Shown here one piece after another: positions 1 through 64,000 of a stretch of 64,000 nt of DNA. Under the pieces are notes generated by a model, which was given only the letters and a program-made list of their open reading frames with translations, had not been told where the DNA came from and ran no database searches. Source of the DNA: Sphingobacteriaceae bacterium. Lineage in GTDB: Bacteria; Bacteroidota; Bacteroidia; Sphingobacteriales; Sphingobacteriaceae. Made by a program: the position numbers and the translations under genes. The stretch covers positions 57,698 to 121,697 of the forward strand of contig JAHEGO010000069.1 of NCBI GenBank assembly GCA_024645045.1, read 5' to 3'. Each line of letters begins with the position of its first letter. Within the stretch, counting starts at the first letter, position 1.

Positions 1-2100
1 TTGTTTGGTGCATCAGCTGCTCAAGCACAATATCCTTTAAAAACAATTCAAGAAGTGCAAACTGTTTCGCAGCAGAATTTAGCAGCAGGACAAGATGCTT
101 CTTCTATTCCATCAACAGACACGATTAGAATACGTGGCGTTGTAATTATGGATGCAGGTCTTTCTACTTTAGTTGGTGGAAAACAAATTTGGATTCAAGC
201 AAATGATGGATCTTCATTTTCAGGGATAGATGTTTACCAAAACTTTCCAGGAAGCACTGTTACCGGCGATGCTGGAACTGGAATTCTTTCTTTGGTTGCA
301 GGAGACTCTGTTGAATTAACAGGAAATGTTTTAGAGTATCAAGGTGAAACAGAATTCGTGCCTGTCAATACGACACCGGCTACGCCAATTCAAATTCTAG
401 GCGGTGGAATTACTGTTAAACCTAAATTAATTACAGCCGCAGAATTGAATGATGCAAATAGAAATAATATTTTAACTACTGGTGAGCAATACGAAGGAAT
501 GTATGTAGAGATACATAATTTGACAGTATCTACCGTTGATTATTTTTCAAATGGCACACGTGTAAGTTTTAATATTGTTGATGCTAATGGAAATAAAATT
601 AATGTATCTGACAGATTTAAAGCTTTTAAATTACCTGCAGCTGGTGGCTCATTTGTTCCGCCAAATGTTGGTGACGTGTTAACGAGTATAAAAGGTATCA
701 TTGCACATTCATTGAATAATCGTGGATATGAATTGCACGTATTTGATGCTTCGCAAATTGTTTATGGTGCAGCAGCTCCAACAATTTCGCAAATCACACG
801 TTCTATCAAAGTGCCTACAAGTACCGATGCTATTACTGTTACAGCAAACATTACCGATAAAGATGGAGTTAACTCCGCAGATCTTTATTATGCAGTAGGC
901 GTAAATAGTACTTCTTATACTTCAGTTGCAATGACTGCAAATGGAAATAGTTTTTCAGCTGTAATTCCTGCACAAGCTGATGGCTCTTTTGTTAAATATT
1001 ATATTTCTGCAAAAGACAATTCAACAGCACAATTAGTTAGTCGTATTCCTAATGTACCTACTGAAGATCCAAAGTTCTATGTAGTACGTAACGCAGGTAT
1101 GGGAATTTATGATGTACAATATACGCCATTCAAATCTGGTAACTCAGGTTTTGCAGGACAAGAAGTTACAGTTACAGGTGTAGTTACTGCGTCTGCAAAT
1201 GATTTAGGTTATGTATTTATTCAACAAGAAAATCAATTGAATTGGGCAGGATTAATGTGTATAGGAAGTACAACGCTTGCAACACTCGCAATTGGTGATA
1301 AGGTAACTGTAACAGGTACTGTAAAAGAAAACTATGGTTATACCCGTATAGAGGCAATCACATCTGTTTCAAAAAACGGAACAGGTTCAATTACGCCAAT
1401 TGTTTTGGTTGCGGATTCATTCCGTAAATATAGTTTTACAGGAACTGAGCCATACGAAGGTATGTTAGTGAAGTTCATTGGAAACAATGGTTCGAAATTA
1501 AAAGTTGTCAATGCAAATGCAGACGATCCTAGTAATTTTGCAGAATACCGTGTAGGTCCAGATACCACAGATGCCGGCGCTGGTTGCAGGGTAATTGCAG
1601 GTAGGGTAACTTCTTCGGTTTATTCTTCTTTAAATGTTTCATATGTAACAGACACCATTTGGGCGACTATTTCAGGTGTGATGAAAGTAGCTCCAATTGT
1701 TGTTCAAAAAGGAGATAGCATGACTTCTGTTACTGGTATTATGGATTACTCTTTCAGTAACTGTAAATTAATGCCACGTAATAATGCTGATTTTGAAAAC
1801 TATTCGAGAATGACAGTAGGTGTAAACAGCCAAGCTTTGAATAAAGGTAAAGTTGTTGCATATCCTAACCCTACCAATAATCAAATCAACTTTGATTTTA
1901 TCTTGCCTGCAAATGCGATAGATTGCAGTATTGTAATTTATGATATGTTAGGAAATATGGTAAGCTCAAAAGCATTGTATTCATTGAGCGGTAGCACATC
2001 TATTGCTATTGATAATATTGCACAAGGATCTTATATCTATTCAGTTGTTGCTAAAAACTTAGGACAATTAAATAATGGAAGATTTGTAGTAGTAAAATAA
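1..2100 (+). CDS. Secreted multidomain protein with OB-fold-like repeats and T9SS type A C-terminal sorting domain; N-terminus probably cut by window edge
   Basis: ORF opens at nt 1 with TTG and the first residues (FGASAAQAQ) look like the end of a signal peptide; C-terminus KVVAYPNPTNNQINFDF...GSYIYSVVAKNLGQLNNGRFVVVK is a typical T9SS sorting domain. Confidence 0.8.
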   Translation: MFGASAAQAQYPLKTIQEVQTVSQQNLAAGQDASSIPSTDTIRIRGVVIMDAGLSTLVGGKQIWIQANDGSSFSGIDVYQNFPGSTVTGDAGTGILSLVAGDSVELTGNVLEYQGETEFVPVNTTPATPIQILGGGITVKPKLITAAELNDANRNNILTTGEQYEGMYVEIHNLTVSTVDYFSNGTRVSFNIVDANGNKINVSDRFKAFKLPAAGGSFVPPNVGDVLTSIKGIIAHSLNNRGYELHVFDASQIVYGAAAPTISQITRSIKVPTSTDAITVTANITDKDGVNSADLYYAVGVNSTSYTSVAMTANGNSFSAVIPAQADGSFVKYYISAKDNSTAQLVSRIPNVPTEDPKFYVVRNAGMGIYDVQYTPFKSGNSGFAGQEVTVTGVVTASANDLGYVFIQQENQLNWAGLMCIGSTTLATLAIGDKVTVTGTVKENYGYTRIEAITSVSKNGTGSITPIVLVADSFRKYSFTGTEPYEGMLVKFIGNNGSKLKVVNANADDPSNFAEYRVGPDTTDAGAGCRVIAGRVTSSVYSSLNVSYVTDTIWATISGVMKVAPIVVQKGDSMTSVTGIMDYSFSNCKLMPRNNADFENYSRMTVGVNSQALNKGKVVAYPNPTNNQINFDFILPANAIDCSIVIYDMLGNMVSSKALYSLSGSTSIAIDNIAQGSYIYSVVAKNLGQLNNGRFVVVK

Positions 2101-2107
2101 TTTTAAC

Positions 2108-2141
2108 AGCTCCTTGCATTTTAATGCAAGGAGCTTTTTTT
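2108..2141 (+). terminator. Rho-independent terminator-like hairpin
   Basis: AGCTCCTTGCATT-TT-AATGCAAGGAGCT followed by a T run. Confidence 0.85.
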
Positions 2142-2149
2142 AATTTATA

Positions 2150-3637
2150 ATGAAATCAACACGCATTTTATTTTTTCTTTTATTCACGTTTGGTTTATCT
2201 GCTTGTGTTAAAGAAGATGAATTGAAGTTAAACACCAATCCAAATACTGCTATTTTTCTAGATAAGATTGATCGATTTGGTGAAAATAGATTAAATACAA
2301 ATGTTACTATGCATTGGTCTGCTGATGACCAAGACGGTTATGTAAAAGGTTATGAAATATCTTTAGATAATATTACATGGTCCTTTACTACTAGCCAAGA
2401 CAGCACCTTCCGATTCACTATTTCTAATGGTGACACAACAGACATTCATTTATATGTTCGTGCAATAGATAATGACGGGAATAAAGATTTATCACCAGCC
2501 TACTTAAGAATCCCTATTAAAAATACCATTCCTACAATTTCGTTTGACGACAATTTAATAAAAGGAGATTCTGTTTATACCGTATTTTCATTATTGTGGA
2601 ATGCGAATGATTTAGATGGAAATGAAACCATCGATTCTATTTATTTAAAAATTAATAACGGAGATTGGTTTTCATTTTCTAAGAAAACAAACTTTGTAAC
2701 CATAGTGCCAAACAATCCTGGTGTTACAGGAGCAGATCAAGCAAAAGTTTATTTGGGATACGATGCACTAAAAATAAACAAACAAATTAACGGTTTGTAT
2801 ATAGACGGCATCAATCACATTTATATTAAAGCGCGCGATTATTCTGGTGCTGAAAGCACAATAGATACGCTGAATTCTTTTTTCTTAAGAAGAAAGACAT
2901 CTGATTTATTAGTACTTGATGCATATAATATTGCAACAACACCAAGTGCGGATTTAGTTTATAAAGAAGTCTTACAATCTGTATATGGCGCAGCAGACTT
3001 CTATGATTTTTTTAGACAAAACAAAGCATATTTCCCATCTATTTGGAAACCTACATTTAGTTTGTTTTTGAATTTGTATGATAAAGTTTTCTGGTATTCT
3101 GATAATATTGCAAGTAATAATAATGCCATGCTATTAGAAAGTGGAGCTTCTGCAATTCAAAATTATTTAAATGCAGATGGTAAATTATTTGTTTGTTCTG
3201 ATTTTGCAAACAATGCCTTTCCGTTAGCATTTTCAAAAACTTCTCCAATATTTCAATTTTCTCCAGCTGATAGTTTTCAAACTTTTTTTGCTGCTAATCA
3301 AAAAGCGAGTATCCCTAAAGATTCATTTTTAATACCCAATCCATTGGCAGGTAGTGGTTACCCTGTTTTGCAAGCTAGTTCGTTTGCAGATGCTGTTGAT
3401 CCATTTTTTGAAAAATCAAACGCTACTGTAATTTACACGGCAAACATTAAAAGAAACTCAGGTGTTACTAATACAAAAGTAGTGATGGCTAAAACGCAGA
3501 ACGCAAACGGTAAAACCAATCAAGTGTTTTGTTCAATAGATTTATTTAAAATGCAAGCTGATGCTGATACAAATGGACAGCAAGATGAATTGAAAAAATT
3601 ATTTCAAAAGATATTTTTAGACGAATTTAATTGGTAA
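2150..3637 (+). CDS. Lipoprotein with N-terminal Ig/FN3-like repeats and a C-terminal Rossmann/GATase-like region
   Basis: Lipobox FGLSACVKED; motif NYLNADGKLFVCSDFANNA in the C-terminal half. Confidence 0.65.
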   Translation: MKSTRILFFLLFTFGLSACVKEDELKLNTNPNTAIFLDKIDRFGENRLNTNVTMHWSADDQDGYVKGYEISLDNITWSFTTSQDSTFRFTISNGDTTDIHLYVRAIDNDGNKDLSPAYLRIPIKNTIPTISFDDNLIKGDSVYTVFSLLWNANDLDGNETIDSIYLKINNGDWFSFSKKTNFVTIVPNNPGVTGADQAKVYLGYDALKINKQINGLYIDGINHIYIKARDYSGAESTIDTLNSFFLRRKTSDLLVLDAYNIATTPSADLVYKEVLQSVYGAADFYDFFRQNKAYFPSIWKPTFSLFLNLYDKVFWYSDNIASNNNAMLLESGASAIQNYLNADGKLFVCSDFANNAFPLAFSKTSPIFQFSPADSFQTFFAANQKASIPKDSFLIPNPLAGSGYPVLQASSFADAVDPFFEKSNATVIYTANIKRNSGVTNTKVVMAKTQNANGKTNQVFCSIDLFKMQADADTNGQQDELKKLFQKIFLDEFNW

Positions 3638-6459
3638 TGAGAAAAAGCATTATATATATAATACTCTTTATTTTTTCAATGTTTTCTGTTGTTAGTGCAC
3701 AAGTACAAACAGGTGTGTTGAAAGGGAAAGTTGTTGACAGAAAAACGAAAGAGCCAATTATTGGAGCAACGGTAACCATTGTGGGTACTTACTTTGGTGT
3801 CAGTACGGATATCAATGGAAATTTTCAAATCAATGCCATTAAGCCTGGAGAATATACTGTTAAAGCAATTTATTTGGGCTATAAAGAATTACTATATAAT
3901 GGTGTAAAAATTAATGGAACAGTTCCGACGCAATTAAATTTAACCCTAAGTGAGGTGACTGCTGAAATTGGTGCAGTTGAAGTTTTAGGCCAAAGGACAA
4001 TTGTAGATTTAGAATCAGGAAAATCGAGCACTAAAGTTTCATCAGAAGACATCAAAGACATGAGTGTGAAAGATGTACAATCTATAGTTGCAAATCAAGC
4101 AGGGGTAAGTCAAAATCCAGATGGTTTACAAATTAGAGGAGGTCGAGTATACGAAACACAGTATTTAGTTGATGGTATCAATGCGCAAGATCCTCTAGCA
4201 GGAACTGGCTTTGGTGTTGACATTGCGTCTAACGCGGTAAATGATATTGAAGTAATTACAGGTGGAGTTGGAGCAGAATTTGGAGAAGGCACTTCCGGTG
4301 TTGTATTAACTAGAATTAGAGAAGGTGGTGATAAAGTTAAATTTGGTGGCAGTTATTATAGAGATAATTTAGGTTTCAATAATTCGAGCAATTGGAACAC
4401 CGATATGTTAAGTATCAATTTTGGTTCACCTGTGCCTTTTACTAAAAAGAAATTAACTTTTTTTAGTAGTGCAAATATGGAATTGACCGACGAATTTTTT
4501 AAAAATCCAGCAAAGCAATTACATAGCTCTTTGTTGCGCAACAATGATTCTATTTGGGCGCCAAGGGAAGATAATAAATGGTCTGGTACTTTTAAGTTGA
4601 CTTATAATATTGCGCCCGGTAAAAAATTATCGATATCTAATCAATCAAGTTTAAATATCAATCAAAATACTCGATCGCTTCAAGTAGTAGGAAACAATGC
4701 AATCGTGACCCCTGGCTATCAATATTTGTTCAGTTTGAATATGGACAATGCCGCAACCTATACCCACAAGTCTAATTTATTAATTGTTCAATATTTGAAT
4801 TTATTTTCAAAAGAGTTATCGATGGATGTTTCTTTTGCAAGGCTGTTTACAAATTTGAGAGCAGATGCAAATGGTAGACCGTTTAGGCCTTCTACCATTG
4901 ATCAAATTTTCGATCCAGCATCTATTGTATCAGATCCTGCAACTTTATTTAATCCTGGAGACTCTGTGATCTATGTAAATCCAGGTCCCGGTTTATATAA
5001 CAACGGAGGTGTTTCCACTTTATGGCACGACCACTATGCACAAGAAAATACTTTCAAAGTAAAATTTAATTACACTCCGAATAAAGAAAATTTTATCAGC
5101 TTCGGAATTGAACATAAAGAGCAAGAATACCAATGGGTGGATGTAACCAGACCTTGGATAGGTGCACCAATTATTATTGATGACTCTACCACAACAGCTT
5201 CATCTAGTATTGGTCAGTCAAATGACATATGGAAAGTAAATCCTGCTACTGGAGGATTATTCTTTCAGGATGAATTGCGTTATAAAGGCATCATCGTTAA
5301 TGCAGGAGTTCGATTGAATTATTGGATGCCTGGAAAATTTGCAGATCAAGCAGTGGCAGATCCAAACGCGCCTGTGCTTGATGCTATCAGACAATCTTAT
5401 CTTGCTAATAGTACCGAAATTTTTGGTCGCAGAACAAAATTTAGGTTATTGCCAAAGCTTAGAATTTCTTTCCCAGTTTCTGAGAATAATGTATTGTATT
5501 TTAACTACGGGCATTTAAGTAAATTGCCACATCCTCGTTTTGTTTATGCTGGTTTAGATCCAGTTTATCAAAACAGGTCTTTCTTAGCTAATCTAGGAAA
5601 TCCAGATTTGAATCCAGAAGTAACGGTTTCTTATGAGGTGGGGATTAAAACGCAAGTAACATCCAATTTTGCTGTTACTGCAACAGCGTTTTATAACGAC
5701 AAGTTCGACTACATTGTAAGTAGAAGAATTATTGTAAAAGATCAAACTGGACGTTTTGTTGAAAAGAATTTCAACATCAATCAAGATTATGCAAGAATTC
5801 GCGGTTTTGAACTAACTTTAAATAGAAGAATTCAAAGATATTTAAGTGCAACTTTTAGTGCGGCTTACCAAATTGCTACTGGTAAATCTAATTCTGCGCA
5901 AGAATCACAATTGCAAATTTTACAAACAGGTTCTGTCTCTCCAACAGTTGAACAAAATTTAGCATGGGACAGACCTCTTGATTTAAAATTAATGATTGTA
6001 TTTAAACCAGACACTTCTTTCCATATTGGACGTATTAATTTTAATAGGGTGCGTGTATTTTTTAATTCAACATACAAATCAGGATTGCGTTATACGCCAT
6101 ATTATCAAAATGGAGTAGAACCTAATGGTAGACCAATATACGAACCAGATGAATTGCATCCATTCAGTAAGATAGGTTCTGCTTGGTGGAATACAGATTT
6201 AAAAATCACCAAAGATATTCCTATTAAAAGAGGACAACAAATTAGTTTGAGTCTAGAGTTTAAAAATATTTTTGATAATAAAAACGCTGCAATTATAAAT
6301 CCAATCACAGGTAAGGCTTATGAATATGGAGATCCGCTTCCTAATACTTATCGAGATCCAATGTATCCTGATCCGCAAGACAATGGTGTGCCACCATTTA
6401 ACCCGGCTAGGTATTTGACGCCAAGGCAATTGTTGGCTGGAATAAGTTGGCAGTTTTAA
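3637..6459 (+). CDS. TonB-dependent receptor with N-terminal carboxypeptidase-regulatory-like domain
   Basis: Signal peptide; GVLKGKVVDRKTKEPIIGATVTIVGT...; plug motif GLQIRGGRVYETQYLVDGINAQDPL; beta-barrel ending in ISWQF. ATG at 3637 overlaps the previous stop (TAATG). Confidence 0.9.
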   Translation: MRKSIIYIILFIFSMFSVVSAQVQTGVLKGKVVDRKTKEPIIGATVTIVGTYFGVSTDINGNFQINAIKPGEYTVKAIYLGYKELLYNGVKINGTVPTQLNLTLSEVTAEIGAVEVLGQRTIVDLESGKSSTKVSSEDIKDMSVKDVQSIVANQAGVSQNPDGLQIRGGRVYETQYLVDGINAQDPLAGTGFGVDIASNAVNDIEVITGGVGAEFGEGTSGVVLTRIREGGDKVKFGGSYYRDNLGFNNSSNWNTDMLSINFGSPVPFTKKKLTFFSSANMELTDEFFKNPAKQLHSSLLRNNDSIWAPREDNKWSGTFKLTYNIAPGKKLSISNQSSLNINQNTRSLQVVGNNAIVTPGYQYLFSLNMDNAATYTHKSNLLIVQYLNLFSKELSMDVSFARLFTNLRADANGRPFRPSTIDQIFDPASIVSDPATLFNPGDSVIYVNPGPGLYNNGGVSTLWHDHYAQENTFKVKFNYTPNKENFISFGIEHKEQEYQWVDVTRPWIGAPIIIDDSTTTASSSIGQSNDIWKVNPATGGLFFQDELRYKGIIVNAGVRLNYWMPGKFADQAVADPNAPVLDAIRQSYLANSTEIFGRRTKFRLLPKLRISFPVSENNVLYFNYGHLSKLPHPRFVYAGLDPVYQNRSFLANLGNPDLNPEVTVSYEVGIKTQVTSNFAVTATAFYNDKFDYIVSRRIIVKDQTGRFVEKNFNINQDYARIRGFELTLNRRIQRYLSATFSAAYQIATGKSNSAQESQLQILQTGSVSPTVEQNLAWDRPLDLKLMIVFKPDTSFHIGRINFNRVRVFFNSTYKSGLRYTPYYQNGVEPNGRPIYEPDELHPFSKIGSAWWNTDLKITKDIPIKRGQQISLSLEFKNIFDNKNAAIINPITGKAYEYGDPLPNTYRDPMYPDPQDNGVPPFNPARYLTPRQLLAGISWQF

Positions 6460-6502
6460 TTTGAAATGATAAATGACTCGTTCGGTATATATAAAATTTG
6501 AA

Positions 6503-7504
6503 ATGAAAAAATATTTAATGGCCATTGTTTGTTCTGTGTGCGTATTGTTTGCGCAAGCACAATTGCTTCCAAATTTAGGAGGGCAAAGAGCAGGTACTTC
6601 GGCATTTAATTTTTTAAAATTAAATTACAATCCACGCGCAACAGCAATGGCCGGAGCCAGTGCGGCAATGCCAGGAGATGCATTTTCTGCAGCTGCAAAT
6701 CCTGCAGCAATTATAGATGTGAAAGATTTAAGTTTTGCAATATCATCACAACAATATTATGCAGGCGCTAACACAAGTTATCTTGCAGCAGTTGTGCCAA
6801 CTAAACATTATAGCGCTTGGGCGTTTCAATTGCAAAGTTACCGAACTGATGCCATGGAAAAGCGAACTGAATTTCAACCTTATGGCACTGGAGAATATTT
6901 CTATGGACAAAATATAGCATTGGGATTATCTTATAGTAAAGTGTTATCAGATTATTTTAGTTATGGTATTTCGGCAAAATACATTTATGAAGGAATTGAT
7001 AATTTTAAAGTGCATAGTGGTGTAGTAGATTTAGGGTTTCTTTACAAAACAGATTTTAAAGATTTAAAGTTTGCCGTATTGCTTTCCAATTTTGGCATAA
7101 ATACCAAGATTGACGGAGAAACAAATACATTGGTAGCATTTAATAATTCTAATCCAGATATCAATGCATATGCCGCACCTACACTTTTTAAAATGGGAGT
7201 TTCGTTTGTGCCTTATCAATCGGGTAGAAATAAATTATTATTTGCAACAGAATTACAGCATCCAAATGATAATTCAGAAAACATTCGTGTTGGATTAGAA
7301 TACAGTTGGATGGATTTATTTTTTGTTCGTGGTGGATTTAAGTTAGGATTGAAAGACCAATCAACCCCAACCTTTGGAGCAGGTATTCGTACTCATTTTG
7401 GAAGATATCCGTTGAATGTAATTTATGCAGCAGATCCACATCCTTATTTAGGATTTGCACAACAAATCGGAGTGTCAATTGCTTTAACAAAAGAAAATAG
7501 GTAA
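6503..7504 (+). CDS. PorV/PorQ-family outer membrane protein
   Basis: Signal peptide MKKYLMAIVCSVCVLFAQAQ; GTSAFNFLKLNYNPRATAMAGASAAMPGDAFSAAANPAAI; ORF track start 6473 is probably too early. Confidence 0.8.
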   Translation: MKKYLMAIVCSVCVLFAQAQLLPNLGGQRAGTSAFNFLKLNYNPRATAMAGASAAMPGDAFSAAANPAAIIDVKDLSFAISSQQYYAGANTSYLAAVVPTKHYSAWAFQLQSYRTDAMEKRTEFQPYGTGEYFYGQNIALGLSYSKVLSDYFSYGISAKYIYEGIDNFKVHSGVVDLGFLYKTDFKDLKFAVLLSNFGINTKIDGETNTLVAFNNSNPDINAYAAPTLFKMGVSFVPYQSGRNKLLFATELQHPNDNSENIRVGLEYSWMDLFFVRGGFKLGLKDQSTPTFGAGIRTHFGRYPLNVIYAADPHPYLGFAQQIGVSIALTKENR

Positions 7505-8706
7505 TGAAAAACAACAATATATTTTTTGCTATATTTTTTGCTGCAACTTTTCTTTTGTCAAGTTGTGAAAATCCATTTGGTGATAAAACAAATTTAAGTT
7601 TTATTGATGTGCCTAATTATGACGAACAACCTATTGCATTTGTTCCTATTCAACCGGCATTAAAAGATTTTGAAAATCCTACTGCCATTATTATTGGTTA
7701 TGATGAATTGGTTTATATCGCAGATCAAGGGAGGTCTACCGTTTATTGTTTTGACCAAAGTGGTAAAAAGATTTCTTCACTTGTTGTACCAGGTTTAAAA
7801 TCGATTGCCATGGATCGAAGTTTGAATTTATTAGCATTAGGTGCTATTGATACATTAATTAATGGGAATAGTTTCAAGCTAGACGCGGTATTTAGATATG
7901 AGTTGGCTGCTGCGTCCGGTTATGGTTTATCATTTGCTTCTTTAAAAAAGAGAACCATTCATCCATTTTATTTTAAAACAAGTTTTTCAACTTCAGACAC
8001 CGCCACACATTTTAATGCAATTAGTGTGATGGCTGATAATAATTATTATATCACACGTTCTGGGCCATCTAATGCGCCTACACAAATAGGCGGTCCAGAT
8101 GATGCAATTTTAGTATTCAATTCAAGAGATAAATTTGTCACTACGGTAAATGTGCAAACAGAGCAAGGTTTAATCAGTGATTATTTCAAGAAACCATTTG
8201 CAATTACTACATTGGCAAAAGGACCTCAGTCTCCTATAGTTAAACAAGGTGGCGATTTTATTTTTACTTCAATTAATCCTAGTACAACCATTAAAACGCA
8301 ATACATTAGTTTTGTTTCTTCAGAATTTGGTTCTAGCTATACGCTGAACACTTCATTAGCAGGGCAGGATACTTCAAAAGCGAATGGCTTTATTTATTCG
8401 CCAAATAAATTCACTTCACCATTAGGCGTAACAATTGCTGGCGATGGTAGTAATTATATTTTTGTAGCGGATGCTGCAAAAGACTCTGTTTATTTATTTT
8501 CTTTAAATGGATTGGAAGGTATTCAGCCGCCTCCTGGATATGCAACAAAAAAGAACATCAAAGTATCTTTTGGTGGCAGCGGATTGGGTCCAAAACAATT
8601 CCGTAAACCAGTAGCACTTGCCTATCACAATCAAATATTATATGTATGTGACGCAGGCAATGGCAGGGTTACTCGATTCAAATTAAGCACAGAATTCGTC
8701 AATTAA
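7504..8706 (+). CDS. Lipoprotein with NHL/beta-propeller-like repeats
   Basis: Lipobox LLSSCENPF; repeats such as NPTAIIIGYDELVYIADQGRSTVYCFDQSGK and KPVALAYHNQILYVCDAGNGRVTRFKLS; TAATG overlap with upstream gene. Confidence 0.75.
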   Translation: MKNNNIFFAIFFAATFLLSSCENPFGDKTNLSFIDVPNYDEQPIAFVPIQPALKDFENPTAIIIGYDELVYIADQGRSTVYCFDQSGKKISSLVVPGLKSIAMDRSLNLLALGAIDTLINGNSFKLDAVFRYELAAASGYGLSFASLKKRTIHPFYFKTSFSTSDTATHFNAISVMADNNYYITRSGPSNAPTQIGGPDDAILVFNSRDKFVTTVNVQTEQGLISDYFKKPFAITTLAKGPQSPIVKQGGDFIFTSINPSTTIKTQYISFVSSEFGSSYTLNTSLAGQDTSKANGFIYSPNKFTSPLGVTIAGDGSNYIFVADAAKDSVYLFSLNGLEGIQPPPGYATKKNIKVSFGGSGLGPKQFRKPVALAYHNQILYVCDAGNGRVTRFKLSTEFVN

Positions 8707-8804
8707 CCTAAAATTAATTAGCGCTATTTAGCTGCTTTAAAGCTTCAATTCGAGGTTTTTAAAACATAAGTTGCTAAACTATTGCTACTTGCTAAATAAA
8801 AGCG

Positions 8805-8812
8805 TATCTTTG
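8805..8812 (+). promoter_or_regulatory. Bacteroidetes-type -7 promoter element (TATCTTTG)
   Basis: TAnnTTTG match about 44 nt upstream of the DEAD-box helicase ATG. Confidence 0.55.
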
Positions 8813-8855
8813 CGGCGGCTTTCGCAAGAGGCGATCGCTTTAAACTATATATTTA

Positions 8856-10778
8856 ATGAACCCATTTGAACAATTGGGTGTCAGTCCTAAAATTGTAAAG
8901 GCAATTGTAGAAATCGGCTTTGTCTCGCCGACGCCTATACAAGAACAATCCATTCCCGTCTTATTAAAGGGGGATCGCGACTTTGTCGGTCTGGCACAAA
9001 CAGGAACAGGGAAAACCGCCGCATTTGGCCTCCCGCTGTTAGAACAGATAGATCTTCGAAGTAAACATCCGCAGGCATTAATTTTATGCCCGACGCGTGA
9101 GTTATGTTTGCAAATCACGAATGATCTAAAAAATTACGGTAAATACCTCGACGACTTAAATGTTGTTGCCGTGTATGGAGGTGCTAGTATTGTTACTCAG
9201 TTAAAAGACATCAAGAGAGGCGCACACATTGTGGTAGCAACGCCAGGTAGAATGCTGGATGTATTAAACAGGAAAGCAGTTAATTTTTCAGAAGTAAAAT
9301 CTGTAGTATTAGATGAAGCCGATGAAATGTTAAACATGGGTTTCCAAGAAGACATCAACAGTATTTTATCAACTACACCTGATGATAAATTTACATGGTT
9401 GTTTTCTGCAACGATGCCTGCAGAGGTTCGTCGTATTGCAAAAAACTACATGGATGATCCTTTTGAATTAACCGTAGGAACTAAAAATACAGGTAACGTA
9501 AATATTAACCATGAATACTATGTAGTTCGTCCGCGCGACAAATATGCTGCATTGAAAAGATTGGTTGATTACAATCCTGATATTTTTGGAATTGTGTTTT
9601 CAAGAACAAAAATAGAAACACAAGAGATTGCGGAGATGTTGATGAAAGATGGTTACAATGCAGATTCATTGCATGGTGATTTGTCGCAACAACAACGTGA
9701 TAGGGTAATGAAAAGATTCCGCGACAGGTCATTGCAAATTTTAGTTGCAACAGACGTAGCTGCAAGAGGAATCGACGTAGACAATGTAACTCACGTAGTA
9801 CATTTCTCTTTACCAGATGAAATTGAAAACTATACACATAGAAGTGGTCGTACTGCAAGAGCAGGTAAAACAGGAACTTCATTGGCGATTATTACTGCTA
9901 GAGACATCGGTAAAATTCGTCAAATTGAAAGACAAATTGGATCGAAGTTTACTTTAGCAGAAGTGCCAACATCTTTTGATGTATGTGAAAAACAATTATT
10001 TTCTTTAGTACATAAAGTACATAATGTACAAGTGAATGATGAACAAATTGATCAGTACATGCAACGCATATACGATGAGTTAACAGATTTATCTAAAGAA
10101 GATGTAATTAAAAGATTTGCTTCATTAGAATTCAACAGATTCTTAGATTACTATCGCAATGCACCAGATTTAAATGCAAAAGCAGATGATCGTTCGGCAG
10201 ATAGAAATTCTATGGGTAGCGCAAAAAGCGGAACACATACACGTTTGTTTATTAATTTAGGTTCTGTTGACGAATTCAACAGAGGTGAATTATTAGGATT
10301 TGTATGTAATACTTCTGGTATTAAAGGCGACCGAGTTGGAAAAATCGATATCAAAGGCGTTTATTCTTTCTTTGAAGTAGAAAATGAAGTGTTAGAGCAA
10401 GTACAATCCGCATTCAAGAGCGTAGATTTCAAAGGCAGAAATGTTAGAATTGAAGTTTCTCAAGATAGTGGAGGAGGAGATAGAGGCAGAAGTCGTTCTA
10501 GAGGATCATATGGTGGCGGTGAACGCAAGTCATATGGCGGAGGCGGCGGTGAGCGCAGATCATATGGCGGCGGAGAACGTAGGTCATATGGCGGCGGCGG
10601 TGGCGAACGCAGATCTTATGGTGGCGAAAGCAGAGGTGGAGACAGTGGTCGTGGCGAAAGTCGCGGTTATTCATCAGAGCGCAGGTCATATGGTTCTGGT
10701 AGTACAGCTGCAAATTCTCCAAGCGGTGCTCCAAGAAGAGAACGCAAAGACAAAGATTCAAGAGGCGGTAGATGGTAA
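8856..10778 (+). CDS. DEAD-box ATP-dependent RNA helicase with DbpA-like RNA-binding domain and Gly/Arg/Ser-rich tail
   Basis: Motifs AQTGTGKT, DEAD, SAT, HRSGRTAR; C-terminal GGGERRSYGG repeats. Confidence 0.95.
   Translation: MNPFEQLGVSPKIVKAIVEIGFVSPTPIQEQSIPVLLKGDRDFVGLAQTGTGKTAAFGLPLLEQIDLRSKHPQALILCPTRELCLQITNDLKNYGKYLDDLNVVAVYGGASIVTQLKDIKRGAHIVVATPGRMLDVLNRKAVNFSEVKSVVLDEADEMLNMGFQEDINSILSTTPDDKFTWLFSATMPAEVRRIAKNYMDDPFELTVGTKNTGNVNINHEYYVVRPRDKYAALKRLVDYNPDIFGIVFSRTKIETQEIAEMLMKDGYNADSLHGDLSQQQRDRVMKRFRDRSLQILVATDVAARGIDVDNVTHVVHFSLPDEIENYTHRSGRTARAGKTGTSLAIITARDIGKIRQIERQIGSKFTLAEVPTSFDVCEKQLFSLVHKVHNVQVNDEQIDQYMQRIYDELTDLSKEDVIKRFASLEFNRFLDYYRNAPDLNAKADDRSADRNSMGSAKSGTHTRLFINLGSVDEFNRGELLGFVCNTSGIKGDRVGKIDIKGVYSFFEVENEVLEQVQSAFKSVDFKGRNVRIEVSQDSGGGDRGRSRSRGSYGGGERKSYGGGGGERRSYGGGERRSYGGGGGERRSYGGESRGGDSGRGESRGYSSERRSYGSGSTAANSPSGAPRRERKDKDSRGGRW
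10495..10690 (+). repeat. Degenerate tandem repeats encoding RSYGGGGGE-type units
   Basis: Repeated catatggcggcgg...gaacgcag units in the 3' end of the helicase gene. Confidence 0.8.
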
Positions 10779-10795
10779 TCTATTTGCTTAACTAA

Positions 10796-10832
10796 TAAAA
10801 AGAGTAGGTCGTAGATCTACTCTTTTTTTTTC
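10796..10832 (+). terminator. Rho-independent terminator-like hairpin
   Basis: AAAAAGAGTAG - GTCGTAGAT - CTACTCTTTTTTTTT. Confidence 0.85.
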
Positions 10833-10869
10833 TCGTCAAATTCGTTTAATTTTACTTTTTTAAAACATT

Positions 10870-11355
10870 ATGATACAACGAATTCAAACCATTTATTTAT
10901 TCTTGGCATCGGTAGCGCTAATGGTGCTCTTTTTTGTGCCGATTTATCATTATCAACAAATTGGCCCATCGGCTCATGTGTTAGATGCTAAAATTACCAT
11001 TCAAGGTAGTTATGTAAAAAATGCGCTAACGAATAATTATGAATTACAAACATTAAATAATTTACGCATGTTCATTGCAGCAGCACTTTCTTTGTTTCTA
11101 TTGTTTACGATTTTTCAATTTAACAATAGAAAAAGACAAGTGGGAATTGCTAGAATTTTAGTCATTGCGCAGTTTGCTTTTGTAATTTATTTATTGTCTT
11201 CTTTACAGCAACAAATTACTGCAGCAGGTATTACTCAAGTTAAAATGGGTTTAGGCGTTGCCTTGCCAAGTATTGCAATTTTATTTACGGCAATGGCTGC
11301 TAAAGCAATTCGTAAAGATGAAGAGAAAGTAAAAGCAGCAGATCGAATAAGATAA
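10870..11355 (+). CDS. DUF4293-family small integral membrane protein
   Basis: Four predicted TM segments, N-terminus MIQRIQTIYLFLASVALMVLFFVPIY. Confidence 0.75.
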   Translation: MIQRIQTIYLFLASVALMVLFFVPIYHYQQIGPSAHVLDAKITIQGSYVKNALTNNYELQTLNNLRMFIAAALSLFLLFTIFQFNNRKRQVGIARILVIAQFAFVIYLLSSLQQQITAAGITQVKMGLGVALPSIAILFTAMAAKAIRKDEEKVKAADRIR

Positions 11356-11356
11356 G

Positions 11357-12106
11357 ATGCGCTATTTTTTAGAACTAGCTTATTTAGGTACTGCTTATCA
11401 TGGTTGGCAATTACAGCCCAATGCAATTACTGTTCAAGAAATACTTGATCAGAAATTAAGTACCTTATTAGCTGAGCCCATATATACGTTAGGCTGTGGC
11501 CGAACAGATGCAGGCGTACATGCAAAAAATTTTTATGCGCATTTTGATAGTTCAAAAAACATCAGCAATCAATTAATTACTAATTTGAATGGGATGTTGC
11601 CTTCAGATATTGTTGCAAAGAAATTTATCTTAGTCAATGACGATGCGCATGTAAGGTTTGATGCCATTGCAAGAGGATATGAATACCGAATGCATTTTTT
11701 TAAAAATCCATTTGTAGAATCGCAGAGTTATTATTTTCATTTCAAAAACAAACCAGATATCAACTTAATGAACGATGCTGCCAAATTACTTTTGACACAT
11801 CAAGATTTCGAATGTTTTAGTAAAACACACTCTGGTTCAAGTACCAGTATTTGTAAAATTAATTATGCTTATTGGGAGCAAACTGAAGACGGTTTTGTTT
11901 TTAAAATTTCGGCTAATCGTTTTTTGCGAAACATGGTCAGAGCTATTGTAGGAACGCTTTTAGACGTGGGTATTGGTCGAATAAACTTAGTAGAATTTCA
12001 ACAAATATTAGCGAGCAGAAATAGGTCAAATGCAGGAACTTCCGTACCCGCAAATGGTTTAGCATTAGTATCTGTTATTTATCCCGATGGATATTTAAAA
12101 GATTAA
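11357..12106 (+). CDS. truA: tRNA pseudouridine(38-40) synthase TruA
   Basis: RYFLELAYLGTAYHGWQLQPN, GCGRTDAGVHA, FLRNMVRAIVGTLLDVG. Confidence 0.95.
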   Translation: MRYFLELAYLGTAYHGWQLQPNAITVQEILDQKLSTLLAEPIYTLGCGRTDAGVHAKNFYAHFDSSKNISNQLITNLNGMLPSDIVAKKFILVNDDAHVRFDAIARGYEYRMHFFKNPFVESQSYYFHFKNKPDINLMNDAAKLLLTHQDFECFSKTHSGSSTSICKINYAYWEQTEDGFVFKISANRFLRNMVRAIVGTLLDVGIGRINLVEFQQILASRNRSNAGTSVPANGLALVSVIYPDGYLKD

Positions 12107-12131
12107 TTTAACCAATTTAATATTTCGACCA

Positions 12132-13883
12132 ATGGCAACAGGGCAGCTCGTCAACACTAAATTATTAGCAAGGGTTTTTCAATTTGTTAAGCCTTATAAA
12201 AGCGTTTTTTATAAATCAGCTTTTTTAACAATTGTGCTTGCAGTCATTGCTCCTGTTAGGCCTTACATGGTCCAGTATACCATCGATCATTTTATTTTTG
12301 ATTCAAACCTAATGGGTTTAATATGGATGGTAATAGCCATGTTTTGTGTTTTGGCTTTGCAAATGTTTGTACAGTATTACCACACTTTGTTAACTAATTT
12401 ATTAGGTCAATCAGCTATTTTAGACTTACGTAAAAAAATAGTCAATCATTTGTTGAGTCTCAAATTAAGTTATTTTGACCATACACCAATTGGGACTTTA
12501 GTAACCAGAAGCGTTTCCGATTTAGAAACCATTGCTGATATTTTTTCAGAAGGCTTATTGGTTATTATTGGAGATATTTTACAAATTGTTGTTTTAGTTT
12601 CAGTAATGTTATATGTGGATTGGCGTTTGACATTGATAAGTTTAAGCACCATTCCTTTTTTATTACTTGCTACTTATATTTTTAAAGAAAAAACAAAGGT
12701 AGCTTTTCAAGAAGTCAGAACAGAAGTGGCTAAGCTCAATACTTTTTTGCAAGAGCATATTTCTGGAATGAAAATCATTCAATTATTTCACCGTGAAAAG
12801 CAAGAGCAAGAAAAATTTGAAGCAATTAATTTAAGACATCGAGATGCACATATAAAATCCGTTTGGTATTACTCTATTTTCTTTCCAGTAGTGGAATTGA
12901 TGTCTGCCACTTCAATTGGAATTTTAGTTTGGTTCGGCTCTAAAGAAGTAATGCAAGAGGCTGTTTCTTTGGGCGTAATTGTTTCTTTTATTATGTATCT
13001 CAATATGCTCTTTAGACCTATTAGAGAGTTGGCAGATAAGTTTAATACTTTACAAATGGGAATGGTGAGTGCCGAAAGGATTTTTAAAGTTTTAGACACC
13101 GATTTAAAAACAAAGAACGAAGGAAAATTGAAGCCGGCACAAATTAATGGTAACATTCAATTTCAAAATGTTTCATTTGCTTACGTCGAAGATAATTTTG
13201 TATTAAATGACATAACATTTGAATTGTCAGCTGGCGCAACGTTAGCTTTGGTAGGTGCTACAGGCGCAGGAAAATCTTCTATTATCAATTTATTGAATCG
13301 ATTTTACGATATCAATGCTGGTAAAATTTTACTTGATGAAATAGATATCCATCAATATGATTTAGCTTTTCTCCGCAGCACCATCGCAACAATTCCGCAA
13401 GATGTATTTTTGTTTTCAGATACCATTCACGAAAATATTACCCTGAAAAACAATGACATTTCAAGAGCAGAAGTTATTGCAGCTGCCAAGGAAGTTGGAG
13501 CCCACGATTTTATCATGCAGTTGCCAGGAAATTATGATTATAATGTGATGGAAAGAGGCGCAACATTATCTGTTGGCCAAGGTCAATTAATTTCATTCAT
13601 TAGGGCTTTAGTTTATAATCCTAAAATTTTGGTTTTAGATGAAGCAACGTCTTCAGTCGATACAGAAACAGAATTATTGATCCAAAGTGCTATAAAAAAG
13701 CTCATGAATGGAAGGACAAGTATTGTCATTGCACATCGTTTGTCAACTATTCAGCATGCAGATAAAATATTGGTAGTTGATAAAGGGCACATTGTGGAGG
13801 CCGGAAATCATCAAGAATTGCTTCAATTAGGGGGAATTTACCATAAATTAGTCTCCTTGCAATTCCAAGCACAAGGTAATTAG
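12132..13883 (+). CDS. ABC transporter, fused permease/ATPase (MsbA/MDR-like)
   Basis: TM domain plus Walker A GATGAGKSS; signature SVGQGQ; Walker B ILVLDEATSSVD. Confidence 0.92.
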   Translation: MATGQLVNTKLLARVFQFVKPYKSVFYKSAFLTIVLAVIAPVRPYMVQYTIDHFIFDSNLMGLIWMVIAMFCVLALQMFVQYYHTLLTNLLGQSAILDLRKKIVNHLLSLKLSYFDHTPIGTLVTRSVSDLETIADIFSEGLLVIIGDILQIVVLVSVMLYVDWRLTLISLSTIPFLLLATYIFKEKTKVAFQEVRTEVAKLNTFLQEHISGMKIIQLFHREKQEQEKFEAINLRHRDAHIKSVWYYSIFFPVVELMSATSIGILVWFGSKEVMQEAVSLGVIVSFIMYLNMLFRPIRELADKFNTLQMGMVSAERIFKVLDTDLKTKNEGKLKPAQINGNIQFQNVSFAYVEDNFVLNDITFELSAGATLALVGATGAGKSSIINLLNRFYDINAGKILLDEIDIHQYDLAFLRSTIATIPQDVFLFSDTIHENITLKNNDISRAEVIAAAKEVGAHDFIMQLPGNYDYNVMERGATLSVGQGQLISFIRALVYNPKILVLDEATSSVDTETELLIQSAIKKLMNGRTSIVIAHRLSTIQHADKILVVDKGHIVEAGNHQELLQLGGIYHKLVSLQFQAQGN

Positions 13884-13922
13884 AATATCGAAATCAATAT
13901 TAGCGGATTATTTAAATTTTAT

Positions 13923-13930
13923 TAGTTTTG
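13923..13930 (+). promoter_or_regulatory. -7 promoter element TAGTTTTG upstream of sucD
   Basis: TAnnTTTG match. Confidence 0.5.
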
Positions 13931-13953
13931 CAGCATAATTTATAAGAAAAACA

Positions 13954-14841
13954 ATGAGTGTTTTAGTCAATAAAGATTCCAAAGTAATTGTACAAGGTTT
14001 TACGGGTAGTGAAGGTACTTTCCATGCAGGCCAAATGTTAGCTTATGGCACCAATGTAGTTGGTGGTGTAACGCCAGGAAAAGGTGGTTCAACACACTTA
14101 GAAAAACCAGTTTTCAATACAGTAGCAGATGCAGTTGCAAAAACGGGTGCTAATGTTTCTATTATTTTTGTGCCACCTGCATTTGCAGCTGATGCAATTA
14201 TGGAAGCCGCTAATGGGGGTATAAAAGTTATTATTTGTATTACAGAAGGTATTCCAACCAAAGACATGATTTTGGTAAAAGAATATTTAACTGATAAAGA
14301 TTGCAGATTAATTGGGCCAAATTGTCCAGGTGTAATGACTGCAGGTGAAGCAAAAGTTGGTATCATGCCAGGTTTTATTTTTCAACCAGGTAGAGTAGGA
14401 ATCGTTTCTAAATCTGGAACGTTAACTTATGAAGCGGTTGATCAAATTACTCGTTTAGGTTTAGGTCAATCTACTGCAATTGGAATTGGTGGTGATCCAA
14501 TCATTGGAACAACTACTAAAGAAGCGGTTGAATTATTAATGAACGATCCTGAAACAGATGGCATCATTATGATTGGTGAAATTGGTGGTGGCATGGAAGC
14601 AGAAGCAGCAATGTGGATTAAGAACCATGGTACTAAACCGGTAGTTGGGTTTATTGCAGGTCAAACAGCACCAGCGGGTAGAAGAATGGGACATGCAGGT
14701 GCAATTGTAGGTGGAGCAGACGATACCGCTGCAGCAAAAATGAAAATTATGCGCGAATGTGGTATAAGAGTAGTAGAATCTCCGGCAACAATTGGAGTTG
14801 CCATGAAAGAAGAATTACAAAAGGCCGGACTTTTAAAATAA
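13954..14841 (+). CDS. sucD: Succinyl-CoA synthetase alpha subunit
   Basis: [35 protein letters not shown]; active-site GHAGAI. Confidence 0.97.
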
Positions 14842-14857
14842 TTATAAAAAATAAGAT

Positions 14858-14888
14858 AGGCCTTAGCATTTGCTGAGGCCTTTTTTTT
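14858..14888 (+). terminator. Rho-independent terminator-like hairpin after sucD
   Basis: AGGCCTTAGCA-TT-TGCTGAGGCC then T8. Confidence 0.85.
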
Positions 14889-14919
14889 ATGCTTTTTTAG
14901 TACATAATCATGTTAATCC

Positions 14920-14927
14920 TATATTTG
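14920..14927 (+). promoter_or_regulatory. -7 promoter element TATATTTG upstream of fabG
   Basis: TAnnTTTG match. Confidence 0.5.
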
Positions 14928-14980
14928 CTATAGGAATTAATAAAAGCAAGCCTTATTTTTAAATAAAAACATATTTCAAA

Positions 14981-15727
14981 ATGAATTTATTAGCTGGTAA
15001 AACTGCATTAATTACAGGTGCATCAAAAGGAATTGGAAAGAAAATTGCTGAATTATTTGCAGCTCAAGGTGCAAATGTAGCTTTCACTTATTTGTCTTCA
15101 GTAGAAAAGGGAGAAGCATTAGCAAAAGAACTTGCTGCAACAGGTGCCAATGTAAAAGGCTACCGTTCGGACGCTTCAGATTTCAATGCTGCTGAACAAC
15201 TAATAAATGATATCGTTGCAGATTTTGGCACTATAGATATTGTCGTAAACAATGCAGGAATTACAAAAGATGGTTTGTTGATGCGCATGACCGAAGCCCA
15301 ATGGGACGAAGTAATGACTGTCAACCTAAAATCAATTTTCAATGTAACCAAAGCGGCTAGTAAAGTAATGATGCGCCAAAGAAGCGGCGTATTCATTAAC
15401 ATGACTTCAATCGTTGGATTACAAGGTAATCCAGGCCAAGCTAATTATGCAGCATCTAAAGCTGGTATTATTGGATTTACTAAATCAATTGCACAAGAAT
15501 TAGGTTCAAGAAATATCAGATGTAATGCAATTGCTCCAGGTTTTATCAAAACAGAAATGACAGATGCACTTGCACCGGAAATTGTAGAAGGGTGGAGCAA
15601 AACAATTCCTTTGCAAAGGATGGGCGAAACTTCTGATGTAGCAAATGTTGCTTTGTTTCTTGCTTCAGATATGGGGAGCTATATTAGTGGACAAACTATT
15701 TCAGTTTGTGGCGGAATGTCTAGGTAA
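14981..15727 (+). CDS. fabG: 3-oxoacyl-[acyl-carrier-protein] reductase
   Basis: SDR motifs TGASKGIG, NNAGIT, YAASKAG. Confidence 0.95.
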   Translation: MNLLAGKTALITGASKGIGKKIAELFAAQGANVAFTYLSSVEKGEALAKELAATGANVKGYRSDASDFNAAEQLINDIVADFGTIDIVVNNAGITKDGLLMRMTEAQWDEVMTVNLKSIFNVTKAASKVMMRQRSGVFINMTSIVGLQGNPGQANYAASKAGIIGFTKSIAQELGSRNIRCNAIAPGFIKTEMTDALAPEIVEGWSKTIPLQRMGETSDVANVALFLASDMGSYISGQTISVCGGMSR

Positions 15728-15769
15728 TTTATTTCGATTTCATAAAAAAATGTAAATTAGCATGCGTTT

Positions 15770-17875
15770 ATGAACAGCATGTTTAATACTACCTTTCATT
15801 TTTCTTCTCAATCGACTTGGTGGATTTTGCTATGTGCCTTCATTGCGACTTTATATAGCCTTGTTTTATATTTTCCGCATTCGGGATTCGCTAAGCCTTA
15901 TCGATTTTTATTAACCACTGCCCGTTGGGTATTGGTTTTCATTTTAATGTTATTTTTATTTTCTCCATTATTTACTAGTAAGTCTAGTAGAGAAGAAAAA
16001 CCTTTGTTGTTTTTTTTGCAAGACAATTCTAGTTCAATTTTAGCATCTAATAGAAAATCTTATTATCAAAACGAATACCTTAATCAACTTCAAGAGTTTA
16101 AAGCAAAATTGGCTGATAAGTTTGATGTATCATTTGTCAAATTTGGAGAAACATTAGCTATTGATCAAGCCAATCCAAATTACAAAGATCAGCAAACGTC
16201 TATTGCTGCTGCGATGCAACAGGTTGCTACACTCAGCATTAATAAAAATGTTGCTGCAGTGGTATTAGCAACTGATGGAATTGCAAATCAAGGTCAAGAT
16301 CCGTATTATGAATCGCAGAAATTAGCATTGCCAATTTATTCAGTTTGCATGGGTGACCCACGAGTGCAGAAAGATGCAACGATTAAAGATGTTCAAGCAA
16401 ACGATGTGGTATTTAAAGACACTTATTTTCCTGTAAATATCCAGTTAAAAGCATACTCTTTAGCTGGCAAGTTTTCAGATTTAATTATTTTTCAGAATGG
16501 TGTGCAGAAAAAAAAGCTAAAGGTAAATATCAATAAAAATGATTTTTTCGCGACAATTCCTTTTGAGTTATTTGCTGATCAAGTAGGATTGCAAACATAT
16601 ACAGTTAAATTAAATCCAATTAATGGAGAGCAAAATTTAGCAAATAATACTTTTCATTTTTATGTGAATGTGTTAGCGAATAAACAAAAGATACTGCTTT
16701 ATGCAAACGCTGCACACCCAGATTTGGCTGCATTTTCGTCGATTATAAAAGCAAACGAGCAATATGAATTAACAACATTAATAGATGAAGAAATAGCGCC
16801 TAAAGATTTAGCTAAATTTCAATTGTTAATTTTGCATCAATTACCTTCAGGTAACAATGCCTCGTTTGATTTGCTTACTCAGGCGAAAGCGCTAAATATC
16901 CCTATCTTTTATATAGTTGGTCCGCAAACATATATTGATTTATATAATAGACAAAATGCTGCAGCGCAAATACTCAATGCCAATTCAAAACTAAATGAAG
17001 TAACAGCTTCGTTCAACGATGATTTTTATTATTTTAATTTAACACCCGAAACCAAAAGTTTAATTACGCAATTGCCGCCTTTGAATGCACCATTTGGAAG
17101 TTACCAAACACAGGCAAACGCGCAAGTTTTATTGAAGCAACAAGTAGGCTCGGTGTCAACGAATATGCCTTTGTTGAGCTTCCATATACAAAATGGTTAT
17201 AAGTCTGCAAGTTTATTTGGTGATGGCATTTGGCGATGGCGATTGGCTAATTATCAGCTAACAAACAATTCGGTTGCGGTGGAAGAGCTAATTCAAAAAA
17301 CCATACAGTTTTTAGTTTTGCAATCGGATAACAGAAAGTTCAATGTAAAAATTCAAAATAGCAACATTGTGGCTGGTGAAGAAATAAATTTCAATGCCAC
17401 TTTATACAACGATAGTTATCAAGCAATCACAGGGCCAGACGTACAATTGAAAATCAAAAACAGCCAAGGAAAAACTTTTGACTTTGTTTTTTCTAAGAAT
17501 AATATCAATTATGAATTGAATGCAGGTGCATTTCCAGCAGGAGCGTATTCTTTTAGTGCTAAAACGCAATTAGGCGCGAATCAGTTCACTGATAAAGGTA
17601 ACTTTACAATTAGGGCTAACCAATTAGAACAAATGGATACAAGGGCTAATTTTGACTTGTTGAATAATATTTCGAAACAGTCTGGAGCAATTAGTTTTCG
17701 AGATAACCAATTGATGGCACTAGCAGATACATTATTGCTTAATCAAAGTTATAAACGCATTGCATTCGAAGAAACAACTAGCAAGGAATTAATTGACTTA
17801 AATTGGTTTTTAGGCTTCCTGCTTGCATTGGCTAGCCTAGAATGGTTTGGTAGAAAGCGACTGGGTAGATATTAA
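15770..17875 (+). CDS. Membrane-anchored VWA-like (BatA-type) protein
   Basis: N-terminal TM helices, FFLQDNSSSI and VVLATDGIANQG (MIDAS-like), C-terminal TM LGFLLALASLEWFGRKRLG. Confidence 0.65.
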   Translation: MNSMFNTTFHFSSQSTWWILLCAFIATLYSLVLYFPHSGFAKPYRFLLTTARWVLVFILMLFLFSPLFTSKSSREEKPLLFFLQDNSSSILASNRKSYYQNEYLNQLQEFKAKLADKFDVSFVKFGETLAIDQANPNYKDQQTSIAAAMQQVATLSINKNVAAVVLATDGIANQGQDPYYESQKLALPIYSVCMGDPRVQKDATIKDVQANDVVFKDTYFPVNIQLKAYSLAGKFSDLIIFQNGVQKKKLKVNINKNDFFATIPFELFADQVGLQTYTVKLNPINGEQNLANNTFHFYVNVLANKQKILLYANAAHPDLAAFSSIIKANEQYELTTLIDEEIAPKDLAKFQLLILHQLPSGNNASFDLLTQAKALNIPIFYIVGPQTYIDLYNRQNAAAQILNANSKLNEVTASFNDDFYYFNLTPETKSLITQLPPLNAPFGSYQTQANAQVLLKQQVGSVSTNMPLLSFHIQNGYKSASLFGDGIWRWRLANYQLTNNSVAVEELIQKTIQFLVLQSDNRKFNVKIQNSNIVAGEEINFNATLYNDSYQAITGPDVQLKIKNSQGKTFDFVFSKNNINYELNAGAFPAGAYSFSAKTQLGANQFTDKGNFTIRANQLEQMDTRANFDLLNNISKQSGAISFRDNQLMALADTLLLNQSYKRIAFEETTSKELIDLNWFLGFLLALASLEWFGRKRLGRY

Positions 17876-17893
17876 GCGAAATCGAAGCAGGTG

Positions 17894-18226
17894 TTAAAAA
17901 AAGTAAAACCTTTTTTTCTTCTCAATGGTGTCTGTTCTTGGAATTTTAACAATCACATAAACATCTTCATTGTCTTTTTTCATTAAGTACTTTTCTCTAC
18001 CGAATTTCTCTAAATGGTTTTGATCTGTTGTAAGGTTGATAAAATCCTTTTCCATGCGATCAATATCCTTGATGTAATATGCTTTTTGATCTTCCAGCAG
18101 TTTTAAGTCGTTGTAATGTTGGTATTGGCTGATCAGGTCGTTTCTATCAAACACCAACATCCAAACAATAAATAAGGCAAAGCTTAAATAGTATTTGTTT
18201 TTTAAGATGTTTAGAAACTTTTTCAT
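17894..18226 (-). CDS. Septum formation initiator family protein (DivIC/FtsB)
   Basis: Short protein, one TM followed by a coiled coil; LEKFGREKYLMKKDNEDVYVI. Confidence 0.85.
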   Translation of the reverse strand: MKKFLNILKNKYYLSFALFIVWMLVFDRNDLISQYQHYNDLKLLEDQKAYYIKDIDRMEKDFINLTTDQNHLEKFGREKYLMKKDNEDVYVIVKIPRTDTIEKKKRFYFF

Positions 18227-18234
18227 TTTTTGGT

Positions 18235-18272
18235 AAAAAAAAGGACAGATGCCCGCTTGTTAACATCTGTCC
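18235..18272 (-). terminator. Intrinsic terminator-like hairpin between eno and the divIC-like gene
   Basis: Minus strand GGACAGATG-TTAACAAGCGGG-CATCTGTCC followed by T8; only about 9 nt before the downstream ATG. Confidence 0.85.
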
Positions 18273-18285
18273 TCATAATAATTTT

Positions 18286-18299
18286 AACCACAAGCGGTT
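18286..18299 (-). promoter_or_regulatory. Upstream hairpin of the divIC leader
   Basis: Minus strand AACC-GCTTGT-GGTT; its loop is complementary to ACAAGC in the loop of the downstream terminator. Confidence 0.45.
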
Positions 18300-18418
18300 T
18301 TCATGTTTTATGTTTCGGATACAAAGAAAATAATCTTAATTGGTTTTAGTCAATCTTAATTTTCAACATATCAACATTTTAAAGATACAAAAAACCTAAA
18401 TTAAAAACCAAATTTAAA

Positions 18419-19717
<1,299 letters not shown>

Positions 19718-19740
19718 TTATTTAAAATTAATTCAGTTGA

Positions 19741-20838
19741 TTAGTTTAACATTGCCACAAAGTCATCGAATAAATACCTTGAATCATGTGGTCCAGGAGA
19801 AGACTCTGGATGGTATTGAACAGAGAATGCTTTTTTGCCTTTCACTCTAATTCCTTCTATGCTTTGGTCGTTTAAATTAATATGGGTGATTTCTACTAAT
19901 TTAGATTGGTGAACATCTTCAGGGATAACTCCAAAACCATGGTTTTGAGATGTTACTTCACAATGGTTGATGATCACATTTTTAACAGGATGATTTAATC
20001 CACGATGGCCATTAAACATTTTGTGTGTACGAATGCCATTTGCTTGCGCTAATAATTGATGGCCTAAGCAAATTCCAAAAAGTGGTTGTTCTGCTGCTAA
20101 TATATTTTTTACCGTTTCTATTGCATAAGGCATTGCTGCTGGGTCTCCAGGGCCATTAGAAATGAAATAGCCATCAGGATTCCAAGCTTTCATTTCTTCA
20201 AAAGAAGTTTTTGCAGGGAATACTTTTACTAATACATCACGTTCGTTAAAGCATCTTAAAATATTTTTCTTAACACCTAAGTCTAAAACGGCAACTTTCT
20301 TTTTTGCATTTTCGTCGCCTAACAAATAGGCAGTTTTTGTACTCACTAATGAAGAAAGTTCTAAGCCATCCATTGAAGGTGTTGCCGCTAATTTTTCTTT
20401 CAATTCTTCTATAGTAAAGTTCTCAGAAGAAATAATAGCATTCATTGCACCTTTTGCTCTAATATGGCGAACCAATTGTCGAGTATCTACATCAGAAATA
20501 CCAACAATATGGTCTTCAGAAAAATAATCTTGAATTGACTTTTCTGCCATTTTTCTAGAAAAACCTACATTGAAATTTTTGCAAACCAAACCAGCAATTT
20601 TAATAGACTCTGATTCTACATCTGCTTCAGCTATACCATAATTTCCAATATGGGCATTTGTCGTAACCATAATTTGACCAAAATAAGAAGGGTCGGTGAA
20701 AATCTCTTGGTAGCCAGTCATGCCGGTGTTGAAACATATTTCGCCAGTTGTGGTCCCAATTTTGCCTGCGGCCTTGCCTTTAAATACGCTACCGTCTGCT
20801 AAAAGCAATACTGCCGGTATGCTGCTAATTTCTGCCAT
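19741..20838 (-). CDS. carA: Carbamoyl-phosphate synthase small subunit
   Basis: GITGYQE-like MTGYQEIFTDPSYFGQI; GATase FGICLGHQLLA; YHPESSPGP. Start set at MAEISSIP; the track start 20940 runs through a terminator hairpin. Confidence 0.95.
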   Translation of the reverse strand: MAEISSIPAVLLLADGSVFKGKAAGKIGTTTGEICFNTGMTGYQEIFTDPSYFGQIMVTTNAHIGNYGIAEADVESESIKIAGLVCKNFNVGFSRKMAEKSIQDYFSEDHIVGISDVDTRQLVRHIRAKGAMNAIISSENFTIEELKEKLAATPSMDGLELSSLVSTKTAYLLGDENAKKKVAVLDLGVKKNILRCFNERDVLVKVFPAKTSFEEMKAWNPDGYFISNGPGDPAAMPYAIETVKNILAAEQPLFGICLGHQLLAQANGIRTHKMFNGHRGLNHPVKNVIINHCEVTSQNHGFGVIPEDVHQSKLVEITHINLNDQSIEGIRVKGKKAFSVQYHPESSPGPHDSRYLFDDFVAMLN

Positions 20839-20860
20839 ATTATTTTTTGTTTTTGGGTAT

Positions 20861-20889
20861 AAAAAAGGCCTTGTAGTATCTACAAAGCC
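20861..20889 (-). terminator. Intrinsic terminator-like hairpin in carA leader
   Basis: Minus strand GGCTTTGTAG-ATA-CTACAAGGCC followed by T6; 22 nt before carA ATG. Confidence 0.85.
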
Positions 20890-20913
20890 GCTGTTCCAGA
20901 AATGATTAATTTG

Positions 20914-20927
20914 GATCGTTTCCGATC
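20914..20927 (-). promoter_or_regulatory. GNRA-capped hairpin in carA leader
   Basis: Minus strand GATCG-GAAA-CGATC. Confidence 0.6.
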
Positions 20928-20968
20928 GAACAAAAATCAATGCATTTTTGGAGTGTTTTCATCGAATG

Positions 20969-20976
20969 CAAAGGTA
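20969..20976 (-). promoter_or_regulatory. -7 promoter element for carA
   Basis: Minus strand TACCTTTG matches TAnnTTTG and would give a leader of about 120 nt. Confidence 0.55.
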
Positions 20977-21067
20977 ATAATTTTCAACTATTCTTCCGCT
21001 TTTTTTGAAAGATCAATTTAAAAATCGGACTTTTACTTTGTTGGCAGAAAAAACCCAAAATTGGACG

Positions 21068-21075
21068 TAAATTTG
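21068..21075 (+). promoter_or_regulatory. -7 promoter element for panB
   Basis: TAAATTTG matches TAnnTTTG. Confidence 0.5.
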
Positions 21076-21112
21076 CCATTAGAAATTTTTAATATAACAA
21101 AAGCGAAAAAAC

Positions 21113-21928
21113 ATGTCTGTTCATAAAGAAACCAAAAGAATAACCACGCATACGCTTCATGAAATGAAGTCTAAAAAAGAACAAATCGCGATGTTAACTG
21201 CATACGATTATTCTACTGCTTTAATTTTGGATGAGGCAGGAATAGATGTATTGTTAGTAGGCGATTCCGCATCCAATGTGATGGCAGGGCATGAAACAAC
21301 ATTACCTATTACGCTTGATCAAATGATATACCATGCTTCCTCAGTAGTGAGAGCAGTGAAACGTGCTTTAGTTGTAGTTGATTTGCCATTTGGTTCATAT
21401 CAAGGTAATTCAAAAGAAGCCTTGCAATCTTCTATTAGAATTATGAAGGAATCTGGTGCGCATGCAGTAAAGTTAGAAGGTGGCGCAGAAGTCAAAGAAT
21501 CAATTGAAAGGATTATATCTGCAGGTGTTCCGGTTATGGGGCATTTGGGTTTAACGCCGCAATCTATATATAAATTTGGAACATATACTGTTAGGGCAAA
21601 AGAACAAGCTGAAGCAGATAAATTAATTTCAGATGCCAAAGTTTTGCAAGAAGCAGGTTGCTTCGCCTTAGTTTTAGAAAAAATTCCAGCTAGTTTAGCA
21701 AAAAAAGTCGCAGACGAATTAACCATTCCAATTATTGGTATAGGAGCAGGAGCAGGTGTTGACGGTCAAGTTTTGGTAGTGAATGATTTATTAGGTTTAA
21801 CAAAAGGATTTAAACCTCGTTTTTTAAGACAATATTTGAATTTATTTGAAGAAATAAACGGCGCTGTAAAATCATATATCAAAGACGTGAAAACGCACGA
21901 ATTCCCGAACGAAAAGGAGCAATATTAA
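21113..21928 (+). CDS. panB: 3-methyl-2-oxobutanoate hydroxymethyltransferase
   Basis: [45 protein letters not shown]. Confidence 0.97.
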
Positions 21929-21932
21929 TTAC

Positions 21933-22613
21933 ATGCGTATTATTTTCGAAGACAATCATTTATTGGTCATCAATAAAGACGCAGGTGTTTTGGTCCAAGG
22001 TGACAAAACGGGAGATACCCCTTTATCGGATTTAGCTAAAGCATACGTTAAAGAAAAATACCAAAAACCTGGTGATGTTTTCATGGGCGTCATTCATCGC
22101 ATTGATCGACCGGTTAGTGGGTTAGTGCTAATGGCTAGAACTAGCAAAGCTTTGGAGCGCATGAATGACCAATTCAAAAACAGACACATCGAAAAAAAAT
22201 ATTTAGCAGTGGTAAGAAATCAGCCACCTGCAACAGCTGGGAATTTGGTGCATTGGTTAATAAAAAACCCTGAAACCAATGTGACCAAAGCATACGATAA
22301 AGAGGTACCCAACAGCATGCGTTCAGAATTAAATTACAGACTTCTTGGAACTCTTGATGGATTTTATTTATTAGAGGTAAATCCAATTACTGGAAGGCCG
22401 CATCAAATTAGGGTGCAATTGGCAAGTATGAATTGCCCTATCGTTGGAGATAATAAATACGGCTATCCTAGAGGCAATAAAGATAAAAGTATTTGCTTGC
22501 ATGCATACAATGTAAAGTTTATGCATCCTGTAAAAAAAGAGGAAATGCAACTTTTCGCGGCACTTCCTCTTGATTCTTTTTGGCAAAAATTCTCAACTTT
22601 GCTCTCTAAATAA
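21933..22613 (+). CDS. RluA-family RNA pseudouridine synthase
   Basis: VIHRIDRPVSGLVLMARTSKA; GRPHQIRVQLA. Confidence 0.92.
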   Translation: MRIIFEDNHLLVINKDAGVLVQGDKTGDTPLSDLAKAYVKEKYQKPGDVFMGVIHRIDRPVSGLVLMARTSKALERMNDQFKNRHIEKKYLAVVRNQPPATAGNLVHWLIKNPETNVTKAYDKEVPNSMRSELNYRLLGTLDGFYLLEVNPITGRPHQIRVQLASMNCPIVGDNKYGYPRGNKDKSICLHAYNVKFMHPVKKEEMQLFAALPLDSFWQKFSTLLSK

Positions 22614-23900
22614 TTATTCTTTTATTATGCGTTCATAAATAATTCCTTCGTTGGAAATAATTTTCAGCATATAAATTCCTGAATTTAAATTTGACAAGTT
22701 CAATTCCATCTGATTGGAATGATTTCCTATTTGAACTAAAACAGTCCTTCCGGTTATGTCTTGTAAATTTATTAATTCTATACTTGATTGTCCGTTTCTT
22801 AATTCGATGTAAGCACTATGCTTGCTTGGGTTTGGATAAATTTTTGCAGCCTTTACAGCAACTGAATAAATGCCTGTTAAAGGACAATTTGCACTGTCAA
22901 TTTCATTGATGTGTGTAAATGGATTATTCCCAGTTAATTTTAAAACATCGTAGTATAAAAATTGACTAACAAATAATATTGTGGTGTCCATCCATTGTTT
23001 TTGAGCAGGTAATGATCCGTAGAAAGGCACATGGTCTTGTCCGCAATAAGTATAGAAACGGTTAACCATATTTTTGTTATTCAAAGACTTTCTGATACTA
23101 CTGCTGCCACTCACATTTAATAAAGGTATAGTGTTGAATAATTTAATTACTGCTGTGCCATAAGGGACCGTATTGTCTGCTGTACCATGCATGTTTAATA
23201 CAGGTATGTTGTGGTCTTTTGTTTGGATCCATGATGTATCACCAATGGCGCCACATAGATTAATAACAGCATTTACTTCATCACTATTTGATAAAAGATT
23301 AGTTGTTCCTTTGAAGCCGCCTAATCCTTGTCCACCGGGAACATATGCGCTGGTATCAACACCCGCAACAAGTTCTTGAGGCTCATCTAAAAATGCAACA
23401 TGCAATGCGGTAAATCCACCAGCCGAAGAACCGCCATAAATTATCATGTTGGTGTCAATTAGGTATTGTGCAGCATTTGCTCGTACATGTCTAACCGCTG
23501 CACGTCCATCTTGCATGGCACGCCATACGGCTCTTTTAGCATTTGTTGCATCAAATGTTTCGTAACCTAAACGGTAATTTTGCGAAACAGTTACATAGCC
23601 TCTTTTTGCAAAAGCCCTGCAAAGTGCTACAACATCTGCAGTTTCTTTAGAACCTGAAAGAAAAGATCCACCGTGCGTAAAAAACACAACTGGTCTTTTA
23701 GTTAGTGAATCATTTTTGGGTAAATAAATATCATATAATTGATCTTCGGGTGTAGAAGAATTTGCTGTTACATTTGATCCATATTTTACATTTAAAATAG
23801 AATCGTATGAAAAGCTTGGGCTTAAATATCTTTGCGCTTTTGCTGTTGAAAATATTCCAAAAGTAAAAAGCAAAATGGAGAGGTAAAGTGTTTTTTTCAT
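22614..23900 (-). CDS. Secreted alpha/beta hydrolase (carboxylesterase-like) with T9SS C-terminal domain
   Basis: VVFFTHGGSFLSGS; IYGGSSAGGFTALHVA; C-terminal AAKIYPNPSKHSAYIEL. Confidence 0.85.
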   Translation of the reverse strand: MKKTLYLSILLFTFGIFSTAKAQRYLSPSFSYDSILNVKYGSNVTANSSTPEDQLYDIYLPKNDSLTKRPVVFFTHGGSFLSGSKETADVVALCRAFAKRGYVTVSQNYRLGYETFDATNAKRAVWRAMQDGRAAVRHVRANAAQYLIDTNMIIYGGSSAGGFTALHVAFLDEPQELVAGVDTSAYVPGGQGLGGFKGTTNLLSNSDEVNAVINLCGAIGDTSWIQTKDHNIPVLNMHGTADNTVPYGTAVIKLFNTIPLLNVSGSSSIRKSLNNKNMVNRFYTYCGQDHVPFYGSLPAQKQWMDTTILFVSQFLYYDVLKLTGNNPFTHINEIDSANCPLTGIYSVAVKAAKIYPNPSKHSAYIELRNGQSSIELINLQDITGRTVLVQIGNHSNQMELNLSNLNSGIYMLKIISNEGIIYERIIKE

Positions 23901-23951
23901 TTCTAGGAGTTTGATTATTTGATGAATATAAATAAAAAAAAAGAATGTAAT

Positions 23952-23985
23952 AAAAAAGGCCCAAATCTATTAGAATTGGACCTTT
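23952..23985 (-). terminator. Rho-independent terminator-like hairpin after icd
   Basis: Minus strand AAAGGTCCAA...TTGGGCCTTTTTT. Confidence 0.8.
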
Positions 23986-24002
23986 TAAATATTAGTTTGG
24001 AA

Positions 24003-25232
24003 TTACATTCCAATTTTAGTTTTTAAATTCTCATCAATTGCCGTTAAGAATTCTTCAGTATATAAATAATGTTCTCCATGGTTTACTTTATTTCCATGAA
24101 TACAAACCGCTAAGTCTTTGGTCATTTTACCAGACTCTACCGTTTCAATACATACTTTTTCTAAAGTTTCGCAGAAATTAATTAAGGCTTGGTTGTTGTC
24201 TAATTTTCCTCTGAATGCTAAACCTCTAGTCCATGCAAAAATAGATGCAATTGGATTTGTAGAAGTAGGTTTACCATTTTGATGATCTCTGAAGTGACGA
24301 GTAACAGTACCATGTGCTGCTTCCGCTTCCATAGTTCCACCATCCGGTGTAATTAAAACAGACGTCATTAAACCTAACGAACCAAAACCTTGTGCTACGG
24401 TATCAGATTGAACGTCACCGTCGTAATTTTTACAAGCCCAAACAAAATTTCCATTCCATTTTAAAGCACTTGCAACCATGTCATCGATGAGTCTGTGTTC
24501 ATATGTAATTCCCACAGCATCCATTTTAGTTTTAAATTCTTTTTGATAAATCTCTTCAAAAATATCTTTAAATCTACCATCGTATTTTTTCAAAATGGTA
24601 TTTTTAGTCGATAAATATAAAGGCCATTTTTTGTTTATCGCTTGGTTGAAACATGCTCTAGCAAAGCCTTCTATAGATTCGTCTGTATTGTACATTGATA
24701 AAGCAACACCATCACCTTTAAATTGGTATACTTCATGTTCAATTACCGTTCCATCTTCACCTTCAAATTTAATTGTTAATTTACCTTTTCCTTTTGTTAC
24801 GAAATCGGTTGCGCGGTATTGGTCTCCGAATGCATGGCGTCCAATACAAATTGGTGCAGTCCAGTTTGGAACTAAGCGAGGAATATTGTTCATCACAATT
24901 GGCTCACGAAACACAGTTCCGTCTAAAATATTTCTGATGGTGCCGTTTGGCGATTTCCACATTTGTTTTAAAGAGAATTCTTTTACTCTTGCTTCGTCAG
25001 GAGTAATGGTTGCGCATTTGATACCAACGTTATATTTTTTGATGGCTTCTGCTGCATCAACGGTAACTTGGTCGTTTGTTGCATCTCTGTGCTCCATACC
25101 CAAGTCAAAATATTTGATATCTAATTCTAGATATGGATTAATTAATTTATTCTTAATGAAATCCCAGATGATTCTAGTCATTTCATCGCCGTCTAATTCT
25201 ACGACCGGGTTTGCAACTTTTATCTTTGACAT
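24003..25232 (-). CDS. icd: NADP-dependent isocitrate dehydrogenase (eukaryote-like type)
   Basis: [57 protein letters not shown]. Confidence 0.95.
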
Positions 25233-25251
25233 AACTATATAATTTTGAGTG

Positions 25252-25259
25252 CAAATTTA
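25252..25259 (-). promoter_or_regulatory. -7 promoter element for icd
   Basis: Minus strand TAAATTTG. Confidence 0.5.
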
Positions 25260-25321
25260 CATTTTTCTATAAGAGCAAACAAGAAAAATGAAGATCAAAA
25301 TGCTTGAAAAAGAAGCTTTTG

Positions 25322-27129
25322 TTAATATTCAGAATCTAAACCTAATTTATCCTTAAGGCTAAGCAAAATTGGTTTCTTTTCGGCCATTGCTTTAAACTTT
25401 TCAGAAGTTGTATAAGGTTTATTGGCGCTTAAGTCTTGGTTTATGGTTATTTTGAAATCAATGAGATGGTTATTTAGCGAGGCGCGTAAGTGTTGATTAA
25501 TAGCACCTTTTTCTGTTAAAAATAAATCTGATTGAATTTTATTGCTGACACTAATTTCATATTGAAAATCACCGATAGGCTTAGGGTCTAGGTGCTCCAA
25601 TAATGAATTTAATGAAATGAGGTTTCTGTCTTTAAGTTTTTGAATAGATTCGTTCCAATAGATTTTAAAGTCTGATTCCTGATACGCATCTTTTGGTAAT
25701 TCTTTTTCTTCTTCTTTAACAACCACAGGCTGCACATAACTACCCGATCTTACTTCTTCCATGGTTGGCAACTTGAATCCCGACCTGCCAATAATGGACG
25801 GTTTAATTGTACTGGTATTTTGAATAGCAATAGGATTATTTTCAACAGCAACAGGAATAATTACTTTAGCTTCAGGTTGAGGGTCTTCTAATATTGGCGC
25901 TTTAGGCTGTGTTTGTTGAGTTTCAGCAGGCGCATTAACAATAAGAGTTTGTTTTTCGCTTGGTGCTGGTGCAGCTTCGTTAGTTATTTTTTTTTTACCT
26001 CCGACGTTGCTGAAGGAAGTTGACTTAAATTAATTGCTGCATTGATATGACACATTTTCATTAAAGCAAGCTCGACGTGAAGTCTTTGGTTTTTACTTTG
26101 CTTATAATGTATGTCGCATTGATTGGCAATATTTAGTGCCGTTAATAAAAGTGATGCACTAATATCTGCTGCTTGTTTTAAATATTTTTGTTTAATAGAC
26201 TCGGTTACTTTCAATAAAACAATTGTTTGCGGATCTTTGCAAACCAAAAGGTTTCTGAAGTGCTCGCTTAATCCTATGATGAAATTATTTCCATCAAACC
26301 CGTTGTCTAAAATTTCATCAAAAGTTAATAGAATGCTGCGCATGTCTTCTGATGCAATGGCATCGGTAATTTTAAAATAATAATCGTAATCGAGGATGTT
26401 TAAATTATCGATGACTGATTTATAGGTTAAATTATTTCCAGCAAATGAAACCAATTGGTCAAACATAGAAAGTGCGTCGCGTAAAGCGCCATCTGCTTTC
26501 TGTGCAATGATGTGAAGGGCTTCTGGCTCGGTAGCAATTTGTTCACTTTTTGCAATAAAATACAAGTGTGTTGCAATGTCTTCTACTTGAATTCTGTTAA
26601 AGTCGAATATTTGACAACGAGATAAAATAGTTGGAATAATTTTATGTTTTTCCGTAGTTGCTAAAATAAAAATAGCATATGGAGGAGGTTCTTCCAATGT
26701 TTTTAAAAATGCATTGAATGCACTGGTAGAAAGCATGTGTACCTCGTCAATGATATAAATTTTATATCTACCTGAAGGTGGTGCAAACCTAACCTGCTCT
26801 ACTAAACTTCTAATATCGTCTACCGAATTGTTAGAAGCAGCATCGAGTTCATGTACGTTTAATGAATTTCCGTTTTTAAATGAAATGCAAGACTCGCATT
26901 GATCACAAGCCTCCATTGCTGGAGTTGGATTTAGGCAATTGATAGTTTTTGCTAAAATTCTAGCGCAGGTTGTTTTTCCAACACCTCTTGGTCCGCAAAA
27001 TAAAAATGCTTGGGCAAGGTGATTGTTTTTGATGGCATTTTTTAATGTATTGGTAATATGCGCTTGTCCAACAACCGTGTCAAAGGTTGCAGGCCTGTAT
27101 TTTCTAGCCGATACAATAAAATTATCCAT
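25322..27129 (-). CDS. dnaX: DNA polymerase III subunit tau/gamma; zero-frame product 25984-27129 (381 aa), tau-like extension in -1 frame to 25322
   Basis: N-terminus KYRPATFDTVVGQAHITNTLKNAI, CGPRGVGKTTCARILAKTINC, zinc motif CDQCESC, DEVHMLS. Zero frame ends GTA AAA AAA AAA TAA; the -1 frame is open from that site through 25322..25771. Confidence 0.9.
25984..25996 (-). promoter_or_regulatory. dnaX: A10 slippery homopolymer abutting stop codon inside dnaX (recoding site candidate)
   Basis: Minus strand GGAGGT-AAAAAAAAAA-TAA; downstream ORF lies in the -1 frame without intervening stops. Confidence 0.75.
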
Positions 27130-27298
27130 TGGCGCTAAATTAGTTATTTTTTCTGATTTTGAAATGCTGATTTGGCCTCTCGTAATGAATCTTTCATAGA
27201 AATAAGTATTTACTTGAAGACTAGTCTATTAAAATCTTTCTATCAAAAAATAAAAATCAGAGCGCTAATTCGTATTATTGCAAAAATCTTAAACAACC

Positions 27299-28108
27299 AT
27301 GGCATTCGAATTCCATAGCGATTGGGTTACTTATTTTAATCAACAATACGAAAACTCTAAAAATTTCGTATTGCCTTTTATTGCTAAAAGCAAAGCTTTG
27401 TCAACACATTCGAAAGTGATGGAAATTGGTTGTGGCGAGGGTGGAGTTTTAAAAGCTTTTACCGATTTAGGTTGTCAAGTGGTTGGCGTAGATTTAAGCC
27501 CTGAAAGGGTGAAAATGGCAGAAGCATTTATGCAAAGTGAAATCAATGCTGGCCTAGCTAAATTTATTGCTAAAAATATTTACGATGTTGATTTTCAACA
27601 AGATTTTGCAGGATATTTTGATGTCATCATCTTAAAAGACTCCATTGAACATATTCCGGAGCAAGAAAAAATCATTGCACAATTACATCAATATATTGCT
27701 AAAGATGGTGTGATCTTTTTTGGATTCCCACCTTGGTATATGCCATTTGGCGGCCATCAACAAATTGCAAAACACAAATTATTGAGCAAACTGCCATATT
27801 ATCATTTACTGCCAGCTTTTCTATATAAACCATTGTTAAAAGTATTTGGAGAGCCAGAACCTGTAGTAAAAGAATTATTAGAAATTAAGGACACAGGTAT
27901 TTCTATTGAGCGATTTGAACGAATTTGTAAAAAAACAGGATTCGAAATCGTAGCTAAAGACCATTACCTGATTAACCCTATTTATCGATATAAATTCAAT
28001 TTATCGCCTAAAAAGCAGTATAAATTGATACAAAATCTGCCTTTTTTACGCAATTTCTTAACTACCTGCGTTTATTATTTGGTTAGTCCAGTTCAAAAGT
28101 CTGTTTAA
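27299..28108 (+). CDS. Class I SAM-dependent methyltransferase
   Basis: VMEIGCGEGGVLKAFTDLGCQVVGVDLSPERV. Confidence 0.9.
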   Translation: MAFEFHSDWVTYFNQQYENSKNFVLPFIAKSKALSTHSKVMEIGCGEGGVLKAFTDLGCQVVGVDLSPERVKMAEAFMQSEINAGLAKFIAKNIYDVDFQQDFAGYFDVIILKDSIEHIPEQEKIIAQLHQYIAKDGVIFFGFPPWYMPFGGHQQIAKHKLLSKLPYYHLLPAFLYKPLLKVFGEPEPVVKELLEIKDTGISIERFERICKKTGFEIVAKDHYLINPIYRYKFNLSPKKQYKLIQNLPFLRNFLTTCVYYLVSPVQKSV

Positions 28109-28167
28109 TTAAGCCTAAATATTCTGATTTTAAGCTAAATAATTTTGCATTTTGACTTTGTAAAAGC

Positions 28168-28175
28168 TATATTTG
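28168..28175 (+). promoter_or_regulatory. -7 promoter element of rpsF operon
   Basis: TATATTTG, with TTTTG about 20 nt upstream (28143-28147). Confidence 0.6.
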
Positions 28176-28230
28176 CAACCCGCAAAAAGCGGAAAAACTA
28201 AACAATTTAAACAAAAAGCAAAGTAACACA

Positions 28231-28599
28231 ATGAGAAATTACGAAACGTTAATCGTTGTGACCCCGTTGTTGTCTGAAGAGCAATTGAAAGAGGTGCATG
28301 CCAAATTCAATAAAATCTTAACAGATAACGGTGCCGAAATTGTCCATGAAGACAATTGGGGTCTGAAAAAACTAGCTTATCCGATTCAAAAGAAGACAAC
28401 TGGCTTCTACAAAGTAACGGAATTCAAAGCTACAGGTGAATTAATCAACAAATTGGAAATTGAGTACAAGAGAGATGAGCGCATTATGCGTTTCTTGACT
28501 GTAGCACTTGACAAACACGCAGCGTCATACAACGACCGTAAGCGTAATGGTCAATTGGCTCCATTACCAAAAAGAGTTAAAGCAGAGGAGGCAAAATAA
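28231..28599 (+). CDS. rpsF: 30S ribosomal protein S6
   Basis: [18 protein letters not shown]; operon context with S18 and L9. Confidence 0.96.
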
Positions 28600-28862
28600 T
28601 GGCTAGAGATAAAATAACATACGTTACCGCTGCCAAAGTAGAGGATAACCGCAAAAAATACTGCCGTTTTAAGAAAAACGGAATCAAGTATATCGATTAC
28701 AAGGATGCAAACTTCTTGTTGAAGTTCATCAATGATCAAGGTAAAATTTTACCTCGTCGTTTAACAGGTACATCTTTAAAATACCAACGTAAAGTTGCTC
28801 AAGCTGTAAAGCGTGCACGTCACATTGGAATTTTACCATATGTAGCAGATTCATTAAAATAA
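28599..28862 (+). CDS. rpsR: 30S ribosomal protein S18
   Basis: [17 protein letters not shown]...[32 protein letters not shown]. Confidence 0.97.
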
Positions 28863-28875
28863 GGAGGAAGACGAC

Positions 28876-29319
28876 ATGGAAGTAATTTTAAAGCAAGATG
28901 TTAAGAGCCTTGGATACAAGGACGATATCGTTAAAGTAAAAAATGGTTATGGTCGTAACTTCTTAATCCCTCAAGGATTTGCAGTTATCGCTAATGAGCC
29001 AAACCGTAAAATGCATGCGGAATATTTAAAACAAACGCAATTCAAACAAGATAGAATTAAAAATCTTGCTACTGATATGGCGGAAGGATTAAAGGCAATT
29101 ACTGTGAAAATCGGTGCAAAAGCTGGAGAGTCTGGTAAAATATTCGGTGCAGTTAATACTATTCAATTCGCTGAAGAGTTGAAGAAATTAGGATTCGAAG
29201 TGGATCGCAAGCGTATTACATTTGAAACAGATGTAAAATTCATTGGTTCATACATCGCAAACTTAAACCTTCACAAAGAGGTGAAAATTCAAGTACCTTT
29301 TGAAGTAGTTGCAGAATAA
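28876..29319 (+). CDS. rplI: 50S ribosomal protein L9
   Basis: MEVILKQDVKSLGYKDDIVKVKNGYGRNFLIPQGFA. Confidence 0.97.
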   Translation: MEVILKQDVKSLGYKDDIVKVKNGYGRNFLIPQGFAVIANEPNRKMHAEYLKQTQFKQDRIKNLATDMAEGLKAITVKIGAKAGESGKIFGAVNTIQFAEELKKLGFEVDRKRITFETDVKFIGSYIANLNLHKEVKIQVPFEVVAE

Positions 29320-29338
29320 TAATTTTTTAAAAATCGAA

Positions 29339-29367
29339 AAGCCCCAAGATTTCTTGGGGCTTTTTTT
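29339..29367 (+). terminator. Rho-independent terminator after rplI
   Basis: AAGCCCCAAGA-TTT-CTTGGGGCTTTTTTT. Confidence 0.92.
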
Positions 29368-29392
29368 ATGGTAAAAATTTCAAATAAAATTA

Positions 29393-30079
29393 TTAGCGAA
29401 GGTATTCTGGTTTGCCAACGTATCTCATCGCTCTTAGAATTCTATATTCTCTTCGTTGAATGTATGCGTTAGGGTTTGCTGGCGACCATTTAATTGGGTT
29501 AGGCAATACCGCAGCAATAAGTGCTGATTCTCTTTTACTTAAAGACTTTGCTGGTTTGTGAAAATATTGTTGTGCTGCTGCTTCGGCGCCGTAAATTCCA
29601 TTACCCATTTCAATTTCATTGAGGTAAATTTCCATGATTCTTTTTTTCGACCAGGTAATTTCTATTAATATGGTAAAGTATGCTTCAAGTCCTTTTCTAA
29701 TATAGGAACGACCAGGCCACAAGAAAACATTTTTAGCAACTTGTTGTGAAATAGTAGAGCCACCTTTTACTTTTTTACTTTTCTGATTGTGTTGATAGGC
29801 TTTCTGTAAAGCCTCCAAATCAAAACCCCAATGTTCGTTGAAATGTTGGTCCTCGGATGCAATTACCGCGCGAACTAAATAAGGTGAAATGTGCTCAATG
29901 TCCACCCAATCTTTTTTAAGTTTAAAAGATTCCCCATCTATTTTTTGTTCTACCAACCTTTGTAACATAAGGTAAGTAAAAGGTGGTGGAACAAATCGAT
30001 AAATAAGCGTAAGCACAAAGCTGCTGATTAAAAAATACAGCATCAATTTCTTTAAAAAGCGATATACTTTTTTAACCAT
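29393..30079 (-). CDS. mtgA: Monofunctional peptidoglycan glycosyltransferase
   Basis: AVIASEDQHFNEHWGFD; KGGSTISQQVAKNVFLWPGRS. Confidence 0.95.
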   Translation of the reverse strand: MVKKVYRFLKKLMLYFLISSFVLTLIYRFVPPPFTYLMLQRLVEQKIDGESFKLKKDWVDIEHISPYLVRAVIASEDQHFNEHWGFDLEALQKAYQHNQKSKKVKGGSTISQQVAKNVFLWPGRSYIRKGLEAYFTILIEITWSKKRIMEIYLNEIEMGNGIYGAEAAAQQYFHKPAKSLSKRESALIAAVLPNPIKWSPANPNAYIQRREYRILRAMRYVGKPEYLR

Positions 30080-30086
30080 GCTAAGC

Positions 30087-31697
30087 CTAGTATTTATTCA
30101 GATGTTTTAAATGAATAACTTCCTCGGGTGTTAAGAATCTGCAGCGACCTCTAGATAAATCAAGTTTAGTTAAGCCTGCATAAATTACGCGGTCTAGTCG
30201 TACTATTGTATATCCTAAAGATTCAAAAATTCTTCTTACAATTCTATTTCTTCCAATGTGAATGCCAATGCCAATGTGCTTTTTAGACTTTCCTTCAACA
30301 TAAGATAGCTCGTCTACTTCTGCTTCACCATCTTCTAATTCTATCCCTTTTTTTATTTTGTCAAAGTCTGAAGGACTTAAGGATTTATCTAATTCCACTT
30401 CATATAATTTTTTGACTTTATTTCTTGGGTGAGAAAGCACGTCGGCTAATTCGCCATCATTGGTCATTAATAGCAAACCAGTTGTATTTCTGTCTAATCT
30501 TCCAACAGGATAAACGCGTTCATTTGTAGTGCTCTTTATCAACTCCATTACTGTTCTTCTTTCCATTGGATCGTCGAGGGTAGTAATGTAATCTTTTGGT
30601 TTATTAAGCAAGATATAAGTTAATTTTTGACGTTTTAAAACTTTTCCTTGGAAAGTGATTTTGTCAGAATCTTTAACTTTATAACCTAATTCTTTTACTA
30701 GTTCATCATTAACCATTACCGCACCGGATTCAATTAGTTCATCTGCTTTCCTTCGGGAGCAAATACCTGCATTGGCAATGTATTTATTTAATCGAATCAA
30801 GCCTTCATCTGCAAAAGTTTTCTCTTTCTTTTTAGGTGTAGTTGGGATGATTGCTTTTTTTAATGGTTTTCTTTCGTATGGTAATTCACCAACTTCGGAT
30901 TTTAATTTCCTTGGTTTTTTTATTGGTGCAGGAGTCAAGTCTTCGACCTCTTTCACGCGTTTGGCACGAGGAGCTCTTGGTTCGCGAGGTTGTTTAGCTT
31001 CTTCTTCCCAACCACTGAATTCTATTCTTTCATAAATTTCTGTAGGGCTATCAATTGATGCTGCTCTCTCCGCTCTTTTTTGGTCGTAACTATTTTCTTT
31101 AGGAAGCGCTGTTTTTACAATCGATCTTCTTTCAGTGTTACCTACCGTTCTGCTAATTCTTTCGGAATTACGATCGTCGGTTTTTGGTTTACGTGATTTA
31201 TATTCTTTATTGTCTATGCGTCCTTTTTTCTCAACTGGGCTAGCATTTCTGCGCTCAAATGAATTTGGAGACTTCGTGCTTTTCTTAAATTCAGCAGATT
31301 TGTCTTCGTTATAAGTTCTTCTTGTATTTGGTTCAAACTCTTCTTTAGCATTGAATCTTCTGTTTGGTCGATCTTCGCTATTGCGAGTTGCGCCGTCTTT
31401 TGCATTAAATCTTCTATTTGGACGGTCCTCGCTATTACGAGGCGAATCGGCTTTAGGAGAAAACCTTTTATTTGGACGGTCTTCGCTATTGCGAGTAGGG
31501 GCTGGTGTTCTCTTAAATTTGTCGAAATTTCCGTCTGACTTAGCGCTGGTATTTTCGCTATAATCGGAGGTAGAACGAACTTTAAAAGGCTTGCCTGCAC
31601 GTTCGTTTTTTTTAGGTCCTGAATTAACATCTTTGCTAATTCTAGGTTTTCTAGGTTTTTTATCGTCCTCGCGACGAGATGGGTTTGATTTATTCAT
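30087..31697 (-). CDS. RluB/RsuA-family pseudouridine synthase with about 290-aa charged, low-complexity N-terminal extension
   Basis: S4 domain LNKYIANAGICSRRKADELIESG; catalytic VGRLDRNTTGLLLMTNDG; ATG at 31697 preferred over TTG at 31703. Confidence 0.92.
   Translation of the reverse strand: MNKSNPSRREDDKKPRKPRISKDVNSGPKKNERAGKPFKVRSTSDYSENTSAKSDGNFDKFKRTPAPTRNSEDRPNKRFSPKADSPRNSEDRPNRRFNAKDGATRNSEDRPNRRFNAKEEFEPNTRRTYNEDKSAEFKKSTKSPNSFERRNASPVEKKGRIDNKEYKSRKPKTDDRNSERISRTVGNTERRSIVKTALPKENSYDQKRAERAASIDSPTEIYERIEFSGWEEEAKQPREPRAPRAKRVKEVEDLTPAPIKKPRKLKSEVGELPYERKPLKKAIIPTTPKKKEKTFADEGLIRLNKYIANAGICSRRKADELIESGAVMVNDELVKELGYKVKDSDKITFQGKVLKRQKLTYILLNKPKDYITTLDDPMERRTVMELIKSTTNERVYPVGRLDRNTTGLLLMTNDGELADVLSHPRNKVKKLYEVELDKSLSPSDFDKIKKGIELEDGEAEVDELSYVEGKSKKHIGIGIHIGRNRIVRRIFESLGYTIVRLDRVIYAGLTKLDLSRGRCRFLTPEEVIHLKHLNKY
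31338..31493 (-). repeat. Three tandem 54-bp (18-aa) repeats RNSEDRPN(K/R)RF(S/N)(P/A)K...
   Basis: Visible in translation residues 71-121 of the RluB-like protein. Confidence 0.85.
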
Positions 31698-31872
31698 ATG
31701 CAAAAATACATTGATTTAATGCTAAATCAGCAAAAAAATGTCAAAAAGTAGCATTTTTAATCATTTTTTTGAAATAGCATGATTCGCTTATTATGAACAC
31801 TTTAGCTGTGATTTAATGCTAGTTGATTGCAATAAATTTCATAAATAGCTCTTTATTAAGCAAATGAATGTT

Positions 31873-31880
31873 TATCTTTG
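31873..31880 (+). promoter_or_regulatory. -7 promoter element TATCTTTG
   Basis: TAnnTTTG match upstream of lytic transglycosylase. Confidence 0.5.
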
Positions 31881-31946
31881 ATATTAGCATTAAAAATAAG
31901 TGGGAGGATTCCGCACAAATTGTTCGGTTGAAAAGGAGGATTTTTT

Positions 31947-32723
31947 ATGAAATTTACAGTTAATACATACAAGTTTTTATTCAGTTTCACGCTGATCATG
32001 TTGGCAACTTTGATCCAGCAGCTTTTTGTTTTTGCTACTCAAATTGATGAAGATCAATTTAAGCAAGACTTCCAAGAGAAGTATAAAACATATGCTTTTA
32101 ATATTCCTGGAGATTTAAATTTTGCTGGAGAGAATGTGCCTTTGGATAATTTCAACGTTTATCAAAAAATGGATCGTGCATTATTGGCTAATTCTTATTG
32201 GAGAACACAAAGTAACGAAATGCACCAAAGGGCAAGCAGGTGGTTTCCGCTTATTGAAAGTATCTTGGCTAAACACAACATTCCATCTGATTTTAAATAC
32301 CTACCAGCAATCGAATCTGGTTTTTTAAACGCTACCTCTCCTTCAGGTGCCGTTGGCTTTTGGCAATTGATGGACAAAACGGCTGTGGAATATGGTTTGT
32401 CAGTTAATGATGAAATTGATGAGCGTAACCACATCGAAAAGTCAACAAAAGCAGCTTGCAAATATTTAAAGAAATTAAAAAGAGAACTGGGTTCGTGGAC
32501 ATTAGTGGCTTTAGCTTATAATATGGGTGTAAATGCTACCAAAGATCAAATTGCACATCAACAAACACGTAATTATTACGACCTTAAATTAAACCGCGAG
32601 GCGGCTAGGTATGTATACCGTTTGTTAGCAATGAAAGAAGTTATTGAACATCCAGAAAACTACGGATATCGAATTTCTAAAAATTCAACCTACGCAACAA
32701 ACAACGCGCTCGCATTGAAATAA
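31947..32723 (+). CDS. Lytic transglycosylase (MltD-like SLT domain)
   Basis: LAKHNIPSDFKYLPAIESGFLNATSPSGAVGFWQLMDKTAVEYGL; ALAYNMG. Confidence 0.9.
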   Translation: MKFTVNTYKFLFSFTLIMLATLIQQLFVFATQIDEDQFKQDFQEKYKTYAFNIPGDLNFAGENVPLDNFNVYQKMDRALLANSYWRTQSNEMHQRASRWFPLIESILAKHNIPSDFKYLPAIESGFLNATSPSGAVGFWQLMDKTAVEYGLSVNDEIDERNHIEKSTKAACKYLKKLKRELGSWTLVALAYNMGVNATKDQIAHQQTRNYYDLKLNREAARYVYRLLAMKEVIEHPENYGYRISKNSTYATNNALALK

Positions 32724-32833
32724 GTTGCTAATTTTCATTTTTTCTTGCAAACAAATCACATTTATTTTCGCTTATAGTTATAGACATTTGATATAGGTCA
32801 AGCGCTGCTTTATCGGTATTTTTGTTTAGTTTT

Positions 32834-35683
32834 ATGGCCAAATCTATGAAGAAGAAGCAAAGCGAGACGACCGGTATTCAAGCCGTTGAAGTATATGGAG
32901 CTCGTGTACATAATTTAAAAAACATTGACATTAAATTTCCAAGAAACCAGTTGGTCGTGATCACTGGTTTGAGCGGAAGTGGAAAGTCTTCATTGGCCTT
33001 TGATACCATTTATGCTGAAGGTCAAAGAAGGTATATGGAAACATTCAGCGCTTATTCACGCCAGTTTTTAGGTGGATTAGAAAGGCCTGATGTAGATAAA
33101 ATAGAAGGCTTAAGTCCAGTAATTGCCATAGAGCAAAAAACAACCAGCAAAAATCCAAGATCAACAGTTGGTACCATTACCGAAATTTACGATTTCCTTC
33201 GTCTGTTATATGCAAGAGTAGCAGATGCCTATTCTTATCATACGGGAGAACCGATGATAAAAATGACAGAAGAACAAATCATTGATACCATAATTACCAA
33301 CTATGCTGAAAAAACAGTCACAATTCTTGCGCCAATTGTAAAAGGGCGAAAAGGGCATTATAGGGAGTTGTTCGAACAAGTGCGCAAGCAAGGCTTTGCT
33401 AAGGTTCGTGTTGACAATGAGATTTTAGAATTAGTCCCTAAAATGCAAGTGGATCGTTATAAAATTCACGACATTGAAATTGTCATTGATCGAATTGTAA
33501 TTCGTGCAGACGATCGTCAAAGAATTGCTGAAGCAATTAAGGCAGCAATGAAACAAGCAAAAGGAATAATTAAGGTTTTAGATAATGCTACTAATGACGT
33601 GAGTCATTTTAGTAAATTCCTAATGTGTCCAACTACAGGTTTGTCTTATGATGAACCACAGCCCAACTCTTTTTCGTTTAACTCACCATATGGCGCTTGC
33701 GAGAATTGTGATGGATTAGGTTATGTGTTTGAAGTAGATGAAAAACTCTTAATGCCAGACAGGAAAGTGAGCATTGCCAATGGAGGAATCGTTGCAATTG
33801 GCGAATACAGAGATGTCTGGACTTTTCAAGTGCTCAAGGCGGTAGTAAAAAAGTTTGGATTTACCTTGCAAACGCCAATTGAAAAACTATCAAAAGAAAC
33901 AATCAATGCAGTATTGTATGGTTTGGAAGAACCTGTTGCGGTTGTGGTGCCATATTCTTCAACTGTTACCAATTTCAACATCACTTTTCAAGGGGTGGTT
34001 AAAATGATTGACCAACAAAATGAAAAGCGTTCAGATGATATTGATAATAATTTAGATGAGTTTGTTCAAAAAGTGCCATGCCCTGTGTGTGATGCTGCAC
34101 GATTGAAAAAAGAATCTTTGCATTTTAAAGTTGATCAAAAAAATATCTATGAATTGGCCAGCATGGATTTAGCCAAACTGGCAAATTGGTTTGAAGGAAT
34201 AGAAAAAAGATTATCTGTTAGGCAAAATACAATCGCAGTAGAGATCATTAAAGAAATAAAAGCAAGAATTGGATTTTTAAATGATGTTGGCTTAAGTTAT
34301 TTGAATTTAGATAGGGTTACCAAATCACTTTCAGGTGGAGAAGCGCAACGTATTCGATTGGCTACGCAGATTGGTTCACAGCTTGTCAATGTATTGTATA
34401 TTTTAGATGAGCCTTCTATTGGATTGCATCAACGCGACAATGAAAAATTAATTTTAGCACTGAAGAATTTAAGAGACATAGGAAATTCAATTCTAGTAGT
34501 AGAGCACGATAAAGACATGATCTTAGAAGCGGATCATGTAATAGATATGGGCCCTGCAGCTGGTATTCACGGTGGTGAAGTTGTGGCACAGGGAACGCCA
34601 AAAGAACTTGCGAAAGCAAATACCTTAACGATGCAGTATATCAACGGAATAAAATCCATAGATATGCCATTAAATAGAAGAGCGGGCACTGGAAAAGAAA
34701 TTAAAATTCAAAAAGCAAGTGGAAACAATTTAAAGTCTATAGACTTAACAATTCCATTAGGAAAATTTGTTTGTATTACGGGAGTTTCTGGCAGTGGTAA
34801 ATCTACCTTGATCAATGAAACGCTTTACCCAATATTAAATCAATATGTTTATGGCTCTAAGAAAAAGCCATTACCCTTTCAAAAAGTTTCAGGTTTAGAA
34901 AACATAGACAAAGTTATTGAAATTGACCAAACACCTATAGGACGAACTCCTCGTTCGAATCCTGCAACATATACTGGTGTATTTTCAGATATCAGAAATT
35001 TATTTGTTCAATTGCCAGAAGCCAAAATCAGGGGATACAAACCTGGTCGTTTTTCATTTAATGTAAAAGGTGGTAGGTGTGAAACTTGCGAAGGCGCTGG
35101 CATGAAATTAATTGAAATGAATTTCTTGCCAGATGTGCAAGTAGCCTGCGAATCTTGTAATGGTAAACGATATAACAGGGAGACATTAGAAGTAAGATAC
35201 AAAGGTAAATCAATTGCTGATATTCTAAATATGAGCATTGAAGATGCGGTTCCGTTTTTCGAAAACATGCCTCATATTCTCCGTAAAATCAAAACAATTC
35301 AAGAAGTTGGTTTAGGTTACATTACCATTGGGCAATCGTCTGTAACCCTTTCTGGTGGTGAAGCGCAACGTGTAAAGTTAGCAACAGAGTTATCTAAAAA
35401 AGATACAGGAAACACTATATATATTTTAGATGAACCTACTACTGGTTTGCATTTCGAAGACATTCGCATTTTGTTAAATGTACTTCAAGAATTAGTGGAT
35501 AGGGGCAATACTGTAATTGTAATTGAACATAATTTAGATGTAATCAAAGTCGCAGATCACATCATCGATATGGGGCCAGAAGGTGGTGCTGCGGGCGGTG
35601 AAATTATATTTACTGGTACACCCGAAGAACTCATTAAAAACAAGAAAAGCTTTACTGGAATTTTCTTAAAAAAAGAAATGTAA
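32834..35683 (+). CDS. uvrA: Excinuclease ABC subunit A
   Basis: ITGLSGSGKSSLAFDTIYAEGQRRYMET; zinc-finger CENCDGLG, CETCEGAG, CESCNGKR; LSGGEAQRIRLA. Confidence 0.98.
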   Translation: MAKSMKKKQSETTGIQAVEVYGARVHNLKNIDIKFPRNQLVVITGLSGSGKSSLAFDTIYAEGQRRYMETFSAYSRQFLGGLERPDVDKIEGLSPVIAIEQKTTSKNPRSTVGTITEIYDFLRLLYARVADAYSYHTGEPMIKMTEEQIIDTIITNYAEKTVTILAPIVKGRKGHYRELFEQVRKQGFAKVRVDNEILELVPKMQVDRYKIHDIEIVIDRIVIRADDRQRIAEAIKAAMKQAKGIIKVLDNATNDVSHFSKFLMCPTTGLSYDEPQPNSFSFNSPYGACENCDGLGYVFEVDEKLLMPDRKVSIANGGIVAIGEYRDVWTFQVLKAVVKKFGFTLQTPIEKLSKETINAVLYGLEEPVAVVVPYSSTVTNFNITFQGVVKMIDQQNEKRSDDIDNNLDEFVQKVPCPVCDAARLKKESLHFKVDQKNIYELASMDLAKLANWFEGIEKRLSVRQNTIAVEIIKEIKARIGFLNDVGLSYLNLDRVTKSLSGGEAQRIRLATQIGSQLVNVLYILDEPSIGLHQRDNEKLILALKNLRDIGNSILVVEHDKDMILEADHVIDMGPAAGIHGGEVVAQGTPKELAKANTLTMQYINGIKSIDMPLNRRAGTGKEIKIQKASGNNLKSIDLTIPLGKFVCITGVSGSGKSTLINETLYPILNQYVYGSKKKPLPFQKVSGLENIDKVIEIDQTPIGRTPRSNPATYTGVFSDIRNLFVQLPEAKIRGYKPGRFSFNVKGGRCETCEGAGMKLIEMNFLPDVQVACESCNGKRYNRETLEVRYKGKSIADILNMSIEDAVPFFENMPHILRKIKTIQEVGLGYITIGQSSVTLSGGEAQRVKLATELSKKDTGNTIYILDEPTTGLHFEDIRILLNVLQELVDRGNTVIVIEHNLDVIKVADHIIDMGPEGGAAGGEIIFTGTPEELIKNKKSFTGIFLKKEM

Positions 35684-35684
35684 A

Positions 35685-36617
35685 TTATTTGCTCATTAAG
35701 CAGAGTTGCGAAATATTAGGAATTTCACTACCATTTTTAGGCTCTAATGAAATTAGAAATACGCCAGCTTGTGTAGTTCCGTTCATTGGAAGCATCTGTT
35801 TGTTTTTATTAGTGGCTGAAAAGGTACCTAGGCTTTGTGTTTGGCCATTTGCAATACACCACAATTGATAGCAATGCATTTTATCTTCTAGCGGTAATAA
35901 AATTGGGTCTAATAAAATATTGTTTGTGTTTTTATTCCAATATACAACTGCTTTTGCATTTGGCGCAAACTTCATTCCAGACAAAGTAAATTTGATTACA
36001 TCTGGGTTTCTTATTGTGTCTAGCTGTTGATGCGTTGCTTTTAAATTAGAATCTATAGACATTAAAGCACTATTCGCTTTTGCAGCTACTTTCTTTGTTT
36101 CTTTTAATTCTTGTTTTAAGGAATCCCAATTGTTCCATAAATTAAACGCAGCAACCGCTAATAAGATTGGCAATATTAATACCAGAAATATTCCATAGCC
36201 AATGCGTTTCTTTTGATTTTTTGAAGAATTTGTTAACGCCTCATTATTTAAGATAGTTGCTTGTATTGGCGAATTATTTTCAGTCTTAATTTCAATATTG
36301 GGCTCAACCTTAACCTCTGCAAGTGTTTCAAAGTTTGTAGCAATTGGTTTCGAAGGAATCGCTTTTTCTGTAATAGGTGAATTGAAATTCGTATTAATTT
36401 TAATGGATTGAATGATGGAAGCTTTTAATTGGTCATGTGGTCCTTCGAATATTTGGTCATTAAAATTCCAAATGGCCAACTCTATAGCTTGTATTTCTTT
36501 TTTTATAGCAGGAAATTGTGCAGCCATTCGCTCTACTTCTCTCATTTCAGATTCTGCCAAAGCCCCTGCGCAATAGCGTTCTAAAATTCCGGATGAAATA
36601 TAGCTATTGATGTCCAT
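35685..36617 (-). CDS. Anti-sigma factor (RskA-like domain)
   Basis: N-terminal zinc-less ASD-like region, one TM (GIFLVLILPILLAVAAF), C-terminal AKAVVYWNKNTNNILLDPILLPLEDKMHCYQLWCI. Confidence 0.85.
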   Translation of the reverse strand: MDINSYISSGILERYCAGALAESEMREVERMAAQFPAIKKEIQAIELAIWNFNDQIFEGPHDQLKASIIQSIKINTNFNSPITEKAIPSKPIATNFETLAEVKVEPNIEIKTENNSPIQATILNNEALTNSSKNQKKRIGYGIFLVLILPILLAVAAFNLWNNWDSLKQELKETKKVAAKANSALMSIDSNLKATHQQLDTIRNPDVIKFTLSGMKFAPNAKAVVYWNKNTNNILLDPILLPLEDKMHCYQLWCIANGQTQSLGTFSATNKNKQMLPMNGTTQAGVFLISLEPKNGSEIPNISQLCLMSK

Positions 36618-36618
36618 T

Positions 36619-37119
36619 TTATTTTAAGTTACGAAGTGCTAATATTGCTGCACGAAAATCAGTTTGTACAATTTGATAGTCTGTATTTAATTTCTCTGCA
36701 ATTGAAAGTAGCGAAAACCCAGAATAAAAAAACAACTCAATTAATTGTCTGTGTTGGCTACTCAGTTGGTCAATCAATTTTTTATTGGTTGATTTTGCTA
36801 ACGTGATTATTGGTTGTAAACTTAACTCTTTTGTTCTTTCTTTTTTGTGTTGTAAAGCAGTGTTTCTAGCTATTATACTTAACCAGCTAAAAAGAAATCC
36901 GTTGTTTGCATCGAATAAATAAAAAGAATTCCAACAATGAAAAAAAGTGAATTGAAGTATTTTTTCTGCTTCGTCTTCGTCGCCAATAATTTGAAAAATA
37001 ATATTATACAAAGCCTTTGCATAGGCGTCATATAAATGAGCTAATGCATTTACATCTTTTATCTTCAGAAGATAAATTAATTCTGCTTCAGAAATTGTCG
37101 GACTCGTATTTGTCTTCAA
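36619..37119 (-). CDS. ECF-type RNA polymerase sigma factor
   Basis: ALAHLYDAYAKALYNIIFQIIGDEDEAEKILQFTFFHCWNSF; sigma4-like region. Confidence 0.88.
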   Translation of the reverse strand: MKTNTSPTISEAELIYLLKIKDVNALAHLYDAYAKALYNIIFQIIGDEDEAEKILQFTFFHCWNSFYLFDANNGFLFSWLSIIARNTALQHKKERTKELSLQPIITLAKSTNKKLIDQLSSQHRQLIELFFYSGFSLLSIAEKLNTDYQIVQTDFRAAILALRNLK

Positions 37120-37120
37120 T

Positions 37121-37999
37121 TTAAAAATCGAATAAATGTTTTTCTGCGTGGTAAGAAGACCTCACCATCGGGCCACTTTCTACAACTCTAAATCCCATTT
37201 TCATTCCTGCTTCTTTGTATTTAGCAAATTGGTCTGGGTGTATATATGAAATAACTTCATGGTGTTTTTTTGTTGGTTGTAAATATTGACCTAGGGTTAA
37301 AATATGAACACCATTATTTACTAAGTCCTGCATAGATTCTAGTACTTCTTCTTCGGTTTCACCTAGCCCCAACATAATACCAGATTTAGTTCTTAAACCT
37401 GCAGCGCTAATGCGTTTAAGACATTCTAAGCTGCGGTCGTATTTTGCTTGTATGCGAACTTCTTTAGTTAATCTGCGAACTGTTTCTAAATTATGTGAAA
37501 CAACCTCAGGCTTTACCGCTAACACTTGTTCTAAATTCTCCCATATTCCTTTGAAATCGGGCAACAATGTTTCAAGAGTAGTTTCTGGAGATTTTTTTCT
37601 GATTGCTAAAATTGTTTCTGCCCAAATTCCAGCGCCACCATCTTTCAAATCATCTCTATCTACAGAAGTGATTACGCAATGCTTAACGCTCATCAAGGAA
37701 ACAGAACTTGCAACACGTTCTGGCTCTTCTAAATCTACTGCTAGGGGTCTGCCAGTTGCTACTGCGCAAAATGAGCAAGAGCGAGTACAAATATTCCCTA
37801 AAATCATGAAAGTTGCGGTACCCGCACCCCAGCATTCGCCCATATTAGGACAATTGCCACTCTCACAAATGGTGTGTAATTTATGTTTATCAACCAGTGA
37901 CCTAACTTGTGCATATTCTTTGCCAACAGGCAATTTTACACGCAGCCATTCTGGTTTTCTTACAGCAGGGGTTTCCGATAAAACAGGTAATTTGATCAT
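37121..37999 (-). CDS. lipA: Lipoyl synthase
   Basis: [23 protein letters not shown] radical SAM; start reset to [11 protein letters not shown]. Confidence 0.97.
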
Positions 38000-38009
38000 T
38001 GATACAAAA

Positions 38010-38762
38010 CTAATACTTTTTCCCAAAAAGGATACTAGCGTATAACGAGATAAATACAGATTTGTTGATGTCCGATGAAAAATTTGCCATAATTGGAACT
38101 TTTTTAGTGTAAAAGTCAACCACAGCTCCGGTTTCAAGTAGTACTATTTTTTCATCTTTACTACTCCAATCAAAAGTAAATCCAGACTTGATGTATCCAC
38201 CAATCATCATTGTGGTTTCGTTTAAACCTTTATTGAAACCTGAATACCCATAAATATTAGAAGGGTTATGTAAATCTTTGTTGAATTTTTCAGACACAAC
38301 GTCTAAGTAAAAAGGGTTTCCGTTATCTTTTAAAATTTCCAAGTAAATTGGCTTCAATAACCCTAAAGACGAACCTGCCATTACATTGAAAGAAATTTCC
38401 ACTCCGTCTTTTGCCGCTTTATCAAAAACTAAAAATTGTGTACCAACACCTATTCTCAAAGGGTAAAATGCATTTTGTTTGCCATATACATAAGACTTTG
38501 CATTGTCATAATATGGGTTTACTACTTTTACTTCTTTTGGATGTTTTAGTTTAACTAACTCTACTTCGAATTGAATTTTTTTGAAGTTATTGGTGATGAT
38601 AGCGTGTCTAAGAATGGCGCCAAATCCTCTATTGTTGATAGTTGCACCTCCGGACCATTCTTTGTGATAAACAAATTGGGTGGGTTCTTCTCCGATTTGT
38701 GCATGCGCAAAAGTTGCCACACAGCATAAGAGCAAAATCAGAAAACAGTTGAATTTGTTCAT
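38010..38762 (-). CDS. Conserved hypothetical secreted/outer-membrane beta-barrel-like protein
   Basis: Signal peptide [22 protein letters not shown]; alternating beta-strand pattern; ends [12 protein letters not shown]. Confidence 0.65.
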
Positions 38763-38818
38763 GAATTTAAAATATTAACATAAAAATAAGCATTTTTGAA
38801 TTAATTAAATGAAATAAT

Positions 38819-39232
38819 ATGGCAACAATTCAAACGGTTTATTTAGGAGAATTAAGAACTCAAGCTACACACCTTGATTCTCAAACAGTAATTTACACAG
38901 ACGCGCCAAAAGACAACCAAGGATTGGGTTCATGTTTTTCGCCAACCGATTTGCTTGCAACTTCATTGGGGAGTTGTATGTTTACCATCATGGCTATTGC
39001 AGGTAAAACACATGGTTTTGAACAGAAACTTATTGATTCGAAATTAGATATTACCAAAATAATGTCTAGCGACCCAAGAAGAGTTGGAGAAGTGAAAGTG
39101 GAGTTTTATTTTCCTAAAAATGTGGAATTTACTGACAAGGAAAAAGCAATCATTGCTAATGCAACTAAGACTTGCCCAGTAGCGTTGAGTTTACACCCAG
39201 AAACAGTAAAAACAGTTGTATTTAATTATTAA
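38819..39232 (+). CDS. OsmC family protein
   Basis: FSPTDLLATSLGSCMFTIMAIAGK; KTCPVALSLHPET. Confidence 0.9.
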   Translation: MATIQTVYLGELRTQATHLDSQTVIYTDAPKDNQGLGSCFSPTDLLATSLGSCMFTIMAIAGKTHGFEQKLIDSKLDITKIMSSDPRRVGEVKVEFYFPKNVEFTDKEKAIIANATKTCPVALSLHPETVKTVVFNY

Positions 39233-39548
39233 GTTCCGCTAAAACTCTAGCTGCTTCAATAGATTGGTGGCTTGCATGATAAGTGCATTGGCCATTTTTG
39301 ATTACCAATACTTGAGGAGATTCATGTGTAATTTGAAATTGCGTTGCAATCGCATTTGAGATGGAACGAAAGTTTAGTAAATCTAAATAGTAGACAGGAA
39401 AAACAGAATCGTTCCATTCTTGTTGAAACATTTTCCATGCCATGTTACTAACCGAACACCTGGTACTATGTTTGAATAACACAACAGGTTCGTTGCCATT
39501 GGCAATTGAAATTAATTGTGCTTCGTCGTTTAGGGGAATTAAATTCAT
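39222..39548 (-). CDS. ytxJ: YtxJ-type bacilliredoxin-like protein
   Basis: VVLFKHSTRCSVSNMAWKMFQQEW; track start 39641 overlaps another small ORF, so start set at MNLIPLNDEAQ. Confidence 0.75.
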   Translation of the reverse strand: MNLIPLNDEAQLISIANGNEPVVLFKHSTRCSVSNMAWKMFQQEWNDSVFPVYYLDLLNFRSISNAIATQFQITHESPQVLVIKNGQCTYHASHQSIEAARVLAELNN

Positions 39549-39549
39549 T

Positions 39550-39687
39550 TTATTTCCAAACGCCTCTACCTCTTCCTGAGTATTTATAATTATCTGCTCC
39601 ACCTGGGCAACCTTGACGGCTAGAACAAGCGCTAAATGCAATGGCTAAAAAGCCTAATACTAAAATTGATGCAAATACTTTTTTCAT
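39550..39687 (-). CDS. Small lipoprotein, 45 aa: MKKVFASILVLGFLAIAFSACSSRQGCPGGADNYKYSGRGRGVWK
   Basis: Hand-translated; signal peptide plus lipobox AFSAC; stop lies 1 nt before ytxJ ATG; absent from ORF track because of length. Confidence 0.75.
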   Translation of the reverse strand: MKKVFASILVLGFLAIAFSACSSRQGCPGGADNYKYSGRGRGVWK

Positions 39688-39720
39688 GTTGTTTATTGCT
39701 TATTAGACAAATGTAATTGT

Positions 39721-40233
39721 TTAATTGATATTTTTAAAATCTGCAGCTAAGGCTGCCATTTTGATGGCGGTAATTGCTGCTTCTACGCCTTTATTTCCAT
39801 GTTTCCCGCCAGCTCTATCTGCTGCTTGTTGCATATTTTCGGTAGTCAATACGCCAAAAATTGCAGGAACAAGGCTTTGTGTACCAACATTGGTTATTCC
39901 GTTGGCTACGGCATTACAAATAAAATCGAAATGACGTGTTTCCCCTTGAATAACACAGCCTAGGCAAATGACCGCATCGTATTTCTTGCTTGCAGCAGCT
40001 AATGCAGCTGCATTACTTAGTTCAAAAGTGCCAGGCACTTCGTATATCGTAATTTGATCTTCTGGGCAACCGTTTTCTTGTAAAGCATCCAAAGCGCCAT
40101 TTAAAAGCGCACCTGTTATTGCTGCATTCCATTGTGCAACTACTATCGCAAATTTAAAATTTGCTGCAGAAGGGATACTTAGATGGGTGAAATCGGAAAG
40201 GTTTTTTAGATGAGTAGCCATTTGTTTTAACAT
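39721..40233 (-). CDS. ribH: 6,7-dimethyl-8-ribityllumazine synthase
   Basis: FAIVVAQWNAAITGALLNGALDAL; VPGTFELSNAA; GCVIQGETRHFDFI. Start 40233 or 40221 (MATHLKNL). Confidence 0.95.
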   Translation of the reverse strand: MLKQMATHLKNLSDFTHLSIPSAANFKFAIVVAQWNAAITGALLNGALDALQENGCPEDQITIYEVPGTFELSNAAALAAASKKYDAVICLGCVIQGETRHFDFICNAVANGITNVGTQSLVPAIFGVLTTENMQQAADRAGGKHGNKGVEAAITAIKMAALAADFKNIN

Positions 40234-40264
40234 AAAAAAACTCCTGAGGTCACTCAGGAGTTTT
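40234..40264 (-). terminator. Intrinsic terminator-like hairpin immediately 5' of ribH
   Basis: Minus strand AAAACTCCTGAG-TGAC-CTCAGGAGTTTTTTT then ATG. Confidence 0.85.
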
Positions 40265-40280
40265 CAATAAAATTTTTTAA

Positions 40281-40946
40281 TTAAATTTTTGCACTTGCTC
40301 TTGCAATGTATTTATCAATATCTCTTGCTTCGTTTGTGTCAGCAAATTCTTTTTTGATTTTGTTGTAAGTATCTACTGCTTTTTGATTTTCATTTAATTG
40401 CTCATAAGTGATGCCTAACTTTAACAACGCGATTGGCGCTGTGAAAGCGTTTGGTGACTTTGCAGCAGACTTAGCATAATAAGAACTAGCGTTGTCTAAT
40501 TGATTTAATTCAACGTAAGCATCAGCAATTCCAGCAAATGCTAAAGCGCTTAATAAATCATCATTACTACTAAACTCTTTTAATGATTCTACTGCTAAAT
40601 CGTATTGTCCTTTTTTCAAATAACAAAAACCTAAATAGTAGTGTGCAAGGTTTCCTGCTTTAGTGCTACCATATTCATCAATAATACCAACAAAACCTAA
40701 AAAGTTTCCGTCACCATTGATTGCTTTGTCTAATGAATCTTGTTCAAAATATCTTTCTGCAACATAACTTTGTGCAGCTGCTTCTTTTTCTCTAGGTGTT
40801 AAGATGAATCTTTGGTATGAAAAATAAATTAAAATTAGGGCAACAATGGTACCACCAATTACTAATAAACTTCTTCTGTTTTCTGCAACAAAATGTTCTG
40901 CTTTTGAAAACTGTTCTCCGATGTTATTTTCTGTTTCTTGCGACAT
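40281..40946 (-). CDS. Tetratricopeptide-repeat, YfgM-like single-TM protein
   Basis: One TM (LLVIGGTIVALILIYFSY) then TPR-like GNLAHYYLGFCYLKKGQYDLAVESL. Confidence 0.8.
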   Translation of the reverse strand: MSQETENNIGEQFSKAEHFVAENRRSLLVIGGTIVALILIYFSYQRFILTPREKEAAAQSYVAERYFEQDSLDKAINGDGNFLGFVGIIDEYGSTKAGNLAHYYLGFCYLKKGQYDLAVESLKEFSSNDDLLSALAFAGIADAYVELNQLDNASSYYAKSAAKSPNAFTAPIALLKLGITYEQLNENQKAVDTYNKIKKEFADTNEARDIDKYIARASAKI

Positions 40947-41026
40947 ATAATTCTATTCTAAGCTTGCAAAAATACATTTTTAGCCGATACTATCAATATC
41001 TGTTTAAAAGATGCCCTTAATTTAAA

Positions 41027-41034
41027 TATATTTG
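41027..41034 (+). promoter_or_regulatory. -7 promoter element TATATTTG for recF
   Basis: TAnnTTTG match overlapping the track's GTG start; supports ATG 41055. Confidence 0.55.
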
Positions 41035-41054
41035 TGCACCAGAATGGGTTTTTA

Positions 41055-42167
41055 ATGTATCTAAATCAACTTTCACTCTTAAATTTTAAAAATTACCCCG
41101 AGGCTAATTTGAGTTTTTTGCCAGGAGTTAACTGCTTTGTGGGTAATAATGGAGCCGGTAAAACGAATATTTTAGATGCCATTCACTATTTATGCCTTTG
41201 CAAAAGCTATTTTAACCCTATTGATTCTCAACAAATATTACATGAAGAAGCATTTTTCTTAGTTCAAGGAGACTTTAATAAGGATGAGCAGCTAGAACCA
41301 GTTTATTGTGGCTTAAAACGTAACCATAAAAAGGTTTTTAAAAGAAATAATAAGGAATATCAAAGATTAGCTGACCATATTGGTATTTATCCGTTGGTTA
41401 TGATATCTCCACAAGACCAGTATTTAATTTCGGAGGGGAGTGAAGAGCGAAGGAAATTCCTAGACAATGCTATTTCACAGACAGACAGCGTTTATTTAGA
41501 CGATTTAATTGCTTATCATAAAGTGATAGCTCAAAGAAATGCTTTGCTAAAACAGTTTCAAGAGCGAAACCGAGTGGATGAAGAAATGATTTCGATTTAC
41601 GATGAACAGTTGGTTCATTTAGCTGCTAAAATTTATCAAAAGCGACTGAGTTTTATGGAAGAATTTATTCCATTATTCAATCAAATTTACCAAACCATTA
41701 GTTCAGGGGCAGAAACAGTTACTTTTAATTATGAATCACATTTAAGTCAAAATGACTTTGCATTGCTATTAAAAAATAATTTAACGAAAGATATTTATAC
41801 GGCAAGAACTAATTATGGAATTCATAAAGACGACTTGCAATTTAATTTAGGTGAATTTCCTCTGAAGAAATATGGTTCACAAGGGCAGCAGAAATCTTAT
41901 GTCATTGCGTTGAAGCTTGCGCATTATTCTTTTTTAAATGCTAAGAAAGGATATAAGCCAATTTTAATGTTAGATGATATTTTTGATAAATTAGACGAAC
42001 AGCGTATTCGAAAACTATTGGCTATGGTAAGTGAAGATTCGTTCGGCCAATTATTTATTACAGATACAGACCAGGCAAGGGTTGCAAAAATTTTTCAAGA
42101 TTTAAATATCGATTGTCGTATATTTGAAGTTAACAAAGGGCTTGTAGCGCAAGTCAATAAAAAATAA
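41055..42167 (+). CDS. recF: DNA replication/repair protein RecF
   Basis: LSLLNFKNYPEANLSFLPGVNCFVGNNGAGKTNILDAIHYL; MLDDIFDKLDEQR. Confidence 0.95.
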   Translation: MYLNQLSLLNFKNYPEANLSFLPGVNCFVGNNGAGKTNILDAIHYLCLCKSYFNPIDSQQILHEEAFFLVQGDFNKDEQLEPVYCGLKRNHKKVFKRNNKEYQRLADHIGIYPLVMISPQDQYLISEGSEERRKFLDNAISQTDSVYLDDLIAYHKVIAQRNALLKQFQERNRVDEEMISIYDEQLVHLAAKIYQKRLSFMEEFIPLFNQIYQTISSGAETVTFNYESHLSQNDFALLLKNNLTKDIYTARTNYGIHKDDLQFNLGEFPLKKYGSQGQQKSYVIALKLAHYSFLNAKKGYKPILMLDDIFDKLDEQRIRKLLAMVSEDSFGQLFITDTDQARVAKIFQDLNIDCRIFEVNKGLVAQVNKK

Positions 42168-42170
42168 AAT

Positions 42171-42467
42171 ATGTTATTTAGGAAAAGTAATGAGTTAACC
42201 ATGAAAGCTGCCATTGAGCAGTTATTGGATACCTATAAACTTTCCGATCAGTTTTTAGCAGAAAAAATAAAATCTAATTGGCCTGAATTAGTTGGAAAAG
42301 TAATTGCCAATCGAACCGATGAGATTTCAATTCGTCAACAAAAATTATACTTGAAAGTTTCTTCCGCTAGTTTACGTCAGGAGTTAATCATGATGAAAAC
42401 AAATTTAATTGATAACATAAATGAATATGCTGGAAAGAAATTAATCAATGAGATTGTGTTATTGTAA
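42171..42467 (+). CDS. DUF721 (DciA-like) protein
   Basis: IKSNWPELVGKVIANRTDEISIRQQKLYLKVSSASLRQEL. Confidence 0.85.
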   Translation: MLFRKSNELTMKAAIEQLLDTYKLSDQFLAEKIKSNWPELVGKVIANRTDEISIRQQKLYLKVSSASLRQELIMMKTNLIDNINEYAGKKLINEIVLL

Positions 42468-42485
42468 TTGTAGATTTTTAGACAT

Positions 42486-42519
42486 AAAAAAAGCTTGACA
42501 AATTTGTCAAGCTTTTTTT
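42486..42519. terminator. Bidirectional terminator
   Basis: AAAAAAAGCTTGACAAATTTGTCAAGCTTTTTTT perfect palindrome between convergent genes. Confidence 0.92.
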
Positions 42520-42535
42520 ATTTTTTAAAATGCAA

Positions 42536-42955
42536 TTAGCATCTTTCAAATGCACTGAAGAAAAAGTTTCCTTCAATCATTGCATTTTCATCAGAATCAG
42601 ATCCGTGAACTGCGTTCGCGTCGATTGATTTTGCATATAAATTTCTGATAGTTCCTGCGTCAGCTTTTTGAGGGTCAGTAGCTCCAATAACGGTACGGAA
42701 ATCTGCAACTGCATTGTCTTTTTCTAAAATAGCAGCTACAATTGGTCCAGAAGACATAAATGCGACTAAGTCTTTGTAAAAAGGACGTTCTGCGTGAACT
42801 TCATAGAATTTCCCAGCCATTTCTGGACTCAATGAAGTGTATTTTAAGGCAATTACCTTAAATCCTGCTTTGATAATGTGGTCAATGATAGCTCCCATGT
42901 GTCCATTCGCTACTGCATCAGGCTTAATCATGGTAAATGTTCTGTTTGTGGTCAT
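42536..42955 (-). CDS. ndk: Nucleoside-diphosphate kinase
   Basis: [30 protein letters not shown]. Confidence 0.98.
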
Positions 42956-43075
42956 CTTTTTAATTATTTATTTCCGCGAAAATACAATAATATGTCAAAA
43001 TCTAGTAAAAAACCTTTAAAGTCCTACGTTTAAAGCCGTATAATGAAAAAAAATGAATAGATTTGCTACCTTTCT

Positions 43076-44083
43076 ATGCACAATATCAAAGAACTACAAG
43101 CGCTGCTTTCCGAAGCAAAGAAAATAGTCATCACTACGCATCATAAACCAGATGGAGATGCCATGGGCTCTTCTTTGGGTTTGTACCATTTTCTTCTTGC
43201 ATTAGGTCATCATGTGCATGTCATAACACCCTCGGATTATCCTTATTTTTTACATTGGTTACCTGGAAATTCAGAAGTGATAGATTTTCAAATTCAAGAA
43301 GCACGAGCTAAGGATTTAGTCGCAGAAGCCGATATAATATTTTGTTGCGATTTTAATGCGCTTTCTAGGATTGGCTCTTTAGGTGATTTAGTTCGAAGTA
43401 GTGCTGCGAAAAAAGTGATGATAGACCATCATTTAGATCCAGAAGGATTCGAAGACTTTACTTACTGGAATGTTAGCGCATGTGCGGCGGCAGAATTAGT
43501 TTACCGATTCATAGTTGAATTAGGGTTTGGGAATAACATCAATAAGGATATTGCTACTTGTTTATATACAGGAATCATGACCGACTCTGGTTCTTTTCGT
43601 TTTCCAAGTACTTCAGCAGAAGTTCACCGCATCATTGCAGATTTAATTGAACGAGGTGCAAATAATTCAAGAATTCACGAATTAATATACGATACCAATT
43701 CTGAAAACCGTTTAAAATTTTTAGGGCATATTTTGAGTCAGAAAATGTTTGTATTACCAGAAATAAATACTGCTTACATTTATATTGATCAAGAGGAATT
43801 AAAAAAATACCAAATAGTAACTGGCGATACCGAAGGAATTGTAAATTATGCACTTTCTATCAATGGTATTCGTTTTGCAATTTTGGTTGTAGATAGAGGT
43901 GAAGCGCGTAAACTTTCGTTTCGTTCAAAGGGAGAGTTTCCTGCGAATGAAGTAGCGAAAAAATATTTTGAAGGAGGGGGGCATCGCAATGCTGCCGGAG
44001 GAATTTCTTTCTTAAGTTTAACAGAAACGGTAGAAAAGATAAAAAATATTTTACCTGAATTTGAAGAAATGTTAAAACAATAA
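43076..44083 (+). CDS. DHH/DHHA1 phosphoesterase (NrnA-like)
   Basis: THHKPDGDAMGSSLGLYHFL; MIDHHLDP; GGGHRNAAGG. Confidence 0.92.
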   Translation: MHNIKELQALLSEAKKIVITTHHKPDGDAMGSSLGLYHFLLALGHHVHVITPSDYPYFLHWLPGNSEVIDFQIQEARAKDLVAEADIIFCCDFNALSRIGSLGDLVRSSAAKKVMIDHHLDPEGFEDFTYWNVSACAAAELVYRFIVELGFGNNINKDIATCLYTGIMTDSGSFRFPSTSAEVHRIIADLIERGANNSRIHELIYDTNSENRLKFLGHILSQKMFVLPEINTAYIYIDQEELKKYQIVTGDTEGIVNYALSINGIRFAILVVDRGEARKLSFRSKGEFPANEVAKKYFEGGGHRNAAGGISFLSLTETVEKIKNILPEFEEMLKQ

Positions 44084-44108
44084 ATAATAAAATAAAAATA
44101 AAAATAAA

Positions 44109-44975
44109 ATGACTAGAAGATTATTAATTATCGCTGCATTAGCGACTGCCTTATTCCAAAGTTGTGGAGATGGTTTTAAAACAAGTGAGGATGGATTGAA
44201 ATATAAAATTCACACGAGCAATGAAGGTGAAAAAATCAAAGTAGGAGATTTCGTTACTTTAAATATGGTTTACCGTACAGATTCTGATTCGGTTTTATTC
44301 GATACATATAAGATCGGACAAGCAGTTAAATTAATGGTTGTAGAACCTTCATTCAAAGGTGATCTAATGCACGGTTTGACTTTATTATCTGAAGCTGATT
44401 CTGCTACTTTTTTAATTAATGCAGATTCATTGTTTGAAAAAACTTTCCGTTTTCAACGTCCTGCATTTATTGCAGCAGGTTCTATGTTGACCTTCCAAGT
44501 TAAAATCGAAAAAGTGCAAACTAAAAAACAAATGGAAGATGAAATGCAAGCTGAAGCAGCTAAAAAAGCGACCGAAGAAAAAGCAAACATCAATAAATAT
44601 ATTGGAGATAATAAATTAACAACTGTTATTACAGCAAGTGGAATTCAATATGTAATTACCAAAGAAGGATCTACTGAAAAAGCGTTAGTAGGTGATACAG
44701 TAATGGTTCAATATACAGGTAGATTATTAAATGGATTTAAATTTGATTCTTCTTATCCTGCAGGTAAACCATTAGAGTTTCCAGTTGGACAAGGTGTTGT
44801 TATTAAAGGTTGGGACGAAATTTTGCAAATAATGTCTAAAGGTGCAAAAGCAACAGTTATTATTCCATCGGCTTTAGCATATGGCGCAAGCGAAATGGGT
44901 AATGGTGCAATTCCAGCATTTTCAACTTTGGTTTTTGACATGGAATTAGTAGGTATTAAAAAAGCTAAAAAATAA
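44109..44975 (+). CDS. FKBP-type peptidyl-prolyl isomerase, lipoprotein, double domain
   Basis: Lipobox LFQSCGD; C-terminal VQYTGRLLNGFKFDSS...GVVIKGWDE. Confidence 0.9.
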   Translation: MTRRLLIIAALATALFQSCGDGFKTSEDGLKYKIHTSNEGEKIKVGDFVTLNMVYRTDSDSVLFDTYKIGQAVKLMVVEPSFKGDLMHGLTLLSEADSATFLINADSLFEKTFRFQRPAFIAAGSMLTFQVKIEKVQTKKQMEDEMQAEAAKKATEEKANINKYIGDNKLTTVITASGIQYVITKEGSTEKALVGDTVMVQYTGRLLNGFKFDSSYPAGKPLEFPVGQGVVIKGWDEILQIMSKGAKATVIIPSALAYGASEMGNGAIPAFSTLVFDMELVGIKKAKK

Positions 44976-44983
44976 TATATCAT

Positions 44984-45844
44984 ATGAAAAGTTTAAAAGT
45001 TCTTGTAGCGTTTTTGTTAATTGCTTCATTTGCAAATGCACAAAAAGCAGTAAAATATTCAAAGTCTAAAACAACAGGCTTGTCTTATGTAATGCATAAG
45101 TCAAATAAAGGTTCTAAATTGAAATTAGATGATGTAGTAACTTTACATATCAAATATGTAACCAGTAAAGATTCATTGGTTTTTGATAGCTGGAAAATGG
45201 GCAAACCAGTTCAGTTAAAAATTACAAAAGCAGCATTTAAAGGTGATTTAATGGATGGCCTTACTTTGTTAACCGTAGGCGATAGCGCTAGTTTTTTAAT
45301 TAATGCAGATTCATTATTTACAAAAACTTTTGCAGCACCTCGTCCATCATTTATTGATTCAAATAGTTTTTTAAACTTCACAGTTAAAATTATTAGTTCA
45401 ACAACAGAAGCTGCATTGAAAGCAGAAGAATTAAAAGCAGAAAAAGATAACGCTATGAAAGAAAACGAAGTAATTGCAAAATACATTGCAGATCAAAAAA
45501 TCACACCAAGTAAAACATCAACTGGTTTGATGTATATTATTTCAGAACCAGGTACAGGCGAACAAGCAACAGCTGGAAAAACCGTTAAAGTTCATTATAC
45601 CGGTCGTTTATTAGACGGTACTAAATTTGATTCTTCTTTAGACAGAAACGATCCAATTGAATTTAAATTAGGACAAGGCATGGTTATTAAAGGTTGGGAC
45701 GAAGGAATTGCTTTATTAAAAGTTGGCGGTAAAGCTTTATTAATTATCCCATCAAATTTAGCATATGGTTCAAGAGGGGCAGGAGGAGTTATTCCACCAT
45801 TTGCACCACTAACATTTGAAGTGGAATTGGTTTCAGTTCAATAA
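44984..45844 (+). CDS. FKBP-type peptidyl-prolyl isomerase, secreted, double domain (tandem paralogue)
   Basis: Signal peptide ending SFANAQ; VHYTGRLLDGTKFDSSLDRNDPIEFKLGQGMVIKGWDEG. Confidence 0.92.
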   Translation: MKSLKVLVAFLLIASFANAQKAVKYSKSKTTGLSYVMHKSNKGSKLKLDDVVTLHIKYVTSKDSLVFDSWKMGKPVQLKITKAAFKGDLMDGLTLLTVGDSASFLINADSLFTKTFAAPRPSFIDSNSFLNFTVKIISSTTEAALKAEELKAEKDNAMKENEVIAKYIADQKITPSKTSTGLMYIISEPGTGEQATAGKTVKVHYTGRLLDGTKFDSSLDRNDPIEFKLGQGMVIKGWDEGIALLKVGGKALLIIPSNLAYGSRGAGGVIPPFAPLTFEVELVSVQ

Positions 45845-45858
45845 ATATTTAATTACAG

Positions 45859-45890
45859 AAAGGCCTAAGCATTTTGTTTAGGCCTTTTTT
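45859..45890 (+). terminator. Rho-independent terminator-like hairpin
   Basis: AAGGCCTAAGCATTTTGTTTAGGCCTTTTTT. Confidence 0.85.
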
Positions 45891-45908
45891 GTTTCATCGT
45901 TTTTTTTA

Positions 45909-46673
45909 ATGTTAGTCGACACCCACACCCATATTTACCTTCCAGATCTTTCATCGTCTATAGATGAAATAATTTTGCGTGCCAATGAAAATGGTATTCA
46001 ACAATTTTTCCTTCCTAACATAGATGAAGAATCAATTGATGCTGTATTTGCATTAGCTACAAAATATCCAACACAATGTTATCCGATGATGGGTTTGCAT
46101 CCTTGTTCTGTTGACGCTAATTACGAACAAAAGTTTGCAGTCATAAAACAAGCAGCATTATCAAATAAGATATATGCAATTGGCGAAATTGGGATGGATT
46201 TATATTGGGACAAAACTTTTGAACAACAACAGAAATTAATTTTTGTCGAGCAAATAAAATTAGCAAAGTCGATGTCTTTACCGATTGTAATTCACTGTCG
46301 TAAGGCATTTGACGAAACATTAGCAATTTTAAAATCGGAACAATCAACAGAATTAAGAGGAATTTTTCATTGTTTTTCTGGTACGCTTGCACAAGCAAAA
46401 AAAATAATTGAAATGGGTTTTTATTTAGGTATCGGCGGCGTCTTGACCTATAAAAATGCGGGCTTAGCCGAAGTGGTAAAAGAAATTGATTTAGCACATT
46501 TAGTTTTAGAAACAGATTCGCCTTATTTGAGTCCTGTGCCTTTTAGGGGTAAACCAAATGAAAGTTCTTACATGATTCATGTTGCTGAAAAACTTGCTGA
46601 AATAAAATCTTGTACATTAGCTGAAATAGCAGCTCAAACAACTGCTAATTCAAAAAATATTTTTGGTATTTAG
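45909..46673 (+). CDS. TatD family metal-dependent hydrolase
   Basis: MLVDTHTHIYLP; MGLHPC; AIGEIGMDLYWD; LETDSPYLSP. Confidence 0.95.
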   Translation: MLVDTHTHIYLPDLSSSIDEIILRANENGIQQFFLPNIDEESIDAVFALATKYPTQCYPMMGLHPCSVDANYEQKFAVIKQAALSNKIYAIGEIGMDLYWDKTFEQQQKLIFVEQIKLAKSMSLPIVIHCRKAFDETLAILKSEQSTELRGIFHCFSGTLAQAKKIIEMGFYLGIGGVLTYKNAGLAEVVKEIDLAHLVLETDSPYLSPVPFRGKPNESSYMIHVAEKLAEIKSCTLAEIAAQTTANSKNIFGI

Positions 46674-46684
46674 AAATCAATAAA

Positions 46685-47704
46685 ATGCAAAAACTATTAG
46701 TGATTTATACGGGAGGTACCATAGGAATGGTACAAGACCACAAAGGAATGTTAGTTCCTTTTGATTTTAATAATATCACAGAAAATGTTCCTGAATTAAC
46801 GCGTCTCAATTATAAATTAGAAGTCATTTCTTTCGATCCAATTTTAGATTCATCTAACATTAACATGAATAGTTGGATTCAAATGGTAAATATAATTGAA
46901 GAAAATTACCTCAATTATGATGGTTTTGTAATTCTACATGGTTCTGATACGATGGCTTACACAGCATCTGCATTGAGTTTTATGCTGGAAAACCTATCTA
47001 AACCAGTCATATTAACAGGTTCGCAATTACCTATTGGTGAGATAAGAACCGATGCCAAAGAAAACTTGATTACAGCATTAGAAATTGCCGCTGCAAAAGA
47101 CGAAAACGGTCAATCAATTGTGAACGAAGTTTGTATTTATTTCGACTATCAATTATTTAGAGGGAACCGTGCAAAAAAAGTGGAAGCAAATAAGTTTGAA
47201 GCATTTCGTTCTCCAAATTTTCCGGTTTTAGCAGAAGCGGGCGTACACATCAATTTTAATTCTGAAGTATTATTGCCACGATCTGAATCCTCATTCATTG
47301 CACATAAAACTTTACAAAATCCGGTTTCATTATTAAAAATATTTCCAGGTATTTCACCTGCATACGTGAATGCAGTTATACATGCAGCAGGAGTTAAGGC
47401 AATAATATTAGAAGGTTTTGGCGCTGGTAATACTTGTACTGATTCTTGGTTTGTGGATTGCTTACAAGCTGCAGTTTCAAAAGGTATATTGATTTTAGAA
47501 ATCACACAATGTATTGGCGGTAATGTTGAAATCGGACGATATGAAACCAGTAAACATTTAGCCAAAATGGGAGTGGTAGGCGGCTTAGACCTCACCTTTG
47601 AAGCTGCGATTACAAAGTTGATGTTTTTGTTTGGTCAAGATTTAACAATTGCTGAAATAGCAAATCAATTGACGCAAAACCTAAGGGGGGAAATAACAGC
47701 CTAG
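46685..47704 (+). CDS. ansA: Type I L-asparaginase
   Basis: YTGGTIGM; VILHGSDTMAYTASALSF; ILTGSQLPIGEIRTDAKENL. Confidence 0.92.
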   Translation: MQKLLVIYTGGTIGMVQDHKGMLVPFDFNNITENVPELTRLNYKLEVISFDPILDSSNINMNSWIQMVNIIEENYLNYDGFVILHGSDTMAYTASALSFMLENLSKPVILTGSQLPIGEIRTDAKENLITALEIAAAKDENGQSIVNEVCIYFDYQLFRGNRAKKVEANKFEAFRSPNFPVLAEAGVHINFNSEVLLPRSESSFIAHKTLQNPVSLLKIFPGISPAYVNAVIHAAGVKAIILEGFGAGNTCTDSWFVDCLQAAVSKGILILEITQCIGGNVEIGRYETSKHLAKMGVVGGLDLTFEAAITKLMFLFGQDLTIAEIANQLTQNLRGEITA

Positions 47705-47719
47705 CAAAAACACTAGGCT
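47698..47719. terminator. Stem-loop at ansA/ilvE convergence (weak terminator)
   Basis: AGCCTAG-CAAAAACA-CTAGGCT, no long T run. Confidence 0.4.
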
Positions 47720-47728
47720 GATTTAATA

Positions 47729-48790
47729 TTATTCTACTATTGTATTCCAGCTAAATTTATCAGCCTCTACACCTGTGCGAATGTGCATTAATTTCTTTTT
47801 TGCACGCATCATAAATGAATGTTCGTCTGCCACAGGTAATATATAATTATGCCCGTTGATACTGATTGATTCAATGGGTGCTACAACTGCGGCTGTTCCT
47901 GTTCCAAATGCTTCTGAAACATGATTCGCTTTTAATGCTTTTTCTAAATCATCTACACTGATTTTTTTAATATCTACAGGCATATCCATTTCGTTTGTAA
48001 TGGATAATAAAGAATCTCTTGTTATACCATCTAAGATAGAGTCTGATGTGCTAGGAGTAATTAGCTGACCATTGATGATAAACATTACGTTCATTGTGCC
48101 AGATTCTTCTATGTATTTATTTTCACGACCGTCGGTCCATAAAATTTGATCGAAGCCTTCTTCTTTTGCTAATTTAGTAGGGAAAAAAGAAGCACCATAA
48201 TTCCCAGCACATTTAGCAAAGCCGGTGCCACCGCGTGTTGCACGCGCAAAATGTGTTTCTACTTTTATTTTCAAAGGAGAGCCATAATAGGGGCCAACTG
48301 GTCCGCCAAAAATCACAAACATATATTCTTCGGCAATCTTTACGCCAAAACGTGCTTCCGATGCAAATACAAATGGTCTGATATATAATGAATGACCTTC
48401 GCCATCTGGTACCCAATTCAAATCTGTTTTTACATATGCTAACAAAGCTGCATGAAATAAATCAGCTGGAATGGTTGGCATACACATTCTGTCTAAAGAT
48501 TTATTCAATCTTTCTAAATGTTTTTCAATTCTAAAAATAGAGACAGTTCCATCTTGCATTTTGAATGCTTTCATTCCTTCGAAAACACTTTGGCCATAAT
48601 GCAACGCCAAAATTGCAGGGTTAAGCGATAGGTTTTGGTATGGCACCACTTTTGGGTTATTCCATTTTCCTGCTTCGTAATTGGCAACAAACATGTGGTC
48701 TGAAATAACCGCACCAAACTCTCCTCTTTCAACTAAATCTTTACTCCAGTGTGGATTTTTTGTTTGTTCTATACTTATTTGGTAGTTCAT
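47729..48790 (-). CDS. ilvE: Branched-chain amino acid aminotransferase
   Basis: LHYGQSVFEGMKAFKMQDG; GTGFAKCAGNYGASF; EAFGTGTAAVVAPI. Confidence 0.96.
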   Translation of the reverse strand: MNYQISIEQTKNPHWSKDLVERGEFGAVISDHMFVANYEAGKWNNPKVVPYQNLSLNPAILALHYGQSVFEGMKAFKMQDGTVSIFRIEKHLERLNKSLDRMCMPTIPADLFHAALLAYVKTDLNWVPDGEGHSLYIRPFVFASEARFGVKIAEEYMFVIFGGPVGPYYGSPLKIKVETHFARATRGGTGFAKCAGNYGASFFPTKLAKEEGFDQILWTDGRENKYIEESGTMNVMFIINGQLITPSTSDSILDGITRDSLLSITNEMDMPVDIKKISVDDLEKALKANHVSEAFGTGTAAVVAPIESISINGHNYILPVADEHSFMMRAKKKLMHIRTGVEADKFSWNTIVE

Positions 48791-48942
48791 ATTGATTCAA
48801 TGTTTTTCAAGCACAAAATTGCATAAATAATGCTAAAATGGCTAATTTATTTGATAAGCTATTTTCTTGAATATCAATTAGATAATAATTAGATGTTAGT
48901 CTGTTTCAAATATGGCTGAAAAATTGCAAACAATAACTTAAT

Positions 48943-49932
48943 TTGCAATATAATTTAAAGGCATTGAAACTTTCTGAAATACGTATTCCCATTGCAACAG
49001 AATTAACTGAATTCGAAAAGAGTTTTCAGTCCTCGATGCAAAGTTCTGTTCCGCTGTTAGATAAAGTAACACAATATATTTACAAACGAAAAGGGAAGCA
49101 AATGCGCCCTATGTTTGTATTTTTTACCGCGCAATTATGTGGAGGTATTACCGAAGCGACCCACAGGGGAGCCGCATTGGTTGAATTGCTTCATACCGCA
49201 ACTTTAGTGCACGACGATGTAGTAGATGATGCTTACCAAAGAAGGGGGTTTCTATCAATCAATGCAGTTTGGAAAAATAAAATTGCAGTATTGGTTGGAG
49301 ATTTTTTATTAGCAAAGGGATTGTTATTGTCTTTAAATAATAACGATTTTGAATTATTGAAAATTGTTTCGAATGCAGTGCAACAAATGAGTGAAGGGGA
49401 ATTATTGCAAATAGAAAAGGCGAGAAGATTAGATATACAAGAAGAAGTTTATTATGAAATCATTAGGCAAAAAACAGCTTCATTGATTGCCTCTTGTTGT
49501 GCTTGTGGCGCTGCTTCTACAGGGGTTAGCCAAGATATAGTGAAGCAAATGCATTTGTTCGGAGAGTGTATAGGCATGGCTTTTCAAATTAAAGATGATT
49601 TGATGGATTTTGGTTATGATGATATCGGAAAACCAAAAGGTATTGACATTAAAGAAAAAAAATTAACATTACCGTTGATTTTTGCTTTGCAACAAGTTAG
49701 CAGTTCGGAGAAAAATAAAATGATAAAATTAGTTAAAAATCATAATGAAGAGCAACAAACACTTCATACGATTTTAAATTTTATTCATAGTCAAGGCGGC
49801 ATGAAATATGCTGAACAAAAAATGCTGACATATAAACAACAGGCATTGGATATATTAGCACAATTTCCAGATTCAACTGCCAAATCATCGCTTATCCAAT
49901 TAGTCGATTTCACTATTAATAGGAGAAAATAA
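48943..49932 (+). CDS. Polyprenyl synthetase
   Basis: KGKQMRPMFVFFTAQL; LLHTATLVHDDVVDDA; FQIKDDLMDFGYDD. Start uncertain (no ATG nearby; TTG at 48943 or 48964). Confidence 0.93.
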   Translation: MQYNLKALKLSEIRIPIATELTEFEKSFQSSMQSSVPLLDKVTQYIYKRKGKQMRPMFVFFTAQLCGGITEATHRGAALVELLHTATLVHDDVVDDAYQRRGFLSINAVWKNKIAVLVGDFLLAKGLLLSLNNNDFELLKIVSNAVQQMSEGELLQIEKARRLDIQEEVYYEIIRQKTASLIASCCACGAASTGVSQDIVKQMHLFGECIGMAFQIKDDLMDFGYDDIGKPKGIDIKEKKLTLPLIFALQQVSSSEKNKMIKLVKNHNEEQQTLHTILNFIHSQGGMKYAEQKMLTYKQQALDILAQFPDSTAKSSLIQLVDFTINRRK

Positions 49933-50984
49933 TGTTCGCAACAGAATTAATTTTTTTCGCGGCCTTTGCATTATTTGTGGTTTCAATGTTAGCCATTGAT
50001 TTAGGGGTTTTCAATAAAAAAAATCATGTTATTGGTGTCAAAGAGGCGGCAATTATGAGTTTCATCTGGTTGAGTTTTGCTGTATTTTTCTATGTTTTGC
50101 TTTTATATAGAGGGCATTGGATTCATGGTATTTATGACATGAATGCTTTGCAAGTTTTTATAAATGAATACCAGCAAACAGTTTACATTCTTCCAGGTAA
50201 TTTCACCCAAAGTTTAGCAAATTACAATCAAAATTTAGCATTGGAATTTATCAGTGGATATTTAGTGGAATACGCCCTTTCGGTAGATAATATTTTTGTG
50301 ATTATTTTATTACTAACTGCTTTTAATGTTGCAGAAAAATATTACCATAGGGTTTTGTTCTGGGGTATACTCGGTGCAATTCTGATGCGTTTTTTATTTA
50401 TTTTTTTAGGTGCAACGCTTATTAAGGAATTTGAATGGATTTTGTATTTGTTTGGTGTTTTCTTATTGTATACTGGGCTTAGTTTGTTTTTTAAAGGCGA
50501 TGAGGAAGAAAAAATAGATACAGAAAACCATCCGGCAGTAAAGTTTGCCGCTAAAATTTTTAGGGTATTCCCTAGGTATGTTGGGAGTAAATTCTTTGTA
50601 AAGAAAAATAAAAAGTGGCTTATCACACCTTTGTTTATTGTGTTAATTGTAATTGAGTTTTCAGATTTAATATTCGCAGTAGATTCAATACCTGCTATAT
50701 TTTCTATCACTAAAGATCCTTATATAGTTTTCTTTTCTAATATTTTCGCTATTCTAGGTTTACGTTCCATGTTTTTTTTACTAGTCAATGTAATCCATCG
50801 CTTTCATTATTTAAAAACAGGATTGGCAATTTTGTTGACATTTATAGGGCTGAAGATGTTAGCAGCTCATTGGCTAAAAATCATTGGTTTTAGCACTTTA
50901 CATTCGTTGATATTTATTATAACTGTTTTAGTTACAAGTGTTTTATTTTCTTATTTTTTTCCAAAAACTAACGAGACAAATTAA
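49932..50984 (+). CDS. TerC/Alx-family integral membrane protein
   Basis: LVEYALSVDNIFVIILLLTAF; VIEFSDLIFAVDSIPAIFSITKDPYIVFFSNIFAILGLRS. Confidence 0.93.
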   Translation: MFATELIFFAAFALFVVSMLAIDLGVFNKKNHVIGVKEAAIMSFIWLSFAVFFYVLLLYRGHWIHGIYDMNALQVFINEYQQTVYILPGNFTQSLANYNQNLALEFISGYLVEYALSVDNIFVIILLLTAFNVAEKYYHRVLFWGILGAILMRFLFIFLGATLIKEFEWILYLFGVFLLYTGLSLFFKGDEEEKIDTENHPAVKFAAKIFRVFPRYVGSKFFVKKNKKWLITPLFIVLIVIEFSDLIFAVDSIPAIFSITKDPYIVFFSNIFAILGLRSMFFLLVNVIHRFHYLKTGLAILLTFIGLKMLAAHWLKIIGFSTLHSLIFIITVLVTSVLFSYFFPKTNETN

Positions 50985-50985
50985 T

Positions 50986-51615
50986 ATGAAATCGAATAAA
51001 TTATTCGCGGCATTCGTTTTGTTGCTTTGTTTTTTTGAGCAATCTTTTGCACAAGAACAAGTTCCAGCACAGTCAAATAATAAATCTAAAAACGTTTTTG
51101 AAGATTATTATATTGGTGCATATCGTTTTAAAAGCAGAAATAATTGGGTGTTATTTGGGTTTGGACCGAATATTAAACCTTCTTTGCCAAATTTTACAAA
51201 TGCAAACATGGAGTTAAGCTTCAATTATTATGACCGCTTAGATCGTTTGTGGCAGTTGAGTTACCAAGCAAGTACACTTAATTACCTAGCATTTGGTGGT
51301 GCTACAGTTTATTTGAATGCATTTAATGTAGGTAGGGGAAAGGTAATTGAAAAACAATATTATAAAATCGCTGCTTTTGCGGGGCCTAGTTTAGTTTATA
51401 CAAATTACTACCCTTTTGATTCAACTAAAACAATCAATCAAGATAAGTCTTTCGGTTTGGGGGTACAAGGGCAAATACAATTGATTATAAAGCCTGTTTA
51501 TGATTTTGGAATTAGCATTAGTCCATTTGTGAACATTAATACTGTTCAGTCGGTGGCAGGAATAACTTTGTCTATTTATGGTTCGAATGCGATGGAACGA
51601 AAAATTAATTATTAA
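50986..51615 (+). CDS. Secreted/outer-membrane hypothetical protein
   Basis: Signal peptide MKSNKLFAAFVLLLCFFEQSFAQ; beta-rich remainder. Confidence 0.65.
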   Translation: MKSNKLFAAFVLLLCFFEQSFAQEQVPAQSNNKSKNVFEDYYIGAYRFKSRNNWVLFGFGPNIKPSLPNFTNANMELSFNYYDRLDRLWQLSYQASTLNYLAFGGATVYLNAFNVGRGKVIEKQYYKIAAFAGPSLVYTNYYPFDSTKTINQDKSFGLGVQGQIQLIIKPVYDFGISISPFVNINTVQSVAGITLSIYGSNAMERKINY

Positions 51616-53119
51616 TCATTTTTAAAATTTCATCTAAATAAATTCTACTGTTGGCTAGGCGTGGTACTTTATGTTGACCACCTAATTTGCCTCTGTTTTT
51701 CATCCAATTATAAAAGGTGTCTTTTTTGGCAATATGAATTATAGGTTTCATGAGTGCCATGTCACCTTTTCTCTTGGCTTCATAATCAGAATTGATTTTC
51801 TTTAAAGCATTATCTAAGCTATCTGTAAATAAGTTTAAATCGGCAGGTTCTTTCTCAAATTCAATGATCCATTCATGTCCTCCCGCATTCTTGTCTCCAA
51901 AATAAATTGGGCCAGCGGTATAGTCTTTAATTGCTGCATCACAGGAGTCGCAAGCACTAACCAATGCCTTTTCTGCATTATCAATTATTAGTTCTTCTCC
52001 AAAAGCATTGATAAAATGTTTAGTTCTACCGGTAATTAAAATACGATATGGATTTAAGCTAGTGAATTGAATGGTATCGCCAACTACGTACCTCCATAAT
52101 CCGCCATTGGTGGAAATTACAAGGGCATAATTTTTATGCAAACTAACTTCTGCCAATGTCAATGTTTTAGGATTTTCTTCTTCTAAATTTTCAATCGGAA
52201 TAAATTCATAGTAAATGCCATAGTCTAACATCAATAACATTTCACTACTATTGGTTTGGTCTTGAATGCCAAAAAAACCTTCGGAAGCATTGTATGTTTC
52301 TAGGTAATACATTTCTGAAGAAGGAATGAGTTTTTCAAATTGTGCACGATAGGGTGCAAAATTTACTGCGCCATGAAAATACAATTCAAGGTTTGGCCAT
52401 ACTTCAAGCAAATTATTTTTACCTGTAATTTCTAAAATTCTTTTTGCTAACAAAACAGTCCAAGTTGGCACTCCAGAAATATTGGTCACATTTACATTGA
52501 TGGTTGCATTTGCAATGGTTTCAAGTTTTTCTTCCCAATGTTCCATTAATGCAATGGCACTGTTTGGGGTAGTGTGAAATTCTGCCCAAATCGGCAAGTT
52601 TTTTATCAAAACAGCAGAAAGGTCGCCGTATGAGATTTCGTCGTTTACAGGGCTTATTTGATTGCTTCCGCCTACTATTAAACACTTACCAGTAAATATT
52701 TTTGATTCTGGTCTGTTATTGCAATAAATACTGAGTAAATCTTTTCCACCTTTATAATGGCACTCCTCTAAAGATTCATTGCTAACAGGAATGAATTTGC
52801 TTTTATCACTAGTGGTGCCAGATGATTTAGCAAACCATTTTATATCAGAAAACCATAAAATATTTTCTTCGCCCTGGAGCATTCGTTCGATATAGGGCTT
52901 CAGCGTATCGTAATTTTGTAAGGGAACTCTGCTAACAAACTCTGCTCTGCTTTCAATAGATTTATAATCGTATTTTTTTCCCCATTCAGTATTTCTTGCA
53001 CTGTTAATTAAGTTAAACAACCATTCTTCTTGTACTTCATTTGGATACTTCATAAAGAATTCAATTTGATGAATTCTTTTTTTCATAATCCAAGAAAGAA
53101 TGGAGTTTACAACAGTCAT
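51605..53119 (-). CDS. GH3 family acyl-adenylate-type protein
   Basis: WFAKSSGTTSDKSKFIPVS; YNASEGFFGIQ; YRILITGRTKHFINAFGEELI; matches GH3 auxin-responsive-promoter family pattern. Confidence 0.9.
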   Translation of the reverse strand: MTVVNSILSWIMKKRIHQIEFFMKYPNEVQEEWLFNLINSARNTEWGKKYDYKSIESRAEFVSRVPLQNYDTLKPYIERMLQGEENILWFSDIKWFAKSSGTTSDKSKFIPVSNESLEECHYKGGKDLLSIYCNNRPESKIFTGKCLIVGGSNQISPVNDEISYGDLSAVLIKNLPIWAEFHTTPNSAIALMEHWEEKLETIANATINVNVTNISGVPTWTVLLAKRILEITGKNNLLEVWPNLELYFHGAVNFAPYRAQFEKLIPSSEMYYLETYNASEGFFGIQDQTNSSEMLLMLDYGIYYEFIPIENLEEENPKTLTLAEVSLHKNYALVISTNGGLWRYVVGDTIQFTSLNPYRILITGRTKHFINAFGEELIIDNAEKALVSACDSCDAAIKDYTAGPIYFGDKNAGGHEWIIEFEKEPADLNLFTDSLDNALKKINSDYEAKRKGDMALMKPIIHIAKKDTFYNWMKNRGKLGGQHKVPRLANSRIYLDEILKMINN

Positions 53120-53121
53120 TG

Positions 53122-53859
53122 TTAAATTGCTTTAGGTCTTAATACAAAGTTTTTGCCTAAGTATACGCGACGTACTTGTTCATCTGCAGCAAGTTCTTCT
53201 GCCGAACCCGACTTTAAGATAGAACCTTCAAAAAGTAAATAAGCACGATCCGTTATAGAAAGTGTTTCTTGTACGTTGTGGTCGGTAATTAGAATGCCAA
53301 TATTTTTTTTCTTTAATTTAGAAACGATGGTTTGAATCTCTTCAACTGCAATAGGGTCAACACCTGCAAAGGGTTCGTCTAATAAAATAAAGTTAGGGTT
53401 TGCAGCCAATGCTCTTGCAATTTCTGTTCTTCTTCTTTCTCCACCAGACAGTAAATCGCCTTGATTTTTTCTTACTTTCGTTAAGCTAAATTCTTCGATG
53501 AGTTCTTCTAGTTTTTCTTTTTGAGCAGCTTTCGATAAATCGGTCATTTCTAAAATAGCCAATATATTTTCTTCCACGGTCAGTTTTCTAAAAACCGATG
53601 CTTCTTGAGCTAAGTAGCCAATTCCTTTTTGTGCTCTTTTATACATTGGCTCTTGTGTAATTTCTTCATTTTGAAGAAATATTTTTCCAGAATTTGGTTT
53701 GATTAAGCCAACAATCATATAAAATGAAGTAGTTTTTCCTGCACCATTTGGCCCAAGTAATCCTACAATTTCGCCTTGTTTAACATTGAAAGAAACATCG
53801 TTTACAACAGTTCTTTTTTTGTAAGTTTTAATCAGGTGTTCGGCTCTTAATTCCAACAT
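53122..53859 (-). CDS. lptB: LPS export ABC transporter ATP-binding protein
   Basis: [53 protein letters not shown]. Confidence 0.96.
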
Positions 53860-53862
53860 ATA

Positions 53863-55575
53863 TTACGAATGAATTCGGATGTCTTTAATATTTAATTGTA
53901 TGCTTGTTTTTTCTCTCCAAGTGTTTTCTTCTATGGTATAGCAGATGTCAAATGGAATTCCAGTTGCTAATTTATCTTTTAAATTTCCTAATCCAAAAGC
54001 AATACAGTCAAATTGATAGCTACCTTGTTGGACAACGGAAAACTTAAGGTGATTGGTATTTTGTTTGCCTACTAATTGCGCAGGGCTTGCCAGTTGTACA
54101 TTTGATGAAATAAATACAGGTTTCATGTTCCCAGGACCAAATGGCGCAAATTGCTTAAGTATTTGATAGGTTTTGGTTGAAAACTCTGCTAAATTCATTT
54201 CACATTCTATGGCTATTTCAGCTTGTAAAGAATCATCGTGAATAGATGCTGCAACGATGGTTTCAAATTTTTCTTGAAATGCTGGAATTTGATCAATGTG
54301 CATAGTCAAACCTGCAGCATATTTATGTCCGCCATATTGAATTAACAAATCGCTACATGCACTGATGGCTTCGTAAATATCGAAACCATTAACAGACCTA
54401 GCAGAACCTGCTGCAAGTCCATTGGATTCTGTTAAAATAATAGTGGGTTTGTAATGTTTATCGATTAAACGAGAAGCCACAATTCCAATGACACCTTTAT
54501 GCCATGATGCGTCAAACAATACGGTAGATTTTTTTTGATGTAAATCAAAATTGTCTTCAATCATTTGTAATGCAGCCAAAGTAATCGACTGGTCAAATTC
54601 TTTTCTTTCAGTATTTTTCCCGTCAACAATTTCACAAAAATCAAAAGCAGATTGTTCGTCTGTTGATATTAATAGATTTACAGCATGTTTTGCATCGTCT
54701 ATTCTTCCAGCAGCATTGATTCTTGGCCCAATTGAAAAAACAATTTCATTAATTGACAAAGCACCTTTTGTAGCTGCAATATTAATGAGTGCTTTTAATC
54801 CTGGCCTTGGATTGCTGTTCAATTGTATTAATCCAAAATAGGCAAGTGTTCTGTTTTCTCCAGTTAAAGGAACAATATCTGAAGCAATACTGACGGCCAC
54901 TAAATCAAGTAAAGGTAAAATGGTATCAATTTCTATTCCGTGAAATTGACAAAATGCTTGCACTAATTTAAAACCAATCCCACAACCTGAAAGTTCATCG
55001 TATGGGTAATGACAATCCTTTTGTTTAGGGTCTAAAACTGCAATAGCTGCAGGAACTGAATCGCCAGGTAAATGGTGATCACAAATAATAAAATCTACGC
55101 CTAAAGAATTTGCATAATCAATTTTATCTATAGCTTTAATGCCGCAATCTAAGGCAATAATTAAACTGAAATTATTTGCTTTAGCAAAATCAATTCCAGC
55201 TGTTGAAATGCCATATCCTTCTTTATATCGATCTGGAATGTAAAAATCTATATGCTCGTATTGGCTTTTGAAAAAAGTATAGGTTAAGGCAACTGAAGTA
55301 GTTCCATCTACATCATAATCACCATAAATTAAAATGCGCTCTCCTGCTGCAATGGCCTGATTGATTCTGAGAATTGCTTTCTCCATGTCTTTCATTAAGA
55401 AAGGGTCGTGGAGGTGGTTAATAGAGGGACGGAAAAAGTCTTTCGCTTGATCGAAAGTGTAAATGCCTCGTTTTACTAATAGCGATGCAATTACGTTGTT
55501 TACATTCAGCTCCTTTGCGAGTTGATCGATAGCGGTTTTGTCTGTAAGGTTATTTTCTACCCACCTTTTTTCCAT
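53863..55575 (-). CDS. recJ: Single-stranded-DNA-specific exonuclease RecJ
   Basis: ILIYGDYDVDGTTSVALTY; ICDHHLPGD; GGHKYAAGLTM. Confidence 0.96.
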   Translation of the reverse strand: MEKRWVENNLTDKTAIDQLAKELNVNNVIASLLVKRGIYTFDQAKDFFRPSINHLHDPFLMKDMEKAILRINQAIAAGERILIYGDYDVDGTTSVALTYTFFKSQYEHIDFYIPDRYKEGYGISTAGIDFAKANNFSLIIALDCGIKAIDKIDYANSLGVDFIICDHHLPGDSVPAAIAVLDPKQKDCHYPYDELSGCGIGFKLVQAFCQFHGIEIDTILPLLDLVAVSIASDIVPLTGENRTLAYFGLIQLNSNPRPGLKALINIAATKGALSINEIVFSIGPRINAAGRIDDAKHAVNLLISTDEQSAFDFCEIVDGKNTERKEFDQSITLAALQMIEDNFDLHQKKSTVLFDASWHKGVIGIVASRLIDKHYKPTIILTESNGLAAGSARSVNGFDIYEAISACSDLLIQYGGHKYAAGLTMHIDQIPAFQEKFETIVAASIHDDSLQAEIAIECEMNLAEFSTKTYQILKQFAPFGPGNMKPVFISSNVQLASPAQLVGKQNTNHLKFSVVQQGSYQFDCIAFGLGNLKDKLATGIPFDICYTIEENTWREKTSIQLNIKDIRIHS

Positions 55576-55680
55576 ATCTTTGTAAACGGTTTTTGTAAAA
55601 ATACATTTTTCAATTCAAAAATTTAGACAATTTACAAAGGCTTTGTGGTATTTTAAACCGCATTAATTGAAATAAATAAA

Positions 55681-56457
55681 ATGACTAAGCTTGTAGTACT
55701 TACCGAAGGACAATATTCTGTTGATCAAAGTAAAAAGTTCATTCCTTTTGACCCAGCTTTTCATGATCCAAAAGACCGACCTGCCTCAATTTTTGTGCAT
55801 GTTCAGCCATTTTTATTACAAACTGAACAGGATTTAATTTTATTTGATACAGGCTTAGGTTATCATAATGAGCAAGGAGAATTAGTCATTCATAAAGCAA
55901 TTCAAAATGCTGGTTTTGACCCAAATGAGGTGACTAAAGTTTTAATGAGTCATTTGCATTTTGACCATGCTGGTGGAATGGTATATGAAAAGGATGGGAG
56001 CATGCAATTGAGTTTTCCCAATGCATATTACTATATTCAGAAAGAAGAATTGAATTTTGCATTAACACACGCAACACAGTCTTATCGTTTAGCGCCTTTA
56101 GAATATTTAAGAAGATCGGATGCTTTGGTATTATTAGATGGAGCAGGTTCTATCGATGGTTATATTGACTATGAAATTACCGGCGGGCATTGTCCATTTC
56201 ATCAAGTTTTTAAATTACATACAAGCGATGGAATTTATTTTTATGGTGGAGATGTTTTACCTGAAGCCATGCAAGTTATTAGGCGATTTATAGCAAAATA
56301 TGATTTCGATGGCAGAAAGTGTATGGAATTAAGGAATCAATTTGCAGCACAAGCGGTTGTAGAAAACTGGAAGTGCTTAATGTACCACGATCAAAAAAAT
56401 GCAATTACTTCTTTTGAAATTATAGAAGATGCTATAAGCATAAAAAAGCCTTTCTAA
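55681..56457 (+). CDS. MBL-fold metallo-hydrolase
   Basis: DTGLGYHNEQG; MSHLHFDHAGGMVYE; ITGGHCPFHQVF. Confidence 0.9.
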   Translation: MTKLVVLTEGQYSVDQSKKFIPFDPAFHDPKDRPASIFVHVQPFLLQTEQDLILFDTGLGYHNEQGELVIHKAIQNAGFDPNEVTKVLMSHLHFDHAGGMVYEKDGSMQLSFPNAYYYIQKEELNFALTHATQSYRLAPLEYLRRSDALVLLDGAGSIDGYIDYEITGGHCPFHQVFKLHTSDGIYFYGGDVLPEAMQVIRRFIAKYDFDGRKCMELRNQFAAQAVVENWKCLMYHDQKNAITSFEIIEDAISIKKPF

Positions 56458-56478
56458 AAAATTAGAAAGGCTTTTTTT
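56442..56478. terminator. Bidirectional terminator overlapping 3' end of MBL gene
   Basis: AAAAAAGCCTTTCTAAAAAATTAGAAAGGCTTTTTTT. Confidence 0.9.
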
Positions 56479-56496
56479 ATAATAGATTTGTTTGCG

Positions 56497-57090
56497 TTAT
56501 TTTTTTGCAACTAAGTTAACTGTGATTTCGAATTCGTCTTCAATCGCTTTGTCACCAATGCTTTCAAAGAATGACTTAGAACCATATTTAATGTCAAATT
56601 TAGTTCTGTCTACACGAATAGTAGATACAGCAACAAGTACATCTCCTTTTTTGCTGATAGCAGAAGGGAATGAAATTGCTTTAGTAATACCTTTAATAGT
56701 TAAGTTTGCATCGATGTTTGCTTTGTTAGCAGACTCGTAATTAACTTTTGTAATTGTTAATTGTGCAGTTGGATTTTTCTCAACACTAAAGAAATCATCA
56801 GATCTTAAATGACCAATTAATTTATCTGCCCATTCACCTGTTAAGTCTGTGCATTTAATGCTGTTCATGTCAATTACAAATGAACCACCTGTAATGTTAT
56901 CATTGGCAACAGTTAAAGTACCAGAAGTCATTGCAATGGTTCCACCGTGTTGACCTGTTACTTTTTTAGCTAACCAATTGATAGAACTTGCAGTACCATC
57001 AACTTTATAGTTTGCTGATTTTGCTTTAGGTGCAGCTGTTGCTACTAATCCTGCTAATAGGATAGAAAGAGTTAAAATTTGTTTTCTCAT
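56497..57090 (-). CDS. YceI family protein, secreted
   Basis: Signal peptide; YKVDGTASSINWLAKKVTGQHGGTIAMTSGTL. Confidence 0.92.
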   Translation of the reverse strand: MRKQILTLSILLAGLVATAAPKAKSANYKVDGTASSINWLAKKVTGQHGGTIAMTSGTLTVANDNITGGSFVIDMNSIKCTDLTGEWADKLIGHLRSDDFFSVEKNPTAQLTITKVNYESANKANIDANLTIKGITKAISFPSAISKKGDVLVAVSTIRVDRTKFDIKYGSKSFFESIGDKAIEDEFEITVNLVAKK

Positions 57091-57178
57091 AATTTTTTAA
57101 TTTAATACAAAGATAGTAAAATAAATGTTATAACATATAATACAAACAAATAATTGCTTGAATTTGTTTTTAATGCAT

Positions 57179-57207
57179 AAAAAAAGGGCTCTAAGCCCCT
57201 TTTTTAA
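57179..57207 (-). terminator. Rho-independent terminator-like hairpin after gcvP
   Basis: Minus strand AAAAAAGGGGCTTAGAGCCCTTTTTTT. Confidence 0.75.
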
Positions 57208-57221
57208 ATAAATTAATTGTG

Positions 57222-60086
57222 TTATTCTGCATAACTTTCAATTGGAGGGCATGCACATATCAGTGTTCTATCACCATGTGTATCATTGACTCTTCCAACA
57301 GATGGCCAAAACTTATTGTTTTTAACCCAAGTTAATGGATAAGCTGCTTTTTGACGAGTATAAGAATGGTTCCATTCGTTTCCAGTAATAACTGCAGCTG
57401 TATGAGGTGCATTTTTCAAAACATTGTCGGTTTTGTCTACTGTTCCATTTTCTACTTCTTGAATTTCATGGAAAATAGAAATCAATGCATCACAGAATCT
57501 ATCTAGTTCAGATTTTGGTTCGCTTTCAGTTGGTTCAATCATTAAAGTTCCAGCAACTGGGAAAGAAACAGTTGGTGCATGGAATCCATAATCCATTAAT
57601 CGTTTAGCGATGTCTGTTACTTCAACCCCAAAATTTTTGAACATTCTACAATCAACAATCATCTCGTGTGCACATCTTCCATTAGCACCTGCATATAAAA
57701 TTTGATAATGTTTTTCTAAACGACTTTTAATGTAGTTAGCATTTAAGATGGCAATTTTAGTTGCATTGGTTAATCCTTCACCACCCATCATTGCAATATA
57801 TGCATGTGAAATTAAAAGAATACTTGCGCTACCATATGGAGCTGCAGATACTGCTGGTATTGCTTTTGATCCACCTGTCTTTACCAAACTATGACCAGGT
57901 AAAAATGGTGTTAAATGTTTTGCTACGCCAATTGGTCCCATGCCAGGTCCACCACCACCGTGTGGAATACAGAATGTTTTATGTAAGTTTAAATGACAAA
58001 CATCGGCACCAATATTAGCAGGGCTTGTTAAGCCAACTTGTGCATTCATGTTAGCGCCATCCATGTAAACTTGTCCGCCGTTTTCGTGAATCAACGCACA
58101 AATTTCTTGAATAGATTCTTCAAAAACTCCATGTGTTGATGGATAAGTAACCATTAAAGCAGCTAAATTTTCTTTATTTGCTTCTGCATGTTGACGTAAA
58201 TCAGCTACATCAATATTTCCTTTTTCATCACATTTAGTTACAATAATTTTAAAGCCTGCCATTGCAGCACTTGCTGGGTTCGTGCCATGTGCAGACGAAG
58301 GAATTAAAACAATGTTACGATGTCCTTCTCCTTTGTCTTTTAAATATTCACGAATAACCATTAAGCCGGCATATTCACCTTGAGCACCTGCATTCGGCTG
58401 TAAGCTCATGGCATCAAAGCCAGTTATTTCACACAATGCTTTTTCTAGCTCACTGAAAATTTGCATATAGCCACCTACTTGATTTGTTGGTGCAAATGGA
58501 TGTAGTTTACCAAATTCAGCCCATGTTACAGGAATCATTTCTGTTGTTGCATTTAATTTCATGGTACATGAACCTAATGCAATCATTGAATGACATAATG
58601 AAAGATCTTTTGCTTCTAAAGATTTAATGTAGCGTAACATTTCATGTTCAGAATGGTATGAATTAAAAATAGGATGTGTTAAAATTTCTGAATGTCTTTC
58701 ATTTTCATCTCCTAATTTTGAATTTACTTGAATGTTTAATTGAAAATCTGCAGAAGTTTTCCCAATCATTTTTGCAAAAATTTCTGCAATTTTTTGAATG
58801 TCTGCTACTTCAGTAGTTTCGTCAATCGCAATATATACGTGTGTTTCGTCGTATCTAAAATTTAATTCATGATCAATAGCATCTTTATGAATTGCAGCTA
58901 ATTGATCGCCAACTTTTATTTTTAAAGTGTCAAAAAAGTTTTTGTTTTCTTGTGTATATCCAAGTTGTGTTAAGGCTTCAGAAAGACTTACAGCTAAACC
59001 ATGAATTCTGCCAGCAATTTTTTTCAAACCTTTTGGTCCATGATAAATCGCATACATTGAAGCCATAATAGCTAACAATGCTTGTGCCGTACAAATATTT
59101 GATGTTGCTTTATCTCTTCTAATGTGTTGCTCTCTGGTTTGTAATGCCATTCTCAATGCAGGTTCACCTTGAGCATCAATAGACACCCCAATAATTCTAC
59201 CTGGCATTGATCTTTTGTATTCTTCTTTTGTTGCGAAGAATGCAGCATGTGGACCACCATATCCCATTGGAATACCAAAACGTTGCGATGAACCAACTAC
59301 GATATCAGCACCGAATTCTGAAGGAGGTGTAAGTACGATCAAGCTCATGATATCTGCCGCAACAGTTAACTTGATACCTAGTGCATGACATTTATTTGCG
59401 AATGATTGGTAATTATAAATAGTTCCATTTCCTGCTGGATATTGAACAATAGCACCAAACATTTTTTCATTTAAGTTTGCTGTTTCGTGGTTGCCAATGA
59501 TTAACTCAATGCCAAGTGGATTAGCGCGGGTTTTTAATATATCAATGGTTTGTGGTAAAACTTCTTCAGAAACAAAATAAATAGTTGCATCATCATTTTT
59601 TCTCAATGAATATTGCATGAACATGGCTTCAGCTGCTGCAGTACCTTCGTCTAATAGCGAAGCATTTGCAATTTGCATACCTGTTAAATCCAGAACCATT
59701 GTTTGGTAATTTAACAAAGCTTGCAAACGTCCTTGTGCAATTTCTGCTTGGTATGGTGTGTATTGTGTATACCATCCTGGATTCTCTAAAATATTTCTTT
59801 GAATCACGCCAGGTGTAATACAATCGTGGTAACCTAAACCGATATATGATTTAAAAATTTTATTTTGACTTGCAATTTTTTTCAAGTCATTTAAATATGT
59901 TGCTTCTGATTTTGCTGCAGGTAAACGTAATGCTTGTGCTAATCTAATTTTAGCAGGAACGGTTTGTTCAATTAATGCATCAACAGTTTTTACACCAACA
60001 CTAGCCAACATTTTTGCTGTGTCTGACTCGTTAGGAGAAATGTGTCTGTTTTCAAATTTTTCTGAGTATTGAATATCTAATTTCAT
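57222..60086 (-). CDS. gcvP: Glycine dehydrogenase (decarboxylating), fused P1-P2 form
   Basis: PLP site motif [25 protein letters not shown]; full-length 954 aa. Confidence 0.98.
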
Positions 60087-60158
60087 GATGTGGAATTTGC
60101 TTGCGAAATTAATAAAAAAAATGATGCTTTTTGAGTCAAAAACAGCATTTTTTACATA

Positions 60159-61235
60159 TTATAACACGCTGATTTTAAATTGGTTTTGACTAGGTATAAG
60201 GGTTCCAAATGAAACGCAGCATTCAGCTGGAAATCCATTTGATTTTAATAGTTCAATCATTTCATTTTCTTTAGCAGCATCAACAGCAATAAGTAATCCG
60301 CCAGAAGTTTGAGGATCAGCTAATATGGCTAATTCAGGTGCTAATTCATTTTCTTGAATATGAATAGTAGAATTAGGGTCGATGCTAATTTTGTGACCAT
60401 AACTATCCCAATTTCTAAGGGTTCCTCCTGGGATAGATTTTTGAGCTAAGTATGCAGAAAGTCCTGCTATTTGAGGTACTAATTGATAATTGATTTGCGC
60501 ATTGACTTGGCTACCTTCACACATTTCACTTAAATGGCCTAGTAATCCAAAACCGGTCACATCGGTTAAAGCGCGCACCCATGTTAGTTTGCCCAAGGTC
60601 TCTCCAAACTTATTCAGTTTCACCATCGAGTCTTTCGCAATTTGTTCGTGGTCTGCTTGTAATATTCCTTTCTTCTGCGCGGTTGTTAAAATACCAACAC
60701 CAAGTGGTTTTGTTAGGAATAATTTACAGCCTAGTTCTGCTGTAGAATTTTGTTTTAAATTTTGAATGGGCACAACTCCATTTACTGCTAAACCAAAAAT
60801 AGGTTCAGGGCTATCAATGCTATGTCCACCAGCTAGTGTGATGCCAGCTTCTGCACAAACTGCTCTACTGCCTTCTAAAACTTTTTGCGCAACAGCGGCA
60901 TCAATTTTATTAATCGGCCAACCTAAAATTGCAATTGCTAAAATTGGTTTGCCACCCATTGCATATACATCACTAATAGCATTTGCAGATGCAATGCGGC
61001 CAAAGTCATAGGGGTCATCTACAATTGGCATAAAAAAGTCAGTGGTGCTGATAATGGCATTGCCATCACCAAGATCGTAAACAGCGGCATCGTCGCGGGT
61101 GTCGTTTCCAACTAATAAATTTTTATTCGCTTGGTATTTTATAGGGCTATGTAAAATAGTATCTAAAACCGCAGGTGCAATTTTACAACCACAACCAGCG
61201 CCATGTGAATATTGCGTTAATTTAATTTCTTCCAT
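60159..61235 (-). CDS. selD: Selenide, water dikinase (Cys form)
   Basis: [32 protein letters not shown]. Confidence 0.95.
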
Positions 61236-62256
61236 TTTTATTTATTTCTTGTAGTAAGAATTTTGCAATTTGGCTGGCATTGTAATTATCAAAAGAATAA
61301 AGTACTTGTGCTCTATCTTTTTTCTTAATTAATCCAGTATGATAAGTTTTATCGTAATAGTACAATACATTTTCAACAAAGGCAACGAGGTCTTTGTTTT
61401 GAATTGCAACAATTGTTTCTTGAGTTAATTTTGGGCCTAATCTTTTACCTATTTTTTGCGTACATGCTATCAAAAATTCTGGGTCAAGTTGCCCATAACT
61501 TGCCACTAAAGCATTCACCCTGTCTAGTTTTGGTATTTCAACAATTTTTAAATCGGCAATGCGCATTTGCTCCCAGAGGTCAACAGGAATAACTCTTTTG
61601 CCAATGGTGATGCTTTCATCTTCGAACCAAATGATTTGTTCTTTTTGCAAAAGACTTATTTCAAATGCTAAATTATTTTCAAATTGTTCTTGTGTGGGTT
61701 GTGTCAATTTATTCATTGAGCCAAATGCCGAACCTTGATGTTGTGCTAAATTTTCGAGGTCTATTATTTGGCCATGTTGGTTTTTTATTTCCTGAAGAAT
61801 TTCAGTTTTTCCACTTCCCGTTAAACCTCCAATAATTCGAATGTTTAATTTGTATTTGAAAGATTGAAGCACCCAATTTCGATAGGCTTTATATCCGCCT
61901 TTCAATAAATATACTTCAAATCCATAAAAGCTCATTGCCCAGGCCATGGCATTACTTCTCATGCCGCCGCGCCAACAATGGATGAGTATTTTTTTACTAT
62001 TTGTAGTGCTTTTTACAGTTTTAATAAAATTTGCCCATTCTGAACCGACAAGTTCAAAGCCTTGTAAGATCGCTTCTTCGCGACCAATCTGTTTGTAAGT
62101 TGTGCCAATTTTGATTCGACCTTCGTTACTAAAAATGGGTAAATTAAATGCGTTCGGAATATGACCTTGTTCAAATTCCAATGGTGTTCGAACATCGAAG
62201 ACTGGACTTGTTTTGCTTAGTGTTAAAAATTCTTCGATGTTTACCGTAGTGATCAT
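61222..62256 (-). CDS. mnmH: tRNA 2-selenouridine synthase (rhodanese + P-loop)
   Basis: [71 protein letters not shown]; start set at [10 protein letters not shown]. Confidence 0.94.
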
Positions 62257-62258
62257 CT

Positions 62259-62975
62259 TTATTGTAATTGTTTTAAATAAAGTTGAATGGTATTTTCTAA
62301 ACCTAAGTAAATGGCATCGCATACTAAAGCATGCCCAATAGAAACTTCCGCTAAATGCGGAATGTTATTTTTTAAATAAGCTAAATTGTTTAAATCTAAA
62401 TCGTGTCCAGCGTTAATTGCCATACCAAGTTGATGTGCTAAATTTGCACTTGTAATATATTCTTTAATGGCATGTGTTTTATCAATTGCATAATGCTTTG
62501 CATAATGTTCTGTATAAAGCTCTATGCGATCAGTTCCTGTGTGCACTGCATTTTCAATCATCTGTGTGGAAGGATCAACGAAAATAGAAACACGAATATT
62601 TGCTTGGTGAAAAGTAGCGATGATATCTTTTAAAAACTGTTGGTGTTGAATGGTGTCCCATCCATGATTTGAAGTAAGTTGATTGCTTGCATCTGGGACC
62701 AATGTAACCTGCTCTGGTTTGTTAGCTAAAACTAAATCAACAAATTTTTGCTCTAAAGGATTTCCTTCAATATTAAATTCTGTTTTAATCTGTGCTTTTA
62801 ATTGAAATACATCTTCATATCGAATATGTCTTTCATCGGGGCGGGGGTGAACCGTAATGCCTTGTGCACCGAAACGTTCACAATCTAGCGCAACTTTTAT
62901 TAAGTCTGGATTGTTACCTCCACGTGCGTTTCGAAGGGTTGCAAATTTATTGATATTAACAGAAAGTCTAGTCAT
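62259..62975 (-). CDS. pdxJ: Pyridoxine 5'-phosphate synthase
   Basis: [48 protein letters not shown]. Confidence 0.97.
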
Positions 62976-63063
62976 GGAAAGGAAATGTTAATGCTATAAA
63001 TTTACGAATTTATCTGCATTTAAAATATGTTAAAAATGCAAATTCAGGAAATGGTCATAAATG

Positions 63064-63091
63064 AAAAAAGGTGCTCGACGCACCTTTTTTC
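63064..63091 (-). terminator. Rho-independent terminator after ahcY
   Basis: Minus strand AAAAAAGGTGCGTCGAGCACCTTTTTT. Confidence 0.88.
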
Positions 63092-63112
63092 AAATTCATT
63101 AAAAAATAATGA

Positions 63113-64000
63113 TTAGTAACGATAAGCATCATTCTTGAATGGTCCATTTTTAGGAACACCAATATAATCAGCTTGTTCTTGAGAAAGTTCTTCTAATTCA
63201 ACACCAATTTTAGCTAAGTGTAAACGTGCTACTTTTTCATCTAAATGTTTAGGTAAAGTATATACTTTGTTTTCATAGCTAGCTGCATTAGTCCAAAGTT
63301 CTAATTGTGCTAAAGTTTGGTTTGTGAATGAGTTAGACATAACGAATGAAGGGTGTCCAGTTGCACATCCTAAATTCACCAATCTACCTTCTGCTAAAAT
63401 TAAGATATCATTTCCATCAATTGTATATTTATCAACTTGTGGTTTGATTTCGATTTTAGTATTGCCATAGTTCTTGTTTAACCAAGCCATATCAATTTCG
63501 TTATCGAAGTGACCAATGTTACAAACAATCGCTTTGTCTTTCATCATTTTGAAATGTTCGCCTTTTACAATATTGAAGTTACCTGTTGCAGTTACCACAA
63601 TGTCAGCTTCTTTAATTGCAGTAGCTAATTTCTTAACTTCATAACCTTCCATTGCAGCTTGTAAAGCACAAATTGGGTCAATTTCAGTTACAATTACACG
63701 AACACCTGCATTTGATAATGAATCTGCTGAGCCTTTTCCAACATCACCGAAACCACAAACAACAGCTACTTTACCAGCCATCATGACGTCAGTTGCACGA
63801 CGAATCGCATCAACTAATGACTCACGACATCCGTATTTATTATCGAACTTTGATTTAGTTACTGAATCGTTTACATTGATTGCAGGCATAACTAAAGTTC
63901 CGTTTTTCATTCTATCATGTAAACGCAAAACTCCTGTTGTAGTTTCTTCTGACAATCCTTTGATGCCAGCTACTAATTGAGGGAATTTATCGAATACCAT
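63113..64000 (-). CDS. ahcY: Adenosylhomocysteinase, 3' part (gene continues beyond window)
   Basis: [44 protein letters not shown]-terminus [13 protein letters not shown]. Confidence 0.97.

Follow-up and report, generated by a model that had tools for sequence, protein, structure and literature searches.

A candidate transcription-attenuation leader upstream of divIC in lake Sphingobacteriaceae

Features of the divIC locus

We analyze a stretch of 64,000 nucleotides from a Sphingobacteriaceae bacterium (the whole of it is hereafter called the window), in which a divIC/ftsB gene is preceded on the minus strand by a short folded region ending in an intrinsic terminator. The gene's identity rests on Pfam, where PF04977 (DivIC) scores 29.2 bits, barely above the cut-off of 28.9. 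The features at the locus are as follows.

17894..18226, minus: divIC/ftsB gene, 110 aa, the proposed controlled gene (Pfam PF04977 DivIC)
18235..18377, minus: whole conserved leader, about 143 nt (one copy per genome, 9/9, before divIC)
18235..18242, minus: T8 tract of the terminator (sequence)
18243..18272, minus: intrinsic terminator stem-loop (terminator scan and fold)
18253..18260, minus: ACAAGCGG in the terminator loop, partner of CCGCTTGT (sequence, relatives, shuffles)
18284..18304, minus: short ORF, MKTACG and stop (start codon invariant, peptide not)
18286..18299, minus: small hairpin AACC-GCTTGT-GGTT (sequence and fold)
18290..18297, minus: CCGCTTGT, upstream strand of the loop pairing, 7-nt core invariant (relatives and shuffles)
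18310..18330, minus: 3' arm of the long hairpin, TTTTCTTTGTATCCGAAACAT, containing TTtcTTTG (aligned relatives)
18331..18359, minus: apical part of the long hairpin (sequence lineage-specific, still pairing)
18360..18377, minus: 5' arm of the long hairpin, ATGTTGATATGTTGAAAA, conserved block 1 (aligned relatives)
18380..18387, minus: -7-type box TATCTTTA of promoter P1 (one mismatch to TAnnTTTG)
18409..18412, minus: -33-type box TTTG of P1 (TTTG-N21-TATCTTTA in the window)

An earlier note on this DNA had placed a structured leader at 18224-18345. The parts it named are present, but the unit is longer, its 5' start lying about 30 nt earlier at 18377. The terminator it described (GGACAGATG-TTAACAAGCGGG-CATCTGTCC-T8) occupies 18272-18235 of the minus strand and does lie close to the ATG, with the T run ending 8 nt before the ATG at 18226; across the nine genomes that carry the leader (six of genus g1, including the window's, two of g23 and one of g24), 8-15 nt separate the T tract from the divIC start codon. 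This hairpin is the first-listed and strongest terminator-like site of the region in the terminator scan. In relatives its stem shows two compensatory double changes and one G-U and, judged from the aligned sequences, is kept by compensatory change. A 102-nt leader sequence folds better than its own shuffles (z = -2.5).

Directly 5' of the long hairpin lies P1, a match to the promoter consensus TTTG / TAnnTTTG (PMC7366714) that is perfect (TTTG-N21-TAnnTTTG) in g23, as TTTG-N21-TACATTTG, and in g24, as TTTG-N21-TACCTTTG. From the position of the -7 box, given as -12 to -5 relative to the start in PMC9723704, the RNA is predicted to start near 18375. The element TTtcTTTG had been put forward as a promoter; it is probably the 3' arm of the long 5' hairpin instead, because the A of TAnnTTTG is absent in 9/9 sequences and the hairpin arm explains the element, and P1 upstream is the better match. 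The companion argument, that a downstream promoter is excluded and expression must pass through the terminator, agrees with the relatives: no consensus promoter lies between the terminator and the divIC start in any of the nine genomes. A poor -7-like (TTTG-like) match, TTTTTTTTG, occurs 3' of the terminator in five of the six g1 genomes, and we count it against attenuation. Throughout the nine, the terminator thus stands between a promoter and divIC with no conserved promoter after it, as in an attenuator.

A possible short ORF follows P1 in the window (18377-18360) and in L067, L068 and L069 (ATGTTAATATGT, MLIC...), as does an alternative one (ATGTGGAAA, MWK) resembling the start of the g23 DivIC. 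Coding by such an ORF is not supported, as frames and lengths vary among genomes.

Distribution and linkage to divIC

A model search recovers the leader once in each of the nine genomes, which belong to three genera of lake Sphingobacteriaceae, and always before divIC; whether the model covers the leader or only its 5' half, each genome gives one match. All five other g1 genomes carry the leader at 94-96% identity over 109 nt, and the two g23 genomes and the g24 genome carry a diverged form. Identity within the genus is not diagnostic by itself, because the leader of carA (below) is equally conserved in g1. Between genera, a 36-nt leader block is 94% identical; the figure for third positions of same-amino-acid divIC codons is 40-53%.

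Beyond these genomes, the models found nothing except weak single matches in about 390 further family genomes, in 21 family genomes with laxer filters, and in 394 class and 395 phylum genomes. We rejected the matches of model R1 elsewhere in the family as ordinary terminators or chance. Across 84,980 species genomes, the pattern ATGAAANCCGCTTG...CAAGCGG turned up in 30 stretches, and the element itself was located only in the already known lake genomes; no leader was found in viral contigs. Within the nine genomes the leader precedes no other gene. An 18-nt match, AAACATAAAACATGAAAA, which five g1 genomes have near the apparent end of another gene, was set aside, having nothing else in common with the leader, and an insertion or repeat element was rejected on account of the single copy at one site. 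The nine genomes cluster in a divIC tree, which neither shows nor excludes a single origin. Most of the named records are bins from lake or other metagenomes, labeled uncultured bacterium, Bacteroidota, Sphingobacteriales or Sphingobacteriaceae.

The leader had also been linked to eno, the gene upstream of it in g1 and g24. That link fails in both g23 genomes (L068, L069), where the upstream gene is one of ~700 aa, and we rejected a leader function tied to eno on this arrangement. The ~700-aa gene lies at 15770-17875 in the window, where its copy has no Pfam match; it is convergent with divIC there and runs in the same direction as divIC in g23, which means that divIC and its leader were inverted or relocated as one unit. 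Because the leader and P1 stay just before the divIC start (8-15 nt) even in g23, we assign the leader to divIC.

Pairing elements and proposed mechanism

Upstream of the element described in the earlier note lies a second conserved block, ATGTTRATATGTKGAAAA, which pairs with TTTTCTTTGTAT..GAAACAT and closes a long hairpin whose apical part varies among lineages. The two hairpin blocks are invariant and spaced 53-54 nt apart; the hairpin base never varies in nine genomes and so shows no covariation. With flanks fixed, only 9, 21 and 2 shuffles per 1000 give an equally stable apical stem for G046, G027 and G028; the stem is significant in g23 and g24, where it is re-formed from unrelated sequence. 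By the same shuffles it is not significant in g1, a result counted against an attenuation leader. Because AAACAT is duplicated, the hairpin base can adopt two registers, with energies within about 1.4 kcal/mol of each other in 9/9 sequences. Alignment column 12 (A or G) gives a standard pair in one register in eight of the nine sequences and a mismatch in the ninth, a change that decides nothing because it is also synonymous if read as a codon. With a start 5 nt past the -7 box, the RNA would lack the beginning of the 5' arm and one register would be weakened, which likewise counts against attenuation.

The small hairpin AACC-GCTTGT-GGTT (18299-18286) and the 8-nt complement between CCGCTTGT (18297-18290) and ACAAGCGG (18260-18253) are present on the minus strand as first described. 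A complement of that length between the terminator loop and upstream sequence arises in 8 of 2000 dinucleotide shuffles for the window, and the 9-nt complement of g24 in 0 of 2000. The earlier note had made conservation in relatives the test of the loops, and the proposal withstands it: both segments are invariant in the nine genomes of three genera, which share a 7-bp complementarity, CCGCUUG/CAAGCGG. This helix never varies and so gives no covariation signal for the loop pairing; the absence of covariation here and in the hairpin base is counted against attenuation. The 4-bp hairpin does not hold as the fixed partner, its register being shifted in g23 and g24; hairpin and loop pairing were both rejected as covariation evidence, as shifted or invariant.

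When transcripts are truncated short of the terminator 3' arm, all nine are predicted to form CCGCUUG/CAAGCGG; for full transcripts, nested prediction always favors the terminator over the loop pairing. The pairing need not exclude the terminator, because its partner is the terminator loop and not a stem arm; it might block the terminator or stabilize it. From these folding models we infer that the loop pairing may form in the cell.

The linker between hairpin and terminator also holds a short ORF, with an invariant ATG and A-rich context and a stop within 4-6 codons in 9/9 (TAA to TAG once). It encodes MKTACG in the window, MKPACG in g23 and MKPA in g24. The peptide is not conserved and lacks any series of regulatory codons; going by these sequences, a peptide-specific leader is not supported.

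The following scheme would connect these elements. Transcription would begin at P1, just before the long AU-rich 5' hairpin, and the RNA would then run through the conserved linker with CCGCUUG to the intrinsic terminator 8-15 nt before the divIC start. Once the terminator loop had been made, and before the 3' arm appeared, CCGCUUG could pair with CAAGCGG; this predicted order would leave a time window for the 5' domain to act on termination. The pairing might compete with the terminator or be built into it, setting read-through into divIC. Whether CCGCUUG is free would depend on the state of the 5' domain, through its two nearly equal registers, one of which covers the AUG of the short ORF, or through a ribosome on that ORF. 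Both the switch and the direction of control are our inference.

Alternative readings and known systems

With moderate confidence, we read the divIC leader as a new, lineage-restricted transcription-attenuation leader: attenuation of divIC is preferred because no conserved promoter follows the terminator and the unit moves with divIC. A folded leader ending in a stop signal just before divIC probably sets the frequency with which divIC is transcribed. The proposal of a dedicated structured leader crossed by divIC expression is supported, and the leader lies outside known riboswitch classes, with no Rfam match.

The main rival, which we hold unlikely, is a separate gene for a trans-acting sRNA that ends at the terminator and just happens to lie before divIC; the RNA would be about 135 nt long if started at P1 and 75 nt if started internally. 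The presence of a promoter and a terminator would fit, as would the high conservation of the 5' region and CCGCUUG, the most conserved parts. However, the unit relocates together with divIC and keeps a distance of 8-15 nt to the divIC start, a separate gene would leave divIC without a conserved promoter in four of the nine genomes (the window included), and complementary 12-mers in the nine genomes are near the reversed-control level, a comparison of low power. We think it very unlikely that the element does no more than terminate eno, the gene upstream, while divIC is expressed from read-through or from a weak T-tract promoter. In g1 there is no other eno terminator, none being found before P1 (window 18378-18421), so that transcripts of eno probably either stop at the leader terminator or continue into divIC. 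In other genera of the family, too, eno is followed by a terminator at a comparable site just before divIC; yet this reading leaves the cross-genus conservation of the 5' blocks and P1 unexplained, and in g23 the unit follows a different gene. An equally slight probability goes to a DNA-level element, in which proteins bind the two blocks as part of the promoter region and the hairpin has no role of its own. The invariance and spacing of the blocks would suit binding sites, but the intervening segment pairs with different sequences in g23 and g24, the CCGCTTG linker is equally conserved, and compensation in the terminator stem is of the RNA type.

Two further readings concern what an attenuator might sense. 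Translation of the short ORF (18304-18284) could cover CCGCUUG and set read-through, so that the leader would sense translation and not a ligand. We regard this tentatively, as possible though doubtful; being a sub-case of attenuation, its probability overlaps with that of the preferred reading. The invariant ATG and A-rich context and the early stop in 9/9 speak for it, as does the ORF and terminator of the carA leader in the same genome, but the peptide is altered non-synonymously and has no regulatory codon run, and the ATG also lies in a hairpin register, which would explain its invariance. Somewhat less likely still is a new class of sensory RNA in freshwater Sphingobacteriaceae, whose signal would be a metabolite, an ion, a protein or temperature and which, by way of a pseudoknotted terminator, would tie expression of the divisome gene divIC/ftsB to that physiological signal. 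A sensor domain would be looked for before metabolically related genes in many taxa; the leader stands only before divIC and only in three genera.

A further leader of this layout precedes carA in the window (20976-20836, minus), with promoter box TACCTTTG, an 18-residue ORF (MKTLQKCIDFCSIGNDPN, 20962-20906, minus) and a terminator (20889-20867, minus) before the likely carA ATG. It is 93-96% identical within the genus, and the g24 carA leader (L128) has the same layout and a different sequence. It looks like a second attenuator, and such a second promoter-leader-terminator-ATG arrangement in the same genome counts for attenuation of divIC. The two leaders together suggest that promoter-leader-terminator units are a recurring control mode in this little-studied lineage. 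If the attenuation reading is true, these small-genome lake bacteria adjust the amount of a divisome protein by transcription attenuation, and the leader's conserved bases are a short candidate sensor.

Rfam 15 gives no family match at gathering score in the window, permissive scans of the leader and its relatives give only scores far below threshold, and the literature searched holds nothing relevant on attenuation or RNA-level control of divIC or ftsB. Riboswitch-type attenuators with a pseudoknot in the expression platform combine a 5' structured domain, conserved unpaired bases and a terminator before the gene. The divIC leader resembles them in having an upstream strand able to pair with the terminator region and differs in its lack of an Rfam match and of a ligand or pathway link, its one target gene and its restriction to three genera. 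Ribosomal-protein leader RNAs with pseudoknots are conserved leaders able to control their own gene; here, in contrast, the target is non-ribosomal and no such Rfam family matches. Leader-peptide attenuators are described in Bacteroidota, in F. psychrophilum (PMC9723704) and, as candidates, in B. thetaiotaomicron (PMC7366714), and share with the divIC leader the order of short ORF, terminator and gene. Those with strong clues precede amino-acid biosynthesis operons (PMC9723704, PMC7366714), whereas the divIC leader has an unconserved 4-6-residue peptide and a cell-division gene. For F. psychrophilum, 64 unassigned structured 5' transcribed regions are listed (PMC9723704); the examples named in that text (pheA, hisG, ftsY, acsA, alaS, rimP) do not include divIC. 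The divIC leader is like these regions in being a structured 5' leader from Bacteroidota that no Rfam family matches.
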